Positions 1 through 64,000 of a stretch of 64,000 nt of DNA are shown here, piece by piece (position 1 is the first letter of the stretch; every line of letters begins with the position of its first letter). Under the pieces are notes generated by a model that worked only from the letters and a program-made list of their open reading frames with translations, made no database searches and was not told the origin of the DNA. The stretch lies in contig NZ_JAFMST010000005.1 of assembly GCF_017916275.1 (NCBI RefSeq), forward strand, positions 1 to 64,000, written 5' to 3'. The translations under genes and the position numbers were made by a program. This DNA comes from Rubellimicrobium arenae (lineage in GTDB: Bacteria > Pseudomonadota > Alphaproteobacteria > Rhodobacterales > Rhodobacteraceae).

Positions 1-10
1 CAACCCTCGC

Positions 11-87
<77 letters not shown>

Positions 88-98
88 AGAACGACCCC

Positions 99-132
99 CC
101 AAAGAGCCTCCCTGCACAGGGGGGCTCTTTGG
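99..132 (+). terminator. perfect 16-bp hairpin downstream of tRNA-fMet, likely bidirectional terminator
   Basis: Bases 99-114 pair without a mismatch (one G-T pair) with 117-132, leaving only CA as the nominal loop. The outer part of the stem is CCAAAGAGCC against GGCTCTTTGG, so an A run on one side and a T run on the other fall inside the stem. It starts 12 nt after the tRNA 3' end and would end tRNA transcription; from the other side it could stop transcripts leaving the recombinase remnant. Confidence 0.75.
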
Positions 133-249
133 CCTTCCAGGGCCAGCCAGAGCCCACCGGCCGCCCGCCCCGGCAACTACCCCCCCCGCACAAGGCGCAC
201 ACAGGCCGGCCGCGTGGCCGGGCAGGGCGCCCGGCTCAGGTCCCGCCGC

Positions 250-1211
250 CTCAGGGCGGGGAAGCTGGCCGCTTCCTGGCCCGCAGGGCGCCGGCGGTGA
301 CACCATCACCGGCTCGGGGCCTTGGGCCCGGGTCCAGTGGCAGGATGGCAGCCAGCATCCCTTCCGGGTCGCCGGTGCGCGTGGCCCGCCCCAGACCGGG
401 CCGGCGCTGCGGCGTCAGCACGATCCCGTCCGCCAGGGAGCGGAGCGCGCCCGTGATCTCACCTGAGAGCGCCTCCCCCGGCAAGCCGCCCGCAAGAATC
501 CGTGCCTTGGTGGCCTCCCGCTCTTGGAGCTTGGCCAGAACGCTTGCCGGGACCGTGTCGCCGGACAGGATGAAATCGAGGCCGCGGGTATGCCGCGTTC
601 GACTCCGGCCAACTCACGCCTGAGCTTGGCCTCGTTGACGTGGCAGCTACCTCGAAGAGGTTTGAGCTCGCGGCGGAACTCGTCGGCAAAGGCCTTCAGC
701 AGGTCCTCGTTGCCGATTAGCAGGCGTTAGAGGCCTACTAGAACTGCGTCCCTAGGTCAGCTGCGGCAATACCGTACCGTGCCGGGCCTCGCAGGTGGCC
801 TCCTCCTGCGCGCGCTGAGTAGTACCGGTCGCGGTGCGCGGTGGTCATGGTGCCGCCGCAGCAGTCACAGGCGACCAGGCCCAACAGGAGCCGCTTCTTG
901 GTCTGGCGCTTGTCGCACCCGAAGCCGGCATAGCGGCTCTTCAAGTCCTGCACCTTGGCCTAGGTCGCGTCGTCGACGATCCGCAGGGCGGCGACCTCGG
1001 AGACGACTCACTATGATCGCGGGTTGGCCTGCGACACGCGTTTGCTGGTTTCCGGGTTCTTGAGGAAGCGCTGCCGGTTCCAGACCAGACGGGCTAGGTA
1101 GGGCTCGTTGTTGAGGATGCCGTTCCGCCTCTGCCAGCTGCCGTCGATGGTGGACGCGTTCCAGAGACCCCCGTGCGGGCCGGGAATGCCCTCGGCGTTC
1201 AGGCGGGCCAC
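250..1211 (-). pseudogene. decayed large serine recombinase (middle and C-terminal part)
   Basis: Read on the minus strand in several frames. From 1211 down to about 1011 the text is a recombinase domain with the typical LNAEGIPGP and ILNNE.Y.ARLVWNR motifs. At about 990-950 there is LRIVDDAT followed by an in-frame TAG. From 953 to about 800 a zinc beta-ribbon of the recombinase type follows (LLLGLVACDCCGGTM). Between 690 and 250 a charged C-terminal coiled region ending in a LADGIVLTPQRRPGLGR-like stretch is split over frames. The N-terminal catalytic resolvase domain is missing. Stops and frameshifts rule out a functional protein. The upstream end is fused to istB (see separate entry). Such recombinases integrate phages or mobile islands, so this probably marks an old integration event. 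Confidence 0.8.
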
Positions 1212-1331
1212 GATCTTGCGGAGCGGTTCGTGCTGGTGCTTGAGGCCGATGGCCATGACCTCGTCATAGGCGCTGTGCATCCCGTAAAGCTTGAGGCTGC
1301 TCATCAGGTCGAGGATCTGGGTGCGGTCCAT
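1212..1331 (-). pseudogene. istB: truncated IS21-family istB (N-terminal 40 residues) fused in frame to recombinase remnant
   Basis: The minus-strand reading begins MDRTQILDLMSSLKLYGM and continues to QHEPLRKI, the N-terminus of IS21-family IstB helper ATPases. The next codons read VARLNAEGIPGP, which belongs to a serine recombinase. The open frame runs through the junction (about 1211) down to 1011, so a deletion joined the two genes in frame. The AAA+ ATPase domain of IstB (about 200 further residues) is lost. IstB normally assists the IstA transposase in target selection. The start lies at the 3' end of istA, as in intact IS21 elements. Confidence 0.75.
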
Positions 1332-2949
1332 GCAGGCTGGCCCTCCTGAGGCGGTCATAGCGTGCGCAGTCCGCCACGGGCTCGTGGCTCAGGCGCGAGC
1401 CGCGGAGGGGGTGAGCAGAAGCGGCGGCGGAACGTGGTCCCGGCGCCGCGGCCCGGGATGTTGATGACGACCGGGGCCGAGTGGACTCCCTGATCGAGCG
1501 CCTCCCGATAGGCAGCCTCGACGCATGCCAAGCTATCCGTGGCCACGCAGCTCAGGATTTGGACCATCTGCCGGTCGCCGTCGTCCGAGCCCTTCAGCTT
1601 GCGCCGGACCGCGGCCATGGCCGGCGGCAGCACCCAGTCCCGGAACGGCGCGCCGTTGCGCAAGGCTCCCGGTTTGCGCGCCAAGACGGGCACGTAGTGC
1701 CAAGGTCGTAGACCGTCTTGCCCCGCCTGAAGACCTGGCAGTGCCCGCCGACGAAGGCCCCGTGCTGTCGGATGACGACCCTCTCGGCAAAGGCCTGGAC
1801 CTCGACAGGGCGTCCGACAGCGGTGGCCATGACCGAGTACTTGGTCGTCAGGGAACCGATCCCCCGGATTGGTTTCTGGTCTTCCTCCCTGTCGAACCGG
1901 ACCGTGCAGGTCTTCGAGACCGCGTCCGGCACACTGTGGAAGCCGTCGAAGGGACCGGCGTAGCGCACCAGATGCGGCCGCTCCGCTTCGAACATCTCCC
2001 AGACGATCTTGCCGGTCTCTTCGGGATGCCTGTAGGCCTTGGCATGGACCACGCACTTGTCGAGCAGCCAGGCGTTGAGCTCGTCGAGGCTCCGGACCCG
2101 CAGGCGCGGGATGAAGAACCGCTCCCGGGCCAGCCCGACGCAGGTCTCTCCACCTGGCCCTTCTCCCAGCCGGAAGCTGCCGTGCAGGCGAGAGGCTGGG
2201 CGAGGTAGTGGCTGCACATCTGGAGAAAGCGGCGGTTGTAGAGCCGCTCCTCGCCAGTGAAGATCGTCTCCACCACCGTCTTTGCTCGGCAAGGCTTCGA
2301 ACCAGTGGCGGCCCCGCCTCGCTGCCCTGGATGTTGCGCGTGCAGGCGCTACGAAAAACTGCGAGAGTCCGGTCATGGGCGTCGAAGATCGAGGCATAGC
2401 GGCGCCATCGGTCCAAGCCCGATGGCGAGGCTGTTGGCTCTCCCGCATGTAGGCGCACACGAACATCATCCGGCTGTGGCAGCGCCGGATGGGAGCCACC
2501 TTCAACGCCACCGTGGTCCCGTTGGTCAGAACGATCTGGTGGCTCCAGTCGAACTGGTAGGGCTTGCCAGCCGCATAGTAGAGCGACGCGAAGGCTTCGG
2601 CCGTCAGCGCCCCACGGCTCTTCGACCAAGTCGGGGCAAAGCGGCGGACGGCGTCGTAGCCGCCTTCGTAGCCCAGGGCCCCCTCAGCCGCTCCCGCGAG
2701 GGCTTGCCCGCGTTGGAGGCCAGATATCCCTCCAGCTGCTCCTGCCACGGCCCGATCCGCGGCATCGGCTGGTGCTCGCGGTCGTAGCGGAAGTCCGTCT
2801 CATCGGACCGCAGGATCTTGCGCACCCCTCAGTCATGACGCGATGGCTTCGATCCGCGACACGTGCAGCTCCCGCACGATCCTCTTCGCCAACCCGCCCT
2901 GGACACGGAAGGCCCGTCGGACCCGCGCGATCGTGTCCACCTGCTTCAA
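1330..2949 (-). pseudogene. istA: IS21-family transposase IstA, frameshifted
   Basis: Minus-strand fragments in three frames line up with IstA in order. They are an N-terminal helix-turn-helix region (VDTIARVRRAFRVQGG, from about 2943) that ends in a stop near 2835, then VRKILRSDETDFRYDREH, the DDE-type core start YQFDWSHQIVL and TTVALKVAPIRRCHSRMM, a region of rearranged frames near 2250-2400, and then RERFFIPRLRVRSLDELNAW through RPVEVQAFAERVVIRQHGAF. The C-terminal part (KTVYDLG, then WVLPPAMAAVRRKLKG) sits in another frame. At least four frameshifts and one stop make it inactive. A TTG at 2947-2949 after a GGAGGGGGAG stretch is a plausible original start. Confidence 0.85.
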
Positions 2950-3092
2950 CTCCCCCTCCGTCCGCTGCCGCGCAACGGACGGTCCGCCGGAACCGCAGGG
3001 GGGTCAAAGTTGGGCGCCGATCACCCCGCATCAGGGATCAGGATTGCACGCCGAAACACAGGCAGGGCACGATGGCGGGTTTGCCGCCGCTC

Positions 3093-3842
3093 CTAGACGG
3101 GCGGAAGGACCCGCTTCATGTCGCGACGAGCAAGGTCGATCAAGTCGCGCATGGCACGGCGCGCCGTCTCGGAGTCCCGCTGGCGGATTGCCTCGTAGAC
3201 CTTGCGGTGATGCTCGATGGCATCCGCATGGGACTGGCTCGCGCGGTTCGTCATTTCAAAGCTGGCACGGAGCGCGGCGCGAATGGCGTTGACGAACTGG
3301 CCGTAGACCCAATTCTCTGAAGCTTCGATGATGGACGTGTGAAAGGCCAGGTCCGCAGCGCTCCAGCTCTCCGTGTCCCGCCCCTCAGTCTCCACCATGT
3401 CGGCGAAGGCCTCGTGGATGCGGGCAAGCGCGCGGGGCGAGGCATGGTTCGCCGCCAGGGCCGCGGCTTCAGGTTCTATGAGGCCCCGCGCGTCGATGAG
3501 GTTGTTGTAGAAGTTCGGGTCCTGCACGTGCTGGAGGGCGGCCGACAGCACGACCGGATCGAGGAGGTTCCAACGAGATCTGGGCTGGATCACCGTTCCC
3601 GCCCGCGGGCGTGACCGGATCAGTCCTTGCGCGACCATGTGCTGCAGGCTCTCGCGGAGGGTGGTGCGGCTGACGCCCAGGCGCTCGAGCAGGACGTCCT
3701 CGGGGGGGAGAAGATCGCCCTCGCGCCACGCGCCCGACACGACCTGCTCCACCAGATCCGTGAGAGCTGCGGTCATGGCCGGACGGCTCGTGCTGGCCGT
3801 CTTGGTGAACAGCTGGGATGGGGCCTTGGTCCTGGAGGACAT
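3093..3842 (-). CDS. GntR-family transcriptional regulator, FadR/FCD subfamily
   Basis: 249 residues, usual length for the subfamily. Residues about 25-90 form the winged helix-turn-helix (EGDLLPPEDVLLERLGVSRT, then TLRESLQHMVAQGLI). Residues about 110-235 form the all-helical FCD effector domain, with the acidic and histidine metal-site pattern (D..R..IEPEAA, then FH..II.AS and H..V..AI). FCD members usually bind a sugar acid or organic acid and repress the neighbouring catabolic operon. The gene is divergent from the sugar-import and galactonate genes starting at 4008, and the spacer holds a perfect palindrome (3911-3922). By analogy with E. coli DgoR, which senses galactonate, it probably represses this operon; the effector is inferred. 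The IS21 remnant ends right behind it. Confidence 0.85.
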   Translation of the reverse strand: MSSRTKAPSQLFTKTASTSRPAMTAALTDLVEQVVSGAWREGDLLPPEDVLLERLGVSRTTLRESLQHMVAQGLIRSRPRAGTVIQPRSRWNLLDPVVLSAALQHVQDPNFYNNLIDARGLIEPEAAALAANHASPRALARIHEAFADMVETEGRDTESWSAADLAFHTSIIEASENWVYGQFVNAIRAALRASFEMTNRASQSHADAIEHHRKVYEAIRQRDSETARRAMRDLIDLARRDMKRVLPPV

Positions 3843-3910
3843 GAGCTTTCGTTCCGGTTGTATTCATCCTCTTTCGCGGTTCAGCGGCCGTAAGACAAGC
3901 GAGGACTGTG

Positions 3911-3958
3911 TCATATATATGATCAAGGTTGACAATAGATAGTATTTAATCGTAGAAA
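3911..3958 (+). promoter_or_regulatory. candidate operator and promoter between gntR and the sugar operon
   Basis: 3911-3922 is a perfect 12-bp palindrome, TCATATATATGA, striking in this GC-rich context. It is followed by TTGACA at 3929-3934, a consensus -35 box, and by TAGAAA at 3953-3958 after 18 nt, a weak -10 box. The first gene of the operon starts 50 nt further on. The palindrome has the size expected for a GntR dimer site. The assignment to the divergent regulator is inferred. Confidence 0.5.
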
Positions 3959-4007
3959 CGTGCTGGTCTGAACAAGGCCCCAGGGGCCGCAGCGGAGGAG
4001 GAGCATC

Positions 4008-4976
4008 ATGAAATCCATCACGGGCGCGACGGTCGCATCCGCCATCCTATTGGCCGGTGCCGGGTCGGTCGCGGCGCAGGACATCAGCATCGGCGCCATC
4101 TACATGGACGCTCAGGGCTACTACGCCGGTGTCCGCAAAGGCATTCAGGATGCCGCCTCCGAAGCTGGACAGAACCTCGAGATCATCGAGACCAACGCCC
4201 AAGGCGACGTGGCCAAGGAAAGCTCGTTCATCGACTCGCTCATCGCGGCCGGCGTTGACGCTATCATCACCTCGCCCGTGTCGGCCGATGGATCCTACCG
4301 CTCCATCCGCCGCGCTCATGATGCCGGGATCCCCGTCATCTGCTACAACACCTGCCTCAATGACGCCGACATGCAGGAGTTCGTCTCGGCCTACGCCGTC
4401 GGCGACCCCTACGAGTTCGGTCACAAGCTGGGGATGGCGGCGGCCGAGCACTTCAAGGCGGAAGGCGTGACTGCGCCCAAGATCGCCGTTCTCAACTGCG
4501 AGTTCGTCGAGGTCTGCGTGACCCGTCGTGAGGGGTTCGAGGCCGCACTGACCGAAGCCGGCCTGACCTACGAGATCGTCGCGAACCAGGAAGGGGCGAT
4601 CCTCGACAACGCCATCTCGGTGGCGAGCACGATCCTGACGGGCAATCCGGAACTCGACGCCATCTTCGGCGAGGCCGGCGGTGCGACGCTGGGCGCGGCC
4701 CGAGCCATCCGCGCACAGGGACGGGTCGGGGACGTGGTCGTCTTCGGGGGCGACATGACCACCGAGATCGCGCAGGAGCTGGAACAGTACGACGTGATCA
4801 AGGCCGTGGTGGACATCTCGGGCCAGGGCATGGGCCGTCTGGCCTTCCAGCAGGCCGTCCTGGCAGTCGAAGGAAATGCGCCGGACGAGATCCTCGTCCC
4901 CTATGACGTCGACCTTTACGCGACGGCGGAAGACGGTGCCGCTTGGCTCGAGGCGCATCCGGACGGGATCCCCTGA
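4008..4976 (+). CDS. sugar ABC transporter periplasmic binding protein (RbsB-like)
   Basis: 322 residues. A signal peptide occupies about residues 1-24 (MKSITGATVASAILLAGAGS, then VAAQ before DISIG). The mature part is a two-lobed periplasmic-binding-protein type I fold of the LacI/RbsB class: GYYAGVRKGIQDAA near the start, DAIITSPVSADG, a middle lobe hinge, and VVVFGGDMTTEIAQ. It would bind a monosaccharide or sugar acid in the periplasm and deliver it to the permease encoded downstream. It starts with ATG after GGAGGAG at 3994-4000. It is the first gene of the seven-gene set ending at 11986. The neighbours (galactonate dehydratase, galactose-dehydrogenase-like SDR) suggest galactose or a related sugar as ligand; this is inference. 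Confidence 0.9.
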   Translation: MKSITGATVASAILLAGAGSVAAQDISIGAIYMDAQGYYAGVRKGIQDAASEAGQNLEIIETNAQGDVAKESSFIDSLIAAGVDAIITSPVSADGSYRSIRRAHDAGIPVICYNTCLNDADMQEFVSAYAVGDPYEFGHKLGMAAAEHFKAEGVTAPKIAVLNCEFVEVCVTRREGFEAALTEAGLTYEIVANQEGAILDNAISVASTILTGNPELDAIFGEAGGATLGAARAIRAQGRVGDVVVFGGDMTTEIAQELEQYDVIKAVVDISGQGMGRLAFQQAVLAVEGNAPDEILVPYDVDLYATAEDGAAWLEAHPDGIP

Positions 4977-5056
4977 TCGTGGCCCGACACGACGAGCCCC
5001 GATGAACGTCCGGCGCGGGTCATGTCCCGCGCCGCCCGACCAAACCGAGGTACCTC

Positions 5057-6565
5057 ATGAGCACGGACTCCGGAACTGCTCCGGTCGTGGCGCTGGCGAA
5101 CTGCTCCAAGCAGTATCCCGGCGTTCTTGCGCTACAGAACGCGGAGTTCGAGCTCCGCGCCGGCGAGGTCCGCGCGCTGCTGGGCAAGAACGGGGCCGGG
5201 AAATCCACGATGATCCGGCTCCTCACCGGGGCCGAGCTGCCCGACAGCGGCACGGTCACGATCGGGGGCGCGCCATTGGTCGAGGGACCCTCCCGTCGCG
5301 CGGCCGAAGCCTACGAGCGTGGCGTTCGCGTCGTTTATCAGGAACTGAGCCTGGTGATGGAGATGTCCGTCGCCGAGAACCTGTTCCTGGGCCGATGGCC
5401 GCGACGTTCGGGCGTGATCCAGCAAAGCGAGATGACTGCTGCGGCAGAGGTGGCGCTGTCACGCCTAGGCGTGAACCTGGCGCCCAATCGCACGGTGGCC
5501 AGCCTTTCTCCGGCCGAGCGCCAGCTTGTGGAGATCGCCCGCGTGCTGATTGGCCACCCGAAGGTCGTCATCCTCGACGAGCCCACCTCCTCGTTGGCCG
5601 ATGCGGAAGCCAAGCTGGTGCTGTCCGCCGTCCAGCGCATCGCCGCCGAAGGCATCGCGGTGATCTATGTCAGCCACCGGATGGCCGAGATTCGGCAGAT
5701 CGCCGATTCCGTCACCGTCATGCGGGATGGCCGCATCGTCGAGACCGTCCCCATCGAGGGGGCCGACACGCGCGAGATCGTTCGGCTGATGCTCGGGACC
5801 GAGGCTGCCGAGCGGGCCGCGATCATGCCGCCGCCCCGAGGGACGCCAGTGCTCGAGGTCCGGAATATCGCCCTCGCGCCCAAGCTAAGTGATGTGAGCT
5901 TCACGCTTCACAGGGGCGAGGTGCTCGGCATCGCTGGCCTTCTGGGGTCGGGTCGGACGGAGCTGCTCGAAACGATCATGGGGCACCGGCCCCGCGACGC
6001 CGGCACCATTCGGCACGACGGGCGGAACCTGAGCGGCAGTTCCTACCGGGCCATGGTGCGGCGCGGGTTCGGCTTCACGCCCGAAAGCCGCAAGGACGCC
6101 GGGATAGTCCCGATGCTGGGCGTCGACGAGAATACCGTCGCCACGGATTTCGGGGCCGTCGGTCGCTGGGGCATCCTTTCGCCCCGTCGCATCGCCGACG
6201 CGACCCGCCGGGTGGTGGACCGCCTTCACGTCAAGACGGCGCGCACCGACACGCCCATCGGGACGCTGTCGGGCGGGAACCAGCAGAAGGTCGTCATCGG
6301 TCGATGGGTGCACGCCGGCAGCGACGTGCTGCTCCTCGACGAGCCGACCCGCGGCGTCGATGTCGAGGCCAAGGCCCAGATCTACGACATCATCCGGGAA
6401 CTCGCGGCCGAGGGACGGGCCGTCATCTTCGTCTCGTCCGAGATCGAGGAGCTGCCCCTGGTCTGCGACCGGGTGCTCGTGCTTCGGGGCGGCAGGCTGG
6501 TCGAGGAACTGACGGCCCCCGGCATCGACCCGGACGGGCTTCTCGCAGCCTGCCTGGCTGCCTGA
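5057..6565 (+). CDS. sugar ABC transporter ATP-binding protein, two nucleotide-binding domains (RbsA/MglA-like)
   Basis: 502 residues, the standard length for the fused class. The first ABC domain (about 10-240) has Walker A GKNGAGKST, signature LSPAERQLVEIARVL, Walker B VVILDEPTSSL and the switch histidine in VSHRM. The second domain (about 255-495) has a degenerate Walker A (GLLGSGRTE), signature LSGGNQQKVVIGRW and Walker B LLLDEPTRGVD. This asymmetry is normal for RbsA/MglA/XylG proteins. It energises sugar import together with the permease 13 nt downstream. The start follows GAGGTACCTC with no strong Shine-Dalgarno, and the gap to the binding-protein gene is 80 nt. Confidence 0.93.
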   Translation: MSTDSGTAPVVALANCSKQYPGVLALQNAEFELRAGEVRALLGKNGAGKSTMIRLLTGAELPDSGTVTIGGAPLVEGPSRRAAEAYERGVRVVYQELSLVMEMSVAENLFLGRWPRRSGVIQQSEMTAAAEVALSRLGVNLAPNRTVASLSPAERQLVEIARVLIGHPKVVILDEPTSSLADAEAKLVLSAVQRIAAEGIAVIYVSHRMAEIRQIADSVTVMRDGRIVETVPIEGADTREIVRLMLGTEAAERAAIMPPPRGTPVLEVRNIALAPKLSDVSFTLHRGEVLGIAGLLGSGRTELLETIMGHRPRDAGTIRHDGRNLSGSSYRAMVRRGFGFTPESRKDAGIVPMLGVDENTVATDFGAVGRWGILSPRRIADATRRVVDRLHVKTARTDTPIGTLSGGNQQKVVIGRWVHAGSDVLLLDEPTRGVDVEAKAQIYDIIRELAAEGRAVIFVSSEIEELPLVCDRVLVLRGGRLVEELTAPGIDPDGLLAACLAA

Positions 6566-6578
6566 GACTTCAAGGAGA

Positions 6579-7571
6579 TTGGCGATGACTGCCACACCGA
6601 CCCAACTCCGCCCGACGCGGCGGATCGCCTTGGGGCAGCACATGAACGAGCTCAGCCTCCTGGCCGGGATCGTGGTGCTTTACCTGGTCTTCGCCTCGAC
6701 CGCGAACGGCTTCCTGGGTCTCTATAACCAGGTCAACATCCTCCGGGACGCTGCCACGATCGGGATCGCGGCCTGGGCCATGACGCTGATCATCATCTCG
6801 GGCGAGATCGACGTGTCGACCGGCCCGATGGTCGCGTTCATCTCGGTGGTGCTGGCCTACATGCTGCAATGGGGGTGGCCGACGGTCCCCTCGATGGCCC
6901 TCGCTCTCGTGGTGGGGGGAGCCCTTGGCGGACTGGCCGGCGTGCTCAGGGCCCATTTCGACGTGCCTTCCTTCGTCGCGACGCTGGGACTGTGGTCGGT
7001 CCTGCGTGGTGCGTCCCTGTTCTTCACCGATGCCTTGCCGGTTTCGATCGGGCGCAACGACGTTGTCGATGCCCTCGACCGCTCGGTCCTGGGACTGCCG
7101 CCGGCCGTGCTGATCATGCTCGTGCTGTTCCTCGTCTTCTGGTTCGTGAGCAAGCGCACGGCGTTCGGCCGTTCCATCTACGCGGTGGGAGGCAATCCGC
7201 AGGCGGCCTTCCTGTCGGGGATCAATGTCAGGCGCATCCGCATCACGGTCTTCGTGCTTGGCGGGTTGATGGCCGCGCTGTCCGGCGTCCTGCTGCTTTC
7301 GCGGCTGGGCTCGGGCAATGCGACGGCCGCGTCCGGGCTCGAGTTCGATGTCATCGCCGCCGTCGTGGTCGGCGGAACGGCTCTCTCGGGCGGGCGGGGC
7401 TCGATGGTGGGCACGCTCCTGGGCGTGCTGGTCATCACTCTGATCGGAAACGGGCTGATCCTGCTGGGCATCAACCCCTTCGTGCAGCAGGTGGTCCGGG
7501 GCGTCATCATCGTCGCGGCCGTGCTCGCGAACATCTATGCAATCAAGCGCAGCCAAGGGCGGAGGGGCTGA
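6579..7571 (+). CDS. sugar ABC transporter permease (RbsC-like)
   Basis: 330 residues with about eight to ten hydrophobic segments, matching the BPD_transp_2 family. Family marks include GIAAWAMTLIIISGEIDVST and the late glycine-rich stretch VVGGTALSGGRGSMVGTLLG. It forms the inner-membrane channel of the importer with the preceding ATPase. AAGGAG stands ahead of the ATG at a good distance. The stop codon overlaps the start of the epimerase gene by one base (TGATG), so the two are translationally coupled. Confidence 0.93.
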   Translation: MAMTATPTQLRPTRRIALGQHMNELSLLAGIVVLYLVFASTANGFLGLYNQVNILRDAATIGIAAWAMTLIIISGEIDVSTGPMVAFISVVLAYMLQWGWPTVPSMALALVVGGALGGLAGVLRAHFDVPSFVATLGLWSVLRGASLFFTDALPVSIGRNDVVDALDRSVLGLPPAVLIMLVLFLVFWFVSKRTAFGRSIYAVGGNPQAAFLSGINVRRIRITVFVLGGLMAALSGVLLLSRLGSGNATAASGLEFDVIAAVVVGGTALSGGRGSMVGTLLGVLVITLIGNGLILLGINPFVQQVVRGVIIVAAVLANIYAIKRSQGRRG

Positions 7572-8458
7572 TGTCGCAGATCACCCTCCTGTCAGGCACG
7601 ACCACGGCCCGGATCGAAACGGCCGGCGGCTGCCTGATGGCGCTGGAATGCGGAGGACTTCCGCTCCTGCGCCCGACGGCGCAAGGCGCAGCGCCGATCG
7701 ACAGCGCATGCTACCCGCTCGTGCCCTTCGGCAACCGCATCCGCGACAACACATTCGACTTCGAGGGACATACCTATCGATTGGAGCCGAACACCGACTG
7801 GGACCGGCATTACCTTCATGGCGAAGGCTGGCGCTCGGACTGGGCCGTCATCTCGCAACAGCCGGACCACCTGGTGCTGAGCCATCACCACGATGGGACG
7901 GCGATCCCCTACGTCTATGACGCCGAGCAGACCTTCGCCCTGACCGAGGATGGACTCCGCCTGACTCTCACCGTCGTCAACCGGGGGGAGCGGGCGATGC
8001 CCTTCGGTCTCGGCTGGCACCCCTATTTTCCCATGACCCCGGACACGACGCTGGAAACCCGCGCGGAGCGCATGTGGAGCGAGGAGGAGGGCTGGCTCCC
8101 CGGAACACCCGGGCCGATTCCGGCGGAGCTGGACTTCTCGGTCCCCCGTCCCCTCCCGCACCACTGGGTCAACAACGGCTTCGAAGGCTGGTCGGGCCGG
8201 GCCCGGATCAGCTGGCCCGAACGCCGAGCCTCGCTCGTCATCGAGGCCGACGCCGTCTTCCGGACCATGTTCCTTTTCGTGTCCGATACCAGCTTCGATC
8301 CCGATTACAGGCGGGACTTCTTCGCGCTCGAACCGATGACCCATCTTGCCGACGGGCATAATCAGGCCGTCCTCGGCGGACTTTCCGTCCTGCGTCCGTC
8401 CGAAACGCTGTCGGGCAGCGTCACCTTTCGCATGGAGGCGCTCCCCGATGGTCGTTGA
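7571..8458 (+). CDS. aldose 1-epimerase family protein (GalM-like)
   Basis: 295 residues, a beta-sandwich mutarotase-family protein. Family positions include NRIRDNTFDFEGHTY, LHGEGW, a conserved GWHPYF and a C-terminal FFALEPMTH motif that holds the general base glutamate. Aldose 1-epimerases interconvert alpha and beta anomers so that the next enzyme receives the right form. Its place between a sugar importer and dehydrogenases fits this role. The ATG overlaps the permease stop by one base, and the end overlaps the GMC gene by 11 nt. The exact sugar cannot be read from the sequence. Confidence 0.85.
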   Translation: MSQITLLSGTTTARIETAGGCLMALECGGLPLLRPTAQGAAPIDSACYPLVPFGNRIRDNTFDFEGHTYRLEPNTDWDRHYLHGEGWRSDWAVISQQPDHLVLSHHHDGTAIPYVYDAEQTFALTEDGLRLTLTVVNRGERAMPFGLGWHPYFPMTPDTTLETRAERMWSEEEGWLPGTPGPIPAELDFSVPRPLPHHWVNNGFEGWSGRARISWPERRASLVIEADAVFRTMFLFVSDTSFDPDYRRDFFALEPMTHLADGHNQAVLGGLSVLRPSETLSGSVTFRMEALPDGR

Positions 8459-10067
8459 GGGCTACGATTACATCCTTGTCGGCGGTGGCAGTTCGGCCTG
8501 TGTCGCCGCCGCGCGCCTCGTCACGGCGGGCGCGCGCGTCCTGATGCTGGAGCGCGGGCCTGCGAAGGCCAACCCCATCATGCACTTCCCGGCGGGCTAC
8601 ATGAAGTTCCTGGGCCGCGACACCTACCTGATGATGCACCGGACCGAGCCGCAGGAGCATCTTGGGGGCCGCGCGCCCATCGTGCCGCAGGGCCGTGTTC
8701 TGGGCGGCGGCGGCACGGTCAATGCCATGGTCTACATGCGTGGCCAGCGGGACGACTATGCCGACTGGAACCGGGCCATCGGCGGGAATGGGACCGGAGA
8801 ATGGGACTGGGACGACCTGCTGACCTACTATCGTCAGCAGGAGGACAACGACCATCTGGGCGGTCCCGATCACGGCGTGGGAGGGCCGCTCAAGGTGTCC
8901 CATCTGGGCCATACGGCCCCGATGACGCGGGCCTGGCTCAAGACCATGCAGGGCATGGGCGTTCCTTACACGTCCGATTTCAACACCGGCGACCCGCGCG
9001 GCGTGGGCCTGATGCAGCATACGATGGACTGGGAACGCCGACGGCGCTGCTCGCCGGTCGATGCCTTCCTCAATCCGGTGCGGGGGGCGCCCAACCTTAG
9101 CCTGCGCACCGGGGCGACGGTGGAACGCGTTCTCTTCGAGGGCTCCCGCGCTACGGGCGTGAGCTGGATCGAGGGCGGCCAGCGGCAGGAGGCGCGCGCG
9201 GGCGAGGTGCTCCTGGCCGCCGGCGCTTACCAGACGCCCAAGCTGCTGATGCTCTCGGGCGTGGGTCCGGAAGAGGAGCTCGCGCGGCATGACGTCCCCT
9301 TGCGGGTGAGCCTTCCCGGCGTGGGGGAGAACCTTCAGGACCATTACGAGTGCCCCGTCGTCGCGACAACCAAGGGAGCGTTCGGCTACTACGGGCAGGA
9401 CCGTGGGCTGAAAATGATCTTGTCAGGGCTCCAGTTCCTGCTGTTCCGCAGCGGGCCGGTCACGACGACGGGCGTGGAGAGCTGCGCGTTCCTTGATCCG
9501 ACGGGGCAGGGGCGCCGGCCGACGATCCAGATGTTCTGCGTCCCGACGGTCTATCTCGATCGGGATGTGACCGGCACCGATCCCGGCCACGGCGTGACGA
9601 TCAACTCCTTGCTCCTGCGGCCCAGGTCGCGGGGACGGGTCCGCCTGCGCTCGGCCGATCCGAACGACCTGCCGGTCGTCGATCCCCGGATATTCGAGGA
9701 TCCTCAGGATCTCGAGGAAACGGTGGCCGGCTTCCGTTTTGCCCGGTCCGTCCTTGCCCAGTCGCCCATGAAGGACTTGGTCGACCGCGAGATCTTTCCA
9801 GGGGCCGAGGTCCGGTCAGACGAGGGAATCGGCGAGCACTGCCGGCGCACGGTCAAGACCGGCTACCACCCCGTCGGCACCTGCCGGATGGGCGCGGAAG
9901 GCGACCGGATGGCGGTCCTCGACCCCGAGCTGCGCGTCCGTGGGACGGAAGGCCTGCGCGTCATCGACGCCTCGATGATGCCCAACATCGTTTCGGGCAA
10001 CACCAACGCCGCCGCTCTCGCCGTGGGCGACAAGGCGGCTTCCCTGATCCTTGGGAGACAGACGTGA
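8448..10067 (+). CDS. GMC-family FAD-dependent oxidoreductase
   Basis: 539 residues. The N-terminus carries the Rossmann FAD motif [20 protein letters not shown]. The GMC signature [20 protein letters not shown] follows, and the C-terminal catalytic pair is His474 ([10 protein letters not shown]) and Asn518 (SGNTNAAAL). The start chosen is the ATG at 8448, because the FAD motif begins seven residues later; the open frame extends further upstream without coding logic. GMC enzymes oxidise alcohols or sugars at the flavin and pass electrons to quinone, a cytochrome or oxygen. Here it could oxidise an imported sugar or polyol to the lactone or keto form, parallel to the NAD-type SDR encoded at 11213. 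No signal peptide is seen, so it is probably cytoplasmic. Substrate unknown. The end overlaps dgoD by four bases (GTGA). Confidence 0.9.
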
Positions 10068-11212
10068 AGATCACCGCGCTCAAGACCTTCATCGTGCCCC
10101 CGCGCTGGCTGTTCCTGAAGATCGAGACCGACGAGGGCATTTCAGGCTGGGGGGAGCCGGTCGTCGAAGGGCGCGCGCTGACCGTGCAGACGGCCGTCGA
10201 GGAGTTGTCGGACTACCTCATCGGTGCCGATCCTCTCCAGATCGAGGACCTTTGGAACGTGATGTACCGCGGCGGCTTCTACCGCGGCGGTCCCATCCTG
10301 ATGAGCGCGATCGCCGGGGTGGATCAGGCTCTTTGGGACATCAAGGGCCGGGCCTATGGTCAGCCCATCCACCAACTCCTTGGTGGGCTCTGCCGCAAGC
10401 GCATCCAGGTCTATTCCTGGATCGGGGGCGACCGTCCCGCCGAGGTGGCGGCCAATGCGCGCGACGCGGTGGCCCGCGGCTTCACGGCGCTGAAGATGAA
10501 CGGTGCCGAGGAGATGCAGATCGTCGACAGCCACGCCAAGGTGGACCACATCGTCGAGACCATCGGACTGGTGCGCGACGCCGTCGGCCCCCATGTCGGG
10601 CTTGCCGCCGATTTCCATGGGCGGGTCCAGCGCCCCATGGCCAAGGTTCTCATCCGCGAACTGGAGCCCCTGCGGCTGATGTTCATCGAAGAACCGGTGC
10701 TGTCCGAGAACCTCGAAGCCATAGCCGAGGTGGCCAAGACCAGCGCCACGCCCATCGCGTTGGGCGAACGCCTTTATTCCCGATGGGATTTCAAGCACGT
10801 GCTCGAAAGCCGGGTCGTCGATATCATCCAGCCCGATCTGTCCCATGCCGGCGGCATCACCGAGGTTCGCAAGATCGCCGCGATGGCCGAGGCTTATGAC
10901 GTCGCCCTCGCGCCTCACTGCCCGCTCGGGCCGATCGCGCTGGCCGCCTGCCTGCAGGTCGATGCGGTCAGCCATAATGCCTTCATCCAGGAGCAGTCCC
11001 TTGGCATCCATTACAACCGTGGCAACGACCTGCTGGACTATCTCGTCGACCCTGGGGTGTTCACCTACGAGGATGGCATGGTGGCGATGCTGACCGGTCC
11101 GGGACTCGGGATCGAGGTGGACGAAGAGGCCGTGACCCGTGCCGCGATGATTGGCCATCGTTGGCGAAACCCCGTCTGGCGGCACGCCGACGGCAGCGTG
11201 GCGGAGTGGTAG
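10064..11212 (+). CDS. dgoD: D-galactonate dehydratase
   Basis: 382 residues, the same length as E. coli DgoD and collinear with it. Metal ligands Asp183, Glu209 and Glu235 and the catalytic histidines His185 (ADFHGR) and His285 (LAPHCPLGP) sit at the same positions as in the E. coli enzyme. The ends also match: MKITALKTF at the start and [15 protein letters not shown] at the finish. It belongs to the mandelate racemase/enolase superfamily and removes water from D-galactonate to give 2-keto-3-deoxy-D-galactonate. The start is GTG, overlapping the GMC stop. The SDR gene begins at the base after its stop. The kinase and aldolase that would follow (DgoK, DgoA) are not in the window. Confidence 0.95.
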
Positions 11213-11986
11213 GTGACCGGACGACTGAATGGACGACGGATCGCCGTCACGGGTGCAGCCCAGGGGATCGGCCGGGCCATCGCCCTGGACTTCGCCGGGG
11301 AGGGGGCGGACCTTCTGCTGATCGACATCGATCCGGCGGCCCTGGAGGCCACGGTCCAGGCGCTGCGCGAGGCCTGGCCCGCACGCCGGATCGACGCTGC
11401 CGTATGCGACATCGCGGACCCGGCCGCCGTTGCTCAGACCTTCGAGACGGCCGGGGGACGCTTCGATGGACTGGTGAACAACGCGGGCGTGAACGTCTTC
11501 CATGATCCACTGGCCACCTCGCAGGAGGAGTGGCGGCGAGCGTTCGCGATCAATCTGGAGGGCGCGTGGGCCTGCGCCCGCGCCGTTCTGCCGGCCATGA
11601 TCGAGCAACGGCACGGCGTGATACTCAACATCGCCTCGACCCATGCCTTCACGATCATACCGGGGACCTTCCCTTACCCGGTGGTGAAGCACGCCCTTCT
11701 GGGCCTGACGCGGTCGCTCGGACTCGAATATGCCGACCGAGGCATCCGAGTGAACGCCATCGCGCCGGGCTATGTGGCCACGCAAAAGGTTCTCGACTGG
11801 TGGGCCACGGCGCCGGATCCCGAGGCGGCGCGGGCCGCGACCTTGGAGTTGCACCCGCAGGGCCGAATTGCGACTCCGGAGGAGATCGCGCGTGCGGCGG
11901 TCTTCATGATTTCCGACGAATGTCCATTCATGACGGCAACCTGCCTGACCATTGATGGCGGACTCTCCGTGCAGCAGCACGCCTGA
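11213..11986 (+). CDS. SDR-family dehydrogenase, probable D-galactose 1-dehydrogenase
   Basis: 257 residues, a classical short-chain dehydrogenase. The cofactor glycine motif TGAAQGIG is at 13-20, NNAG at 89-92, and the catalytic residues are Ser142, Tyr155 and Lys159 (YPVVK). The stretch FPYPVVKHALLGLTRSLGLE and the ending CLTIDGGLSVQQHA resemble NAD-dependent galactose dehydrogenases of Pseudomonas and Rhizobium more than general SDRs. It would make D-galactono-lactone, which hydrolyses to galactonate, the DgoD substrate. It starts with GTG directly after the dgoD stop. Another aldose or sugar-acid substrate is possible. Confidence 0.8.
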   Translation: MTGRLNGRRIAVTGAAQGIGRAIALDFAGEGADLLLIDIDPAALEATVQALREAWPARRIDAAVCDIADPAAVAQTFETAGGRFDGLVNNAGVNVFHDPLATSQEEWRRAFAINLEGAWACARAVLPAMIEQRHGVILNIASTHAFTIIPGTFPYPVVKHALLGLTRSLGLEYADRGIRVNAIAPGYVATQKVLDWWATAPDPEAARAATLELHPQGRIATPEEIARAAVFMISDECPFMTATCLTIDGGLSVQQHA

Positions 11987-12190
11987 TGGTGATGCCGAGC
12001 CTGCCCCGATCCAAATGGGAGATGATCCGGCCAAGTGACCGCAGCCGATTATCGGGGGCGCCTTGGTACGGGTCGGCGGGTCGGGCCGAGACCCTGATCT
12101 CTTCGGGACAGGAAGAAGCAAACCACGTTGATCGGCGGTGCGGCAGCTACCGAACGGCGGGTTTGGTTCTTCGTCGACACGATTCAGGCG

Positions 12191-12370
12191 TAGGTCGTCC
12201 GTCCATTCCAAGACCTGGAAGAAGGCGGTTGCGGTCTGGTCATCGTGGGATGGCACGCGTCCAGATCATTCACGGATGGTGAAATCGGCGATCTCCTGGC
12301 ATATGCCAGCCACCTCGCCGAAGAGGCCGCTGTCATAATCGTTCCGGAAATTAATGTAGTGATCCCCGGC
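12191..12370 (+). pseudogene. possible remnant of a GH20 beta-N-acetylhexosaminidase
   Basis: The stretch 11987-12362 holds no intact gene. In one plus-strand frame, from a stop at 12191, the text SFTDGEIGDLLAYASHLAEE followed by VIIVPEINVVIPG resembles the segment of GH20 hexosaminidases that reads roughly YT..EI...VAYA....I.VVPEID.PGH. The rest of the protein is absent on both sides. It sits directly before the truncated dppB-like gene, as if a deletion joined the two. The match is short, so this is a tentative call; the remainder of the stretch shows nothing recognisable. Confidence 0.35.
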
Positions 12371-13186
12371 CGATCTGTTCCTGCCCCAGGACGCAACCCT
12401 CGAGGTACGCGACCAGTTCAACGAACTCTATGGCTTCGATGACCCGCTGATCCTGCAGTTCGGCCGCTTCCTGGAGGGAGTTCTGGTGCTGGATCTGGGC
12501 GAATCCCTCCAGTTCGGGCGTCCCGCCGTCGAGGTCGTCCTTGACGCCTTTCCCACCACCCTGATGCTGGCCGCCCTCGCGATGCCGCTGGTGATCGCGA
12601 CTGCCATCGTCGTCGGGTCGCTCGCGGCGATCCGGCCTGGCGGACTGTTCGACCGGATTGCCGGCCTCATCTCGCTGATCGGCGCGAGCACGCCCAACTT
12701 CTGGGTTGCGATCGTCGGGGTCCTGGTCTTCGCCGTGCATCTCCGGTGGCTGCCGACATCCGGCACGGGCACGCCCTGGCACTGGATACTGCCTGTCGCG
12801 GTCCTGACGCTCCGACCGACAGGCGTGCTGGTGCAGGTGGTCCGCAGTTCGATGATCACCGCTTGTCATCCACCTATGTGAAGGCGGCTCGCGCCAAGGG
12901 CGTCAGCGGGACGGCCATCGTATTCGTCCATGCCCTGCGGAACACCCTTCTTCCCGTCATCACCGTGGCATCGGACCAGGCGGCCAGCATCGTCAATGGG
13001 GCCGTGATCGTCGAGACGGTGTTCGGCTTCCCCGGGATCGGCAAGCTGCTGATCGACTCGGTGCTCCTGCGGGATTTCGCCGTGATCCAGGCGGCCGTGC
13101 TTGTGACCGCGCTGGCCGTGTTCCTCATCAACATCATCGTGGACCTGCTCTATGCCCTCGTCGATCCCCGCATCCGGCACGGCTGA
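12363..13186 (+). pseudogene. oligopeptide/dipeptide-type ABC permease (DppB-like), truncated and frameshifted
   Basis: The frame opens right after a stop at 12360-12362 with SPADLFLPQDAT, which corresponds to the GDPA motif about 70 residues into normal DppB proteins, so the first membrane helix is missing. It continues through FPTTLMLAALAM and ASTPNFWVAIVG to QVVRSSMI near 12860. There the reading shifts to another frame, which carries TYVKAARAKGVSGTAIVFVH (the EAA-like loop) and the end FINIIVDLLYALVDPRIRHG at 13186. Both lesions would prevent a working permease. The intact partner permease begins one base after its stop. Confidence 0.85.
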
Positions 13187-13187
13187 G

Positions 13188-14096
13188 ATGACTGCGCAGC
13201 CCCTGTCCGTCCGCTCCCCCTCGACCATGTCCAACTCGCTTGCGGCGCTCTGGCGCGACAAGCTGGCCGCCCTTTCCGCCGTGATCCTGCTCGTGGTCCT
13301 CGGCTGCGCGGTCCTCGGTCCGACGCTCCTGGCCGACGAGGCGCGGGCCATGAACCTCCAGGCCCGGAACGCTGCGCCCTTCTCGGGCGGGGGGGGATGG
13401 CTGTTCGTGCTCGGGGCCGACGCGCTCGGCCGCAGCCTTCTCGCCCGGATCATCGTCGCGAGCCAGAACACCATGGTGATCGCATTCAGCGCCGTGGCCT
13501 GCGCTCTCCTGATCGGGGGGGCTCTTGGACTTATCGCCGGCTACAAGGGTGGATGGGTCAGCGCCGTCCTGCTCCGGCTCGCGGATTCGATCATGAGCTT
13601 CCCGTCGATGCTGCTGGCCGTGATCGTTCTCTTTGCCCTCGACCCGGGCATCACCAACGTGATCCTCGTCCTTGCCGTGTCGCGGATCCCCGTCTTCCTG
13701 CGAACGATCCGGGCGGAGGTGCTGGAGATCAAGGAACGGCTCTTCGTGACCGCCGCCCGCGCCATGGGCGCTCACACGGACCGGGTCCTCCTGCGCCATA
13801 TCGCCCCCATGGTCCTGCCCACCGCGATCAACCTGGCCACGCTCGAAGTCGCATTCGTCATGCTGGTGGAGGCGGGACTGAGCTTCCTCGGCATCGGCAT
13901 CCAGTCACCCGAGGTCACCTGGGGCCTGATGGTTGCGGATGGTCGCAACTATCTGGGCTCGGCCTGGTGGCTCGCCTTCTGGCCCGGGCTCGCGATCATG
14001 CTGGTCACGATCTCCCTCAACCTGCTGTCCAACTGGCTGCGCATCCTGACCGATCCGGTCGAGCGGTGGCGCCTTGTCTCCAAAGGAGCGGTGTGA
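13188..14096 (+). CDS. oligopeptide/dipeptide-type ABC permease (DppC-like)
   Basis: 302 residues with the OppC N-terminal segment, then about five to six membrane helices of the BPD_transp_1 fold. The cytoplasmic EAA-like loop reads RLFVTAARAMGAHTDRVLLR, and the C-terminal part has FLGIGIQSPEVTWGLMVADG, both typical of DppC. ATG at 13188 is one base after the stop of the broken dppB. The stop overlaps the ATPase start (TGATG). Without a working DppB partner the complex is likely inactive unless a partner is encoded elsewhere. Confidence 0.9.
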   Translation: MTAQPLSVRSPSTMSNSLAALWRDKLAALSAVILLVVLGCAVLGPTLLADEARAMNLQARNAAPFSGGGGWLFVLGADALGRSLLARIIVASQNTMVIAFSAVACALLIGGALGLIAGYKGGWVSAVLLRLADSIMSFPSMLLAVIVLFALDPGITNVILVLAVSRIPVFLRTIRAEVLEIKERLFVTAARAMGAHTDRVLLRHIAPMVLPTAINLATLEVAFVMLVEAGLSFLGIGIQSPEVTWGLMVADGRNYLGSAWWLAFWPGLAIMLVTISLNLLSNWLRILTDPVERWRLVSKGAV

Positions 14097-15724
14097 TGCC
14101 CGACGTGCCCCTGCTTTCGGTGCGGAACCTGTCGATCCAGTTCCCGACCCCGACCGGGCTCGTCCGGGCGGTCGAGGATGTGACCTGGTCCGTGCGTGCC
14201 GGAGAGACCCTCGCCATCCTCGGCGAGAGCGGATCCGGCAAGTCCGTCTCCGCTTCGGCGGTGATGAACCTGATCGACTCCCCTCCCGCCCGGATCAGCC
14301 GGGGCGAGATCCTGTTCAACGGCATCGATCTTCTGAAGGCGTCCCGCCGGACGCGGAAGGCCGTCAACGGCAAGTCGATTTCCATGATCTTCCAGGACCC
14401 GCTCGCCGCTCTCAACCCGGTCTACCCCGTCGGCGGGCAGATCGCGGAAACCCTCCGGGCGCATGGCGTGGATCGCCGCACGGCACACCGCCGGGCGGTG
14501 GAGCTCCTGGCCAGGGTCCGGATCGACGATCCCGAGCGTCGTGCCCGGGACTACCCCCACCAGTTTTCAGGCGGACAGCGGCAGCGCATCATGATCGCCT
14601 CAGCCATCGCGCTCGAGCCCGACCTCCTGATCGCGGACGAACCGACAAGTGCTCTCGACGTCACGGTGCAGGCCCAGGTGCTCGATCTCCTCAAGTCGAT
14701 CCAGGCCGAAAGTGGAATGGGCATGGTCCTGATCACCCACGATCTCGCGGTGGTGGAGCGGATCGCTGACAGGGTCGTCGTGATGCAGGCCGGCCGTGTG
14801 GTCGAGCAGGGGCGCGCCCCCGAGGTCTTGACGGACCCGCAGCACGCCCACACGCGCCAGCTGCTGGACGCGGTTCCAGGGCGGCACGGCTTCCCGGTCC
14901 CGCCTGCGGCCAAATCAGGGCCGCCGCTCCTCGAGGTGGATCATGTGACCCGAGTCTATGGCCCTCTGCCCAGCCGTTTTGCCACCGGGGCCACCCGTCC
15001 CGTGATCGCGGTGGACGACGTGAGATTCAGCATGGCTTCGGGCGAGACGCTGGGCATCGTGGGCGAGTCCGGATCCGGCAAGTCCACGCTGGTGCGGATG
15101 CTCCTGGGCCTCGACCGGCCCACATCTGGAACCATTCGCTTCGACGGCAAGGACCTTCTGTCGATGTCGCCGGCCGAAACCTTCAAGGTGCGGCGCCGAA
15201 TGCAGTTCGTCTTTCAGGATCCCACGGCCTCGCTCAATCCGCGCATGACCGTCCAGCAGATCGTCTCCGAGCCCTGGGCCATCCACCGCGACGTCCTCGA
15301 TCCGGAGCAATGGCGCCCGCGCGTGTCGCAGCTCCTGGCGCAGGTGGGCCTCCGGCCTGACCATGCCGACCGCTATCCGCACGAGTTCTCGGCGGGCCAA
15401 AGGCAACGGATCGCGATCGCCCGGGCTCTCGCGCTGCGTCCCGAGGTGATCGTCTGCGATGAGGCGGTCTCCGCGCTGGACGTCTCGATCCAGGCCCAGG
15501 TGATCGCTCTGCTCAAGGAGCTTCGGTCCGAACTGGGACTGTCCTACGTCTTCGTGGCGCATGATCTCGGCCTGGTGCGTGACTTCGCGACGCGAGTCCT
15601 TGTCATGTATCGGGGTCAAGTGGTCGAGCAGGGCACTGTCGAGGAGGTCTACGACCGTCCCCGTCACGAATACACCCGGCGCTTGCTGGCTGCGGCCGCC
15701 GGTGGTCTGCCGCACGCCGCCTGA
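14096..15724 (+). CDS. fused dipeptide-type ABC ATPase (DppD-DppF in one chain)
   Basis: 542 residues with two full ABC domains. The first (about 5-260) has Walker A GESGSGKS, the Q-loop region MIFQDPLAALNPVYPVG, signature FSGGQRQRIMIASAIAL and Walker B LLIADEPTSALD. The second (about 285-535) has GESGSGKST, signature FSAGQRQRIAIARALAL and VIVCDEAVSALD. Both halves look intact. Fusions of this type (as in YejF or GsiA) serve importers of peptides, oligosaccharides or opines. It starts at the ATG sharing one base with the dppC stop. It still looks functional although the first permease is broken, which suggests recent inactivation. Confidence 0.92.
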   Translation: MPDVPLLSVRNLSIQFPTPTGLVRAVEDVTWSVRAGETLAILGESGSGKSVSASAVMNLIDSPPARISRGEILFNGIDLLKASRRTRKAVNGKSISMIFQDPLAALNPVYPVGGQIAETLRAHGVDRRTAHRRAVELLARVRIDDPERRARDYPHQFSGGQRQRIMIASAIALEPDLLIADEPTSALDVTVQAQVLDLLKSIQAESGMGMVLITHDLAVVERIADRVVVMQAGRVVEQGRAPEVLTDPQHAHTRQLLDAVPGRHGFPVPPAAKSGPPLLEVDHVTRVYGPLPSRFATGATRPVIAVDDVRFSMASGETLGIVGESGSGKSTLVRMLLGLDRPTSGTIRFDGKDLLSMSPAETFKVRRRMQFVFQDPTASLNPRMTVQQIVSEPWAIHRDVLDPEQWRPRVSQLLAQVGLRPDHADRYPHEFSAGQRQRIAIARALALRPEVIVCDEAVSALDVSIQAQVIALLKELRSELGLSYVFVAHDLGLVRDFATRVLVMYRGQVVEQGTVEEVYDRPRHEYTRRLLAAAAGGLPHAA

Positions 15725-15725
15725 C

Positions 15726-16280
15726 ATGCCGGATCAGGCTACCACCGTGCCGGGGCTGTTTGTCGCCTGCTTCAAGATCGGCTCCCTGAGTTTCGGTGGT
15801 GGCTTGTCCGGCTGGGTCCACCGCGAGTTCGTCCAGCGGCACGGCTGGATCACCGACGAGGAGTTCGCAGCGAACCTTGCGATGGCTCAGATGTTTCCGG
15901 GCGTGAACGTCGTCAATCTGGTCATCGGCCTGGGTGAGCTGCTCCGGGGACCCGGCGGCGCCGTCGCCTGCCTGATCGGGTTCCTGACCACCCCATTCTT
16001 CGCCGTCCTGGCCCTGGATGGATTGACGCGCCTGGTCGCCGATACGCGAGGCCTTGAGGCTTTCATGGAAGGCGTGGCCTTCGCCGCCATCGGGATGCTC
16101 GTCGTGGTCTGCGGCCAGGGCATCGCCCGGGTGCGGCACAGTCCCATGGGCCTTGCCACCATCATCGTCATCGCCGGAAGCGTTGGCGTGCTTGGCTGGT
16201 CGATGCTCCCGGTCGTCCTCGTGGCCGCGCCTGTCAGCATCGCCTTCGCAAATGCAAGGATCGCCGTAGATGGAGGATGA
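15726..16280 (+). CDS. chrA: chromate transporter family, first half (CHR domain)
   Basis: 184 residues with about five membrane segments and the CHR-family motifs SLSFGGGLSGWVHREFVQRH and MAQMFPGVNVVNL. Proteins of this length are the short-chain chromate transporters, which work as a pair encoded by two adjacent genes; long-chain ChrA has both halves in one polypeptide. The family exports chromate or related oxyanions. The ATG at 15726 is two bases after the stop of the ABC ATPase, so it may be co-transcribed with it. The end overlaps the second half by 11 nt. Confidence 0.85.
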   Translation: MPDQATTVPGLFVACFKIGSLSFGGGLSGWVHREFVQRHGWITDEEFAANLAMAQMFPGVNVVNLVIGLGELLRGPGGAVACLIGFLTTPFFAVLALDGLTRLVADTRGLEAFMEGVAFAAIGMLVVVCGQGIARVRHSPMGLATIIVIAGSVGVLGWSMLPVVLVAAPVSIAFANARIAVDGG

Positions 16281-16806
16281 CGGGTTCTGGAGCTTGAGTT
16301 GGATCCTTGTGCCATTGTCGCTTCTCTCCATCGGGGGCGGCGCATCGATCATCGCCGGGCTCGAAACCGAGGTCGTGCGGCAGCAGGGATGGATCTCCAG
16401 TCAGGAGTTCCTGCACATGTTCGCGGTGACGCGCGCCGCGCCTGGGCCGGGCACGATGGTGGCGACTCTGATCGAGTACAAGCTGGCGGGATGGACCGGT
16501 GCGGTCGTGGCGACGCTGGCTCTCTTCCTTCCATCCTCGGCGCTCTTCTATGCCGTGTTCCGGACCTCGAACCGCCATCGGGGGAAAAGATGGCACCGCG
16601 TCCTGAGGGAAGGACTGGCCCCGGTCGGGACGGGGCTGATGATCGCGGGCGTGATGGCCATCCTGCGCCTGTCGGGCGGAGGGCTGCTCGCCGTCGGGAT
16701 CGCAGGGGCCGCCGCCGCGATCCTGTACCGGTTCCCCGGCCTCTCGGCGCTGGCCATAATCCTGGGAGGCGGCCTTGCGACACTGGGGCTCCGGGCGTGG
16801 GGCTAG
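16270..16806 (+). CDS. chrA: chromate transporter family, second half (CHR domain)
   Basis: 178 residues, homologous in layout to the preceding gene. It has LSIGGGASIIAGLETEVV, FLHMFAVTRAAPGPGTMVA and about five hydrophobic segments. The P-G-P-G motif is the hallmark of the CHR family. The two halves are expected to insert with opposite topology and act together as one oxyanion exporter. The start at 16270 lies within the end of the first gene. The next 287 nt, up to the convergent gene ending at 17094, hold no recognisable gene or clear terminator. Confidence 0.85.
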   Translation: MEDDGFWSLSWILVPLSLLSIGGGASIIAGLETEVVRQQGWISSQEFLHMFAVTRAAPGPGTMVATLIEYKLAGWTGAVVATLALFLPSSALFYAVFRTSNRHRGKRWHRVLREGLAPVGTGLMIAGVMAILRLSGGGLLAVGIAGAAAAILYRFPGLSALAIILGGGLATLGLRAWG

Positions 16807-17093
16807 GTCCGCATCCGTGACCGTACGGAACGGAGATCCCACCTCGACCCAGACGTGGTCCAAGCCGGGCAATGGACACGGTTCATCCTCGGTCCGCGCA
16901 CCTGTCCCAAGCTGGCGTCCGCGGCGGTCGCCGGGACCCGGTCAAGATCCGGAGCGGAACGGATGGCCGTGCAGCCAGAGCACCTCCGCGCGCGTCCATC
17001 CCACGCGCCTCAGGTGATCCTCGTGGGGTGATCGCCTCCAGTTGACGTCAGGTCGGGCCTGGCCGGCCACGGAGCCCCGCCTCGGCCACCGCC

Positions 17094-18923
17094 CTAGTTG
17101 GCAACCGGCGACGGCGCAGCAGGCGACGAGCCGACATCCGCATCCGTCCTGGGAGGGTGGCCTCCAAAGACGGCAAGGGGCCGCGCATCGTCCCACCAGG
17201 GCTGCACGCCATCCCGGAATGCCTCGACCGCGAGCGATCGTGGGTTGTCCCCGGCGAAGGCGCTCTCCCACAGCCCCCAACTGCCGTATCGGCTCGGCAC
17301 CCCGAAATCCGAGAACTGCGCCATCAGCGTGCCGCCCGCGTTGCGCCAGGTTTCCAGGTAGCGTCGGTAGAGGTCGCCCATCTCGGGCCGGTTCGCCAGG
17401 GTCACGAGGAAGTGGGTGCGGTCCAGGTCTTCCTCGCCGCCGAACAGGCCCGCCAAGTCGACGATATGCTGGCCTCCCTCATAGGCCTCGAGACGCCAGC
17501 CGAGGCTGCGGGCAACCTCGGCGTGATGGGCTATGCTGGATGGCAGGTTCACGATGCTGTCCGGTGCCGGGCCGTCGGCCACATAGTCAAGAGCCTCCTG
17601 GATCCCCCCTTCAGCTTCGGAGGTCCAGTCAGCCACCTGGTCGATCATGTCTTCGGAGCCGATGGTGCCTCCGAAGTAGGGGGCGACGGCATAGACGTGG
17701 AACGGGGCATCCCGGGGCGGTGTGCCGCCCTGAGCCACATAGGCCGGCGCATCGAGAGCATAGGCCTCCAGTCCCAACCAGCCGAACTGGGTGGAGAAGA
17801 CATTGAGAGCCCGAGTGCCGGCCTCCTCTCCGAAAACGTCGGCGACGATGCGCGCCATCTCGGCCGCCCTCATTCCATACCATTGCATCCATCCGCCTTC
17901 CGCCTCCTCGCCCCAGGCTTCGACGGCTTTCTGCTGGACCCAGCTGGCCTGGGCGAACCCCCAGTTCCAGACCTCGTTGGAATACTCGAAGCGCGCCACA
18001 AGTCCGGGGTCGAGGTGGTCGCGGACATAGGTCGCCAAGTGCCGAATGTAGTCATCATCCGCCTGGTGGGGGATCGTGAACCACGGATCCGCGCCGACCT
18101 GGTTGGCCAGCGCCACCATCATGTCGACCGAAGCCCCCCCGCCATGTTCGTAGGACGCCTGCGAGGCCGCCCCGATCGGCGTGGTATCGGCCCAGGATTG
18201 CAGTTCGGAGTTGTTGGTGTTCATCCAGTCCATGAAACGCAGGACCCGGAAATTCTCGATCTTCTCTATGAAGGCGGGATTGAAGATCAGCCCGTCATCC
18301 AGCAGGGGCCCGTCGTCCTGATAATAGATTCGTATATCGCGGATGTAGTCCCCGGAATGCTTCGGATCGGTGCTGGTGATCGAAATCCATGACGTATCGC
18401 CTTCGAGAGCGAACACGATCCGGTGGTCCGACTGGTCGAGGACGCGCACGCCCCCTCCGATCTCCAGGCTGCCTTCGCCTTTCCAGTCGACCACATACGA
18501 ACCCTTCCGCAGGTAGTTCCCTGCCGTCGTCCAGACTGTCGACACCCGTTCGAAGGGCGCGGGCGATCCGTCGCGGGTCAGGCGGCGCACCCAGCCGTGC
18601 TCGTCCAGGTCCAGCAATCCGGCCTCGCCCGTATCCCAGGTGCCCTGCGTCTGGGTGAACCAGGGGCGGGACATCTTGAACAGGTCGATGAACGGAAACT
18701 CGGTCGACCAGTCGTTGAGGCTGGAAAGGTTGGTGCCCAGGGAAGGGCCCTCCGCGACCGCGCGGTTCGACGTGGCAGGCGTTGCCTGCACCGTTTCCAC
18801 GGGTCGGCTCTTGATGGCCTCCTGCGGCAACGGCTGTTCCGCGGGCGCGGCCCCGACCCAAAGATAGACGGCGGCCGCCAGCAGACCGAGGAGAGCCACG
18901 ACATAAGGAGCAACACGACGCAT
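17094..18923 (-). CDS. membrane-anchored putative glycoside hydrolase (clan GH-A-like) with N-terminal beta domain
   Basis: 609 residues from the chosen ATG, which directly precedes the hydrophobic anchor MRRVAPYVVALLGLLAAAVY; an alternative ATG lies 78 nt upstream. After a linker comes a domain of about 130 residues rich in beta strands (ARWT-free, with TTAGNYLRKGSYVVDWKGEG), then a TIM-barrel-like region. FRVLRFMDWMN starts the barrel, EYSNEVWNWG carries an Asn-Glu pair like the acid/base of clan GH-A, and LEAYEGGQHIVD may hold the nucleophile glutamate. Such proteins are often annotated as cellulose-binding. It is probably exported and tethered to the inner membrane, acting on a polysaccharide. 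The divergent neighbour is a Wzy-like membrane protein, which supports an exopolysaccharide role. The substrate is unknown. Confidence 0.65.
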   Translation of the reverse strand: MRRVAPYVVALLGLLAAAVYLWVGAAPAEQPLPQEAIKSRPVETVQATPATSNRAVAEGPSLGTNLSSLNDWSTEFPFIDLFKMSRPWFTQTQGTWDTGEAGLLDLDEHGWVRRLTRDGSPAPFERVSTVWTTAGNYLRKGSYVVDWKGEGSLEIGGGVRVLDQSDHRIVFALEGDTSWISITSTDPKHSGDYIRDIRIYYQDDGPLLDDGLIFNPAFIEKIENFRVLRFMDWMNTNNSELQSWADTTPIGAASQASYEHGGGASVDMMVALANQVGADPWFTIPHQADDDYIRHLATYVRDHLDPGLVARFEYSNEVWNWGFAQASWVQQKAVEAWGEEAEGGWMQWYGMRAAEMARIVADVFGEEAGTRALNVFSTQFGWLGLEAYALDAPAYVAQGGTPPRDAPFHVYAVAPYFGGTIGSEDMIDQVADWTSEAEGGIQEALDYVADGPAPDSIVNLPSSIAHHAEVARSLGWRLEAYEGGQHIVDLAGLFGGEEDLDRTHFLVTLANRPEMGDLYRRYLETWRNAGGTLMAQFSDFGVPSRYGSWGLWESAFAGDNPRSLAVEAFRDGVQPWWDDARPLAVFGGHPPRTDADVGSSPAAPSPVAN

Positions 18924-19550
18924 ACACGACTCCAGCAACTCCCGGCACATTCCGGGTCGGGACTGTTCACTCGCCAGAACGGCCAGGGACCTGGCAGACA
19001 CGCCGGACCGTCTGTGGTGGCATGAAGAGCCGATCGCCTTGCCGTTCGCCGCGCGAATCCTAACGCGGCCTTGGGCGCGGCGTCACGAGGTCTTGCATGT
19101 CGGAGACATGGTCCGCGCAGCACGTTTCTCCCATCGGGGAGAACGACCCGGCACCGAGAGCGGGGCACAGTGGGCGAAGAGAGAAATCCAGCGGCGACAC
19201 TCGCCTGATCAACGGTCTCCATGCCATGGGACTTCATGGCCGTTGGCCCGGCAGGGGCGTGTCGGCACCTTTGGACGATCCACCGACCGTCCGACCGGCA
19301 GCATCCCGACCGAGGGATTCCCGGGGATCCAGGGTCGTCTCCGTTCTGCGCCAACAGAACCTCCGGGACTGAAACCAAGGGCCTTTCCATAATTGGCGGC
19401 GATGGCCGTTGGCGAACGAGGTTCCTGCCCAATGATTCTGCCCTGACCGGATCATGCGAAGTGGCACAAAGGCAAATTGCCTAGTTTCGAGAAAGAGGCT
19501 CTGATAGACCGATATGTAACCAATCTATCCGACACTGCGCAGGAAGATCG
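18924..19550. other. non-coding divergent spacer between glycosidase and Wzy-like genes
   Basis: About 630 nt with no convincing coding text in any frame. The only structured element seen is the inverted repeat at 19470-19482, described separately. The stretch 19430-19530 is less GC-rich than its surroundings, as expected for a promoter region. No RNA gene or terminator was recognised. Confidence 0.5.
19470..19505 (+). promoter_or_regulatory. inverted repeat overlapping a candidate promoter of the Wzy-like gene
   Basis: 19470-19482 reads AGGCAA-A-TTGCCT, perfect 6-bp arms around one base. TTGCCT (19477-19482) could also serve as a -35 box, with TCTGAT at 19500-19505 as -10 after 17 nt. A repressor bound to the repeat would cover the -35 box. 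The gene starts 45 nt after the -10. Promoter boxes match the consensus in four of six positions each, so the call is tentative. Confidence 0.35.
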
Positions 19551-20969
19551 ATGTCTCCGAACGCGTTCGCGTATCTGGCCTTGCTCGTCTGGCCTGTCGC
19601 GTCGTTCGCGATGTTCCGCTTCATGGGGCCGCGTCATGGGCTGCTCGCCTGCATCATCGGGGGCTACCTCCTGCTGCCTCCCCTGCCGACAAGCTTTGAG
19701 CTGCCCGCCCTGCCAAGCCTGAACAAGCACACGATCCCGGCCTTTTCCGCGCTCGTCATCTGTCTTGCCCTGTTCCTGCCCGTGAAGGACCTTCTCCCGA
19801 GGGGGCCCATGGCCCGCGTGCTCCTGGGGGCCTGCTTCCTCAGCTCCCTGGTCACTCTGGTCCTGAACATGGATCCTCTGCTCTGGGGATCGTTCTGGGT
19901 CACGGGGATGCGGATCCCGGAGGTGGTCCCGAACACGCTAGCGCTTCTGGCAGAGCTGCTGCCCTTCCTCCTCGGGCGTGCCCTTCTCAAGGGCGAGGCC
20001 GGCCTGCGGGAATTCCTGTGGGCCATCGCCATCGCGACGTTCGCCTATTCCTTCCCCATGCTGGTCGAGGTCCGGCTGAGCCCCCAGATCAACACCTGGG
20101 TCTATGGCTTCTTCCAGCACGACTTCGGCCAGATGATGCGCGGGAGCGGCTTCCGGCCCATCGTGTTCCTTTATCACGGACTCTGGGTCGCGTTCCTGAC
20201 CGCCACAGCCATCCTGGCCGCCGCCACCATCGTCCGGTCCGGCTCCAGGAAGGCCGTGTTCGCCCTGTTCCTGGTCGTCTGGCTGCTGGCCGTTCTGGTG
20301 CTCTGCAAGTCGATGGCATCGCTGATCTATGCGCTCCTCGGGCTGCCTGTGATCCTGTTGTTCTCGCCCCGGATGCAGATCAATCTCGCGGCGATCATTG
20401 CCGTGCTGCTGCTGTTCTACCCGGCCCTTCGCTACAGCGGCGTCATTCCGACGGACTACATGGTGCAGACGGCCGAACGGGTCAGTGCCGATCGGGCGCA
20501 GTCTCTCGAGTTCCGGTTCGACAACGAGGACAGCCTTCTCGCGCGGGCCATGGAACGCCCGCTCTTCGGATGGGGAGGATGGGGCCGCAACCAGATCCGG
20601 GAGGCCGACAGCGGTCGGATCACCTCGGTCACCGACGGTCTCTGGGTCATCCTCATAGGGGTGAACGGCATCGTCGGCTATATCGCGAAGATGGGGCTCC
20701 TCTGCCTGCCCATCCTGTTGACATGGCGCCGACGAAAGCAGTCCGTGCCCCCTCTCGCGGCCGGAGGAATGCTGATCCTGGCCATCAACCTGGTCGACAT
20801 GATCCCCAACGCGACCCTGACGCCCCTGACCTGGCTTGCTGCGGGGGCATTGCTCAGCTGGGCCGAGCAGCCGTCGGCATCGCAGGGGATGGCCCCGGTC
20901 CCGGCCCGGCCGCTCCTGCCGGTCGTCCTGGGAGGGGCGCCCCGCGGGGGCATTCGGACCGTCCTCTGA
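19551..20969 (+). CDS. Wzy/O-antigen ligase-like polytopic membrane protein
   Basis: 472 residues with roughly eleven to twelve hydrophobic segments. The layout resembles O-antigen polymerase/ligase proteins: a larger soluble loop (about residues 300-350) contains SLEFRFDNEDSLLARAMERP and LFGWGGWGRNQIR, which recalls the R-x-x-x-W-x-x-A and G.G.G region of WaaL/Wzy loops. These proteins polymerise or ligate polysaccharide repeat units at the periplasmic face. ATG at 19551 follows AGGAAG. No glycosyltransferase or export gene stands beside it, so its pathway is not defined here. Assignment rests on topology and the loop motif. Confidence 0.6.
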   Translation: MSPNAFAYLALLVWPVASFAMFRFMGPRHGLLACIIGGYLLLPPLPTSFELPALPSLNKHTIPAFSALVICLALFLPVKDLLPRGPMARVLLGACFLSSLVTLVLNMDPLLWGSFWVTGMRIPEVVPNTLALLAELLPFLLGRALLKGEAGLREFLWAIAIATFAYSFPMLVEVRLSPQINTWVYGFFQHDFGQMMRGSGFRPIVFLYHGLWVAFLTATAILAAATIVRSGSRKAVFALFLVVWLLAVLVLCKSMASLIYALLGLPVILLFSPRMQINLAAIIAVLLLFYPALRYSGVIPTDYMVQTAERVSADRAQSLEFRFDNEDSLLARAMERPLFGWGGWGRNQIREADSGRITSVTDGLWVILIGVNGIVGYIAKMGLLCLPILLTWRRRKQSVPPLAAGGMLILAINLVDMIPNATLTPLTWLAAGALLSWAEQPSASQGMAPVPARPLLPVVLGGAPRGGIRTVL

Positions 20970-21019
20970 ACCCGGGATCGATCTGCCGGCCAGGAGGACG
21001 CAGCTCGCGTCTCCCCGGT

Positions 21020-21045
21020 CCCGAAGACTACGGCCGCCCTTCGGG
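21020..21045. terminator. weak hairpin in convergent gap between Wzy-like gene and mrpG
   Basis: CCCGAAG (21020-21026) pairs with CTTCGGG (21039-21045) around a 12-nt loop. It lies in the 81-nt gap between two convergent genes, where a bidirectional terminator is expected. There is no T run on either side, so function is uncertain. Confidence 0.3.
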
Positions 21046-21050
21046 TCGGA

Positions 21051-21428
21051 TCAAGGGAGCTGCTCGTCCGGATTATCCGGCGCCCCGGCCGGCGGCGGAG
21101 CGGCGTCGAGCCCCTCGATCCGGTCGCGGTGCAGGGCCGCACGGCCCAGGAGCATCAAGGTGACGGGCGTCGTGATCATGACGAACAGGCCGATGAGAAG
21201 CTCATGGATGACCAGCCTCTTCTCGAGCCAGGTGAACAGGATGGCCGAGGCGAGAACGATGCCCAGAGTTCCCCAACTGGTTCCAAGCGTCGGGGCATGG
21301 AGCCGGTCGTAGAAGCTGGGCAGACGCACGAGCCCGATGGTGCCCAGGAGCGTGAGGCCGCTGCCCAGGACGATCAGCAGGGCCACGGGGATGGCGACCC
21401 AAAGGGGAACGGAATCCAGGTGGCTCAT
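21051..21428 (-). CDS. mrpG: Na+/H+ antiporter subunit G
   Basis: 125 residues with three membrane helices and the MnhG/PhaG motif [19 protein letters not shown]. MrpG is a small subunit of the multi-subunit Mrp (Pha, Mnh) cation/proton antiporter in the inner membrane. The C-terminus is a short acidic, proline-rich tail. It is the last gene of the minus-strand operon, and its ATG overlaps the mrpF stop by four bases. Confidence 0.93.
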
Positions 21429-21706
21429 TCGATCACCTCGCCGCGAATGAGGAACTTGGCCAGTCCCACCGTGGCGACGAATCCCATGAAGCCGATGACC
21501 ATGGCGGCTTCGAAGAAGAACAGGCTGCCCGAGCGCATCCCTGTCACGATGAACAGAAGCATCGCGGTGATATAGAATGTGTCCAGTCCCAGAACCCTGT
21601 CCTGGGCCCTCGGACCCCGAAGGATGCGCAGCCCGGCCAGAGCCCCCGCAAGGGCCAGCGCGATCTGGGCAAAGCCGAGCGCAAAGGCCAGGATCGTTCC
21701 ACTCAT
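21425..21706 (-). CDS. mrpF: Na+/H+ antiporter subunit F
   Basis: 93 residues and three helices, the normal size of MrpF/PhaF. The conserved [20 protein letters not shown] segment follows the first helix. It is a structural subunit of the Mrp antiporter. It overlaps both neighbours by four bases, as expected for subunits made in fixed ratio. Confidence 0.93.
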
Positions 21707-22191
21707 TCGAAGATCTCCAGCAGGCGGGCCTCGTAGCGGTTCTGGATCAGATCCAGCCAGTCTCCCTCGTCCACCAAGTCGAAGACATGAAGGAGCAGGA
21801 CGCCCGTCTCCGGGTCGTATTCCAGCCAGGCCGTGCCCGGGGTGGCGGTGACGATGATCGCGAGAACCGCCAGCGCGGCGGGATGACGAAGGCGGAGCGG
21901 GATGCGCAGAAAGCCGGAACGCCGCGCCCCGCCACGTCCGCCCGACAGGATGAGCCAGGCGACGGCGGCGTTCGACCTCAGGATGTCCCAGGCGACGATG
22001 CCCACGAGGCCGGGGATGGCCGTGGCGCGGCGCAGGCTGGGCCGGTCCGGCTGCAGCGCCCCCATCGCCCAGCTCGCGAGGATGGCGACGCAGGTGCCAA
22101 GCAGAAGGTGTCCGAGCGAGAAACGCGTCAGGATGAGCCAGATCAGCACGAGCCCGAACGTCAGCACCGGGTAGGGCAGGAGCCGGCTCAT
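21703..22191 (-). CDS. mrpE: Na+/H+ antiporter subunit E
   Basis: 162 residues. ATG at 22191 was chosen because [20 protein letters not shown] matches the usual MrpE start and overlaps the mrpD stop by four bases. Two N-terminal helices are followed by [16 protein letters not shown] and [20 protein letters not shown], both characteristic of MnhE/PhaE. It is part of the Mrp complex. Confidence 0.93.
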
Positions 22192-23831
22192 TCGGCCTCC
22201 TCCGGCTGGTCCGAGATGCGCGGCGCGAGGTTCACCCCGGTCGTGTAAACGGGGGGCGTGTGCAGCGCATGGGAGGTGGCTTCCATGTAGCGCATGATAT
22301 CGTCGGCCTCGATGGTCATCACGGCGGCGAGGATGAGGAGCCCCGCAGGGGGTCCGACCTCCAGAGCCCACACCTTCTGGGGGGCGCCTTCGGTCGTCCA
22401 GAAGACCTGCACGCCGACCCGGACGAGCCCGATCAAGGTGGCAAGGCCCGAGGCCAGCAGAAGTGCCATGAAGGTCCAGGCCCAGCCCCAGGGCACCGCC
22501 AGCCCGGTCCCGGCCAGCAGGCCGGACAGGATCGCGAACTTGCCCACGAAGCCGGCCAGCGGGGGCAGGCCCGCCAGAACCAGGAGACATCCCCCGAAGC
22601 ACAGGCTCAGCATGGCGAGGGACCCCGGAATCGCCAGACCCACTCCGGCGTCCTCATCCTCTGGCGGGTCCTCGATGCCATAGGCGTCCGCTGTCAGGGC
22701 CAGCATGGCCGCGATGTCGCCGTCCTCCCGGCTCATCGGTTCGATCAGCAGGAAGAGCGCGCTGGAGGCCAGGGTCGAGACCACCAGATAATACAGGCCG
22801 CCGGCCAGCATGGCGCTGCCGCCGTCGGCCAGGGCAAAGCCGATCACCCCCAGGACCGTGCCCGAGGAGATCAGGACGAGATGGCCCGCCATCCGCCCCA
22901 GTCCCTGGCTGCCCAGGACGCCCAGCATGCCGAAGAAGACGGTCAGCATGCCGCCCACCATCAGCACCTCGGCGCCCATGCCGACCGAGGGTCCAGCCCC
23001 CGGCCCGAACATCAGCATCGACAGCCGCAGCGCGGCGTAGACTCCGACCTTGGTCAGGATCGCGAAGATGGCCGCCACCGGGGGCGAGGCCGCCATGTAG
23101 GCCGAGGGCAGCCAGAACGACAGGGGCCACATGCCCGCCTTGACCAGGAACGCGAGGCCCAGGATGGCCGCGCCGGCATGGAGGAGCGGCCGTTCGGCGT
23201 CGGGCAGGGTCGGGATCAGCCCGGCCAGATGGGCCATGTTGAGCGTCCCCGTGACGCCGTAGATCAGGCTGACGCCGATCAGGAACATCAGCGAGGCGGT
23301 GAGGTTGACCGCGATGTAGTGCAGCCCGGCGCGGACCCGGAAGGCACCGGACCCGTGCAGGAGGAGACCGTAGGAGGCCGCCAGCAGCACCTCGAAGAAG
23401 ACGAACAGGTTGAACAGGTCGCCCGTCAGGAACGCCCCGTTGAGCCCCATGAGAAGGAACTGGAACAGCGCGTGGAAATGCTGCCCCTGCCGCTGCCAGC
23501 CCGCCAGGGAATAGACCAGCGCCGGGATCGCCAGGACGGCCACGAGGACCAGCATCATCGCCGACAGGCGGTCGAGCACCAGGACGATGCCGAAGGGCGC
23601 GGCCCAGTCCCCCAGGAGATAGAACCCCATGGCTCCGCCCTCGGCCAAGGGGCTCTGGGTGGCGCGCGCCAGCAGCTCCCAGGCGACCAGGAGCAGCGCG
23701 ACCGCCGAGCCGAAGCTGAGAACGAGCCGGGCCTTGCGCTGCCGCTCGTCGCCATAAAGCAGCATCAGCGCCCCTGCGAAGAAGGGGATGAGGATGGGCG
23801 CGATGAGGAGATGCTCGGGCGAGACCGTCAC
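22188..23831 (-). CDS. mrpD: Na+/H+ antiporter subunit D (NuoM/N-like)
   Basis: 547 residues with about fourteen helices of the proton-conducting antiporter family related to complex I subunits. Family marks are [20 protein letters not shown], containing the key helix-5 glutamate, then [18 protein letters not shown] and [14 protein letters not shown] with conserved lysines. The start is GTG at 23831 ([17 protein letters not shown]), overlapping the mrpC stop by four bases; an upstream extension has no family support. It translocates protons in the Mrp antiporter. Confidence 0.93.
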
Positions 23832-24172
23832 AGGTTGCGCTCCTGCCCGTCGACATGGTCCGTGCCGCTGAACCCGCGCGAGGCGATCATCACGACAAGA
23901 AAGAGCGCCGTGGTGGCGAAGCTGATGACGATGGCCGTCAGGACTAGGGCCTGGGGGATCGGGTCCGCATAGGCGTCGGGGTTGACGAACCCGCCCTTGG
24001 GCATGATCGCAGGGGCCCCCACGGTCAGGCGCCCCATGGCGAAGATGAACAGGTTGACCGCATAGGACAGCAGGCAGAGCCCGACGATGACCTGGAACGT
24101 GCGGGGTCGCATCAGGAGCCAAGCGCCCGAGGCGGCCAAGATGCCGATGGCGGCGGACAGGACGATTTCCAT
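23828..24172 (-). CDS. mrpC: Na+/H+ antiporter subunit C (NuoK-like)
   Basis: 114 residues with three helices, related to complex I NuoK. The family motif TFQVIVGLCLLSYAVNLFIF and DPIPQALVLTAIVISFATTA are both present. It is a subunit of the Mrp antiporter. It overlaps mrpD by four bases and shares one base with the stop of mrpA. Confidence 0.95.
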   Translation of the reverse strand: MEIVLSAAIGILAASGAWLLMRPRTFQVIVGLCLLSYAVNLFIFAMGRLTVGAPAIMPKGGFVNPDAYADPIPQALVLTAIVISFATTALFLVVMIASRGFSGTDHVDGQERNL

Positions 24173-27063
24173 CAGGCGGCCTCCTCCTGTTCGCGGGCGG
24201 GCGCCTCGTCATGGGCGCGGGTGCGGGCCGAGCGGAGCGACTGGTGCGCGATCGCGATCAGCATCAGGATCGTGGCGCCCACGACCACCCCGAAGACGCC
24301 CAGGTCGAAGATCATGGCCGTCGCCGCCGGCACTTCGCCGATCAGCGGAAGGTTCACGTACTGCGCATGGGCCGTCAGGAACGGATAGCCGAAGACCCAG
24401 GAGCCGATCCCCGTTCCCCCGGCCGTCAGCAGGCCGAAGCCCATCCAGCGCGCCGGCAAGACGGTGAGCTGCGACTCCACGAGCCGGACATGGGTGGCGA
24501 GGTACTGGAGCAGGAAGGCAATCGCCAGGGTGACCCCCGCGGAGAAGCCGCCGCCCGGCAGGTCATGCCCTCTGAGGAAGAGGTAGGCCGACAGGACGAT
24601 CATGACCGGGAACATCCACTGCATGATGACCGCGGGCACCATCATGTAGTCGCTCAGTGGCCGGGCCTCCGGAGCCACCTGCTGTTCGGGGGGGCCCGCG
24701 CTTTCGGTGGCGGGGCGGAATCGTCGGAGCAGCGCGAACACCGACAGGGCCACGATGACCAGGACCGTGATCTCGCCGAAGGTGTCGAAGGCCCGGAAGT
24801 CCACGAGGATGACGTTGACCACGTTCGTCCCGCCACCTTCCGAGTAGGCGTTGCGCAGGAACCAGTCCCCCACGGTCGCAAGCTGTGGCCGGGTCATCAC
24901 CATGAAGGCGATCGCCGACATCGCGGCCCCGAAGACCAGGGCGATCACGAGGTCGCGGCCCCGCCGGATGCGCGCGGCCCGCAGCTGGTCGCCCGGGATC
25001 TCGGCCAGCCTCTTGGGGAGCCAGCGAAGGCCCAGGAGAAGAAGGACCGTCGTGACGATCTCGACCAGGAGCTGCGTCACCGCAAGGTCCGGCGCGGAGA
25101 ACCAGGCAAAGGTGAGGCAGGTGACCAGGCCGGCGCCTCCCAGGAGCACCAGCGCCGCAAAGCGGTGATACTTGGCCTGCCACGCGGCGGCGATGGCGCA
25201 GGATGCGCCGACGATCCACATGACCAGGAAGCCCGGGTTGAGCTCGGTCGGGCCGAGCCGGGGCGGCGTCCCGGCCGAGCCCCACATCATGTAGACCGTC
25301 CCCGCGATGGCCAGCAGCACGATCAGCCGGAGCTGCGGCTGAAGCCGATCCGGCCCGACCAGCCGCAGCAGGCGACGCGGCCCGGTCCAGGTGGCAACCA
25401 GCATCACTCGCTCATAGAAGCGCTGAGCCTGGATCCTGTGGACCAGGGGCGGGCCTTCGGGGCCGTTCTGGATGGCGCGCGCGAAGACCAGATAAAGGCC
25501 TGCGCCCAGGACCATGGCGATCAGGCTCATGATCAGGGGCGTATTGAACCCATGCCAGACCGCGACGCTGTAATAGGGCATGTCCGCCCCCAGCACCGAC
25601 CGCGCGGCCATGTTCAGCGTGGGGCCAAGCGTGAGGCCCGGGATGATCCCGACCACGAGGCAGATCAGGACCAGGAGCTCGACGGGACGCCGCATCCATG
25701 TCACCGGCTCGTGGGGCGTCTTCGGCAGGTCGACGGGTGGCGGCCCGAAGAACACCGTCATGATGAAGCGCATCGAATAGGCCACCGAAAAGACGCTGGC
25801 CAACGTCGCGATGTAGGGCAGCGAGTCGTCGAGCCAGGTCCCGTTGTGCCACTCGACGGCTTCGGCAAAGAACATCTCCTTGGACAGGAAGCCGTTGAGC
25901 AGCGGCACCCCCGCCATCGCGAATGCCGCCACGATGGCCAGGCTTCCCGTCGCGGGCATCAGCCGGATCAGCCCGCTGAGCCGACGCATGTCGCGCGTCC
26001 CTGTCTCATGGTCGATGATGCCGGCTGCCATGAACAGGGAGGCCTTGAAGACCGCATGGTTCGCGATGTGGAAGATGGCCGCGACGATCGCCCCGTTGCT
26101 TCCGATCCCGGCAAGCGCCGTGATCAGGCCCAGGTGACTGATCGTCGAATAGGCCAGCAGGCCCTTGAGATCGTGCCGGAACAGGGCGATCACCGCGCCG
26201 AAGAGAAGGGTCGCCATTCCGATCCCGGTCACCGTGAAGAACCAGGCCTCGGTTCCTCCAAGCGCGGGCGAGAACCGGACGAGCAGGAAGACCCCCGCCT
26301 TCACCATGGTGGCCGAATGGAGGAAAGCTGACACCGGCGTCGGCGCCGCCATCGCGTTCGGCAGCCAGAAATGGAACGGAACCTGGGCGGACTTGGTGAA
26401 GGCCGCAATCAGGAACAGGGCCAGGGTCACGCCATAAAGCGGATGCGACCGGATCTGGCTCCCTTCCGCCAGCACTCCGTCCAGGTCATAGGTGCCCGCG
26501 ATCTGTCCCAGGAGCAGCATCGCCGCCAGGAGGCAGAGCCCTCCGGCCGCGGTCACCACCAGCGCCATCCGGGCGCCATCCCGGGCCGCCGGGCTACGCT
26601 GCCAATACCCGATCAGCAGGAAGGAGATGAGGCTCGTGAGTTCCCAGAACACCACGAGCATGATGAGGTTGCCCGATGTCAGCAGGCCAACCATGGCCCC
26701 GGCGAAGGCTAGGATGGACGCGAAGAACTTCGGCGAAGGATCTGATTTCGCCAGATAATACCGCGCATAGAGGACGACCAGCACGCCGATCCCCAGCACC
26801 AGCGTCACGAAAAGCCACGCAAAGCCGTCAAGCCGGAAGACAAGATCAAGGCCGAGCGACGGCACCCAGGAGATCGCGTACCGCAGCACCTCGCCCTCGG
26901 CCACGGGCCGGTGGACCGCTGCAAGGATCAGCAGGCCGGCAAACATGATCAGGCCCGACAGCCAGGCCGTGCCGTTCCGGGCGCCCGTCGGCATCGTGGC
27001 CGCGATCACCGAGCCCGCAAAGGGCAGAAGGACGAGAAGAAGGATCAGGTTCGGTTCAGCCAT
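24172..27063 (-). CDS. mrpA: Na+/H+ antiporter subunit A fused to subunit B (MrpAB/PhaAB)
   Basis: 963 residues. Residues 1 to about 780 are MrpA: an N-terminal NuoL-like antiporter core with ELTSLISFLLIGYW, MKAGVFLLVRF-like lysine helices and HATMVKAG, then the MrpA-specific C-terminal helices and the MbhD/MbhE-type segment. The last about 170 residues are MrpB (SAYLFLRGHDLPGGGFSAGV, then VNLPLIGEVPAATAMIFDLG). In many bacteria mrpB is a separate gene; the fused PhaAB form is common in alphaproteobacteria. The complex exchanges Na+ or K+ for protons and supports pH and salt tolerance. First gene of the operon, starting with ATG at 27063. Confidence 0.93.
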   Translation of the reverse strand: MAEPNLILLLVLLPFAGSVIAATMPTGARNGTAWLSGLIMFAGLLILAAVHRPVAEGEVLRYAISWVPSLGLDLVFRLDGFAWLFVTLVLGIGVLVVLYARYYLAKSDPSPKFFASILAFAGAMVGLLTSGNLIMLVVFWELTSLISFLLIGYWQRSPAARDGARMALVVTAAGGLCLLAAMLLLGQIAGTYDLDGVLAEGSQIRSHPLYGVTLALFLIAAFTKSAQVPFHFWLPNAMAAPTPVSAFLHSATMVKAGVFLLVRFSPALGGTEAWFFTVTGIGMATLLFGAVIALFRHDLKGLLAYSTISHLGLITALAGIGSNGAIVAAIFHIANHAVFKASLFMAAGIIDHETGTRDMRRLSGLIRLMPATGSLAIVAAFAMAGVPLLNGFLSKEMFFAEAVEWHNGTWLDDSLPYIATLASVFSVAYSMRFIMTVFFGPPPVDLPKTPHEPVTWMRRPVELLVLICLVVGIIPGLTLGPTLNMAARSVLGADMPYYSVAVWHGFNTPLIMSLIAMVLGAGLYLVFARAIQNGPEGPPLVHRIQAQRFYERVMLVATWTGPRRLLRLVGPDRLQPQLRLIVLLAIAGTVYMMWGSAGTPPRLGPTELNPGFLVMWIVGASCAIAAAWQAKYHRFAALVLLGGAGLVTCLTFAWFSAPDLAVTQLLVEIVTTVLLLLGLRWLPKRLAEIPGDQLRAARIRRGRDLVIALVFGAAMSAIAFMVMTRPQLATVGDWFLRNAYSEGGGTNVVNVILVDFRAFDTFGEITVLVIVALSVFALLRRFRPATESAGPPEQQVAPEARPLSDYMMVPAVIMQWMFPVMIVLSAYLFLRGHDLPGGGFSAGVTLAIAFLLQYLATHVRLVESQLTVLPARWMGFGLLTAGGTGIGSWVFGYPFLTAHAQYVNLPLIGEVPAATAMIFDLGVFGVVVGATILMLIAIAHQSLRSARTRAHDEAPAREQEEAA

Positions 27064-27466
27064 GCGCGGGTCAGCCTACTCCTTCGTCCGGCGTTTCACG
27101 GGACCACGGAACGGACCTCCTCGAAGGTGGTTCGCCCGGAGGTCTTGCTTGTGGTGTCAAGAAAGACCGGGCGCCCCGGCCAACTCCCTTCCGAACTAGA
27201 GGGCAGGGGGGTGCAATATCAACCCCAAGCGGGACGATCGGTCACATGCCGCCCGAGCAAACGTTCCGTGATCTCAGGGTCACGTCCTTGCGGCCGCCGC
27301 GATCGCGTTTGGCGCGCCGCTCGCCTGTCCGGTCCCGACCTGACGACTGGTGCGGACGATTGGTCGCCGGGGCGCGGCGCCTTGCCCATGCTCTCGGGTC
27401 TTGGCCCGGTTCCCCGCCGACGCTATGGCGGGTGACCGTTTTCTCTCCGAGTCAGCAGGACGACCC
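27064..27466. other. non-coding divergent spacer between mrpA and tex
   Basis: About 400 nt. An open frame reaches back from tex to 27350, but the upstream residues do not resemble Tex. One inverted repeat is visible: GACCTCC at 27114-27120 against GGAGGTC at 27138-27144, in the leader side of mrpA. No clear promoter boxes, RNA gene or terminator was found. Confidence 0.5.
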
Positions 27467-29782
27467 ATGACCCAGGACGCCGCCCGCCGCATCCCTCACC
27501 TGATCGCCGCCGAGATCGGCGCCGGCGCCCCGCAGGTGGAGGCCGCGATCACGCTTTTGGACGGCGGCGCCACGGTCCCCTTCATCGCCCGCTATCGGAA
27601 GGAAGCCACCGGTGGGCTGGACGACACGCAGCTGCGGACCCTGTCCGAGCGCCTGACCTACCTGCGGGACATGGAGGCGCGGCGGGCGGCGATCGTCGGG
27701 TCGATCACCGGTCAGGGCAAGATGACGGACGAACTGGCCCGCTCGCTTGCCTCGGCCACGACCAAGGCCGAGCTCGAGGACATCTATCTGCCCTACAAGC
27801 CCAAGCGCCGCACCAAGGCGATGATCGCGCGCGAGAACGGTCTCCAGCCGCTGTTCGAGTCCATCCTGGCCGACCGCGCCGCGGACCCTGCAGCTCTGAC
27901 GGCGGCCTATGTCACCGAAGCCGTGCCCGACGCCAAGGCAGCCCTGGAGGGCGCGCGCGATATCCTGGCCGAGGGTCTGGCCGAGAATGCCGATCTTCTC
28001 GGCCGCCTGCGCGCCCACATGAGGCAGGTGGCGCGGCTCACGGCGAAGGTCGTGGACGGGAAAGCGGCCGAGGGCGCCAAGTTCTCGGACTACTTCGCCC
28101 ATTCGGAGGCCTGGGCCACCGCGCCGTCCCACCGCGTCCTGGCGATGCTGCGCGGACGGAACGAAGGCGCGCTCGCGGTCGACCTGGCCATCGACGACGA
28201 GGCCCCGCGTGGCGAAAGCCCGGCCGAAAGGACCTGCGCCGCGGCGCTGGGCGCCGCCGGAGCCGGCGCGGGCGACCGCTGGCTCCGCGAGGCGGCGAGC
28301 TGGGCGTGGCGTGTGAAGCTGCGGGGCTCGCTGTCCCTCGACCTGATGGTCGAGCTGCGCGAGCGGGCCGAGGAGGAGGCGATCCGCGTCTTCGCCCGGA
28401 ACCTCAAGGATCTGCTCCTGGCGGCGCCGGCCGGGGGCAAGGCGACCATGGGCCTCGATCCCGGCATCCGGACGGGCGTGAAGGTCGCGGTGGTCGATGC
28501 CACGGGCAAGGTCATGGCCACCGAGACCGTCTACCCCTTCCAGCCCAGGAACGACCTTCGCGGGGCCCAAGTCACCCTGGCGCAGCTCATCGCCAGGCAC
28601 GGAGTCAGGCTCATCGCCATCGGCAACGGCACAGCCAGCCGCGAGACCGAGAAGATGGTGGCCGACCTGCTGGCGCATCTGCCGGGCTCCGAAAAGCCGG
28701 TGAAGGTCATCGTGAGCGAGGCCGGCGCTTCGGTCTATTCCGCGTCCGAACTGGCCGCCAAGGAATTCCCGGATCTCGACGTCTCGCTTCGGGGCGCGGT
28801 TTCGATCGCCCGCCGCCTGCAGGATCCGCTGGCCGAGCTGGTGAAGATCGAGCCCAAGTCCATCGGGGTCGGCCAGTACCAGCACGACGTCGACCAGGGC
28901 CGCCTGGGTCGCTCCCTCGAAGCGGTGGTCGAGGATGCGGTGAACGCGGTGGGCGTGGACCTCAACACCGCGTCCGCGCCTCTTCTCGCGCGCGTGTCAG
29001 GCCTGGGGGCCTCGCTCGCGGCGTCCATCGTCGCCCACCGCGACCAGAACGGTCCGTTCCGCACCCGGCGCGATCTTCTCAAGGTGGCGCGGCTCGGGCC
29101 AAAGGCCTTCGAGCAGGCGGCGGGCTTCCTCCGCATCCCGGCGGGGGACGAGCCTCTCGACGCCTCGTCGGTCCACCCCGAAGCCTATGAGGTGGCCCGG
29201 AAGATCGTGAAAGCCTGCGGGCGGGACATCCGCGCCCTAATGGGCGATGCCGCCGCGCTCAAGAAGGTGGACCCGCGCGCCTTCGTGGATGACCGCTTCG
29301 GCCTGCCGACGGTCAAGGACATCCTGGCGGAGCTGGAAAAGCCCGGTCGCGATCCCCGGCCTTCGTTCAGGACGGCGACCTTCACCGAAGGTGTCGACGA
29401 GATCGGCGACCTCAGGCCAGGAATGCTCCTCGAGGGGACCGTGACCAACGTGGCGGCGTTCGGAGCCTTCGTCGACGTGGGCGTGCACCAGGACGGCCTC
29501 GTGCATGTGAGCCAGCTGGCCGACCGCTTCGTGAAGGACCCGCACGAGGTGGTGAAGGCCGGGGACGTGGTGAAGGTCCGCGTGGTCGAGGTCGACGTCC
29601 CGCGCAAGCGGATCGGCCTGACCATGAGGAGCGACTCGGGCGAGGCCCGGGAGCAGGCGCGCGAACGGGGCCAGGGCTCCGGCAAGGCTCCGGCCCGAGG
29701 TCCGTCGTCGGCATCGCCGAAGGGAGGCTCCTCGGGCGGCAACGCCTTCGCAGATGCGCTCAAGGGCAAGTTCGGCCGGTAG
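27467..29782 (+). CDS. tex: Tex-like S1 RNA-binding transcription accessory protein
   Basis: 771 residues, the usual Tex length. Order of domains: N-terminal helical Tex core ([19 protein letters not shown] at about 38-56), YqgF-homologous RNase-H-like fold ([20 protein letters not shown], then [14 protein letters not shown]), tandem helix-hairpin-helix ([20 protein letters not shown]) and an S1 domain near residues 645-715 ([34 protein letters not shown]). The tail is basic and glycine-rich. Tex binds nucleic acids and modulates transcription or RNA turnover; it is widely conserved. ATG at 27467 was chosen because homology begins there ([17 protein letters not shown]). The 3' end overlaps the convergent glycosyltransferase by 23 nt. 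Confidence 0.95.
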
Positions 29783-30848
29783 TCCGCCGCGCCGCTCCGT
29801 TTGGACCAGCCTCGACTTGGTCCAGCACGGTCCCCATGATGGCGGCGGTGTCGGACCAGGTCGGAAGGCGCAAGCCGGCCGCCTCGGCCCGCGTGGCAAG
29901 CTCGGTGCGAAGGGTGTCGTCGGTCAGGAGGTCCCGCAAGGCCCCGGCCAGAGCCTCCGGTGAATCCGGCGGGACGAGGAGCGCCGCCGATCCCACCGTG
30001 TCCGGGACCGCCCCGGCCCGGCAGGTCACGATGGGAAGCCCCGCCGCCAGAGCTTCGGCCAAGGCCATGCCGTAGCCCTCGTAGCGGGTGGCGAGCGTGA
30101 AGATCCGTGCCTCGCGGTAGCGGCGGGCGAGGTCGGCGTCCTCGACCTCGCCCGCCAGCAAGACCCGCGACCGGAGGCCGAGCTCGTCCACCAGCGACCG
30201 CAGTTCGTCGCGGACCTGCACCTCATGGGTCTTGCCCACGATCTCGGCCACCCAGTCCAGATCGGCGATCCGGGACAGGGCGCGGATCAGCACGTCATGC
30301 CCCTTTCGTCGCGCGAGCAGCCCCACCGACAGGATCAGCGGCTGCTCGGTCCCCAGAGGGCGTCGGCCGCGCGGTCCGTCATGCCCCGGGGGCGCGACCG
30401 TCACGAGCGACGGGTCGAGGCCGAAATCGGCCACGAGCACCCGGGCGGTATGCGCGCTTGGGACCACGACATGGGCCACATGCCGCAGGTTCGCAGCCTC
30501 CCGCGCGAGGAGATGGGCCGCACGCGCCGGCGGCAGGCCGGTTTCGAGCCCGAGGGGGTGGTGGACCATGGCGATGACCGGGCAGGCGAGGGAGGCCAGG
30601 ACCCCGGTGTCGATCGCGCCGAACACGAGCCCGTCGAGGATCAGCGGCCGATCGGAGGACAGGGCGCGCAGGGATTCGGCCGCAGCCCGGGCCTCCCCTT
30701 CGGAAGGGGCGGGATAGGAGGCCGGCAGCATAAGGTGCGCAACGTCCCGACCGGCGGCCCGCAACTCCTCAAGCAGCCGCCGTTCGTAGATGAAGCCGCC
30801 GGTCTTCTGACGGTGGTCGCCCGGGATGGCGAAGGCTGCCGGTCTCAT
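29760..30848 (-). CDS. glycosyltransferase family 4 protein
   Basis: 362 residues with two Rossmann-like halves of the GT-B fold. The N-terminal half starts [20 protein letters not shown]. The C-terminal half carries [20 protein letters not shown] and the donor-binding E-x7-E motif in [18 protein letters not shown]. It would transfer a sugar from a nucleotide sugar to an unknown acceptor in the cytoplasm. The ATG overlaps the stop of the ABC permease by four bases, so it is the last gene of an operon with an NMT1/THI5-type importer, an uncommon partner for a glycosyltransferase. Confidence 0.85.
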
Positions 30849-32422
30849 GGGGCGAGTTGCTCGGGCGCAAAGCGGGCCAGGAGCGCCCGTTCCAGGGCTG
30901 CGATCCCTGCATGGGCCGCCAGGGCCGCAAGGCCGATCAGGACGATGCTGCTCCAGAGCGCGGCATAGTCGGACGTCATCGCGGTCATGGCCATGTGGCT
31001 TCCCAGACCCCGTCCCGTGGCCAGCCATTCCGCGGTGGTCGTGGCCAGGATCGCCGCAGGGATCGACATGCGCGCCGATGCGCAGAGGGCCGGCAGCATG
31101 GCCGGAAGCTGCGCGATCGCCAGGCGCCGGATCCGCCCGGCATCGTAGCTGTCCAGGATGTCCAGGATCGGACGCGAAGCGTGGCGCAACCCGCTCAGGC
31201 AGGCGACGAGGGTCGGAAAGAACACCATGGCCGCGACGACGGCGATGGTTCCGGCCGGGCCGCGTCCCAGTCCGAGCACGATCAGCGGCGCCGTCACGAC
31301 GACCGGGATCGACCTCAGGGCCAGCGACAGGGGCAGCACCGCAGCCGCGAATGGGGGCGCGAGGACGAGAAGGGCGGCGAGCCCCGCTCCGGACGCGAGC
31401 CCTGCCAAAGCTCCGGGCAAGGCGTGGGACGCGGTCTCTCCCAGGGCCACCAGAAGGGTCTGCCGATGGACCGCCGCATCCGACCCCGCGACCAGATAGG
31501 CCCAGACATCCGCGGGCCGCTTGGCGAAGAAGGGCGACAGGGCCAAGGCGTCCATGAGACCCTGCCAGAGCAGCAGGACGAACCCCATGAGGCCCAGCAG
31601 AGCAAGCCCTCGGGCAGCCGGGCTCCGGACGGGCGGGTCGGGCGGCGGGGCGAGGAGAACAGGGGGTGGAATGATGTCGAGGCGTCGCCCCAGCACGCCG
31701 AGGCCGCCATGGACGGCCATCGCGGAAGCCGCGGCGACCGTGGCGATCGTCCAGGCGCCGACCACGTCGAGCGACCGGATCGCCTGGATCGTGAGCACGC
31801 CCAAACCCCGTTCGGCCCCCGTGAACTCTCCGACCATCGCGCCGAGGAGAGCGGCCGGAGCGGCGATCTGCAAGGCCGCCAGAAGGTAAGGGACCGACGC
31901 AGGCAGACGGACCTGCCAGAGCTCGGCCCAGCGTGTCCGTCCATAGCTGCGGACGAGGTCGAACCAGCTGGCCGGCGCCGCCCGCAGTCCCACGAGGACA
32001 GTGGTAAAGGTGGTGTGGACCACCGCCAGCGCCGCCAGCGCGACCTGTGGACCGATTCCGGGGCCAAGGATCACCCGGAGCACCGGCCCGGTAGCCACCA
32101 GCGGCAGGCAGAACAGGAGAAGCGAGATCGTGGTGAGCGGTCGTTCCACACGCGGTGCCAGCACGGCCGTCAGCGCGAGCCCAAGCCCGACGGCCACCCC
32201 CAGCGCAAATCCCAGCGCCCCGGCCCTCAGGGTGGCCAGCAGGGCGCGCAGCAGCAGCCCTCCGTCCAGTCGCAGGCGCTCCAGGATCTGGCTCGGCCCC
32301 GCAAGGACGAAGTGACTCTGCGAGGCCTGCGAGGCGCCTTCCCAGGCCAGGAGCAGGCCAAGGACGCCAGCGCCCTGCAGCCATGGCCCCGGGCGCAGGG
32401 GAACGAGGGCCTGTCCCGTCAT
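30845..32422 (-). CDS. ABC transporter permease with two fused membrane domains (SsuC/TauC type)
   Basis: 525 residues. Two copies of the BPD_transp_1 domain lie in tandem, about 60-255 and 330-510. The first EAA-like loop is in YGRTRWAELWQVRLPASVPY and the second in YDAGRIRRLAIAQLPAMLPA. Normally such permeases are single-domain homodimers; here one chain supplies both halves. ATG at 32422 overlaps the ATPase stop by four bases. Together with the ATPase and the binding protein it imports a small organic molecule; the family covers sulfonates, taurine, nitrate, pyrimidine and riboflavin precursors. Confidence 0.88.
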   Translation of the reverse strand: MTGQALVPLRPGPWLQGAGVLGLLLAWEGASQASQSHFVLAGPSQILERLRLDGGLLLRALLATLRAGALGFALGVAVGLGLALTAVLAPRVERPLTTISLLLFCLPLVATGPVLRVILGPGIGPQVALAALAVVHTTFTTVLVGLRAAPASWFDLVRSYGRTRWAELWQVRLPASVPYLLAALQIAAPAALLGAMVGEFTGAERGLGVLTIQAIRSLDVVGAWTIATVAAASAMAVHGGLGVLGRRLDIIPPPVLLAPPPDPPVRSPAARGLALLGLMGFVLLLWQGLMDALALSPFFAKRPADVWAYLVAGSDAAVHRQTLLVALGETASHALPGALAGLASGAGLAALLVLAPPFAAAVLPLSLALRSIPVVVTAPLIVLGLGRGPAGTIAVVAAMVFFPTLVACLSGLRHASRPILDILDSYDAGRIRRLAIAQLPAMLPALCASARMSIPAAILATTTAEWLATGRGLGSHMAMTAMTSDYAALWSSIVLIGLAALAAHAGIAALERALLARFAPEQLAP

Positions 32423-33213
32423 TGCGCCGCCAGTCGCTGGTCGCCGCCACTGTCCCGCAGCGCGGCGGACACTTCGTCGCAGAAGGCGTGGAACCGGTTG
32501 GAGCCGATGCCCGTCCCGCGCGGCCACGGCAGGTCGATGGCGATGTCCGCCGCGACCCGGGCCGGCCGGGGCGTGAGCACCACGACGCGGTCCGACAGCC
32601 GCACGGCCTCGGCCACCGAATGGGTGACGAGCAACGTGGTCGTCCCCTGCGCCTGCCAGAGCGGGGCGAGATCCTGATGAAGTTGCCCGCGCGTCAATTC
32701 ATCCACGGCACCGAAAGGTTCATCGAGCAGCAGAAGACGGGGCCTGCCCGCGAGGGCCCGCGCGATGGCCACCCGCTGTCGCATTCCACCCGACAGCTCC
32801 GCGGGCCGGCGCTCCTCGAACCCGGACAGGCCGACCAGGGCGATAAGCGCGTCCACCGCGGTCCTGTCGCGTTGCAAGCCCGCCAGAGCGCGGCCCAGCG
32901 CCACGTTTCCGCGCACGCTGCGCCAGGGCAGCAGGGCCGCATCCTGGAAGGCGACGGCAAGATCGCCCCGGGCGCGGACTGCCTCCGGCGTTTCATCTCC
33001 GATCCGCAAGGATCCGGAGGTGGGCGTCTCCAGCCCCGCCACAAGGCGCAGCAGGGTGGATTTCCCACAGCCCGACGGACCGACCAGCGCCGTTGTGCGT
33101 CCGGCCTCGACCCGCAGGTTGAGATCCACCAGAGCCTCGATCCGATGAGGGCCGTGGCCGTAGCTCTTGCTCAGGTCCCGAACCTCGATGCTTGGCGGTC
33201 GGTCAGTTGCCAT
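32419..33213 (-). CDS. ABC transporter ATP-binding protein (SsuB/TauB type)
   Basis: 264 residues. Walker A is GPSGCGKST, the signature is LSGGMRQRVAIARAL, Walker B is RLLLLDEPFGAVDE and the switch histidine is in VTHSVAEAV. These features match ATPases of the nitrate/sulfonate/taurine class. ATG at 33213 was chosen since RDLSKSYG follows at the usual distance; it overlaps the end of the binding-protein gene by 11 nt. Confidence 0.92.
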   Translation of the reverse strand: MATDRPPSIEVRDLSKSYGHGPHRIEALVDLNLRVEAGRTTALVGPSGCGKSTLLRLVAGLETPTSGSLRIGDETPEAVRARGDLAVAFQDAALLPWRSVRGNVALGRALAGLQRDRTAVDALIALVGLSGFEERRPAELSGGMRQRVAIARALAGRPRLLLLDEPFGAVDELTRGQLHQDLAPLWQAQGTTTLLVTHSVAEAVRLSDRVVVLTPRPARVAADIAIDLPWPRGTGIGSNRFHAFCDEVSAALRDSGGDQRLAAQ

Positions 33214-34198
33214 GCACCTCCTCCAGGACGGACCGGTCCCACAGGTCCGGGCCGACCTCCTGGCCGAGCAGGGCCAGCGTGCGGATGTTCGCCTCGACGG
33301 ATTCGTCCGTGAACCAGCCAAAGCCGTGCGCGTCCGTGACGTCCGTGAACATCAGGGGAAGCTGACGCTCGGCCTGGATGCGCTGGGCCTCCGGGTCAAG
33401 GCCGAGGTCCGGGAACATCTCGACCGTCAGCGCGGCTGCGGCGGCCGGGTCCTTGCGATAGTCCTGCCAGCCCCGGGCCTCGCCCCTGAGAAGCTTCACG
33501 ATCTCGTCCCGGCGCTGGGCCAGGCTGTCCTCGGTGGCGATGTAGGTCTGCGCGTGGATCTCGTAGCCATGATCCGCCATCAGCATGACCACGCTGTCCA
33601 CCCCCTGGACGGCCATCGCCACCGGCAGGTCCGTCGCCCAGCAGAGCAGGCAGTCGGCCTGGCCCTGGAGCAGCGGCGCCGCGTCGTACTGGGTCGGCAC
33701 GATCTCGATGGCGGTGGCATCGATGCCGTTGAGCGCGCACAGCGCGTCGAGGACCGGACGATTGATGAGCGCCATGCCCAGCCGCTTGCCCAGGAGGTCG
33801 CGGGGCTCATGCACGGGGTTTGCGGGCAGGGACGCGATGCAGAACGGGTTCTTCTGCATGGCCACTCCGATGATCCGGAACGGAGCCCCCTGCGCGACCG
33901 CGGCCGCGTCGTAGTCCGCCGCCCCGCGCCCCAGCAGCGCCTGCCCGGCGACCAGCGGGGGCGCGACAGGCGCATTGGGGCCTCCGGGCAGCAACGTGAC
34001 ATCCAGCCCTTGCTCGGCCCAATATCCGTTCCGAAGCGCGATGTAGCTGCCTCCGAACTGGACCGAGTGGAGCCAGGACAGTTGCATCGCCACCGGGATG
34101 CCTTGGGCGTGGGTCGGCCGGACCCCCAGGAGCCCGGAGCCAAGCAGCGAACCGGCGGTGAACAGCAATTGGCGGCGGGTGGGCGCAGATCGGGTCAT
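33203..34198 (-). CDS. ABC transporter substrate-binding protein, NMT1/THI5-like
   Basis: 331 residues. The N-terminus carries TRRQLLFTAGSLLGSGLLG, a twin-arginine-like signal with cleavage near AHA (THAQG). The mature part has VAMQLSWLHSVQFGGSYIAL and GYWAEQGLDVTLLPGGPNAP, typical of the SsuA/THI5 family, and MADHGYEIHAQTYIATEDSL. It captures a small ligand in the periplasm. Candidates in this family include thiamin pyrimidines, riboflavin, sulfonates and nitrate; no riboswitch or metabolic neighbour decides between them. A GGAGGAG ribosome site stands before the ATG. It leads the operon ending with the glycosyltransferase. Confidence 0.85.
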   Translation of the reverse strand: MTRSAPTRRQLLFTAGSLLGSGLLGVRPTHAQGIPVAMQLSWLHSVQFGGSYIALRNGYWAEQGLDVTLLPGGPNAPVAPPLVAGQALLGRGAADYDAAAVAQGAPFRIIGVAMQKNPFCIASLPANPVHEPRDLLGKRLGMALINRPVLDALCALNGIDATAIEIVPTQYDAAPLLQGQADCLLCWATDLPVAMAVQGVDSVVMLMADHGYEIHAQTYIATEDSLAQRRDEIVKLLRGEARGWQDYRKDPAAAAALTVEMFPDLGLDPEAQRIQAERQLPLMFTDVTDAHGFGWFTDESVEANIRTLALLGQEVGPDLWDRSVLEEVHGN

Positions 34199-34256
34199 CG
34201 CGGTCTCCTCCTGTCCTTCATGCTACGGCGTCCATTGACCTAAGGGAAGCGAAGCG

Positions 34257-34273
34257 TGGTCCTGTTCGGACCA
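34257..34273 (-). repeat. short inverted repeat upstream of the NMT1-type binding protein
   Basis: TGGTCC (34257-34262) and GGACCA (34268-34273) form 6-bp arms around a 5-nt loop, 59 nt ahead of the binding-protein start on the minus strand. No T run follows. It could be a weak terminator after the upstream gene, a leader hairpin or an operator; the sequence does not decide. Confidence 0.3.
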
Positions 34274-34291
34274 AGGGCCTGGTGCAAAGGT

Positions 34292-35899
34292 TCAGCGCGG
34301 CCCGGACGTGGTCAAAGCCTCCACGAGGTGGTCGCGGACCTCCTCCATCGGCCATGGCGCGACGTCCCCGGCCGGCACGAGCCCGGGCGTCCAGCCCCAG
34401 CCCTTGAAGGCGGCGATCAGATCGGGCGGGCCGATCAGGTGCATGGGCACGTCCGATCCCTCGATCCCCGACACGAAACCCGCAGGGGGGTGGTCGCCCA
34501 GCACCAGAAGAAGGGGCCGCGGGTCCGGCGCGAGCGCCGCCCAATCCATCACGGTCCGGAGCGAATAGTCGAGCGACCTGCGATACTGGTCCCGCACGCG
34601 CGCCTCGTCCGCCCAGACCTCCTCGGGCGAGGGGCCGGCGCTGGCCTGGTCGGCGAAGATCCGGCCGTCGCCCACCTCGGTCCAGGGCACCAGCCGCGGC
34701 ACCGGCGTCCAGGGGGCATGGGAGGAGATCAGCGCGATCTCGACGAACAGGGGCTCGTGCTGCGGTCCGATCCTGTCGCGAAAGGCCGAAAGCACGTACT
34801 GGTCCGGCATCGTCACCCAGTTGAAGGGCGGGCCTTCGTACCCGAGCTTCGCGGCGTTGAGCTGGGTCCGAAAGCCGAGTTTGCCGCCCTCGGGCCAGGG
34901 CAGGACGATGGCTGGCTCCACGGCGGCTGGGTGGCGGCCCGACGCCGCGCCCAGGTGCCAGAGCGTGCGGCGGGGGCTGGCCAGCAGCGCGCCATAGCGC
35001 CGCTGGTCCGAGATCCGAAGGCCGGAGGCCAGCGTCGCATGAGCGAGCCAGCTCTGCCCGCCCTCGACCGGCGAGACGAGCCAGCCCGACAGGCTGGCCA
35101 GGCCCGCGCGCCGGAGCTTTCCCTCGGCCTCGCGAAGCGAACCCATATGGGTCGGGGCGTAGAGGGCGTTGTCGAAGCTCGCGCGGCCGTAGCTTTCGAC
35201 AAAGATGACGATGAGGTCGCGCGTCCCCAGGCGGTCGAAGAGGTCATCCCGCCCGGCATAGGGATCGCGCCGTGCCGCTTGGGCAAAGTCGGCGAACGCG
35301 GCGCGGGACCGGGCGAGGTCCCGGACATGTTCCGCTGCGACGCGGGTCGTGAAGGCCGAGCCGGGCGGGTTGATCCCACGCCACGCGCCGAGGTGCAGGC
35401 CGGTCTCGCTGATCGCCAGCATCGCGAAGTTTGCCGCCACGAGGCCGGCGATCCATCGCCCGCGCGGGGCCAGCCCGAGCGCGGCCCACACCCCCAGCGC
35501 CCACACCAGCGCAGCCAGCGTTCCCATCAACGCGAGTCCGAGGCCCGCCAGCAGGCCCAGTGTGATCCATGGCCCGGCGATCCCATGCAGCAGCCGCAGT
35601 CCTGCCGGGACAAGTTGCATGTCGGTCAGGGGATCGAACATCCGGCCAAAGGCGATGGTGGTTCCGAGGTCCGCAAACTTCAGGGTGATGATGGCCGCGA
35701 GGAGAGATCCAAGGCCCCATCGAAGGGCACGCCGCCCCCGACCCCGTTCGCCCAGCGCCGCGAGCCCCAGCGTCAGCACCGGCAGTTCGAGCGGAACGAG
35801 GGTCAGGGCCCCCCAGGTCAGCGCGCCCGGATGGTTCGGCTGGATGAGCGCCAGATGCAGGATGGCGGCGGCGAGGAGACGTCGGGCTACCGTTCCCAC
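34292..35899 (-). CDS. sulfatase-fold membrane protein, possible phosphoglycerol/phosphoethanolamine-type transferase
   Basis: 535 residues from a GTG that overlaps the phosphatidyltransferase gene by 13 nt. About five hydrophobic segments fill residues 1-190, followed by a periplasmic alkaline-phosphatase-superfamily domain. The domain opens with DLIVIFVESYGRASFDNALY, carries GGQSWLAHATLASGLRISDQ and ends with LLLVLGDHPPAGFV, the metal-binding motif of the fold. Related enzymes hydrolyse sulfate esters or move phosphate-containing head groups onto glycans or lipids. Coupling to a CDP-alcohol phosphatidyltransferase gene suggests envelope or lipid modification. The exact reaction is not known. 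The start codon is a choice; no ATG lies near. Confidence 0.65.
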   Translation of the reverse strand: MGTVARRLLAAAILHLALIQPNHPGALTWGALTLVPLELPVLTLGLAALGERGRGRRALRWGLGSLLAAIITLKFADLGTTIAFGRMFDPLTDMQLVPAGLRLLHGIAGPWITLGLLAGLGLALMGTLAALVWALGVWAALGLAPRGRWIAGLVAANFAMLAISETGLHLGAWRGINPPGSAFTTRVAAEHVRDLARSRAAFADFAQAARRDPYAGRDDLFDRLGTRDLIVIFVESYGRASFDNALYAPTHMGSLREAEGKLRRAGLASLSGWLVSPVEGGQSWLAHATLASGLRISDQRRYGALLASPRRTLWHLGAASGRHPAAVEPAIVLPWPEGGKLGFRTQLNAAKLGYEGPPFNWVTMPDQYVLSAFRDRIGPQHEPLFVEIALISSHAPWTPVPRLVPWTEVGDGRIFADQASAGPSPEEVWADEARVRDQYRRSLDYSLRTVMDWAALAPDPRPLLLVLGDHPPAGFVSGIEGSDVPMHLIGPPDLIAAFKGWGWTPGLVPAGDVAPWPMEEVRDHLVEALTTSGPR

Positions 35900-36678
35900 G
35901 CCCGGCTCCGCCCCGAGGCAAGCTCGCGGATGTCCGTGCCGAAGGACCAGGCGAGCAGCAGGGTCGCGACAGCGCCAAGGATACCCGACAGCGGGGGCTG
36001 AACGAGCGGGGACAGCAGCGCCACCAGGGTCGCGATCTGGATCACGCAGACGGCCTTGCGGCGACGCCGCTGGGTCAGGGGGGCGGCAAGCCAGGGCAGG
36101 GGCCAACTCGCCAGGACGAAAAGGTACCGCATCAGGCCGAGCAGCAGGATCCACGGCCCCGCTTCCTGCATCCGCAGGATCGCGATCGACAGGAGGGCGG
36201 CGAAAACGGCATCCACCTCCATGTCGAACCGGGCGCCGAACGCGGTCGCAAGCCCCGTGCGGCGGGCCAGCATTCCGTCGACACCGTCAAGAGCGAGCGC
36301 GATCGCCGCCCCACCCGCCAGCAGCCACGACGTCGATGATGCGGAGTCCGGAGGAAAGACGATAGGGACGGACAACAGGCTGGCCAGCGCCGCGCGAAGC
36401 AGCGTCACGAGGTTGGCCAGTCCCAGGAGCGGCGGCGACCAGTGTCGGCCGAAGGACATCACGATCACGGTGGAGATGATCAGGTGCGCGCCCACCGCGA
36501 CAGGTCCTCCTCCGGGCGCGAGGGTAGACCCCGCCAACCAGACCGGGGGAAGCAGGATCAGGGCGGCCAGTCCGGCGCGGAGCGCAGCCGTCCGCGCGCC
36601 GAAGAGTGACCTTGGGGCATGGCCGCTGCGGAGCATGGCTCCAGCAAGTCCGTCTTTCTGCCCACGCGTCAAGATCAT
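35887..36678 (-). CDS. CDP-alcohol phosphatidyltransferase family protein
   Basis: 263 residues with about six to seven membrane segments. The family motif D-G-x2-A-R-x8-G-x3-D-x3-D is complete: DGMLARRTGLATAFGARFDM, then EVD. These enzymes join a CDP-activated diacylglycerol (or CDP-alcohol) to an alcohol head group in the inner membrane. The N-terminal 60 residues are longer than in PgsA or PssA, so the substrate is open. ATG at 36678. The gene is coupled to the sulfatase-fold gene and divergent from cytochrome b561, with a perfect 8-bp inverted repeat in the spacer. Confidence 0.8.
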   Translation of the reverse strand: MILTRGQKDGLAGAMLRSGHAPRSLFGARTAALRAGLAALILLPPVWLAGSTLAPGGGPVAVGAHLIISTVIVMSFGRHWSPPLLGLANLVTLLRAALASLLSVPIVFPPDSASSTSWLLAGGAAIALALDGVDGMLARRTGLATAFGARFDMEVDAVFAALLSIAILRMQEAGPWILLLGLMRYLFVLASWPLPWLAAPLTQRRRRKAVCVIQIATLVALLSPLVQPPLSGILGAVATLLLAWSFGTDIRELASGRSRAWER

Positions 36679-36686
36679 GACGCAAG

Positions 36687-36706
36687 CGGCTTCGAAATCG
36701 AAGCCG
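36687..36706. promoter_or_regulatory. inverted repeat in the divergent spacer, candidate operator
   Basis: CGGCTTCG-AAAT-CGAAGCCG has perfect 8-bp arms around four A/T bases. It fills the centre of the 69-nt gap between the phosphatidyltransferase (start 36678) and the cytochrome b561 (start 36748). A dimeric regulator there could control both genes. No known consensus was recognised. Confidence 0.4.
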
Positions 36707-36747
36707 GCCCTGTTAGGATGGCGAAGTGAACCTCCGGGGGATTGCGC

Positions 36748-37323
36748 ATGGTCGTGGCCCCATCTGCCGTCCCGACGTTGTCTGCCGGTGCTTACCGGGC
36801 TCCGGCCAAGGTCTTTCACTGGCTGACGGCGGCACTCGTCCTCAGCACGATCCCGGCCGGGCAGCTGATGGTCCGGAAGGGGCTGGATCGCCCGCTCCAG
36901 GATGCCCTGTTCATCTACCACAAGAACATCGGCATGGTGATCCTTGGGGTCGTCCTCCTGCGGCTCGTGTATCGCATCCGGCACCCACCCCCGCCTTTGC
37001 CCCCGAGCGTCCCGGTCTGGCAGAGACGGGTCGCTGGCCTCACGCACGAGGCTCTATATCTTCTGCTGATCGTTCAGGCGGTCTCCGGATACATTCGAGT
37101 GAAGGCCGGAGGCTTTCCGATCGAGTGGCTCGACGCCTGGGGCATCCCGAGCCCGGTGCCGCGGTCTGGGGGTCTGGCCGATGCGGCCCAGGCGGTCCAC
37201 CGCTGGAACCGCCTCCTGCTAATCGCGCTCATCGCGCTTCATATCGGCGCGGCCCTGTTCCACGCAGTGGTGCTGCGCGACGGCGTGTTCCAGCGCATGT
37301 GGCCGACGTTCCGGCGGCGCTGA
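36748..37323 (+). CDS. cytochrome b561 family protein
   Basis: 191 residues with four membrane helices and histidines placed as in bacterial di-heme b561 proteins: AKVFHWLTAALV in helix 1, IYHKNIGM in helix 2, LTHEALYLLLIVQ in helix 3 and LIALHIGAALFHAV in helix 4. It would carry electrons in the inner membrane, for example from ubiquinol to a periplasmic acceptor or oxygen. ATG at 36748 was preferred over a TTG two codons earlier, since a G-rich stretch ends seven bases before it. It stands alone as a transcription unit. Confidence 0.88.
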   Translation: MVVAPSAVPTLSAGAYRAPAKVFHWLTAALVLSTIPAGQLMVRKGLDRPLQDALFIYHKNIGMVILGVVLLRLVYRIRHPPPPLPPSVPVWQRRVAGLTHEALYLLLIVQAVSGYIRVKAGGFPIEWLDAWGIPSPVPRSGGLADAAQAVHRWNRLLLIALIALHIGAALFHAVVLRDGVFQRMWPTFRRR

Positions 37324-37755
37324 TGCGGGCAAAGGGCGTCCGGCCGCCGAGCTTTCACGGATGCGGCGCCCGAATGTCGCCCGTCCGGCGCGCACAGGCG
37401 ACCCAAAACCAAAGCAGCGACTTCTTCGGCGGCATGTTCTCCTTCTGTCGCGGGGGAACAAGTCGATGTTGTCCAAACCTTTTCCCCGGCAGATGCCAGC
37501 CCTGCTTGTCCGCCAGGCAAGCCATTAGCCGCGCTGGCGGATCGCCGGGCGTTCCGGACGCCGAAGGCGGTCTTCCGCCTCGTTCACACGGCGGCTCGGC
37601 GGGCCGGTGCGAGGCGCATGGACCGGCGACGTGAGCGCGATCGCGCGGGCTGCCCTGGCCGGGTCGATCCGGCGCCCTCGCGCGTTTGCGCTCTTGATCG
37701 TGACGGCGACCCGCGCCATGGGTGCGCAACCCTTGTCCCGCCTGAGGCCCAGCCC
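37324..37755. other. non-coding spacer between cytochrome b561 and ilvD
   Basis: About 430 nt without a recognisable gene. Two hairpins can be drawn: TCCGCCAG (37509-37516) with CTGGCGGA (37534-37541), and AGGCGG (37565-37570) with CCGCCT (37575-37580) around TCTT. Neither is followed by a T run. They could be leader structures of ilvD or part of a weak terminator. No attenuator-type leader peptide with branched-chain codons was seen. Confidence 0.4.
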
Positions 37756-39594
37756 ATGCCCGCTTATCGTTCCCGCACCACGACCCATGGCCGAAACATG
37801 GCCGGCGCCCGAGGCTTGTGGCGCGCGACGGGCATGAAGGACGAGGATTTCGGCAAGCCGATCATCGCTGTCGTGAACTCCTTCACGCAGTTCGTGCCGG
37901 GCCACGTCCACCTCAAGGACCTGGGCCAGCTCGTCGCCCGCGAGATCGAGGCCGCAGGAGGCGTCGCCAAGGAGTTCAACACCATCGCTGTCGACGACGG
38001 CATCGCGATGGGCCATGACGGGATGCTCTACAGCCTCCCCTCGCGCGAGCTCATTGCCGACAGCGTCGAATACATGGTCAACGCGCATTGCGCCGACGCC
38101 ATGGTCTGCATCTCGAACTGCGACAAGATCACGCCCGGGATGCTGATGGCTGCCATGCGGCTCAACATCCCCGTCGTGTTTGTCTCGGGCGGGCCGATGG
38201 AGGCCGGCAAGGTCACTCTGCGCGGCAAGGAGGTCGCGCTCGACCTCGTGGACGCCATGGTCGCCGCCGCCGACGACGCCGTGACCGACGCCGAGGTTCA
38301 GCAGATCGAGCGGTCTGCCTGCCCGACCTGCGGGTCCTGCTCGGGGATGTTCACCGCGAACTCGATGAACTGCCTGACCGAGGCGCTGGGCCTGTCGCTG
38401 CCGGGCAACGGCTCGACGCTCGCGACCCACTCGGACCGCAAGCGGCTCTTCGTGGAGGCGGGCCACCTCGTCGTGGACCTCGCCCGCCGCTACTACGAGC
38501 AGAACGACGAGACCGTGCTGCCCCGCTCCATCGCCACCAAGGAGGCGTTCGAGAACGCCATGGCGCTCGACATCGCCATGGGGGGATCGACCAACACGGT
38601 GCTGCACATCCTCGCCGCCGCGCACGAGGGCGGCGTGGACTTCGGCATGGAGGACATCGACCGCCTGTCGCGCCGCGTGCCCTGCCTGTGCAAGGTCGCG
38701 CCCGCCAAGTCGGACGTCCACATGGAGGACGTGCACCGCGCGGGCGGCATCCCGGCGATCCTGGGCCAGCTCGACGCGGCGGGGCTCCTTCACCGCGAGG
38801 TGCCCACGGTCCACGCCCGCAGCCTGGGCGCAGCCATCGACCAGTGGGACATCAGCCGCACGAACCACGAATCCGTGCGCCAGTTCTTCCAGGCGGCCCC
38901 CGGCGGCGTCGCCACGACCGAGGCCTTCAGCCAGTCCCGCCGCTGGAAGGAGCTGGACCTCGACCGGGAGAAGGGCGCGATCCGGGACGCCGCGCACGCC
39001 TTCAGCCAGGATGGCGGCCTTGCGGTGCTGTCGGGCAACCTCGCGCCCGAGGGTTGTATCGTGAAGACGGCGGGCGTGGACGAATCGATCCTCGTCTTCT
39101 CGGGTCCGGCCCGGGTGGTCGAGTCCCAGAACGCCGCGGTGGAGGCGATCCTGTCCAACCGCATCAAGGCCGGCGACGTCGTCGTGATCCGCTACGAGGG
39201 CCCCAAGGGCGGGCCGGGGATGCAGGAGATGCTCTATCCCACCAGCTACCTCAAGTCGAAAGGACTGGGCAAAGCCTGCGCGCTCATCACCGATGGGCGC
39301 TTCTCGGGCGGGACCTCGGGACTTTCGATCGGCCACGTGAGCCCCGAAGCCGCCTCCGGCGGCGCGATCGGTCTCGTGCGCGAAGGGGACCGGATCGAGA
39401 TCGACATTCCCGCCCGGACCATCACCCTGGCCGTGCCCGAGGACGAGCTGGCCCGCCGCCGGACCGAGCAGGACGCCAAGGGCTGGAAGCCCGCAGCGCC
39501 CCGGGCCCGCAAGGTGAGCAGCGCCCTCAAGGCCTACGCCATGCTTGCCACATCGGCAGCGCAGGGCGCCGTCCGCGCGCTGCCCGAGGACTGA
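37756..39594 (+). CDS. ilvD: dihydroxy-acid dehydratase
   Basis: 612 residues, the usual size. Family motifs include [17 protein letters not shown] at the start, [36 protein letters not shown] (iron-sulfur cluster cysteines), GLSLPGNGS and [19 protein letters not shown]. It dehydrates dihydroxy-isovalerate and dihydroxy-methylvalerate in valine and isoleucine synthesis in the cytoplasm. ATG at 37756 was chosen because [17 protein letters not shown] matches the family start, although the frame is open further upstream. No other ilv gene lies beside it. Confidence 0.97.
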
Positions 39595-39807
39595 CCGCCG
39601 GACCGGCCCGGTCCAAGCCCTGGGCTGGTTCCCTCCGACCTTGTCGGTTCCGTTCCGACGCGGATCTGCGTCGACATGGTGCCGCATGGCCTTGGACAGG
39701 CGACCGCAGGTCGCTTGGGGGTGTCAGGACGGTCCCTCCAGCCTGGGCCGCCCAGGTCGGCGCGGGGCCGTCCCGTGGCGACGTTCGACCGTCGGCCCGG
39801 AATCCCC

Positions 39808-39836
39808 TTGGACAAAGGCGTCCGCCTTCGAATTAC
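39808..39836 (+). promoter_or_regulatory. candidate promoter with internal inverted repeat for the chemosensory operon
   Basis: TTGGAC (39808-39813) and AATTAC (39831-39836) are separated by 17 nt. Within the spacer, AAGGCG-TC-CGCCTT (39815-39828) is a perfect 6-bp inverted repeat that a repressor could use. The receptor gene starts 30 nt after the -10 box. The -10 box is poor (three of six), so the promoter is a guess; the repeat is real. The 271-nt gap after ilvD holds nothing else recognisable. Confidence 0.3.
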
Positions 39837-39865
39837 TGGCGGCAAAGCAGTTTCGGAGGAATGGG

Positions 39866-41779
39866 ATGCCGCTCAGGAAGTCCGGCGATCTTCAATCGCG
39901 CGAGGCTAGGCCCGTGCCGGAGCGCGAGCCGACCGCTCCCGGTCTTCTGCGCACGCGCGAAAGGGCCCGGGCCCGGCAGCAGAAGATCGCGGAGCGGGTC
40001 GGCGCCGCGACGGAGGAGCTGGCCAGCGGCATCGCCGAAGCCGCGGCCGCGGCCGAGGAACTCCGGCGCGCCATGACCCAGATCGCCGCCGGCGCCGAGG
40101 ATGCCGCAGGCGCATCCCAGCAATCCCTGACCGCTGCCACCGCCATCCTGGGGGCGCTGACCGAGGCCCGCAGCCGGGCCGAGGAAGGCCGGCGCCGGAC
40201 CGAGGCGCTTCAGACCCAACTGGCCGAAGCCAGTGGCCAGATCGGCCTGTCGGTCGCCAGCATCTCGGGCGCTGCCGACCGGCAGGTCGCCTCGGTGGCC
40301 ACGACGAATGCCCTGCAGCGCCAGGCCGACGCCATCGGAGAGGTCACCCGAAGGATCACGCGCATCTCGGACCAGACGAGCCTGCTGGCGCTGAACGCTG
40401 CCATCGAAGCCGCCCGCGCGGGCGATATGGGCCGGGGCTTCACCGTGGTGGCCGACGAGGTGCGGGCCTTGGCCGAGCGGGCCGAGACGGATGCCTCGGA
40501 CGCGCGTTTGCTGGCCGAACGGATCCGGGAGGAGGCCGTCGAGGTCGCCAAGGCCATCGAGACGGCGGCCGAGGTGGCGGTCCGGGAGGCCGGGCGCGGC
40601 CACGACGTCGTGGCCGCCCTCGAGGACATGCGCCGGGACATGGTGACCCTGGCCGACGGGTCCCGCCTGATCCTCGTCCGGTCGATGGAGTCCGAGAGCG
40701 CCGCGCGCGAGGTGCAGCGAGGCGCCGATCAGGTCGCCTCGGCCTCCGAAGAGCTGGCGGCCGCCTCCGGCGAGGCGCTCCAGGCGATCGAGCAGCAGAG
40801 CACGGCTCTGGATCAAAGCCAGCTCACGGCCCAGGCCCTTGCCGAGGTGGCCGACGACCTCCGCGGCAGCCCCTCCCTGGCCCAGGCGGCGGGCGAGATC
40901 GGGGCCGCCGCCGAGGAACTGTCCGGAACGGTCCAGGAGCTGTCCGGCGCCGCGGCGCAGATCATGGCGGCCGTGGAGCAGATCAGCCGGGGCGCGCAGG
41001 CCCAGGCCGCGGCCGCCCAGCAGTCGAGCCGCGCGATGGAGCAGATCGAGGCCGGGGCCGACCTGGCGCGCACGACCGCCCGCGAGGCCCTGGACCGCGC
41101 GACCTCGGTCCGCGAGATGGTGGGCGAAAGCCGCAGGGCCGTGACCCGCCTGATCGAAGGGGTCGAGCTGTCCCTTCAGGACACCCGGGCCAGCCTCACT
41201 CTCGTGGCCGGGCTCGAAGCCGCCGGACGGCGGATCGACCGGATCGTGGACGCGATCAACATGGTGATCGTCCAGACCAGCATGCTCGCCGTCAACGGCT
41301 CCATCGAGGCCGCGCGTGCGGGCGAGGAGGGTGCAGGCTTTGCCCAGGTGTCGGCGGACATCCGGGCGCTCGCCCGGGATGCCTTCGAGGACGCGGCCGA
41401 GATCCGGGAGGCCGTGCGCGCCATCCAGGATCACGTCGGGAACGTCCGCCGGGAGCTGGAACAAGTGGCCGCCATTTCCGAGCTGGAGGTGCAGAAGAAC
41501 CGGGCCGTCACGGCTGCGCTGACCCTTGTCGACTCCGAGATCGAGGCGCTGGTTGCGGGCAGCCGCGACATCCTCGGCGGGGTGGACGGCATCGCGACCG
41601 CGGCCCGCGAGGCTCGGGCCGGAGCCCATCGGATCGCCGCCGCCGCCGAGCAGGCGAGCAGCGCGACCACGCAGGCTGCCACCGCGGCGCGCCAGCAGGC
41701 CAGGGGGGCCGAGGATCTTGCCGCCGCGATCGAGGAGATCGCCCTGCTGGCGGACGAGCTTCATGTCGGGCAGGGCTGA
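39866..41779 (+). CDS. soluble methyl-accepting chemotaxis-type receptor with two signalling tips
   Basis: 637 residues, no membrane helix, no recognisable ligand-binding domain, almost entirely alanine/glutamate-rich coiled coil. Two receptor hairpin tips are present. Tip 1 is at about 164-186 ([20 protein letters not shown], then [19 protein letters not shown]). Tip 2 is at about 464-504 ([20 protein letters not shown], then [18 protein letters not shown]). Normal receptors have one. The tip contacts CheA and CheW, so this protein may make two contacts per chain. ATG at 39866 follows CGGAGGA at a good distance. No C-terminal CheR-docking pentapeptide is seen. First gene of the chemosensory operon; cytoplasmic, input signal unknown. 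Tip 2 departs from the consensus ([14 protein letters not shown]), so it may be specialised. Confidence 0.85.
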
Positions 41780-41789
41780 CGCCGGCAGC

Positions 41790-43223
41790 ATGACCGGAGG
41801 ACCGCACAGGTTCCTCCGCGTTCAGGTGGGTGACGCCGCCTGCGCCCTTCCTGCGGACCACGTGCGCGAGGTCATCCGTCTCCCGTCCCTGGTCCGGCTG
41901 CCCCGGAGCCCCGCCTGCCTCGACGGGATTGCCAATCTGCATGGACGAGCCTTGCCCGTGGTGGATGCGAGGCGGCTGCTCGACCGCCCCGGCGAAGCAG
42001 CAGGGGACCCGGGGCAGGTGGTCGTCCTCGGTGCTCCCGACCTTGTCGGTCTGCGCGTCCACCGTGTCATGTCGCTGATCGAGGTGGCTGCCGACCGGAT
42101 CCGGCCGATCGGCCATCTGGCCTGGTCCTCCATGCTGGATCTGGACGCGGGCGAAGTCCCGGTCCTCGACCCCGCGCCCGTGCTGGCGCGCGAGTTCCGC
42201 GCCCAAGGCGTTCAGCACCGGGTCGGATCGGCTGCGACTCCGCAGGGTTTCGCGCAGGCTGGACGAACCCGCGCCGAACGGATCTCGGTCCTCGGCTTCG
42301 TTCTCGCGGGCCAGGACTATGGATTGCCGCTGGGGTCGGTGCGAGAGATCGTCCCGATGCCGCCGGACCTCCTTGAGGCGATGCGCGAGGACGGCGCCTC
42401 GCCCGGCCTTATGGAGTTCCGAGGCGCACCCCTGACCGTCCTGTCGGGGCGTCGCCTGCTTGGCGTGCCCCCGCCAGCGACCTCGGACGGACATGTGGTG
42501 GTCGTGGCGCTGGGCAACCGGAGCGTCGGTATCGCCGTCGACCGGACCACGGCCATCCGACGGCTCGACGAGACGGATCTCGACCCGGTCTCGCCTCTGC
42601 TCGGGCAGGATGCCGGGTCCCAGGCCGAACTGGAGGGCGTCGCGCGTCTGGACGGGGGGCGTCGGCTGGTGGCGCTCCTGTCCCCGGAACGCCTGCTCGA
42701 TCCCGGCACGCTGCACCGGGTCCTGTCCAGCGAAGCCGCCCCGGCGCGTCGTTCCCTGGCGGCTGATCCAGAAGACATGACCCATGTCCTGACGTTCCAC
42801 CTGGGGACAAGCGAGTTGGCTGTGCCCATCGAGGTGGTCGAGGAGATCGTGCCGCGTCCGTCCCGGATGTCCCGGCTGCCGCGCGCGCCGGCCTTTTTCG
42901 ACGGGGTGATGAACCTGCGCGGCCGGGCCGTGCCTGTCCTCGATCTGCAGCGCCGGCTTGGGTTGCCCTCCAGGCCCGCCCGGTCGGACGATCACCTTCT
43001 GGTGCTGTCGCATAAGGACCGGCGAGCCGCATTCGTGGTCGACGCCGGAAGCCGCATCGCGCTGTTGCCCGACGCGGCCCTGGACCCCTCGCCGGATGGC
43101 GCAGAGGTCGGGCGCGTGGCCAGGATGGGGCAGGGCCGCACGGTCCTCCTCCCTGACGTGGACCGGCTGCTCGAAGGGCTCGACCCGTCCGGGCCTGCGC
43201 GGACCGGAGAGGGCGGGGCATGA
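41790..43223 (+). CDS. CheW-like adaptor with three CheW domains
   Basis: 477 residues. Three CheW folds follow each other. Domain 1 (about 5-140) has LRVQVGDAACALPADHVREV and ANLHGRALPVVD. Domain 2 (about 165-310) has LGFVLAGQDYGLPLGSVREI and MEFRGAPLTVLSGRRLL. Domain 3 (about 325-465) has LTFHLGTSELAVPIEVVEEI and MNLRGRAVPVLDLQRRL. Standard CheW has one domain of about 150 residues and links receptors to CheA. A triple version could nucleate an array on its own. The start is uncertain: ATG at 41790 (10 nt after the receptor stop) was chosen over ATG at 41763. The stop overlaps cheB by four bases. Confidence 0.85.
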   Translation: MTGGPHRFLRVQVGDAACALPADHVREVIRLPSLVRLPRSPACLDGIANLHGRALPVVDARRLLDRPGEAAGDPGQVVVLGAPDLVGLRVHRVMSLIEVAADRIRPIGHLAWSSMLDLDAGEVPVLDPAPVLAREFRAQGVQHRVGSAATPQGFAQAGRTRAERISVLGFVLAGQDYGLPLGSVREIVPMPPDLLEAMREDGASPGLMEFRGAPLTVLSGRRLLGVPPPATSDGHVVVVALGNRSVGIAVDRTTAIRRLDETDLDPVSPLLGQDAGSQAELEGVARLDGGRRLVALLSPERLLDPGTLHRVLSSEAAPARRSLAADPEDMTHVLTFHLGTSELAVPIEVVEEIVPRPSRMSRLPRAPAFFDGVMNLRGRAVPVLDLQRRLGLPSRPARSDDHLLVLSHKDRRAAFVVDAGSRIALLPDAALDPSPDGAEVGRVARMGQGRTVLLPDVDRLLEGLDPSGPARTGEGGA

Positions 43224-44287
43224 TCCGGCTCCTGATCGTCGACGACTCCGCGCTCATGCGGAAGCTCCTGACCGGGCTGTTCACGGGGCAATCCGGCTTC
43301 GAGGTGCATACGGCCCGCGACGGCGAGGAAGCGCTGGCGTTGGCGCGAAGCCTGCGCCCCGACGTGGTCACCCTTGACGTGAACATGCCCCGCATGGATG
43401 GCCTGGCCTGCCTCGACCGCCTCATGGTGGAGGCGCCCTGTCCGGTCGTGATGGTCTCGGCCCTGACCGCCAGAGGGGCGGACGTCACTCTCGAGGCGAT
43501 GCGGCTCGGCGCGGTGGACTTCGTGACCAAGCCCGGCGGCGCCGTCTCGCTCGAGATGGATCAGTTCGGTCCCCTTATCGTAGCCAAGGTCCGCGCCGCC
43601 GCGGGCGCCCGGCCACGCCGCAGCCTGCGGCTGTCCGAGGTCGTCCGTCATCGCGTCGGTGCCGGCAGCCCCGTGGCCCGCTCCACGCGCCTGCAGGAGG
43701 GGTGGGGGCCCGTCGCGGAAGGTCTGGTGCTGGTCGGGACCTCGACAGGCGGCCCGCCGGCGCTGGAAAACCTGCTGACCCGCCTTCCCGCAGGGTTCGC
43801 CTGGCCGCTTCTCGTGGCCCAGCACATGCCCGCCACCTTCACCGGCGCGCTCGCCCGACGCCTGAACGGCCTTTGCGAGATCGAGGTGGTCGAGGTGGAC
43901 CGACCCATGCCCCTTCGGCCCGGGCGGGCCTATATCGGCCGGGGCGACGCCGACCTGCTCGTGGCGCGCCGGGGCAGTGAGCTGGCGGCGGTCGTTGCCC
44001 CCGCCTCGGATCGCTACCTCTGGCACCCGAGCGTGGACCGGCTGGTCGAAAGCGCCATGGAGCACATGCCGCCGCGTCGCCTCATCGGCGTGCTGATGAC
44101 CGGCATGGGCCGCGACGGCGCCGAGGCCATGACGCGACTGCGCGGCCAAGGCGGCCGAACGATCGCCGAGTCGGAGGCGACGGCAGTCATCTGGGGAATG
44201 CCCGGGGAACTGGTCCGCGCGGGCGGGGCCGACATCGTCGCGCCCCTCGACGAGATCCCGCTCAACCTTTGCCGCATGGTGCCCTGA
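43220..44287 (+). CDS. cheB: chemotaxis response regulator protein-glutamate methylesterase
   Basis: 355 residues. The receiver domain (1-120) has the acidic pair in LLIVDDS, phospho-acceptor Asp53 in LDVNMPRMDG and Lys104. The methylesterase domain (about 165-350) has the catalytic triad Ser175 (GTSTGG), His202 (QHMP) and Asp299 (GMGRDG). CheB removes methyl groups from, and deamidates, receptor glutamines and glutamates when phosphorylated by CheA, giving adaptation. It overlaps the triple CheW gene by four bases. Complete and likely active. Confidence 0.95.
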   Translation: MIRLLIVDDSALMRKLLTGLFTGQSGFEVHTARDGEEALALARSLRPDVVTLDVNMPRMDGLACLDRLMVEAPCPVVMVSALTARGADVTLEAMRLGAVDFVTKPGGAVSLEMDQFGPLIVAKVRAAAGARPRRSLRLSEVVRHRVGAGSPVARSTRLQEGWGPVAEGLVLVGTSTGGPPALENLLTRLPAGFAWPLLVAQHMPATFTGALARRLNGLCEIEVVEVDRPMPLRPGRAYIGRGDADLLVARRGSELAAVVAPASDRYLWHPSVDRLVESAMEHMPPRRLIGVLMTGMGRDGAEAMTRLRGQGGRTIAESEATAVIWGMPGELVRAGGADIVAPLDEIPLNLCRMVP

Positions 44288-44288
44288 C

Positions 44289-44912
44289 ATGCCCCTGACC
44301 CGCCGCGACGGCTCCAGCCCGATCCCTCCGGCCGATCCGACGCCGACGTCCCGGCCAGACCCGTCGTCCCCCGATCCCGAGGCGCGGCGCGCGGCCACCA
44401 GGCTCCTGCCGCCCAATCCCGAGAGCGCCGGGCCGCTGGGTCGCATGCTCGCCCACGAGCGCGATGGCAGCGTCCGGGAGGCGATCCTGACGGCGCTGGC
44501 GCGGATCGGCGGGGATGCTGCCGTCGCGGCGCTCCTCCCGCATCTTCGATCCGATGATGCCGCCCTGCGGTCGGCCGCCCTGACGACGCTTCAGGGGCTC
44601 CCCGCCACGCTGGCGCAGTTGCCGGCGCTCCTGGCGGATGAGGACCCCGACATCCGCGTCCTGGCCGCCGAGATCGCGCGCGCCATGCCCGCCGGAGAGG
44701 CCGCCGCCCTCCTGTGCGGCATGATCGCCCGGGAACGGGAGCCGAACCCCTGCGCGGCCGCCGTCGAGGTTCTGGCCGAGATCGGCGGCCCGGACTGCCT
44801 GCCCGTGCTCGAGGCCTGCGCGGGTCGGTTCGCGTCGGAGCCCTTCCTGGGCTTTGCGATCCGTGCGGCCTCCGCCCGGATCTCGGGCGGCCGGGCGCCC
44901 GCCACGCGATGA
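44289..44912 (+). CDS. HEAT-repeat protein in chemosensory operon
   Basis: 207 residues. After a proline-rich, probably disordered start (1-35), about four helical HEAT-like repeats follow, for example VREAILTALARIGGDAAVAA, ALRSAALTTLQGLPATLAQL, DIRVLAAEIARAMPAGEAAA and NPCAAAVEVLAEIGGPDCLP. HEAT repeats form an alpha solenoid that binds other proteins. No catalytic motif is seen. It sits one base after cheB and overlaps cheR (ATGA), so it is made with the adaptation enzymes and may scaffold them or tune the array. Function is inferred from context only. Confidence 0.75.
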   Translation: MPLTRRDGSSPIPPADPTPTSRPDPSSPDPEARRAATRLLPPNPESAGPLGRMLAHERDGSVREAILTALARIGGDAAVAALLPHLRSDDAALRSAALTTLQGLPATLAQLPALLADEDPDIRVLAAEIARAMPAGEAAALLCGMIAREREPNPCAAAVEVLAEIGGPDCLPVLEACAGRFASEPFLGFAIRAASARISGGRAPATR

Positions 44913-45766
44913 CGTCCGCCGTGCCCCCGCGCGCGACGGCGGACGAGTTCCAGCGCCTGTGCGATTTCCTGTACCGCCGGACGGGACTCTCGTTCACGCC
45001 GGCGCGCCGCTACTACGTCGACCGCCGGCTTGCGGCACGGATGGAGGCGACGGGGGCCGCCACCTTCCCGGATTATTTCGCGCGGCTCAGGGCGGACGCG
45101 GGCGGGGAGGTCGAGCATCTCGTCAACAGCCTGACCGTCAACGAGACCTACTTCTTCCGCGAGGATCACCAGCTCCGCTGCCTGACCTCCTCCATCCTGC
45201 CCGGCGCCGTGGCGCGGAGGGTCCCCTCCGAGCCGGTCCGGATCTGGTCCGTTCCCTGCTCGACCGGCGAGGAGCCCTATTCCATCGCGATCTGGCTTCT
45301 GGAGAACTGGCCGCCCATCGACGACGTGGACGTCGAGATCGTCGGGTCCGACATCGACACCCTTGCCCTGGCGGCGGCCCGCGACGGCATCTACGGCCGC
45401 CGTTCCCTTTCGCGCCTCCCTCCGGCGCTGGTCACGAAGTACTTCGACCAATCCGGCGACGAGTCGTGGCGGATCATCGACGGCCTCCGCGAGTCCGTGC
45501 TGTTCACGGAGGCGAACCTGATCGATCCGGCAACCGTCGGCGCCCAAGGCCGGTTCGACGTGATCTTCTGCCGCAACGTGCTGATCTATTTCGACGACAT
45601 GTCCCGCCGCGTCGCCGCGGAGAACCTTTACGACGCCCTCGTGCCCGGAGGATACATCTGCCTGGGGCACGCGGAATCGATGAGCCGCATCTCCCCGCTC
45701 TTCGAGGTGCGCCGCCACGAGGAGGCGATCGTCTACCAGCGGCCGGAAGGGGACGCGCATGACTGA
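44909..45766 (+). CDS. cheR: chemotaxis protein-glutamate O-methyltransferase
   Basis: 285 residues. A short N-terminal helical domain (FQRLCDFLYRRTGLSFTPAR) precedes the AdoMet-dependent methyltransferase fold: NETYFFRE, the cofactor loop VRIWSVPCSTGEEPYSIAIW, VEIVGSDIDTLALAAA and FDVIFCRNVLIYFDD. It methylates receptor glutamates and opposes CheB. It overlaps the HEAT gene by four bases and the cheY gene by eight. All usual motifs are intact. Confidence 0.95.
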   Translation: MTSAVPPRATADEFQRLCDFLYRRTGLSFTPARRYYVDRRLAARMEATGAATFPDYFARLRADAGGEVEHLVNSLTVNETYFFREDHQLRCLTSSILPGAVARRVPSEPVRIWSVPCSTGEEPYSIAIWLLENWPPIDDVDVEIVGSDIDTLALAAARDGIYGRRSLSRLPPALVTKYFDQSGDESWRIIDGLRESVLFTEANLIDPATVGAQGRFDVIFCRNVLIYFDDMSRRVAAENLYDALVPGGYICLGHAESMSRISPLFEVRRHEEAIVYQRPEGDAHD

Positions 45767-46145
45767 CCCAAGGCGGCGCGTGCTCGTGGCCGACGATTCC
45801 GCGCTCCTGCGGCAGTGGTGCCGCCATGCCCTGGAGCCCGCAGGCTTCGAGATCGAGGAAGCCCTGAACGGCATCGAGGCGCTGGAAAAGGCTCTGGTCT
45901 CTTCGTTCGACCTCATCATCGTCGACGTGAACATGCCCTACATGGACGGGATCACCTTCCTCCAGTCCCTCCGCCGCCAGCCGCTGCCCCTTGGGGGAAC
46001 GCCGACTCTCGTGGCGAGCACCGAAGGCGGTCCGCAGGACCGGGAGGCGGCCCGGCAGGCCGGGGCGAACTTCTACCTGGTCAAGCCTCTCGACGAGGAC
46101 GTGCTGCGCCGCCACGTCGCCGCCCTGACGGGGGCCGCGGCATGA
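45759..46145 (+). CDS. cheY: CheY-like single-domain response regulator (first copy)
   Basis: 128 residues, one receiver domain. Acidic pair in VLVADDSALL, phospho-acceptor Asp56 (IIVDVNMPYMDG), Thr/Ser switch in LVASTEG and Lys in YLVKPLD. It receives phosphate from CheA and carries the output or acts as a phosphate sink. It overlaps cheR by eight and cheA by four bases. No flagellar gene is nearby, so the target may not be a motor. Confidence 0.93.
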   Translation: MTDPRRRVLVADDSALLRQWCRHALEPAGFEIEEALNGIEALEKALVSSFDLIIVDVNMPYMDGITFLQSLRRQPLPLGGTPTLVASTEGGPQDREAARQAGANFYLVKPLDEDVLRRHVAALTGAAA

Positions 46146-48316
46146 GCCCCCTGGACGAGCAGTTCCTGATCGAATGCCGCGAGCTCACCGCCCAGGCCGC
46201 AGAGGATATCGTCGCGCTCGAGCGTGATCCGGGCGACATCGGACGGTTGGACCGTCTGTTCCGGGTCGTGCACACCCTCAAGGGTTCGGCCGCCGTGATG
46301 GAGCTTGCTCCGATGTCGCGCCTCATGCACGCGTCGGAGGATTGGCTGGGCTCCTGGCGCGGTCAGGAACGGCTTCCGGCCGGAGCCATCGACCGGGTGC
46401 TCGCCATCCTGGACCAGACGGAGTCCTGGCTGGGCCACTTCGAGGCCGAGGGCCGCCTGCCCGAGGACGCCTCGGCCACGGCGGACAGGCTGCTCGAGGG
46501 CACCGGGTCCCACGGGGGGGCCAGCCCCGTCGGGCCGATCCCGGAGGCACCACCCTGGGCGCAGGAGATGCTGGACGACCTTACGGACATTCCGGCCGGG
46601 CCCATCGTCGCCCTGGACTACGAACCCCGTCCCGGGTGCTTCTTCGACGGCGACGACCCGCTGGATCTCGTGCGGCGCCTTCCGGGCCTCCTGGCGGTCA
46701 GCGTCGTGCCCCGTGACCCCTGGCCACCCATCGAGCAGACGGACCCCTTCACCTGCAACCTCCGTATCCGCGCTCTCGCGGCGGCGGACCCGGGAACGGC
46801 GCGCGACCTCGTCCGGCTTGTGGCCGATCAGGCCCGGATCGCGGTCGTGGAACCTGCGCCCGAACGGGCGACCTCCGCCGATGTCCTTCTGAACGCCATC
46901 CTGGCAGAGCAAGGCCTGCTGCTCCGGACGCCCGCCGAACCGGGTGATCTGTTGGGGCGGCTGGCTTCGGCGGCGCGATCGGCGGTGAATGCGCTCCGGC
47001 ACGCCGGTGCGGGTGAACGTGCCGACCGGATCGACGCCGCCGGGGCCGCCGCCTTGGCCCAAAAGGACCCGCGGCCGCTTCTCGCCGCGCTCGAGGAGCC
47101 CTGGTCCGCTGGACCCGCCGGCTCCGAGGCGCCGGCACCGACAGGCGCGAGCCCGGCGACCCGGGTAGACTCGGCCCGCATCGACCGGCTCGCGGACCTG
47201 GCGGGCGAGATCGCCGTCGCGCGAAATGGCCTGTCGCACCTGCTCGGCCGCGCGTCAGGCGACATGGCGGCGTCCGATCTCCTGAAGCAACTGGCCGAGC
47301 GTGACGCCGAGCTCGGGCGCCTGACCGTGGTGCTCCAGCGGGCCGTGGCGGACCTGCGGCTCATGCCCGTGGGACCCGTGTTCCGGCGCTTTCCCCGCCT
47401 CGTCCGCGAGACCGCCCGAAGCCTCGGCAAGCAGGTCCTGCTGGACATGTCCGGTGAAGGCACCGAGGTCGACCGGACCATCGTCGAGTCCATCCACGAA
47501 CCGCTGCTCCACCTTCTCAGGAACGCGCTCGATCACGGGATCGAGCCGCCGGAGGAGCGTCGTGCCGCGGGCAAGCCCCCGGAGGGCCGGATCACCCTGA
47601 GGGCCGCGCCCGACGGCGACCGCGTCGCGATCGAGGTCGGCGATGACGGCAGGGGAATCGACCCCGCCGCGCTCCGCCGCAGGGCGGTCAGGCAAGGGGT
47701 CGTGACCGAGGCCGCCGCCCTCGCCATGTCCGACGAGGAGGCGGTCCAACTGGTGCTTCGGTCCGGTGTCTCGACCGCCGCGCGGGTTTCCGACCTGTCG
47801 GGGCGCGGCGTGGGCATGGACGTCGTGCGCGACGCCGTCGAACGGGTGGGCGGCACGCTCCAGATCCTGAACCGGCCCGGCAAGGGAACGACCTTCCGGC
47901 TCCTGCTGCCGATCAGCATGACCGTGACGCGCGTCATGGTGGTCCGCGCCGGCACCGAGCGGTTCGGGCTCCCCATGGATCGCGCGCTGCAGACGGTCCG
48001 GATCCCCCGGGAGCGCATCCACCCGATCCGGAGCGGGGCGGCGTTCGTCCTGCGCGACCGCACGGTCCCGTTGGTGGGGCTGGCGGATCTGCTTGGGTTG
48101 ACGGGTGTCACGGGGGGCGATCAGGCGCTGGTCGTCGTGCTTGCCACTCGCAGCGGACCGGTCGGCTTCGAGGTGGACGGCATCGAGGATCGGCTCGACG
48201 CCCCGATGCGGCCGCCCGAGGGTCTCCTTGCCAACATGCCGCACCTGCTGGGCACCACGGTTCGCGGGGACGGGCAGGTGCTCCTCGTGCTCGAACCGGA
48301 GGCGTTGCTGCCATGA
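46142..48316 (+). CDS. cheA: chemotaxis histidine kinase
   Basis: 724 residues. The P1 Hpt domain has the phospho-accepting His44 (HTLKGSAAVMEL). A middle region of about 140 residues (GCFFDGDDPLDLVRRLPGLL, then TDPFTCNLRIRALAA) resembles the P2-type domain of alphaproteobacterial CheA. The P3 dimerisation helices (VDSARIDRLADLAGEIAVAR) follow, then the P4 kinase domain with N-box LLHLLRNALDHGIE and G-boxes VGDDGRGID and GRGVGMDVV, and the CheW-like P5 domain. Receptors and the triple CheW would control its autokinase; it feeds the CheY and CheB receivers encoded beside it. Complete. Confidence 0.95.
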   Translation: MSPLDEQFLIECRELTAQAAEDIVALERDPGDIGRLDRLFRVVHTLKGSAAVMELAPMSRLMHASEDWLGSWRGQERLPAGAIDRVLAILDQTESWLGHFEAEGRLPEDASATADRLLEGTGSHGGASPVGPIPEAPPWAQEMLDDLTDIPAGPIVALDYEPRPGCFFDGDDPLDLVRRLPGLLAVSVVPRDPWPPIEQTDPFTCNLRIRALAAADPGTARDLVRLVADQARIAVVEPAPERATSADVLLNAILAEQGLLLRTPAEPGDLLGRLASAARSAVNALRHAGAGERADRIDAAGAAALAQKDPRPLLAALEEPWSAGPAGSEAPAPTGASPATRVDSARIDRLADLAGEIAVARNGLSHLLGRASGDMAASDLLKQLAERDAELGRLTVVLQRAVADLRLMPVGPVFRRFPRLVRETARSLGKQVLLDMSGEGTEVDRTIVESIHEPLLHLLRNALDHGIEPPEERRAAGKPPEGRITLRAAPDGDRVAIEVGDDGRGIDPAALRRRAVRQGVVTEAAALAMSDEEAVQLVLRSGVSTAARVSDLSGRGVGMDVVRDAVERVGGTLQILNRPGKGTTFRLLLPISMTVTRVMVVRAGTERFGLPMDRALQTVRIPRERIHPIRSGAAFVLRDRTVPLVGLADLLGLTGVTGGDQALVVVLATRSGPVGFEVDGIEDRLDAPMRPPEGLLANMPHLLGTTVRGDGQVLLVLEPEALLP

Positions 48317-48567
48317 CCGTCCGACGGCAAGGGTCCGCGATCGTGCTGGAGGGGCGCTGTTCCGTGGACGAGGCGGAAATGCTCGCCCTGCTGCTTCGTG
48401 ACGCAGGCGCCGCCACGGTCGACTGGCGCGGCGCGTCGCATCTCCATACGGCGTTGGTGCAGCTTGTGCTTCAGGCGGGCCGGCCGGTCCAGGGACCCTG
48501 CGGCGATCCCTTCGTCGCCCGCTGGATCGAGCCGATCACGGTTGCAGCCCCACCGGGCGGATTGTAA
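48313..48567 (+). CDS. small STAS-like protein
   Basis: 84 residues, shorter than the usual STAS domain of about 100. The pattern GSAIVLEGRCSVDEAEMLAL, then ATVDWRGASHLHTALVQLVL fits an anti-sigma-factor-antagonist fold, with W-R-G-A-S-H-L-H-T at the position of the usual D-x-S/T-G-V-D-S/T loop. The phosphorylatable serine may be Ser in GASHL. STAS proteins relay protein-protein signals. Here it overlaps cheA by four bases and may link the pathway to a partner switch or to CheA itself. Family membership is likely but weak. Confidence 0.6.
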   Translation: MTVRRQGSAIVLEGRCSVDEAEMLALLLRDAGAATVDWRGASHLHTALVQLVLQAGRPVQGPCGDPFVARWIEPITVAAPPGGL

Positions 48568-48614
48568 CCTGATGATGGAGAATTCTTCAGAGATGCCGAG
48601 AGGGTAGCGTTCAC

Positions 48615-49025
48615 GTGACCGCAACTGACAGCACCGGAACCGTTGCAAGGACGGTGTTGATCGTGGACGACAGCAAGCTGGCCCGCATGGTCGTTGCTCG
48701 CGCCCTGGGACGGCTGAGGCCCGACTGGCGCCCGGTCGAGGCGGCCAACGCCGACGAGGCCCTGGAGAAGGCCCGATCAGAGCCGGTCGATGTGGCGTTC
48801 ATCGACTTCAACATGCCGGGGGCGGATGGCCTCAGCCTGGCTGCGGACCTGCGGGAGACTTGGCCCAACATGCCGATCGCGCTGATCTCGGCCAACGTCC
48901 AGGACGAGATCATCTCGCGCGCACGGGCGCTCGACACCACCTTCGTGCCCAAGCCGGTCACGGACGAGGCTCTTGGCGCCTTCCTGTCGGGCGCTACGCT
49001 CCGGCTCAGGCGCGCGGGGGCATGA
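48615..49025 (+). CDS. cheY: CheY-like single-domain response regulator (second copy)
   Basis: 136 residues with GTG start. Acidic pair in VLIVDDSKLARM, phospho-acceptor Asp64 (VAFIDFNMPGADG), switch residue in ALISANV and Lys in FVPKPV. It is coupled to the CheC-type phosphatase gene by a four-base overlap, so the two probably act as a regulator and its phosphatase. A 47-nt gap before it is the largest inside the operon; GAGAGGG about 11 nt upstream may be its ribosome site. Confidence 0.92.
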   Translation: MTATDSTGTVARTVLIVDDSKLARMVVARALGRLRPDWRPVEAANADEALEKARSEPVDVAFIDFNMPGADGLSLAADLRETWPNMPIALISANVQDEIISRARALDTTFVPKPVTDEALGAFLSGATLRLRRAGA

Positions 49026-49678
49026 GCGGGACGTTGATCGAACTGGACGAACTGGAGCGCGATGCGCTGGCCGAACTGGCCAACATGGGCGTGGGCCGCG
49101 CGGCCGCCAACCTCGCGCGGATGGTGGGCGGGCAGGTTCTCCTGTCGGTGCCCGCCGTCGAGGTCGTGACCCGCGCCCGGGCGTCCGCCCTCGCGATGCG
49201 GGGCAACACCGGCAGCCTTGTCGCCGTGCAGCAGAATTTCGTCGGGCCGTTCTCGGGCCAGGCCGTTCTCGTGTTCCCCGAGGCCAACAGCCTCGAACTG
49301 GTCCGCGCGGTCGTGGGCGAAGCGGTCCCGCTCGAGGATGTGGCGGACCTCGAGCAGGAGGCGGTCGCGGAGATCGGCAACGTCGTCCTGAACGGCTGCC
49401 TCGCGACGATGGCGAACGTGCTTCGTCAACGGCTGGACATGTCCCTGCCCGAGGTCATGCGGACCACGGATGCGGAGCTCTTCGGAGGCGGTCCGGCCGA
49501 GCAGGACGGTGGGCTGGTGCTGTTCCTGTTCATCGACTTCCGCGTCCGCGACCGCGACATCCAGGGCTACATCGCGCTGCTGATGGACCTGCCGTCGCTG
49601 GAGCGGCTGAAGCAGCTCATCAACGACTTCATCCAAAGGGCCACCTCCGCTCAGGCCACGGCCACCTCGAATGGTTGA
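49022..49678 (+). CDS. cheC: CheC-family CheY-P phosphatase
   Basis: 218 residues. Both signature helices of the CheC/CheX/FliY family are present: DALAELANMGVGRAAANLA (D-x3-E-x2-N) and EQEAVAEIGNVVLNGCLATM (E-x3-E-x2-N). Two sites are typical of CheC, one or none of CheX or CheD-binding variants. These glutamate and asparagine residues remove phosphate from CheY-P. CheC is common in Firmicutes and archaea and less usual in alphaproteobacteria. No cheD was found beside it. It overlaps the second cheY by four bases and the hybrid kinase by eight. Confidence 0.85.
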   Translation: MSGTLIELDELERDALAELANMGVGRAAANLARMVGGQVLLSVPAVEVVTRARASALAMRGNTGSLVAVQQNFVGPFSGQAVLVFPEANSLELVRAVVGEAVPLEDVADLEQEAVAEIGNVVLNGCLATMANVLRQRLDMSLPEVMRTTDAELFGGGPAEQDGGLVLFLFIDFRVRDRDIQGYIALLMDLPSLERLKQLINDFIQRATSAQATATSNG

Positions 49679-52148
49679 TGCCTCGCTCCTCGCCGCCGCG
49701 ATGGACTCCCTCGAAAGCGGAGTCATCCTGATCGATGCCAATGGCGCGATCCTGTGGTGGAACGCGTGGTTCGCCGCCGCGTCGGGTCTCGCGCCGGAAG
49801 CCGGGGCCGGGCGGACGCTCGGCGACGTCTTTCCCGGGCTCGACGGCTCGAGGCTCGCCCTGGCCATCACCGACGCGCTCGAACTCGGCATCTCGAGCAC
49901 CCTGAGCCACGCGCTGAATCCTGAACTCCTGCCTCTGCGGCGGCGGGACGGACGGCCGATGATTCACCATGTCGTCGTGCGTTCGGTGGAGACCGGCAAT
50001 GCCCGCACGGTGCTGGTGCAGGTCATGGACGCCAGCGCCGCCCACCACCGGGAGCGCGTCCTGCGCGAACGCCTGAACGCCCGCTTCAGCGCCGTGGTGG
50101 ACGGGGCCTTCGACGCCATCCTGATGGCGGACGGGCAGGGTCGGATCCAGTGGCTCAACGATGCGGCGGTCCGCCAGTTCGGCTTCGCGCGCTCCGAGGC
50201 CGAAGGCCAGGACATCTCCTTTCTCCTGCCGGCCCGCGACGGCCCCAGCCTTGCCCAGATCCGGCGACCCGAGGAAGAGGTGGGGCGGCGCAGCGACGGC
50301 GGCGTGGTGCCCGTGGAGGTCTCCGTGGCGCCCTGGGTGGCCGAGGGGCGGCGCCATCTGACCGTGATCCTGCGCGACCTGAGCGAGCGGAAGCGGGCCG
50401 AGGATGCCCTGCGCGCCGCCGCCGCCGTGTCCTCGGGCACCAGCGACAGCGTCCTCCTGGCCGAGCTGGCGCGTGAGCTCGCGGCCGGGCTCGGGGTGGA
50501 GCACACGCACATCGCGGTCCTCGTCGACGAGGGAGGCGAGCGCCGGCTGAGGTCGCTCGCCGTCTGGTCGGCCGGGCGCACCGATCCGGTCGAGTTCGCG
50601 ATCGACGGAACGCCCTGCGCGGATACCTTCGCCGACGGCCACTGCGTCGTGCCGCGCGGCGTCCGCGGGATGTTCCCTCGGGCCGGCTTGCTCACCGAAC
50701 GCGGTTTCGAGAGTTATGTGGGCGTGCGCTTCCACGACGCGCAGGGCCGCCCGATCGGGGTGGTCTGCGCGATGGACCGCCAGCCGCTGGCGAACCCCGA
50801 GCTGGCCGAGCGGCTGGTCACGGCCTTCGCCGCCCGGGCCGGGGGCGAACTGGCCCGCCAGCGGGCCGAGGCCGACCTCCGCGCGCTCAACGCCGAGCTC
50901 GAACAGCGGGTCGAGGACCGCACCCAGGCGCTGGCCCGCGCGGCGGCCGATCTCCAGGTCGAGATGAAGCAGCGCGAGGAGGCCCAGGCGGCCTTGGCGC
51001 AAAGCCAGAAGCTTGAGGCGCTGGGCCAGCTCGTCGGGGGTGTCGCGCACGACTTCAACAACATGCTGGCCGCGATCACGGGAAGCTATGCCCTGATCGA
51101 CCGGCGCGTGGAGGACCCGGCGGTCCGGGAGATCGTGGAACATGGCCGCAAGGCGGCCGACCGCGCGGCCGAGCTGGTGCGCCACCTGCTGGCCTTCGCC
51201 CGGCGCGAGGAGCTCCGCCCCAAGGTGGTGGATCCGTCGGGGCTGCTGACCGACGTGGCCGACCTGCTGTCCCATGCCGCCGGTCCGACGATCGCCTGCA
51301 CGATCGAAACCGAGGCCGACACCTGGCCGGTGCTGGTCGACCGCCACCGGCTGGAGGTGGCGCTCCTCAATCTCGTGGTGAACGCCCGTGACGCCATGCC
51401 CGAAGGGGGGCGCCTCACCATCCGTGCTCATCGGCTCGCGCCCGAGGGGCGGCACCCGCAGGTGCCCGCCGGGGACTTCAGCGTGATCTCCGTCGCCGAC
51501 ACCGGTGTCGGGATGCCGCCCCATGTGCTGGCGCGGGCCGTCGAGCCATTCTTCACCACCAAGGCCGTGGGCAAGGGGACCGGTTTGGGGCTGGCCATGG
51601 TCCACGGCTTTGTGGAGCAGTCCGGCGGGGCCATGCTGATCGACAGCCGTCCGGGCGAAGGCACGAGGATCAGCCTGGTCCTGCCCCGCGCGACCGGCGA
51701 GATCGCCAGCGAGGACGCCGCCGCCGAGCCCCTGGCGGCAAAGCCCCGCAGCCATGCGGTCCTCCTCGTGGTCGATGACGACGATCAGGTCCGACCGGTG
51801 ACGGGGGCGCATCTGCGCGACCTGGGCTACAGCGTCCATGAGGCCTCCAGCGGCGACGAGGCCATCCGGATCGCGGCCGCCGTTCCCCGCCTGGATCTCG
51901 TGGTCAGCGATGTCGTCATGCCGGACATGGACGGTCCCTCGCTGGCCGCGCGGCTGCGGGCCGCGCACCCGTCGCTGCGGATCATGTTCCTGACCGGTCA
52001 TGCCGATCCGCAGGCGCTCGCCGGAGAGGCGGTGCTCGGCAAGCCCTTCAGCCCGGACCAGCTGGCCCAGGCCATCGAGGCGGCGCTCCGGTCCCCCGAA
52101 GAGGCTGGGGGGAACCTGTCCGGACGTGAAGTCGCCTGGCAGCACTGA
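49671..52148 (+). CDS. hybrid sensor histidine kinase (PAS-PAS-GAF-HisKA-HATPase-REC)
   Basis: 825 residues, no membrane segment. PAS domains lie at about 5-120 (GVILIDANGAILWWN) and 130-240 (AVVDGAFDAILMADGQG), a GAF domain at about 255-395 with CADTFADGHCVVPRG, and a coiled coil at 398-445. The dimerisation helix carries phospho-accepting His460 (VGGVAHDFNNMLAAI). The ATPase domain has NLVVNARDAMPEGG and GTGLGLAMVHGF. The C-terminal receiver has VVDDDDQ and phospho-acceptor Asp in VVSDVVMPDMDG. It senses a cytoplasmic cue, perhaps redox or a small ligand. Its end is 22 nt before hupT, so it links the chemosensory genes with the H2-sensing genes. Confidence 0.9.
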   Translation: MVDASLLAAAMDSLESGVILIDANGAILWWNAWFAAASGLAPEAGAGRTLGDVFPGLDGSRLALAITDALELGISSTLSHALNPELLPLRRRDGRPMIHHVVVRSVETGNARTVLVQVMDASAAHHRERVLRERLNARFSAVVDGAFDAILMADGQGRIQWLNDAAVRQFGFARSEAEGQDISFLLPARDGPSLAQIRRPEEEVGRRSDGGVVPVEVSVAPWVAEGRRHLTVILRDLSERKRAEDALRAAAAVSSGTSDSVLLAELARELAAGLGVEHTHIAVLVDEGGERRLRSLAVWSAGRTDPVEFAIDGTPCADTFADGHCVVPRGVRGMFPRAGLLTERGFESYVGVRFHDAQGRPIGVVCAMDRQPLANPELAERLVTAFAARAGGELARQRAEADLRALNAELEQRVEDRTQALARAAADLQVEMKQREEAQAALAQSQKLEALGQLVGGVAHDFNNMLAAITGSYALIDRRVEDPAVREIVEHGRKAADRAAELVRHLLAFARREELRPKVVDPSGLLTDVADLLSHAAGPTIACTIETEADTWPVLVDRHRLEVALLNLVVNARDAMPEGGRLTIRAHRLAPEGRHPQVPAGDFSVISVADTGVGMPPHVLARAVEPFFTTKAVGKGTGLGLAMVHGFVEQSGGAMLIDSRPGEGTRISLVLPRATGEIASEDAAAEPLAAKPRSHAVLLVVDDDDQVRPVTGAHLRDLGYSVHEASSGDEAIRIAAAVPRLDLVVSDVVMPDMDGPSLAARLRAAHPSLRIMFLTGHADPQALAGEAVLGKPFSPDQLAQAIEAALRSPEEAGGNLSGREVAWQH

Positions 52149-52170
52149 CGGAGGCCGGGTCCGCGGCATC

Positions 52171-53577
52171 ATGGATCCGTCCAGGGTTAGCGCCCTGCGG
52201 GGTTCGGCTTTCCATGGCACGCCTGTCCCGGTAACCTGCGACGCGGAGGACGATGCAGTGCGCCTTGGGCAGGACCTCGTTCAGACGACCCCGACCGCGG
52301 AGTTCAGCGACTCCGCCTGGCTCGACGTGCTGCGCGCCGTGGACAGCACCTACGCAGAGCTGGTCTCCTATCAGGAGCGTCTTGAGCAGCAGAACGCCGA
52401 GCTGGAGTCGCTGCGAAGGAGCATGGCGTCCGTCCTCGATTCCGTGTCCGACGTCCTCGTCGTCGTGGATCGCGACGGCCGCATGGAGGAAACGAGCGCA
52501 TCGCTCCGTGCGCTCTTCGCCGAACCTGGCTCGCTGGCCGGGCAGCCCATGGCAGGCATCGTGGACGAGGGGTCGCGCACGATCCTCGAGGCCGCGCTCC
52601 ACGAGGTGATGGTCAGCCGCCGCCGCCTGACGGTGGAAGCCGACCTGGCCTCGCCCTCTGGCCCCCAGACGTTCGAATGGAGCCTGACGCCCCGCCTCGA
52701 TGACCGCCGTCGCAGCAAGGGCGCGGTTCTCGTCGGTCGCCCGGTGGGTGAGCTGCGCCGCGCCTACGAAGCGCTCGAGAACAGCCATCGCGCCCTGCAG
52801 GAGGCGCAGGCCCAGCTCGTCCGCAACGAGAAGATGGCCTCCCTCGGGCGACTGCTGGCCGGGGTCGCGCATGAGCTGAACAACCCGATCAGCTTCGTCT
52901 ACGCCAACGTCCATGCGCTCGAACGCTACGCGAGCCGCTTCGAGGCCTACTTCGAGCGCGTGCAGGCCGGTGCCCTGCGCGAGGAGCTGGTCCGGCTGCG
53001 CGCCGAGCTGAAGCTCGACCGCGAGGTCCGCAACCTCCGCACCGCCATCGACGGCGCGCGTGACGGAGCCGAGCGGGTGCGCGACATCGTGGCCGACCTG
53101 CGCCGCCTGTCCGCCGACGGCTCGGGCGAGGCGATCGCCTTCGACCTGGCCGAGACGGTGCGCGTCGCCGCGAACTGGGTCCTGCGCGGCGCCAAGCACA
53201 AGCCCGCCCTGACCATCGAAGGCGAGGAGACGCTGCGCGCCATCGGCCGCGCGGGCCACATTCAGCAGGTCGTGATGAACCTGATCCAGAACGCGCTCGA
53301 CGCCGTGGCCGAAACCGACGATCCCGTCGTGACGGTGACACTGATGCATGGGGACGGCATGGCGGTCGTGGAGGTGCAGGACAATGGCCCGGGCGTCCCG
53401 CCCGAGGCGCGGGGCCGCATCTTCGACCCGTTCTTCACGACGAAGCCGGTGGGGAAGGGGACGGGCCTCGGCCTGTCCATCTCCGCCAAGATCGCCGAGG
53501 AGCATGGCGGCGCGCTCCGCCTGCTCGACGGTCCCCCCGGCGCGACCTTCCGCCTGTCGATCCCGGAGGCGCGATGA
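52171..53577 (+). CDS. hupT: H2-sensing system histidine kinase
   Basis: 468 residues, soluble. Layout: N-terminal helices, a PAS domain at about 85-190 (SVSDVLVVVDRDGRMEET), a long helix and the H-box with His234 (LLAGVAHELNNPISFV), then the ATPase domain with NLIQNALDAVAE, DNGPGVPPEARGRIFDPFFT and GKGTGLGLSIS. Size and order match HupT of Rhodobacter capsulatus, which phosphorylates the regulator HupR in response to the HupUV sensor hydrogenase. HupR is not in the window. The start ATG at 52171 is a choice; upstream text is not HupT-like. It overlaps hupU by four bases, and this neighbour confirms the name. Confidence 0.92.
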   Translation: MDPSRVSALRGSAFHGTPVPVTCDAEDDAVRLGQDLVQTTPTAEFSDSAWLDVLRAVDSTYAELVSYQERLEQQNAELESLRRSMASVLDSVSDVLVVVDRDGRMEETSASLRALFAEPGSLAGQPMAGIVDEGSRTILEAALHEVMVSRRRLTVEADLASPSGPQTFEWSLTPRLDDRRRSKGAVLVGRPVGELRRAYEALENSHRALQEAQAQLVRNEKMASLGRLLAGVAHELNNPISFVYANVHALERYASRFEAYFERVQAGALREELVRLRAELKLDREVRNLRTAIDGARDGAERVRDIVADLRRLSADGSGEAIAFDLAETVRVAANWVLRGAKHKPALTIEGEETLRAIGRAGHIQQVVMNLIQNALDAVAETDDPVVTVTLMHGDGMAVVEVQDNGPGVPPEARGRIFDPFFTTKPVGKGTGLGLSISAKIAEEHGGALRLLDGPPGATFRLSIPEAR

Positions 53578-54563
53578 ACCTCCTCTGGCTCCAGTCGGCG
53601 GGCTGCGGCGGCTGCACCATGTCGCTCCTTTGCGCCGAAAATCCGGGCGTCTTCGACCTCCTGTCCGGCGCGGGCATCCACGTCCTCTGGCACCCCTCCC
53701 TGTCGCAGGAGACGGGGGCCGAGGCGCTGGCCATCCTCGATGCCGTGGCCTCGGGCACGGTGCCCCTCGACGTCCTCTGCATCGAAGGGTCGGTCGTCAC
53801 GGGGCCCAAGGGGACCGGGCGCTTCCACATCCTGGGCGGCACCGGGCGGCCCATGCTGGACTGGGTGCGCCAATTGGCCCCGCTCGCCCGGCATGTCGTC
53901 GCGGTGGGCAGTTGCGCGGCCTATGGCGGCATCACTTCGGCCGGCGACAACCCGGCGGGCGCGACCGGCCTGCAATGGGACGGCACCCGACCCGGGGCCG
54001 TGCTGCACGCCAGCTTCCGCGCCCGGGGCGGCCTGCCGGTCGTCAACGTCGCGGGCTGCCCCACGCACCCCGACTGGGTGACCGAAACCCTGCTCCTCCT
54101 GGCCGAAGGCGCGCTGGGCGAGGGCGACCTCGACCGCTACGGACGGCCCCGCTTCTTCGCCGACCACCTCGTCCACCACGCCTGCCCCAAGAACGAGTTT
54201 TACGAATATAAGGCGAGCGCCAAGGCGCTGTCGCAGATGGGCTGCATGATGGAGCATCTGGGCTGCGTCGGCACCCAGGCGGCGGGCGACTGCAACATCC
54301 GGGGCTGGAACGGCGGCTCCTCCTGCACCCGCGCCGGCACCCCTTGCGTGGCCTGCACCGCGCCTGAGTGGGAGGAGCCCCGGCATCCCTTCACCGAGAC
54401 GCCCAAGCTCGCCGGCATCCCGGTGGGCCTGCCCTCCGATATGCCCAAGGCCTGGTTCATGGCGCTGGCCTCTCTCTCCAAGGCGGCGACGCCGGATCGG
54501 ATCGGCGCCAACGCCACCGCCGACCGCATCCTCGTGCCACCCAGCCTGCCCAAGCGCCCATGA
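53574..54563 (+). CDS. hupU: H2 sensor (regulatory) hydrogenase small subunit
   Basis: 329 residues. It is homologous to [NiFe]-hydrogenase small subunits but has no Tat signal and no C-terminal membrane anchor, as expected for the cytoplasmic sensor HupU/HoxB. Iron-sulfur ligands are visible: Cys11 and Cys14 (QSAGCGGCTM), VGSCAAYGGI, VAGCPTHPD, the HHACPKNEFYEY region, GCMMEHLGC and the late CTRAGTPCVAC. It transfers electrons from the active site in HupV and controls HupT activity. Complete; overlaps both neighbours by four bases. Confidence 0.95.
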   Translation: MNLLWLQSAGCGGCTMSLLCAENPGVFDLLSGAGIHVLWHPSLSQETGAEALAILDAVASGTVPLDVLCIEGSVVTGPKGTGRFHILGGTGRPMLDWVRQLAPLARHVVAVGSCAAYGGITSAGDNPAGATGLQWDGTRPGAVLHASFRARGGLPVVNVAGCPTHPDWVTETLLLLAEGALGEGDLDRYGRPRFFADHLVHHACPKNEFYEYKASAKALSQMGCMMEHLGCVGTQAAGDCNIRGWNGGSSCTRAGTPCVACTAPEWEEPRHPFTETPKLAGIPVGLPSDMPKAWFMALASLSKAATPDRIGANATADRILVPPSLPKRP

Positions 54564-55987
54564 CCTCCCGCACCCTCCTCGTCGGCCCGTTCAACCGGGT
54601 CGAGGGCGACCTCGAGGTCCGCCTGACGGTCGAGGAGGGGCGCGTCGTCGCTGCCCACGTCAACTCGCCCCTGTTCCGGGGCTTCGAGATGATGCTTCTG
54701 GGCAAGGACCCACGCGACGCGCTGACCATCACGCCGCGCATCTGCGGCATCTGCTCGATCAGCCAGTCGGCGGCCGCCGCGCTGGCGCTGGCCGATGCCG
54801 CCGGGGTTACGCCCGCGCCGCAGGGGGCGCTCGCCGCCGCGATCCTCCACGGGGTCGAGAACCTGTCCGACCACGTGACCCACTTCCACCTGTTCTTCAT
54901 GCCGGACTTCGCCCGCCCGGCCTATGCGGGTCGCCCCTGGCACGCGCAGGCCGTCGCCCGCTTCACCGCCATGGAGGGCAGCGCCGCCCGCGCCATGACC
55001 TCCGCCCGGGCCGAGCTTCTGCACATCGTGGGCCTTCTCGGGGGCAAGTGGCCCCACACGCTGGCCATCCAGCCCGGTGGCGTCACCCGGGCGCCGACCG
55101 TGCGCGACAAGATCCGCATGGCGACGACTCTGCGGTCGTTCCGGAGCTTCCTCGAAGCCAGCCTCTTCGGGGGCGCCTTGGAGGACTTCGCCGCCCTCCC
55201 GTCCCTCGACGCCCTGATGGGCTGGTCCAGCGGCGACGCGGGCCTGTTCCTCCGGATCGCCGCCGACCTCGACCTCCTGGGCCTCGGCCCCGGCCCGGGC
55301 CGGTATCTCTCCAGCGGCGGCTATCCGACCGCCTCCGGCACCGCCTTCGCGCGGGGCATCTGGACCGAGGGCACCACCGCCCCGCTCGACTCCTCCGCCA
55401 TCACCGAGGACCTGAGCCACGCTTGGATGCTCGGCCCCTCGCGCCACCCCGCGCAGGGCGTGACCGCCCCCGATGAGGACATGGCCGCCCCGGCCTATAG
55501 CTGGTGCAAGGCCCCGCGCCTTTCGGGCCGGACCATGGAGACGGGGGCGCTCGCCCGGCAGGTCGTGGACGGGCACCCGCTCGCGCTCGACCTCGCGGCC
55601 CGCTCCTCCGTCCTGGCCCGCGTCGCCGCGCGGCTGCTGGAGATCGCCCGCACCCAGATCCTGCTGGAGCAATGGGTCGCCGCCCTCGACTCCGCCCAGC
55701 CCTTCATGGCCGAGGCTCCCCTCTGCGACGGCGAGGGCGCGGGGCTGGTCGAGGCCGCGCGCGGCACCCTCGGCCACTGGGTCCGGATCGAGCGTGGCCG
55801 CATCGCCGCCTACCAGATCGTCGCGCCGACGACCTGGAACTTCTCGCCCCGCGACGCGGGCGGCGTCCCCGGCCCGGTCGAGGCCGCGCTCGTCGGCGCC
55901 CCGGTGGGCGAGGGGGAGGTGGCCCCGCTCGCCGTCCAGCACATCGTCCGGAGCTTCGACCCGTGCATGGTCTGCACGGTGCATTGA
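54560..55987 (+). CDS. hupV: H2 sensor (regulatory) hydrogenase large subunit
   Basis: 475 residues. Nickel ligands are Cys62 and Cys65 (RICGICSISQ) near the start and Cys469 and Cys472 (SFDPCMVCTVH) at the end. The protein stops directly at His475, so there is no C-terminal extension to be cleaved, which is a hallmark of HupV/HoxC sensor hydrogenases. It holds the NiFe(CN)2CO site that detects H2. ATG at 54560 overlaps the hupU stop. The stop overlaps the proposed hypF start. Confidence 0.95.
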   Translation: MTSRTLLVGPFNRVEGDLEVRLTVEEGRVVAAHVNSPLFRGFEMMLLGKDPRDALTITPRICGICSISQSAAAALALADAAGVTPAPQGALAAAILHGVENLSDHVTHFHLFFMPDFARPAYAGRPWHAQAVARFTAMEGSAARAMTSARAELLHIVGLLGGKWPHTLAIQPGGVTRAPTVRDKIRMATTLRSFRSFLEASLFGGALEDFAALPSLDALMGWSSGDAGLFLRIAADLDLLGLGPGPGRYLSSGGYPTASGTAFARGIWTEGTTAPLDSSAITEDLSHAWMLGPSRHPAQGVTAPDEDMAAPAYSWCKAPRLSGRTMETGALARQVVDGHPLALDLAARSSVLARVAARLLEIARTQILLEQWVAALDSAQPFMAEAPLCDGEGAGLVEAARGTLGHWVRIERGRIAAYQIVAPTTWNFSPRDAGGVPGPVEAALVGAPVGEGEVAPLAVQHIVRSFDPCMVCTVH

Positions 55988-58230
55988 GCGGCCCGCTCGC
56001 CATCCGCGTCCGCGGGCAGGTGCAGGGCGTGGGCTTCCGGCCCTTCGTCTGGCAGCTTGCGACCCGGTTCGGCCTGCGGGGCGAGGTCCTGAACGACCCC
56101 GAAGGCGTGCTGATCCACGTCACCGGCGACGCGCTCCCCGCCTTCCTCGATGCTCTGCCCAAGGAGGCCCCGCCGCTCGCCCGCATCGATGCCATCGAGA
56201 GCGCGGCTCATGTCTTCGCGACCGAACCTGTCGCCTTCACCATCGCCCCCTCTCGCGGGGTGGGGGCCGAGACGCGCGTCACCCCCGACGCCGCGACCTG
56301 TCCGGCCTGCGCCGCCGAAATCCGCGATCCGACCCAGCGGCGCTTCGGCTATGCCTTTACCAACTGCACCCACTGCGGGCCGCGCCTGTCGATCCTGTCG
56401 GGCCTGCCCTACGACCGCGCCCGCACCGCCATGGCCGATTTCGTCATGTGTCCCGACTGCGCGCGCGAGTACGCCGACCCCGCCGACCGCCGCTTCCATG
56501 CCCAGCCGATCGCCTGCCCGGCCTGCGGCCCCCGGCTCTGGCTCGAACAGGACGGGCGCGAACGCCTTGGCGACCCTGTTGCCCACGCCGCCACGCTCCT
56601 GCGAGATGGCGCGATCCTTGCCGTCAAGGGCCTGGGCGGCGTCCACCTCGCCTGCGATGCGACGAACCCGGAGGCCATCGCGACCCTCCGCGCCCGCAAG
56701 CGCCGCCCGACCAAGCCCTTCGCCCTCATGGCCCCGCTCGCGACCATCCGGGCCCACGCCGAGGTCCGACCCGAGGAGGAGGCCCTCCTCTCAGACCCCG
56801 CCGCCCCCGTCGTCCTCCTGACCAAGGCCGGGACGCCCCTCCCGGACGGTCTCGCCCCCGGCCAGCCCACGCTCGGCTGGATGCTGCCCTACACGCCGCT
56901 CCACCACCTCCTCCTCGACGCCGTGGACCGACCCCTCGTGATGACCTCCGGCAACCTGTCGGGCGAGCCGCAGGTCATCGCCAACGACGAGACGCGCGCC
57001 AAGCTCTCCGCCTTCGCCGACGCCTTCCTCCTCCACGACCGCGACATCCTCCGCCGCCTCGACGACGGGGTGGAACGGTGGACGCCGCACGGGCCCATGA
57101 CCCTGCGGCGCGGGCGCGGCCGGGTGCCCACCACGCAGCCGCTCCCCCCCGGCTTCGAGTCTGCGCCCCCCGTGACCGCCTATGGCGGCCATCTCAAGTC
57201 TGCGATCTGCCTGACCAAGAACGGACAGGCGCTGCTGTCGCATCACCTGGGCGACCTCGACGACGCCCTGACCTTTGAGGAGTTTCTGAAGGCCGACGCC
57301 GACTACGCCGCGCTCTTCGATCATCGCCCGCACGCCGTCGCCTGCGATCTCCACCCGGACGCCCGCGCCTCCCTCCACGCCCGCAGCCGCGGCTTGCCCG
57401 TCATCGAGGTCCAGCACCACCACGCCCACCTCGCCGCCTGCCTGGGCGAGAACCTCTGGCCCCGTCGAGGCGGCCCTGTCGCCGGGATCGTCCTCGACGG
57501 CCTGGGCCTCGGCCCCGACGGCACCGTCTGGGGCGGGGAGCTGCTGGTCGGGGACTACGCTGACGTCACCCGCGCCGCCCACCTCGCCCCAGCGCCGCTC
57601 CCCGGCGGCGACGCCGCGCAGCGCGAGCCCTGGCGCAACGCCGTGATGCGGCTCGACCAAGCAGGGCTGTCCGACCTCGCCGACCGGCTGTTCCCGGATC
57701 GCCCGCGCGACCTCCTCCGCCGGGCCGCCCGCGCCGGGGTCAACGCGCCGCTCTCTTCCTCGGCGGGCCGCCTGTTCGACGCCGTGGCCGCGCTGGTCGG
57801 CTTCGGCGATGCCGCCCAGAGCTTCGAGGGCGAGGCCGCGATGCGGGTCGAGGCCCTGGCCCTCACCGCCCCGGACGCCGAGCCCTATCCCTTCGCGCAG
57901 GACGGCCCGGTCATCGACCCCGTGCCCCTGATCCAGGCCATCGCCGCCGACCTCGCCGCCGGCACCCCGCCGGGCCACATCGCCGCCCGCTTCCAGTCGG
58001 GCCTGGCCCAGGCCTTCTGCCGCCGCGCCCGCATCGAGGTCGAACAGGGTCGAGCCCGCGCCGTCGCCCTCACCGGCGGCTGCTTCCAGAACGCCACGCT
58101 CCTCGACCTCTGCCTGCGCGAGCTCGACGGCCTCCCCGTCCTGATCCACCGCCGCGTCCCGGCGAACGACGGCGGACTCGCTCTGGGTCAGGCTCTGGTA
58201 GGCGCCGCGCGGCTGGCGGAAAGCGCCTGA
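55984..58230 (+). CDS. hypF: [NiFe]-hydrogenase maturation carbamoyltransferase
   Basis: 748 residues from TTG at 55984 (LSGPLAIRVRGQVQGVGF), which overlaps the hupV stop by four bases (TTGA); an alternative GTG lies at 55963. Domain order is complete: acylphosphatase (VQGVGFRPFVW), two zinc-finger modules (CPACAAEI, CTHCGPR, CPDCARE, CPACGPR), a YrdC-like domain (KRRPTKPFALMAPL, MTSGNLSGEP) and a Kae1-like C-terminal domain with histidine cluster QHHHAHLAACLGE. HypF makes the carbamoyl group that becomes the CN ligands of the NiFe site, for both the sensor and the uptake enzyme. Its place between hupV and hupS follows R. capsulatus. Confidence 0.95.
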   Translation: MSGPLAIRVRGQVQGVGFRPFVWQLATRFGLRGEVLNDPEGVLIHVTGDALPAFLDALPKEAPPLARIDAIESAAHVFATEPVAFTIAPSRGVGAETRVTPDAATCPACAAEIRDPTQRRFGYAFTNCTHCGPRLSILSGLPYDRARTAMADFVMCPDCAREYADPADRRFHAQPIACPACGPRLWLEQDGRERLGDPVAHAATLLRDGAILAVKGLGGVHLACDATNPEAIATLRARKRRPTKPFALMAPLATIRAHAEVRPEEEALLSDPAAPVVLLTKAGTPLPDGLAPGQPTLGWMLPYTPLHHLLLDAVDRPLVMTSGNLSGEPQVIANDETRAKLSAFADAFLLHDRDILRRLDDGVERWTPHGPMTLRRGRGRVPTTQPLPPGFESAPPVTAYGGHLKSAICLTKNGQALLSHHLGDLDDALTFEEFLKADADYAALFDHRPHAVACDLHPDARASLHARSRGLPVIEVQHHHAHLAACLGENLWPRRGGPVAGIVLDGLGLGPDGTVWGGELLVGDYADVTRAAHLAPAPLPGGDAAQREPWRNAVMRLDQAGLSDLADRLFPDRPRDLLRRAARAGVNAPLSSSAGRLFDAVAALVGFGDAAQSFEGEAAMRVEALALTAPDAEPYPFAQDGPVIDPVPLIQAIAADLAAGTPPGHIAARFQSGLAQAFCRRARIEVEQGRARAVALTGGCFQNATLLDLCLRELDGLPVLIHRRVPANDGGLALGQALVGAARLAESA

Positions 58231-58421
58231 CCACGACGCCTGTCCGACCGATCAGCCTCCTGCCATCCGGCAGTCCGGCCGGAATCGGCTAAGTGTCTGG
58301 AGAATCCTTCGGAATGCTCCGCGCGGCACCGCCACGGTTTCCACACCCCCGCCATCTCCTTCTTCGGCATACCTCGGTGCACTACGCAGCCCAAGGCTCG
58401 CGGCACGCTACGGAGGGGACC

Positions 58422-59507
58422 TTGCCACCGATCGAAACCTTCTACGAGGTCATGCGCAAGCAGGGGATCACCCGGCGCAGCTTCATGAAATACTGCTCGC
58501 TCACCGCCTCGGCGCTGGGCTTGGGTCCGTCCTTCGTCCCCCAGATCGCCCACGCGATGGAGACGAAGCCCCGCACGCCCGTCGTCTGGGTCTCGGGCCT
58601 CGAATGCACCTGCTGCTCGGAAAGCTTCATCCGCGGCGCGCACCCGCTCGCCAAGGATGTGGTGCTGTCGATGATCTCGCTCGACTACAACCACACGCTG
58701 ATGGCCGCCGCCGGCCACCACGCCGAGGCCGCTCTGGAAGAGACGCTCGAGAAGTACAAGGGCAACTACATCCTCGCCGTCGAGGGCAACCCGCCCCTGA
58801 ACGAGGACGGGATGTTCTGCATCATCGGCGGGCGGCCCTTCCTCGACCAGCTCAAGCGGGCCGCCGAGGGCGCCAAGGCCGTGATCGCCTGGGGGGCCTG
58901 CGCCTCCTACGGCTGCGTGCAGGCGGCGAAACCGAACCCGACCCGCGCGACCCCGATCCACGAGGTCATCACCGACAAGCCGATCATCCGCGTGCCGGGC
59001 TGCCCGCCCATCGCTGAGGTCATGACCGGCGTCATCACCTACATGCTGACCTTCGACCGCCTGCCGGAACTGGACCGCCAGGGCCGCCCGGCGATGTTCT
59101 ACGGCCAGCGCATCCACGACAAGTGTTACCGCCGCGCCCACTTCGACGCCGGCCAGTTCGTGGAAAGCTGGGACGACGAGAACGCGCGCAAGGGCTACTG
59201 CCTCTACAAGATGGGCTGCAAGGGCCCGACCACCTACAACGCCTGCTCCACCATCGGCTGGAACGACGGGACGAGCTTCCCGATCCAGTCCGGCCACGGC
59301 TGCATCGGCTGCTCCGAGGACGGGTTCTGGGATCAGGGCTCCTTCTACAACCGTGTGACGGACCTCACCCAGTTCGGGGTCGAGGCCAACGCCGACCAGA
59401 TCGGCCTTGCGGCGACCGGCGTCGTCGGCGCGGGCGTCGCCATCCACGCCGCCATCTCGGCCCTCAAGGCCGCCCAGAACCGCGCCGCGCTGCGCGAGGA
59501 GGCCTGA
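58422..59507 (+). CDS. hupS: uptake [NiFe]-hydrogenase small subunit
   Basis: 361 residues from TTG at 58422, chosen because [20 protein letters not shown] is the known HupS start and GGAGGGG stands just before it. ATGs further upstream give an extra leader that would bury the Tat signal. Arg18-Arg19 in [10 protein letters not shown] form the twin-arginine motif. The mature part has [33 protein letters not shown] and the C-terminal cluster ligands [11 protein letters not shown] and [10 protein letters not shown] hydrophobic anchor follows near the end ([20 protein letters not shown]). It passes electrons from HupL to cytochrome HupC on the periplasmic side. The 191-nt gap upstream should hold the hupSL promoter, but no TTG-N5-CAA HupR site was found in it. 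Confidence 0.95.
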
Positions 59508-59509
59508 CC

Positions 59510-61303
59510 ATGGGCATGACCACACCGAACGGCTTCGACCTCGACACCACCGGCCGCCGCATCGTCGTCGACCCGGTGACCCGGATCGAGGGCCACATGC
59601 GCTGCGAGGTCAACGTCAACGACGAGGGCGTCATCACCAACGCCGTCTCCACCGGCACGATGTGGCGGGGGCTGGAGGTCATCCTCAAGGGCCGCGACCC
59701 GCGCGACGCCTGGGCCTTCACCGAACGCATCTGCGGCGTCTGCACCGGCACGCATGCGCTGACCAGCGTGCGGGCCGTGGAGGACGCGCTCGGAATCACG
59801 ATCCCCGAGAACGCGAACTCCATCCGCAACATGATGCAGCTGAACCTGCAGATCCACGACCACGTGGTCCATTTCTACCACCTGCACGCGCTCGATTGGG
59901 TCAACCCGATCAACGCGCTGCGGGCGGACCCCAAGAAGACCTCCGAACTGCAGCAGACCGTCTCGCCCAGCCACCCGATGTCCTCGCCGGGCTACTTCCG
60001 GGACGTGCAGAACCGGCTCAAGGCCTTCGTCGAATCTGGCCAGCTCGGCCTGTTCAAGAACGGCTACTGGGACAACCCGGCCTATCGCCTCCCGCCCGAG
60101 GCGGACCTGATGGCGACGACGCACTACCTCGAGGCGCTCGACCTCCAGAAGGAGATCGTGAAGATCCACACAATCTTCGGCGGCAAGAACCCGCACCCGA
60201 ACTGGCTGGTGGGCGGCGTCCCGTGCCCCATCAACATCGACGGCGTGGGCGCGGTCGGCGCCATCAACATGGAGCGGCTGAACCAGGTCAGCTCGATCAT
60301 CACGCTCTGCGAAGACTTCGTCCGCAACGTCTACCTGCCCGACGTCGTGGCCATCGGCGGCTTCTACAAGGACTGGCTCTACGGCGGCGGCCTCTCGGGC
60401 CAGTCGGTCATGGCCTATGGCGACATCCCCGAGCGGGCCAACGACTTCTCCTCCGAGAACATGCTGCTGCCGCGCGGCGCGATCGTCGGCGGCGACCTCT
60501 CGACCGTCCATGACGTGGACGTCCGCGACCCCGAGCAGGTGCAGGAGTTCGTGGACCATAGCTGGTACGCCTACGGCCAGCCCGGCGTGGGCCTGCATCC
60601 CTGGGACGGCGTGACCGAGGCGAAGTTCGAGCTCGGCCCCAACCTCAAGGGCACCCGCACCAATATCCAGGAGATCGACGAAGGCGCGAAGTATTCCTGG
60701 ATCAAGGCCCCGCGCTGGCGCGGCCATGCGATGGAGGTGGGCCCGCTCGCCCGCTACATCGTGGGCTATGCCAAGGGCCACGAGGACATCAAGACCCAGG
60801 TCGACGGCCTGCTGCGGACCATGGACCTGCCGGTGACCGCGCTCTTCTCGACGCTGGGCCGCACCGCCGCCCGCGCGCTGGAATCCGAATACTGCACCCG
60901 GCTCCAGCGGCACTTCTTCGACAAGCTGGTGGCCAACATCAAGGCGGGCGACAGCTCGACTGCGAACGTCGCCAAGTGGGACCCCAAGACCTGGCCCGCC
61001 GAGGCCAAGGGCGTCGGCATGACCGAGGCGCCGCGCGGCGCGCTGGGCCACTGGATCCGCATCAAGGACGGCCGGATCGAGAACTACCAGTGCGTGGTGC
61101 CGACGACCTGGAACGGCTCGCCCCGCGACGCGGCCGGCAACATCGGCGCCTTCGAGGCCAGCCTGATGAACACCAAGATGGAACGCCCCGAGGAGCCGGT
61201 GGAGATCCTGCGCACGCTCCACAGCTTCGACCCCTGCCTCGCCTGCTCCACGCACGTCATGTCGCCCGAGGGCGAGGAACTCACCACCGTCAAGGTCCGC
61301 TGA
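59510..61303 (+). CDS. hupL: uptake [NiFe]-hydrogenase large subunit
   Basis: 597 residues. Nickel ligands are Cys75 and Cys78 ([10 protein letters not shown]) and Cys576 and Cys579 (DPCLACSTH). The chain continues 15 residues past His582, [15 protein letters not shown], the extension that the protease HupD removes after nickel insertion. It oxidises H2 in the periplasm after folded export together with HupS through the Tat route. ATG at 59510, two bases after the hupS stop. Complete and typical. Confidence 0.97.
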
Positions 61304-61314
61304 GGAGGACGACC

Positions 61315-61887
61315 ATGAAGCGCATCGTTCCGACGACCCTTCTGGCGCTGCTCGCCACGCCGGCGCTGGCCCATCCCGGCCATGGCGCGACCGGCCTCGC
61401 GGCGGGGCTCGTGCACCCGCTTTGGGGGGCGGACCACCTGCTCGCCATGCTGGCGGTGGGCCTGTGGTCCGGCTTCGTCCTGCCCCGGCGCGTCTGGGCG
61501 GGCGCGGCGGCGTTCCTCACGGCCATGTCGGCCGGCGCGGGCCTGAGCTGGGCAGGCTTCGGCCTGCCGGGCGTGGAGGGTCTGACCCTTGCCTCGGTGG
61601 TGGCCTTCGGCCTGATGGTCCTGGTGTCCCGGCGCGGGCAGGCACCTGTGGTCACGGCGGCGTCCCTCGCCGCCATCGCGGGCTTCGCCCTGGCCCACGG
61701 CTACGCCCATGCGAGCGAAACGGCAGGGCAGGTGGGCACCTACCTGGGCGGGTTCCTGATCTCCACGGCGGCGTTGCATCTGGCTGGCATCGGCCTCGCA
61801 CGCATCGCTGCCGGGCGTCCCTTCGTGCAGCGCGCGCTGGGGGCATCGCTGATGGGTTCGGGCCTCCTCCTCGCGGCGTTGGGCTGA
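61315..61887 (+). CDS. hupE: HupE/UreJ family nickel permease
   Basis: 190 residues. A signal-peptide-like start (MKRIVPTTLLALLATPALA) is followed by HPGHG and about six membrane helices. The family motif HPLWGADHLLAM (H-x5-D-H) lies in the first helix, and ALAHGYAHA is in a later one. HupE proteins take up nickel for hydrogenase. Here the gene lies between hupL and hupC, 11 nt after hupL, whereas in Rhizobium leguminosarum it follows hupD and in R. capsulatus no hupE is part of the core set. Confidence 0.9.
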   Translation: MKRIVPTTLLALLATPALAHPGHGATGLAAGLVHPLWGADHLLAMLAVGLWSGFVLPRRVWAGAAAFLTAMSAGAGLSWAGFGLPGVEGLTLASVVAFGLMVLVSRRGQAPVVTAASLAAIAGFALAHGYAHASETAGQVGTYLGGFLISTAALHLAGIGLARIAAGRPFVQRALGASLMGSGLLLAALG

Positions 61888-61898
61888 GGGGGGACGCC

Positions 61899-62666
61899 AT
61901 GAGCATCCCGCAGCCCGGCCCGTTCCAGCCCGCCCCAAGCCGCAAGGCCACCGTCACCGACCTGCCCTTGGGCGGCGCCCGCGGGGCGCGGCGGCTGACC
62001 GCCGTCTACGTCTACGAGGTGCCGGTGCGGCTCTGGCACTGGATCAACGCCTTCGCCATCGTCGTGCTCTGCATCACCGGCTACCTGATCGCCTCGCCGC
62101 TGCCCACCATGCAGATCGGCGAGGCCGCCCACCAGTTCGTCATGGGCTACGTCCGCTTCACGCATTTCGCGGCGGCTATGATCCTGATCGTGGGCTTTGC
62201 GGCCCGCGCCTACTGGGCGCTGGTCGGCAACCACCACGCCCGCCAGATCTTCACTCTTCCGCTCTTCAATTTCCAATGGTGGAAGGAGGTCTGGCACGAG
62301 ATCCGCTGGTACGCCTTCCTTGAACGGCAGCCGCGCAAGTACGCGGGCCACAACCCGCTCGCGCAGTTGGCCATGTTCACCTTCATCACGCTGGGCGTGC
62401 TGTTCATGATCGTGACCGGCCTCGCGCTCTATGGCGAAGGCGAGGGGGCGCTGAGCTGGATCGGGCGGGGCTTCGGCTGGGTGATCCCCCTCGCAGGGGG
62501 CAGCCAGATGGTCCACTCGCTCCATCACCTCGGCATGTGGTCCATCGTGATCTTCACCCTGGTCCACATCTACGTCGCGGTGCGCGAGGACATCATGAGC
62601 CGCCAGTCGATCATCTCCACGATGATCTCGGGCCAGCGCACCTTCAAGGACGATCGGCCGGATTGA
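61899..62666 (+). CDS. hupC: hydrogenase cytochrome b subunit
   Basis: 255 residues with four membrane helices. Heme-ligand histidines fit the HupC/HyaC pattern: VRLWHWINAFAIVVL in helix 1, FTHFAAAMILIVG in helix 2, and SLHHLGMWSIVIFTLVHIY late in the chain. It anchors HupSL and passes electrons to the quinone pool. ATG at 61899 is 11 nt after hupE. A terminator hairpin follows 30 nt after the stop, so transcription from the hupSL promoter may fall here. Confidence 0.95.
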   Translation: MSIPQPGPFQPAPSRKATVTDLPLGGARGARRLTAVYVYEVPVRLWHWINAFAIVVLCITGYLIASPLPTMQIGEAAHQFVMGYVRFTHFAAAMILIVGFAARAYWALVGNHHARQIFTLPLFNFQWWKEVWHEIRWYAFLERQPRKYAGHNPLAQLAMFTFITLGVLFMIVTGLALYGEGEGALSWIGRGFGWVIPLAGGSQMVHSLHHLGMWSIVIFTLVHIYVAVREDIMSRQSIISTMISGQRTFKDDRPD

Positions 62667-62696
62667 ACCCGCTCTAGACTGACCGACCCCGTTGCG

Positions 62697-62724
62697 GCGG
62701 GCCCCCACCCGGGCCCGCTGTTTT
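62697..62724 (+). terminator. rho-independent terminator after hupC
   Basis: GCGGGCCC (62697-62704) pairs with GGGCCCGC (62711-62718) around CCACCC, followed by TGTTTT. It is the best classical terminator in the window. It separates hupC from the FNR-type promoter that serves hupD. Confidence 0.75.
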
Positions 62725-62800
62725 CGTTTCGGGACCATCGATTCGGACGGCTTCGGTCCGGGTGGTCACCCAGTTTCCATGTTGCTGGATGAATGGCAGC

Positions 62801-62814
62801 TTGATCTGCATCAA
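62801..62814 (+). promoter_or_regulatory. perfect FNR/FnrL binding site
   Basis: TTGAT-CTGC-ATCAA matches the FNR consensus TTGAT-N4-ATCAA at all ten fixed bases. Its centre lies 42 bp before the predicted transcription start at about 62850, the position of class II FNR activation. It stands in the non-coding gap between hupC and hupD. Confidence 0.88.
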
Positions 62815-62837
62815 GGTGCTGGGCTTGCCTGGGGCGG

Positions 62838-62850
62838 TATACTGAATTCG
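62838..62850 (+). promoter_or_regulatory. -10 box and predicted start of the hupDFG promoter
   Basis: TATACT (62838-62843) differs from TATAAT in one base. With transcription starting at about 62849-62850, the FNR site is centred at -41.5 to -42.5, and no -35 box is needed. The leader to hupD would be about 136 nt, ending with GGAGG at 62974-62978, seven bases before the ATG. The 319-nt gap holds nothing else recognisable apart from this promoter and the terminator. Confidence 0.7.
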
Positions 62851-62985
62851 CGCTCAGCATCAGCGACTTGGCAAGTCGGGCGTCCAGGCGGAAGCTTCGT
62901 GACCGGTCGGGCCGCCGTTGCGGTAGAATGCCAACCAGAGCCGGCAAGCGGATGACCGGCGCGATGGGACACGGGAGGAAACGGC

Positions 62986-63597
62986 ATGGCGCCCCGCGCG
63001 CTGATCCTTGGTATCGGCAACGTCCTCTGGGCCGACGAGGGCTTCGGGGTCCGCTGCGTGGAGCGGCTTGCCCAGACCCACGCCTTCGACGACAACGTGT
63101 GCCTGCTCGACGGCGGCACGCAGGGCCTTTACCTGCTGCCGTTCCTCGAGGAGGCCGACATCCTCCTCGTCTTCGATGCCATCGACTACGGCCTCCCGCC
63201 CGGCACTCTGAAGGTGATCGAGGGCGACGACGTGCCCGCCTTCATGGGCGCCAAGAAGATGAGCCTGCACCAGACGGGCTTTCAGGACGTGATCGCCACC
63301 GCGAAGCTCCTGGGCCGCTGCCCCGGACGCCTCGTCCTCGTGGGCTGCCAGCCCGAGGAGATCGAGGATTACGGCGGCGGCCTGCGCGACGCCATCGCCG
63401 CCCGGATCGACCTGGCCCTCGCGCTGGGCCTCGCCCGCCTCGCCGACTGGGGCATCATCGCCCGTCCGGGGCAGGCCGACGCCTCGCTGCTCGCCGATCC
63501 TTCGGTCAGGCGCGACGCCTATGAATCCGGCCGCCCCAGCGCGGAGGAGGCCTGCCGCATCGGCGACGCCCGCGTCCTGCCCGAGGGTGTCGCCTGA
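62986..63597 (+). CDS. hupD: hydrogenase maturation endopeptidase
   Basis: 203 residues. Nickel-sensing residues are in place: Glu18 (LWADEGFGVR), Asp64 (LVFDAIDYG) and His95 (KMSLHQTGF), matching Glu16, Asp62 and His93 of E. coli HybD. The start LILGIGNVLW is typical. HupD cuts the 15-residue tail off HupL after nickel insertion. It is expressed from its own FNR-type promoter. It shares one base with hupF (TGATG). Confidence 0.95.
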   Translation: MAPRALILGIGNVLWADEGFGVRCVERLAQTHAFDDNVCLLDGGTQGLYLLPFLEEADILLVFDAIDYGLPPGTLKVIEGDDVPAFMGAKKMSLHQTGFQDVIATAKLLGRCPGRLVLVGCQPEEIEDYGGGLRDAIAARIDLALALGLARLADWGIIARPGQADASLLADPSVRRDAYESGRPSAEEACRIGDARVLPEGVA

Positions 63598-63917
63598 TGT
63601 GCGTGGGCGAGCCCTTCCGCATCCTGTCGGTGGACGGCATCGCCGCCATGGCGACCAACGGTCCCCGCGAGGCGCTGATCGACCTGTCGCTCACCGGCCC
63701 CGTCGCGCCGGGCACCTGGGTGCTGACCTTCCTCGGTACCGCGCGCGAGGTCATCTCCGAGGATGAGGCCCGGCACATCGCGGCGGCGCTCGCGGCGCTC
63801 CGGTCGGTGATGACTGGCGGCGATGTCGGCGACGCCTTCGCCGACCTGGAGGCCACCGGCCCCCGCCTTCCCCCCCATTTGCAGGCCGCCCTCGCCGAGG
63901 GCCGCGAGATTGCCTGA
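63597..63917 (+). CDS. hupF: HypC/HupF hydrogenase maturation chaperone
   Basis: 106 residues. It begins MCVGEPFRI, with the essential Cys2 of the HypC/HupF family. Its length and the extended helical C-terminus are typical of HupF rather than HypC (about 75-90 residues). HupF binds the large subunit during NiFe cofactor insertion and is thought to protect it under oxygen. It is coupled to hupD and 7 nt before hupG. Confidence 0.92.
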   Translation: MCVGEPFRILSVDGIAAMATNGPREALIDLSLTGPVAPGTWVLTFLGTAREVISEDEARHIAAALAALRSVMTGGDVGDAFADLEATGPRLPPHLQAALAEGREIA

Positions 63918-63924
63918 GGACGCC

Positions 63925-64000
63925 ATGACCCATCCCCTGATCGCCCGCCTGACCGGCCAGCTCGGCTGGCCCTCGCTCGACAGCGCCGAGGCCACGACCG
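63925..64000 (+). CDS. hupG: HupG/HyaE-like hydrogenase accessory protein, partial at window end
   Basis: Only the first 25 codons are inside the window: MTHPLIARLTGQLGWPSLDS and a few more. The short N-terminal helix pattern (PLI.RLT..LGWP) and the position after hupF fit HupG, a thioredoxin-fold chaperone proposed to guard the small subunit or the Tat export step. ATG at 63925. The identity rests mainly on gene order. Confidence 0.7.
   Translation, partial: MTHPLIARLTGQLGWPSLDSAEATT

Follow-up and report, generated by a model that had tools for sequence, protein, structure and literature searches.

The eleven genes that lie immediately upstream of hupTUV in Rubellimicrobium arenae probably make up a non-flagellar chemosensory system of the Che2 type that stands on its own, and we propose a mechanism for it. 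That they are placed in front of the hydrogen-sensing genes is most likely accidental and peculiar to this lineage. They were analyzed in a stretch of 64,000 nucleotides (the window) on contig C35 of a 4.5 Mb genome that is 99.58% complete. The preliminary description of this DNA had recorded eleven tightly packed che genes, with gaps of at most 47 nt and on the strand of hupT, and the open reading frames and their spacings (-8 to +47 nt) bear this out.

The eleven reading frames occupy positions 39866-52148 of the plus strand, directly 5′ of hupT, hupU and hupV, which are followed in the window by hypF. The first gene (39866..41779) encodes a soluble chemoreceptor of 637 residues with two Pfam MCPsignal stretches, two predicted tandem signalling hairpins and a basic N-terminal tail predicted to be disordered, and the second (41790..43223) a 477-residue coupling protein of three fused CheW domains, seen as three CheW stretches. 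These are followed by CheB (receiver and methylesterase, 43220..44287; domain matches including Pfam), a HEAT-repeat protein of 207 residues (44289..44912; Pfam HEAT_2, E 2.4e-17), the methyltransferase CheR (44909..45766; Pfam), the stand-alone receiver CheY1 (45759..46145; Pfam) and CheA (46142..48316), whose domain matches, Pfam included, comprise Hpt, dimerisation, ATPase and one CheW domain. The last four genes encode a putatively STAS-like protein of 84 residues (48313..48567), a second stand-alone receiver, CheY2, with a GTG start (48615..49025; Pfam), a CheC-type CheY-P phosphatase with CheC and CheX matches (49022..49678), and a hybrid kinase (49671..52148) in which Pfam detects, in order, PAS, PAS, HisKA, HATPase and receiver domains. 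The core of this kinase is CckA-like, and it scores 375 bits against the NCBIfam CckA model, under the model cut-off of 1000. Calculated with the CheY2 start at GTG 48615, the ten intergenic spacings are, in order, 10, -4, 1, -4, -8, -4, -4, 47, -4 and -8 nt. A chance arrangement is not a serious reading, because ten of the eleven genes have Pfam matches and the same gene order recurs in Rubellimicrobium rubrum and in two further genomes, G050 and G743.

The spread of the operon is patchy, mainly among alphaproteobacteria and once outside the class, with the same or nearly the same operon at ten other loci altogether. Within the genus, R. rubrum YIM 131921 (G002, locus L027) has all eleven genes in the same order, at identities of 70% for the receptor, 40% for CheW, 72% for CheB, 57% for the HEAT protein, 73% for CheR, 82% for CheY1, 54% for CheA, 59% for the STAS-like protein, 72% for CheY2, 81% for CheC and 71% for the hybrid kinase. 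The full operon is also collinear in G050 and G743; versions in which the HEAT gene and CheY1 are missing occur in G643, Novosphingobium, A. vitis and Sphingobium; and the single full module outside the class is that of G1058. Azospirillum TSH58 and Sp7 carry the genes in a rearranged form, with CheC and CheY placed differently, and in G003 and G922 the locus runs off the end of a contig. The HEAT gene is kept in R. rubrum, G050, G743, the two Azospirillum and G1058, and was not found in the loci of G643, Novosphingobium, A. vitis and Sphingobium. Of the 31 plasmid records that gave a match, six were examined, among them an A. ramasamyi plasmid with CheC, a PAS protein and a regulator only.

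The spread was also sampled with a trimmed CheC alignment (A1) at an E value of 1e-20. Among 394 sampled family genomes, of which just one other belonged to the genus, it matched a single one, the genome under study; among 385 class genomes it matched 14. Three of the 13 other class matches carry the full module (G050, G643 and G743) and ten carry CheY2-CheC, with the PAS kinase adjoining in seven of those ten. At phylum level A1 matched 54 of 398 genomes, but there it also takes generic CheC/CheX proteins, so these are not counts of the module; nine of the 54 were examined, and they comprise one full module, one cut locus and seven loci without the module. An untrimmed profile (P0009), which carries 131 residues of read-through ahead of the genuine start of CheC, gave a strong match in three of eight genomes of the genus. 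A scan of genome contigs with six peptide patterns from this profile returned one locus, that of R. rubrum; two of the six derive from the read-through residues, and exact patterns of this kind detect close relatives only.

Downstream of the operon, all on the plus strand, lie the sensor kinase HupT (52171 or, more likely, 52258, to 53577; domain matches and alignment with relatives), HupU, the small subunit of the H2-sensing hydrogenase (53574..54563; sequence matches), and HupV, its large subunit (54560..55987; sequence matches). A PAS-HisKA-HATPase kinase with the small and then the large hydrogenase subunit behind it is the arrangement of a HupTUV regulatory hydrogenase; the order hupT, hupU, hupV, hypF is that of Fuscovulum ytuae, and nothing unusual was seen here apart from the upstream neighbor. 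The distance to that neighbor depends on the start of hupT. From the stop of the hybrid kinase at 52148 it is 22 nt to ATG 52171, the gap given in the preliminary description, and 109 nt to the in-frame GTG 52258. Counted in the window frame, the HupT alignment starts at residues 93-106 (52270-52309) for 33 of the 36 relatives; in the other three (L106, L121 and L050) it starts earlier and is gapped and weak. For the ten of those 33 relatives that were listed, the closest start codon precedes the alignment start by 3-57 nt. A GGAGG motif stands 8 nt upstream of GTG 52258 and 16 nt upstream of ATG 52171. GTG 52258 thus fits the HupT relatives better, and given the late alignment starts and the better-spaced GGAGG, the real gap between the che genes and hupT may be 109 nt; the shorter figure holds if ATG 52171 is used. 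No terminator-like or sigma-70-like site was predicted between the kinase and hupT, so the che genes could be co-transcribed with hupT across a gap of 22-109 nt.

The preliminary description had gone further, raising the idea that both systems read out H2 or redox state or that CheY/CheC output feeds hydrogenase control. The shared strand, the short gap and the lack of a predicted terminator would suit such a functional unit, in which CheY/CheC output would tune HupT and hydrogenase expression, but the comparison with other genomes makes it very improbable. The stretches examined around 20 che loci and nine phylum loci, as well as the Sp7 stretch, contain no HupU, which was thus found in none of the other full-operon loci examined. 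Nor was a HupU-type protein found in the full-operon genomes G002, G050 and G643, or in G003, whose operon is truncated at the contig end; the one exception among the operon-bearing genomes tested is a weak match in the full-operon genome G743 (65 bits, 28% identity), which is of the uptake type. Among the 19 genomes tested, high-scoring HupU occurs in the genome under study (G000) and in G441 only, the latter having the CheC trio without the full module and on a different contig from HupU. G449 gave a weak match of 52 bits.

The reverse comparison points the same way. HupU at E 1e-60 was found in 42 of 295 family genomes, and the DNA upstream of hup was examined in 34 of the 41 others, the remainder being one cut match and six at 42-44% identity; two plasmid loci bring the set to 36 hupTU loci, 35 of them distinct (L126 and L051 are apparently the same record). 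In all 36 hupT precedes hupU, at least 10 kb of upstream DNA was available in 27 and 2-9 kb in the rest, and in this available DNA none of the 36 has a core che gene above 60 bits. Some of these regions did give matches that were under the 60-bit bar or were not counted as core: in L122, some 5.5 kb upstream, two MCP-like ones of 43 and 54 bits; in L117, L132 and L135, single CheY-like ones of 41-57 bits; and in L123, L125, L126 and L051, other kinases. The adjacency of che and hupT, whose lack of conservation in related genomes the preliminary description had itself named as evidence against its idea, is thus not conserved.

The DNA around the junction was also compared with that of R. rubrum by blastn. 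The two align at 39950-41765 and 43221-52076, the CheW gene being too diverged for DNA-level alignment, and similarity stops at 52076, inside the final 72 nt of the kinase gene, so that homology breaks at the junction. One further match of 117 nt lies at 151.7 kb. The hup cluster moreover has its own response regulator, a receiver/sigma-54/Fis protein (L009:7399-9390) between HupH- and HypD-type genes, as we would expect for HupR. Among the matches listed from the open-access literature, no paper links che and hup genes. The adjacency is therefore probably incidental and looks like a one-off of this lineage.

The closest described counterpart of the operon is the Che2 system of Azospirillum brasilense. 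On plasmid p2 of strain Sp7, a run of ten genes (response regulator, CheC, MCP, long CheW, CheB, HEAT, CheR, response regulator, CheA and a small ORF) is one-to-one homologous in gene set to the window operon, and tblastn of the window proteins against it (L140) gave best identities of 32-56% across its parts, which places the operon among Che2-type gene sets. The two differ in layout: in Sp7 the receptor comes after a response regulator and CheC, and a convergent run is made up of a second CheC, the PAS protein and a regulator, whereas here all eleven genes are collinear. In the available part of the published account, A. brasilense che2 encodes ten proteins, including CheA2, CheW2, Cle2, Cle3, CheC and Tlp32, and its function is given as not known (PMC8561660). 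Judged by gene count and content against the published Che2 and the Sp7 plasmid annotation, the predicted set fits Che2. According to the accessible portion of a further source, two of the four Che pathways have roles other than chemotaxis, shown or hypothesised (PMC6759762), and the ACF class of chemosensory systems is described in what is available of PMC10782961.

That the output is something other than swimming had been proposed in the preliminary description, which noted no flagellar gene in view, and the whole genome supports it. Across a genome-wide check of three families (flagellin, FlhA and FliG), neither flagellin nor FlhA had a match (0/1 each, against control matches in 4 of 14 named genomes for each), and the one FliG, which has all three FliG domains, is isolated. 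The genome thus lacks a flagellum, as judged from these families, for a flagellar chemotaxis system to serve. By eye, the reading frames around FliG are not flagellar. Two further che clusters lie on the same contig, at 113-125 kb.

We considered whether the operon steers surface movement of a non-flagellar kind, by type IV pili or gliding. For R. mesophilum, the available part of one report gives 'motile (without a flagellum)', with one gene each for flagellar motor and hook capping and no structural flagella genes (PMC4149006), and a soluble receptor with a basic tail, like FrzCD, would suit such a role. The two further che clusters could fill it too, however, and none of the annotated plasmid loci examined contains a gene annotated as pilus or gliding, which together make surface movement unlikely. 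A search for PilM returned 21 bits in the genome under study, and its control was unspecific, matching 9 of 14 genomes, with FtsA-like proteins the probable cause.

Service to a stress or survival regulon is less probable still. Plasmid copies of the operon lie near GH15, Ku/LigD, DUF3606, DUF2934 or DUF892 genes, neighbors that we take to be typical of stress islands, but these neighbors vary between loci, and no coding-strand EcfG-type site (GGAAC-N-GTT) was found upstream in nine loci, of which L021 offered only 57 nt, while in L047 and L059 the anchor fell within the gene, by about 120 and 40 nt. An EcfG or general-stress promoter for the operon was accordingly rejected. One reverse-strand match to the EcfG-type site was seen, in L058.

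A self-contained Che2-type system remains our preferred reading, and its receptor has a distinctive build. Two MCPsignal stretches are present in all nine receptors compared, including the one studied here, and three CheW stretches in all nine CheW proteins (our own and 8/8 relatives scanned); among the matches listed from the open-access literature, no paper describes triple CheW proteins or twin-hairpin receptors. An AlphaFold2 model of the receptor (five rows; mean pLDDT 90, pTM 0.64) contains two long hairpins, with helices at 26-184, 186-334 and 338-634, and its Foldseek matches are MCP cytoplasmic domains such as 2ch7. The highest 19-residue hydropathy is 1.35, and no sensor domain was found in the protein.

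The two hairpin tips are 37% identical within one receptor versus 57-60% between relatives, which marks them as old and separately maintained. At positions that we assigned, presumptively, by Tsr numbering, residue 381 is Asn in 9/9 first tips and Ser in 8/9 second tips, and residue 373 is Asp or Glu in all nine first tips and Val, Leu or Ile in all nine second tips. Residue 391 (first tips Glu 1/9 and Asp 6/9, second tips Glu 7/9 and Asp 2/9) is a weaker sign of tip difference than these two. Residue 398 is Val or Ile in every first tip and mixed in the second, a pattern that argues against trimer and CheW contacts being cleanly divided between the tips.

Residues 1-26 of the receptor have pLDDT below 50 and are disordered in the model. 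This tail has a net charge of +6, within the range of +6 to +11 in the eight measured, and in most receptors it opens with an M-A-L-V-K-K-like motif. A cytoplasmic receptor with a basic N-terminal tail recalls FrzCD of the Myxococcus xanthus Frz system, whose basic tail of about 30 residues is described as serving nucleoid binding and efficient DNA binding. In the available part of the same source, two hairpins are not described for FrzCD, and neither a CheC nor a triple CheW is named among the Frz parts (PMC5716589).

The 84-residue protein has no Pfam match. Its AlphaFold2 model has a pLDDT of 90, and the best Foldseek matches are mostly anti-sigma-factor antagonists and MlaB-type chains, the best at E 4.8e-3 and none at or below 1e-3, which weakly suggests a STAS-like fold.

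CheY2, CheC and the hybrid kinase form a trio that also occurs apart from the rest of the operon. At seven loci (L060-L065 and L067) it stands in stretches with no CheA match, so that CheY2 is likely to be partnered by the hybrid kinase. Elsewhere the trio does have a CheA close by: CheA and CheB lie near it in L066, and CheA lies beside it in L162, L163 and L165, three of the seven phylum loci without the full module. MCP-like matches of 67 and 73 bits were observed near the trio in L063 and L065. In CheC, residues E18, N21 and P44 and residues E117, N120 and P143 are invariant in all five aligned sequences; we take these two E..N...P sites to be the active-site motifs of CheC phosphatases, and they place the protein in that family.

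We propose that the cytoplasmic receptor, with its two fused MCP hairpins and perhaps as a one-chain pseudo-dimer, nucleates a soluble array in which the triple-CheW protein would fix the coupling stoichiometry with CheA. By analogy with Myxococcus FrzCD, the histone-like basic tail might hold this array on the nucleoid. Because the receptor has no detected sensor domain, input probably enters elsewhere, with the HEAT protein, the STAS-like protein and the hybrid kinase's PAS domains as candidates. Adaptation of the array would fall to CheR and CheB, and CheA would phosphorylate CheY1 and CheB. We infer further that CheA and the hybrid kinase converge on a shared CheY2, from which CheC would take off the phosphate, and the output would be control of a non-flagellar target by protein-protein contact or phosphorelay. 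The most elaborate version of this scheme would be a membrane-free array scaffolded on the nucleoid, built of single-chain pseudo-dimer receptors whose two unequal tips make different contacts, strapped by the triple CheW and read out through a further kinase, distinct from CheA, that targets the same CheY; we regard this complete picture as speculative and rather unlikely to hold in every part, and the comparison of tip residues made it somewhat less likely.

The analysis removes a tempting link between chemotaxis and hydrogen as unsupported; in its place stands a defined system of patchy distribution. Its twin-hairpin receptor, triple CheW and CheY-CheC-kinase trio offer concrete starting points for asking how chemosensory systems without a flagellar role are put together and which targets they control.

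The fastest-evolving part of the operon is the gene for a coupling protein with three fused CheW domains (41790-43223), which is 40% identical to its counterpart in Rubellimicrobium rubrum, compared with 54-82% for the other genes. Two further, divergent che clusters with CheA, CheW, CheR, CheB and CheY are located on the same contig of R. arenae (C35:113.7-125.2 kb; stretches L011 and L012). A search of this genome gave no match to flagellin or FlhA, and a three-domain FliG stands alone on the minus strand of contig C33 (249011-249352; L075:8970-10025); this isolated FliG may be a remnant or repurposed.

Plasmid-borne copies of the operon (L045, L046, L047, L048 and L140, the last from Azospirillum brasilense Sp7 plasmid p2) lie near GH15, Ku/LigD, DUF3606, DUF2934 or DUF892 genes, which resemble stress-island genes. 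Near the window start, at 11-87 and 738-1358, a tRNA-Met gene and, just inside, recombinase-like and IstB-like ORFs judged by eye only may mark an integrated element.

In genomes G050 and G643, the hybrid kinase is followed by a second CheC gene (L023 18107-18721 and L058 14476-15072, respectively). The CheY2-CheC-PAS kinase trio also occurs in L060-L065 and L067 with no CheA match within the stretch, and this sequence arrangement suggests that the trio is an independent phosphorelay module.
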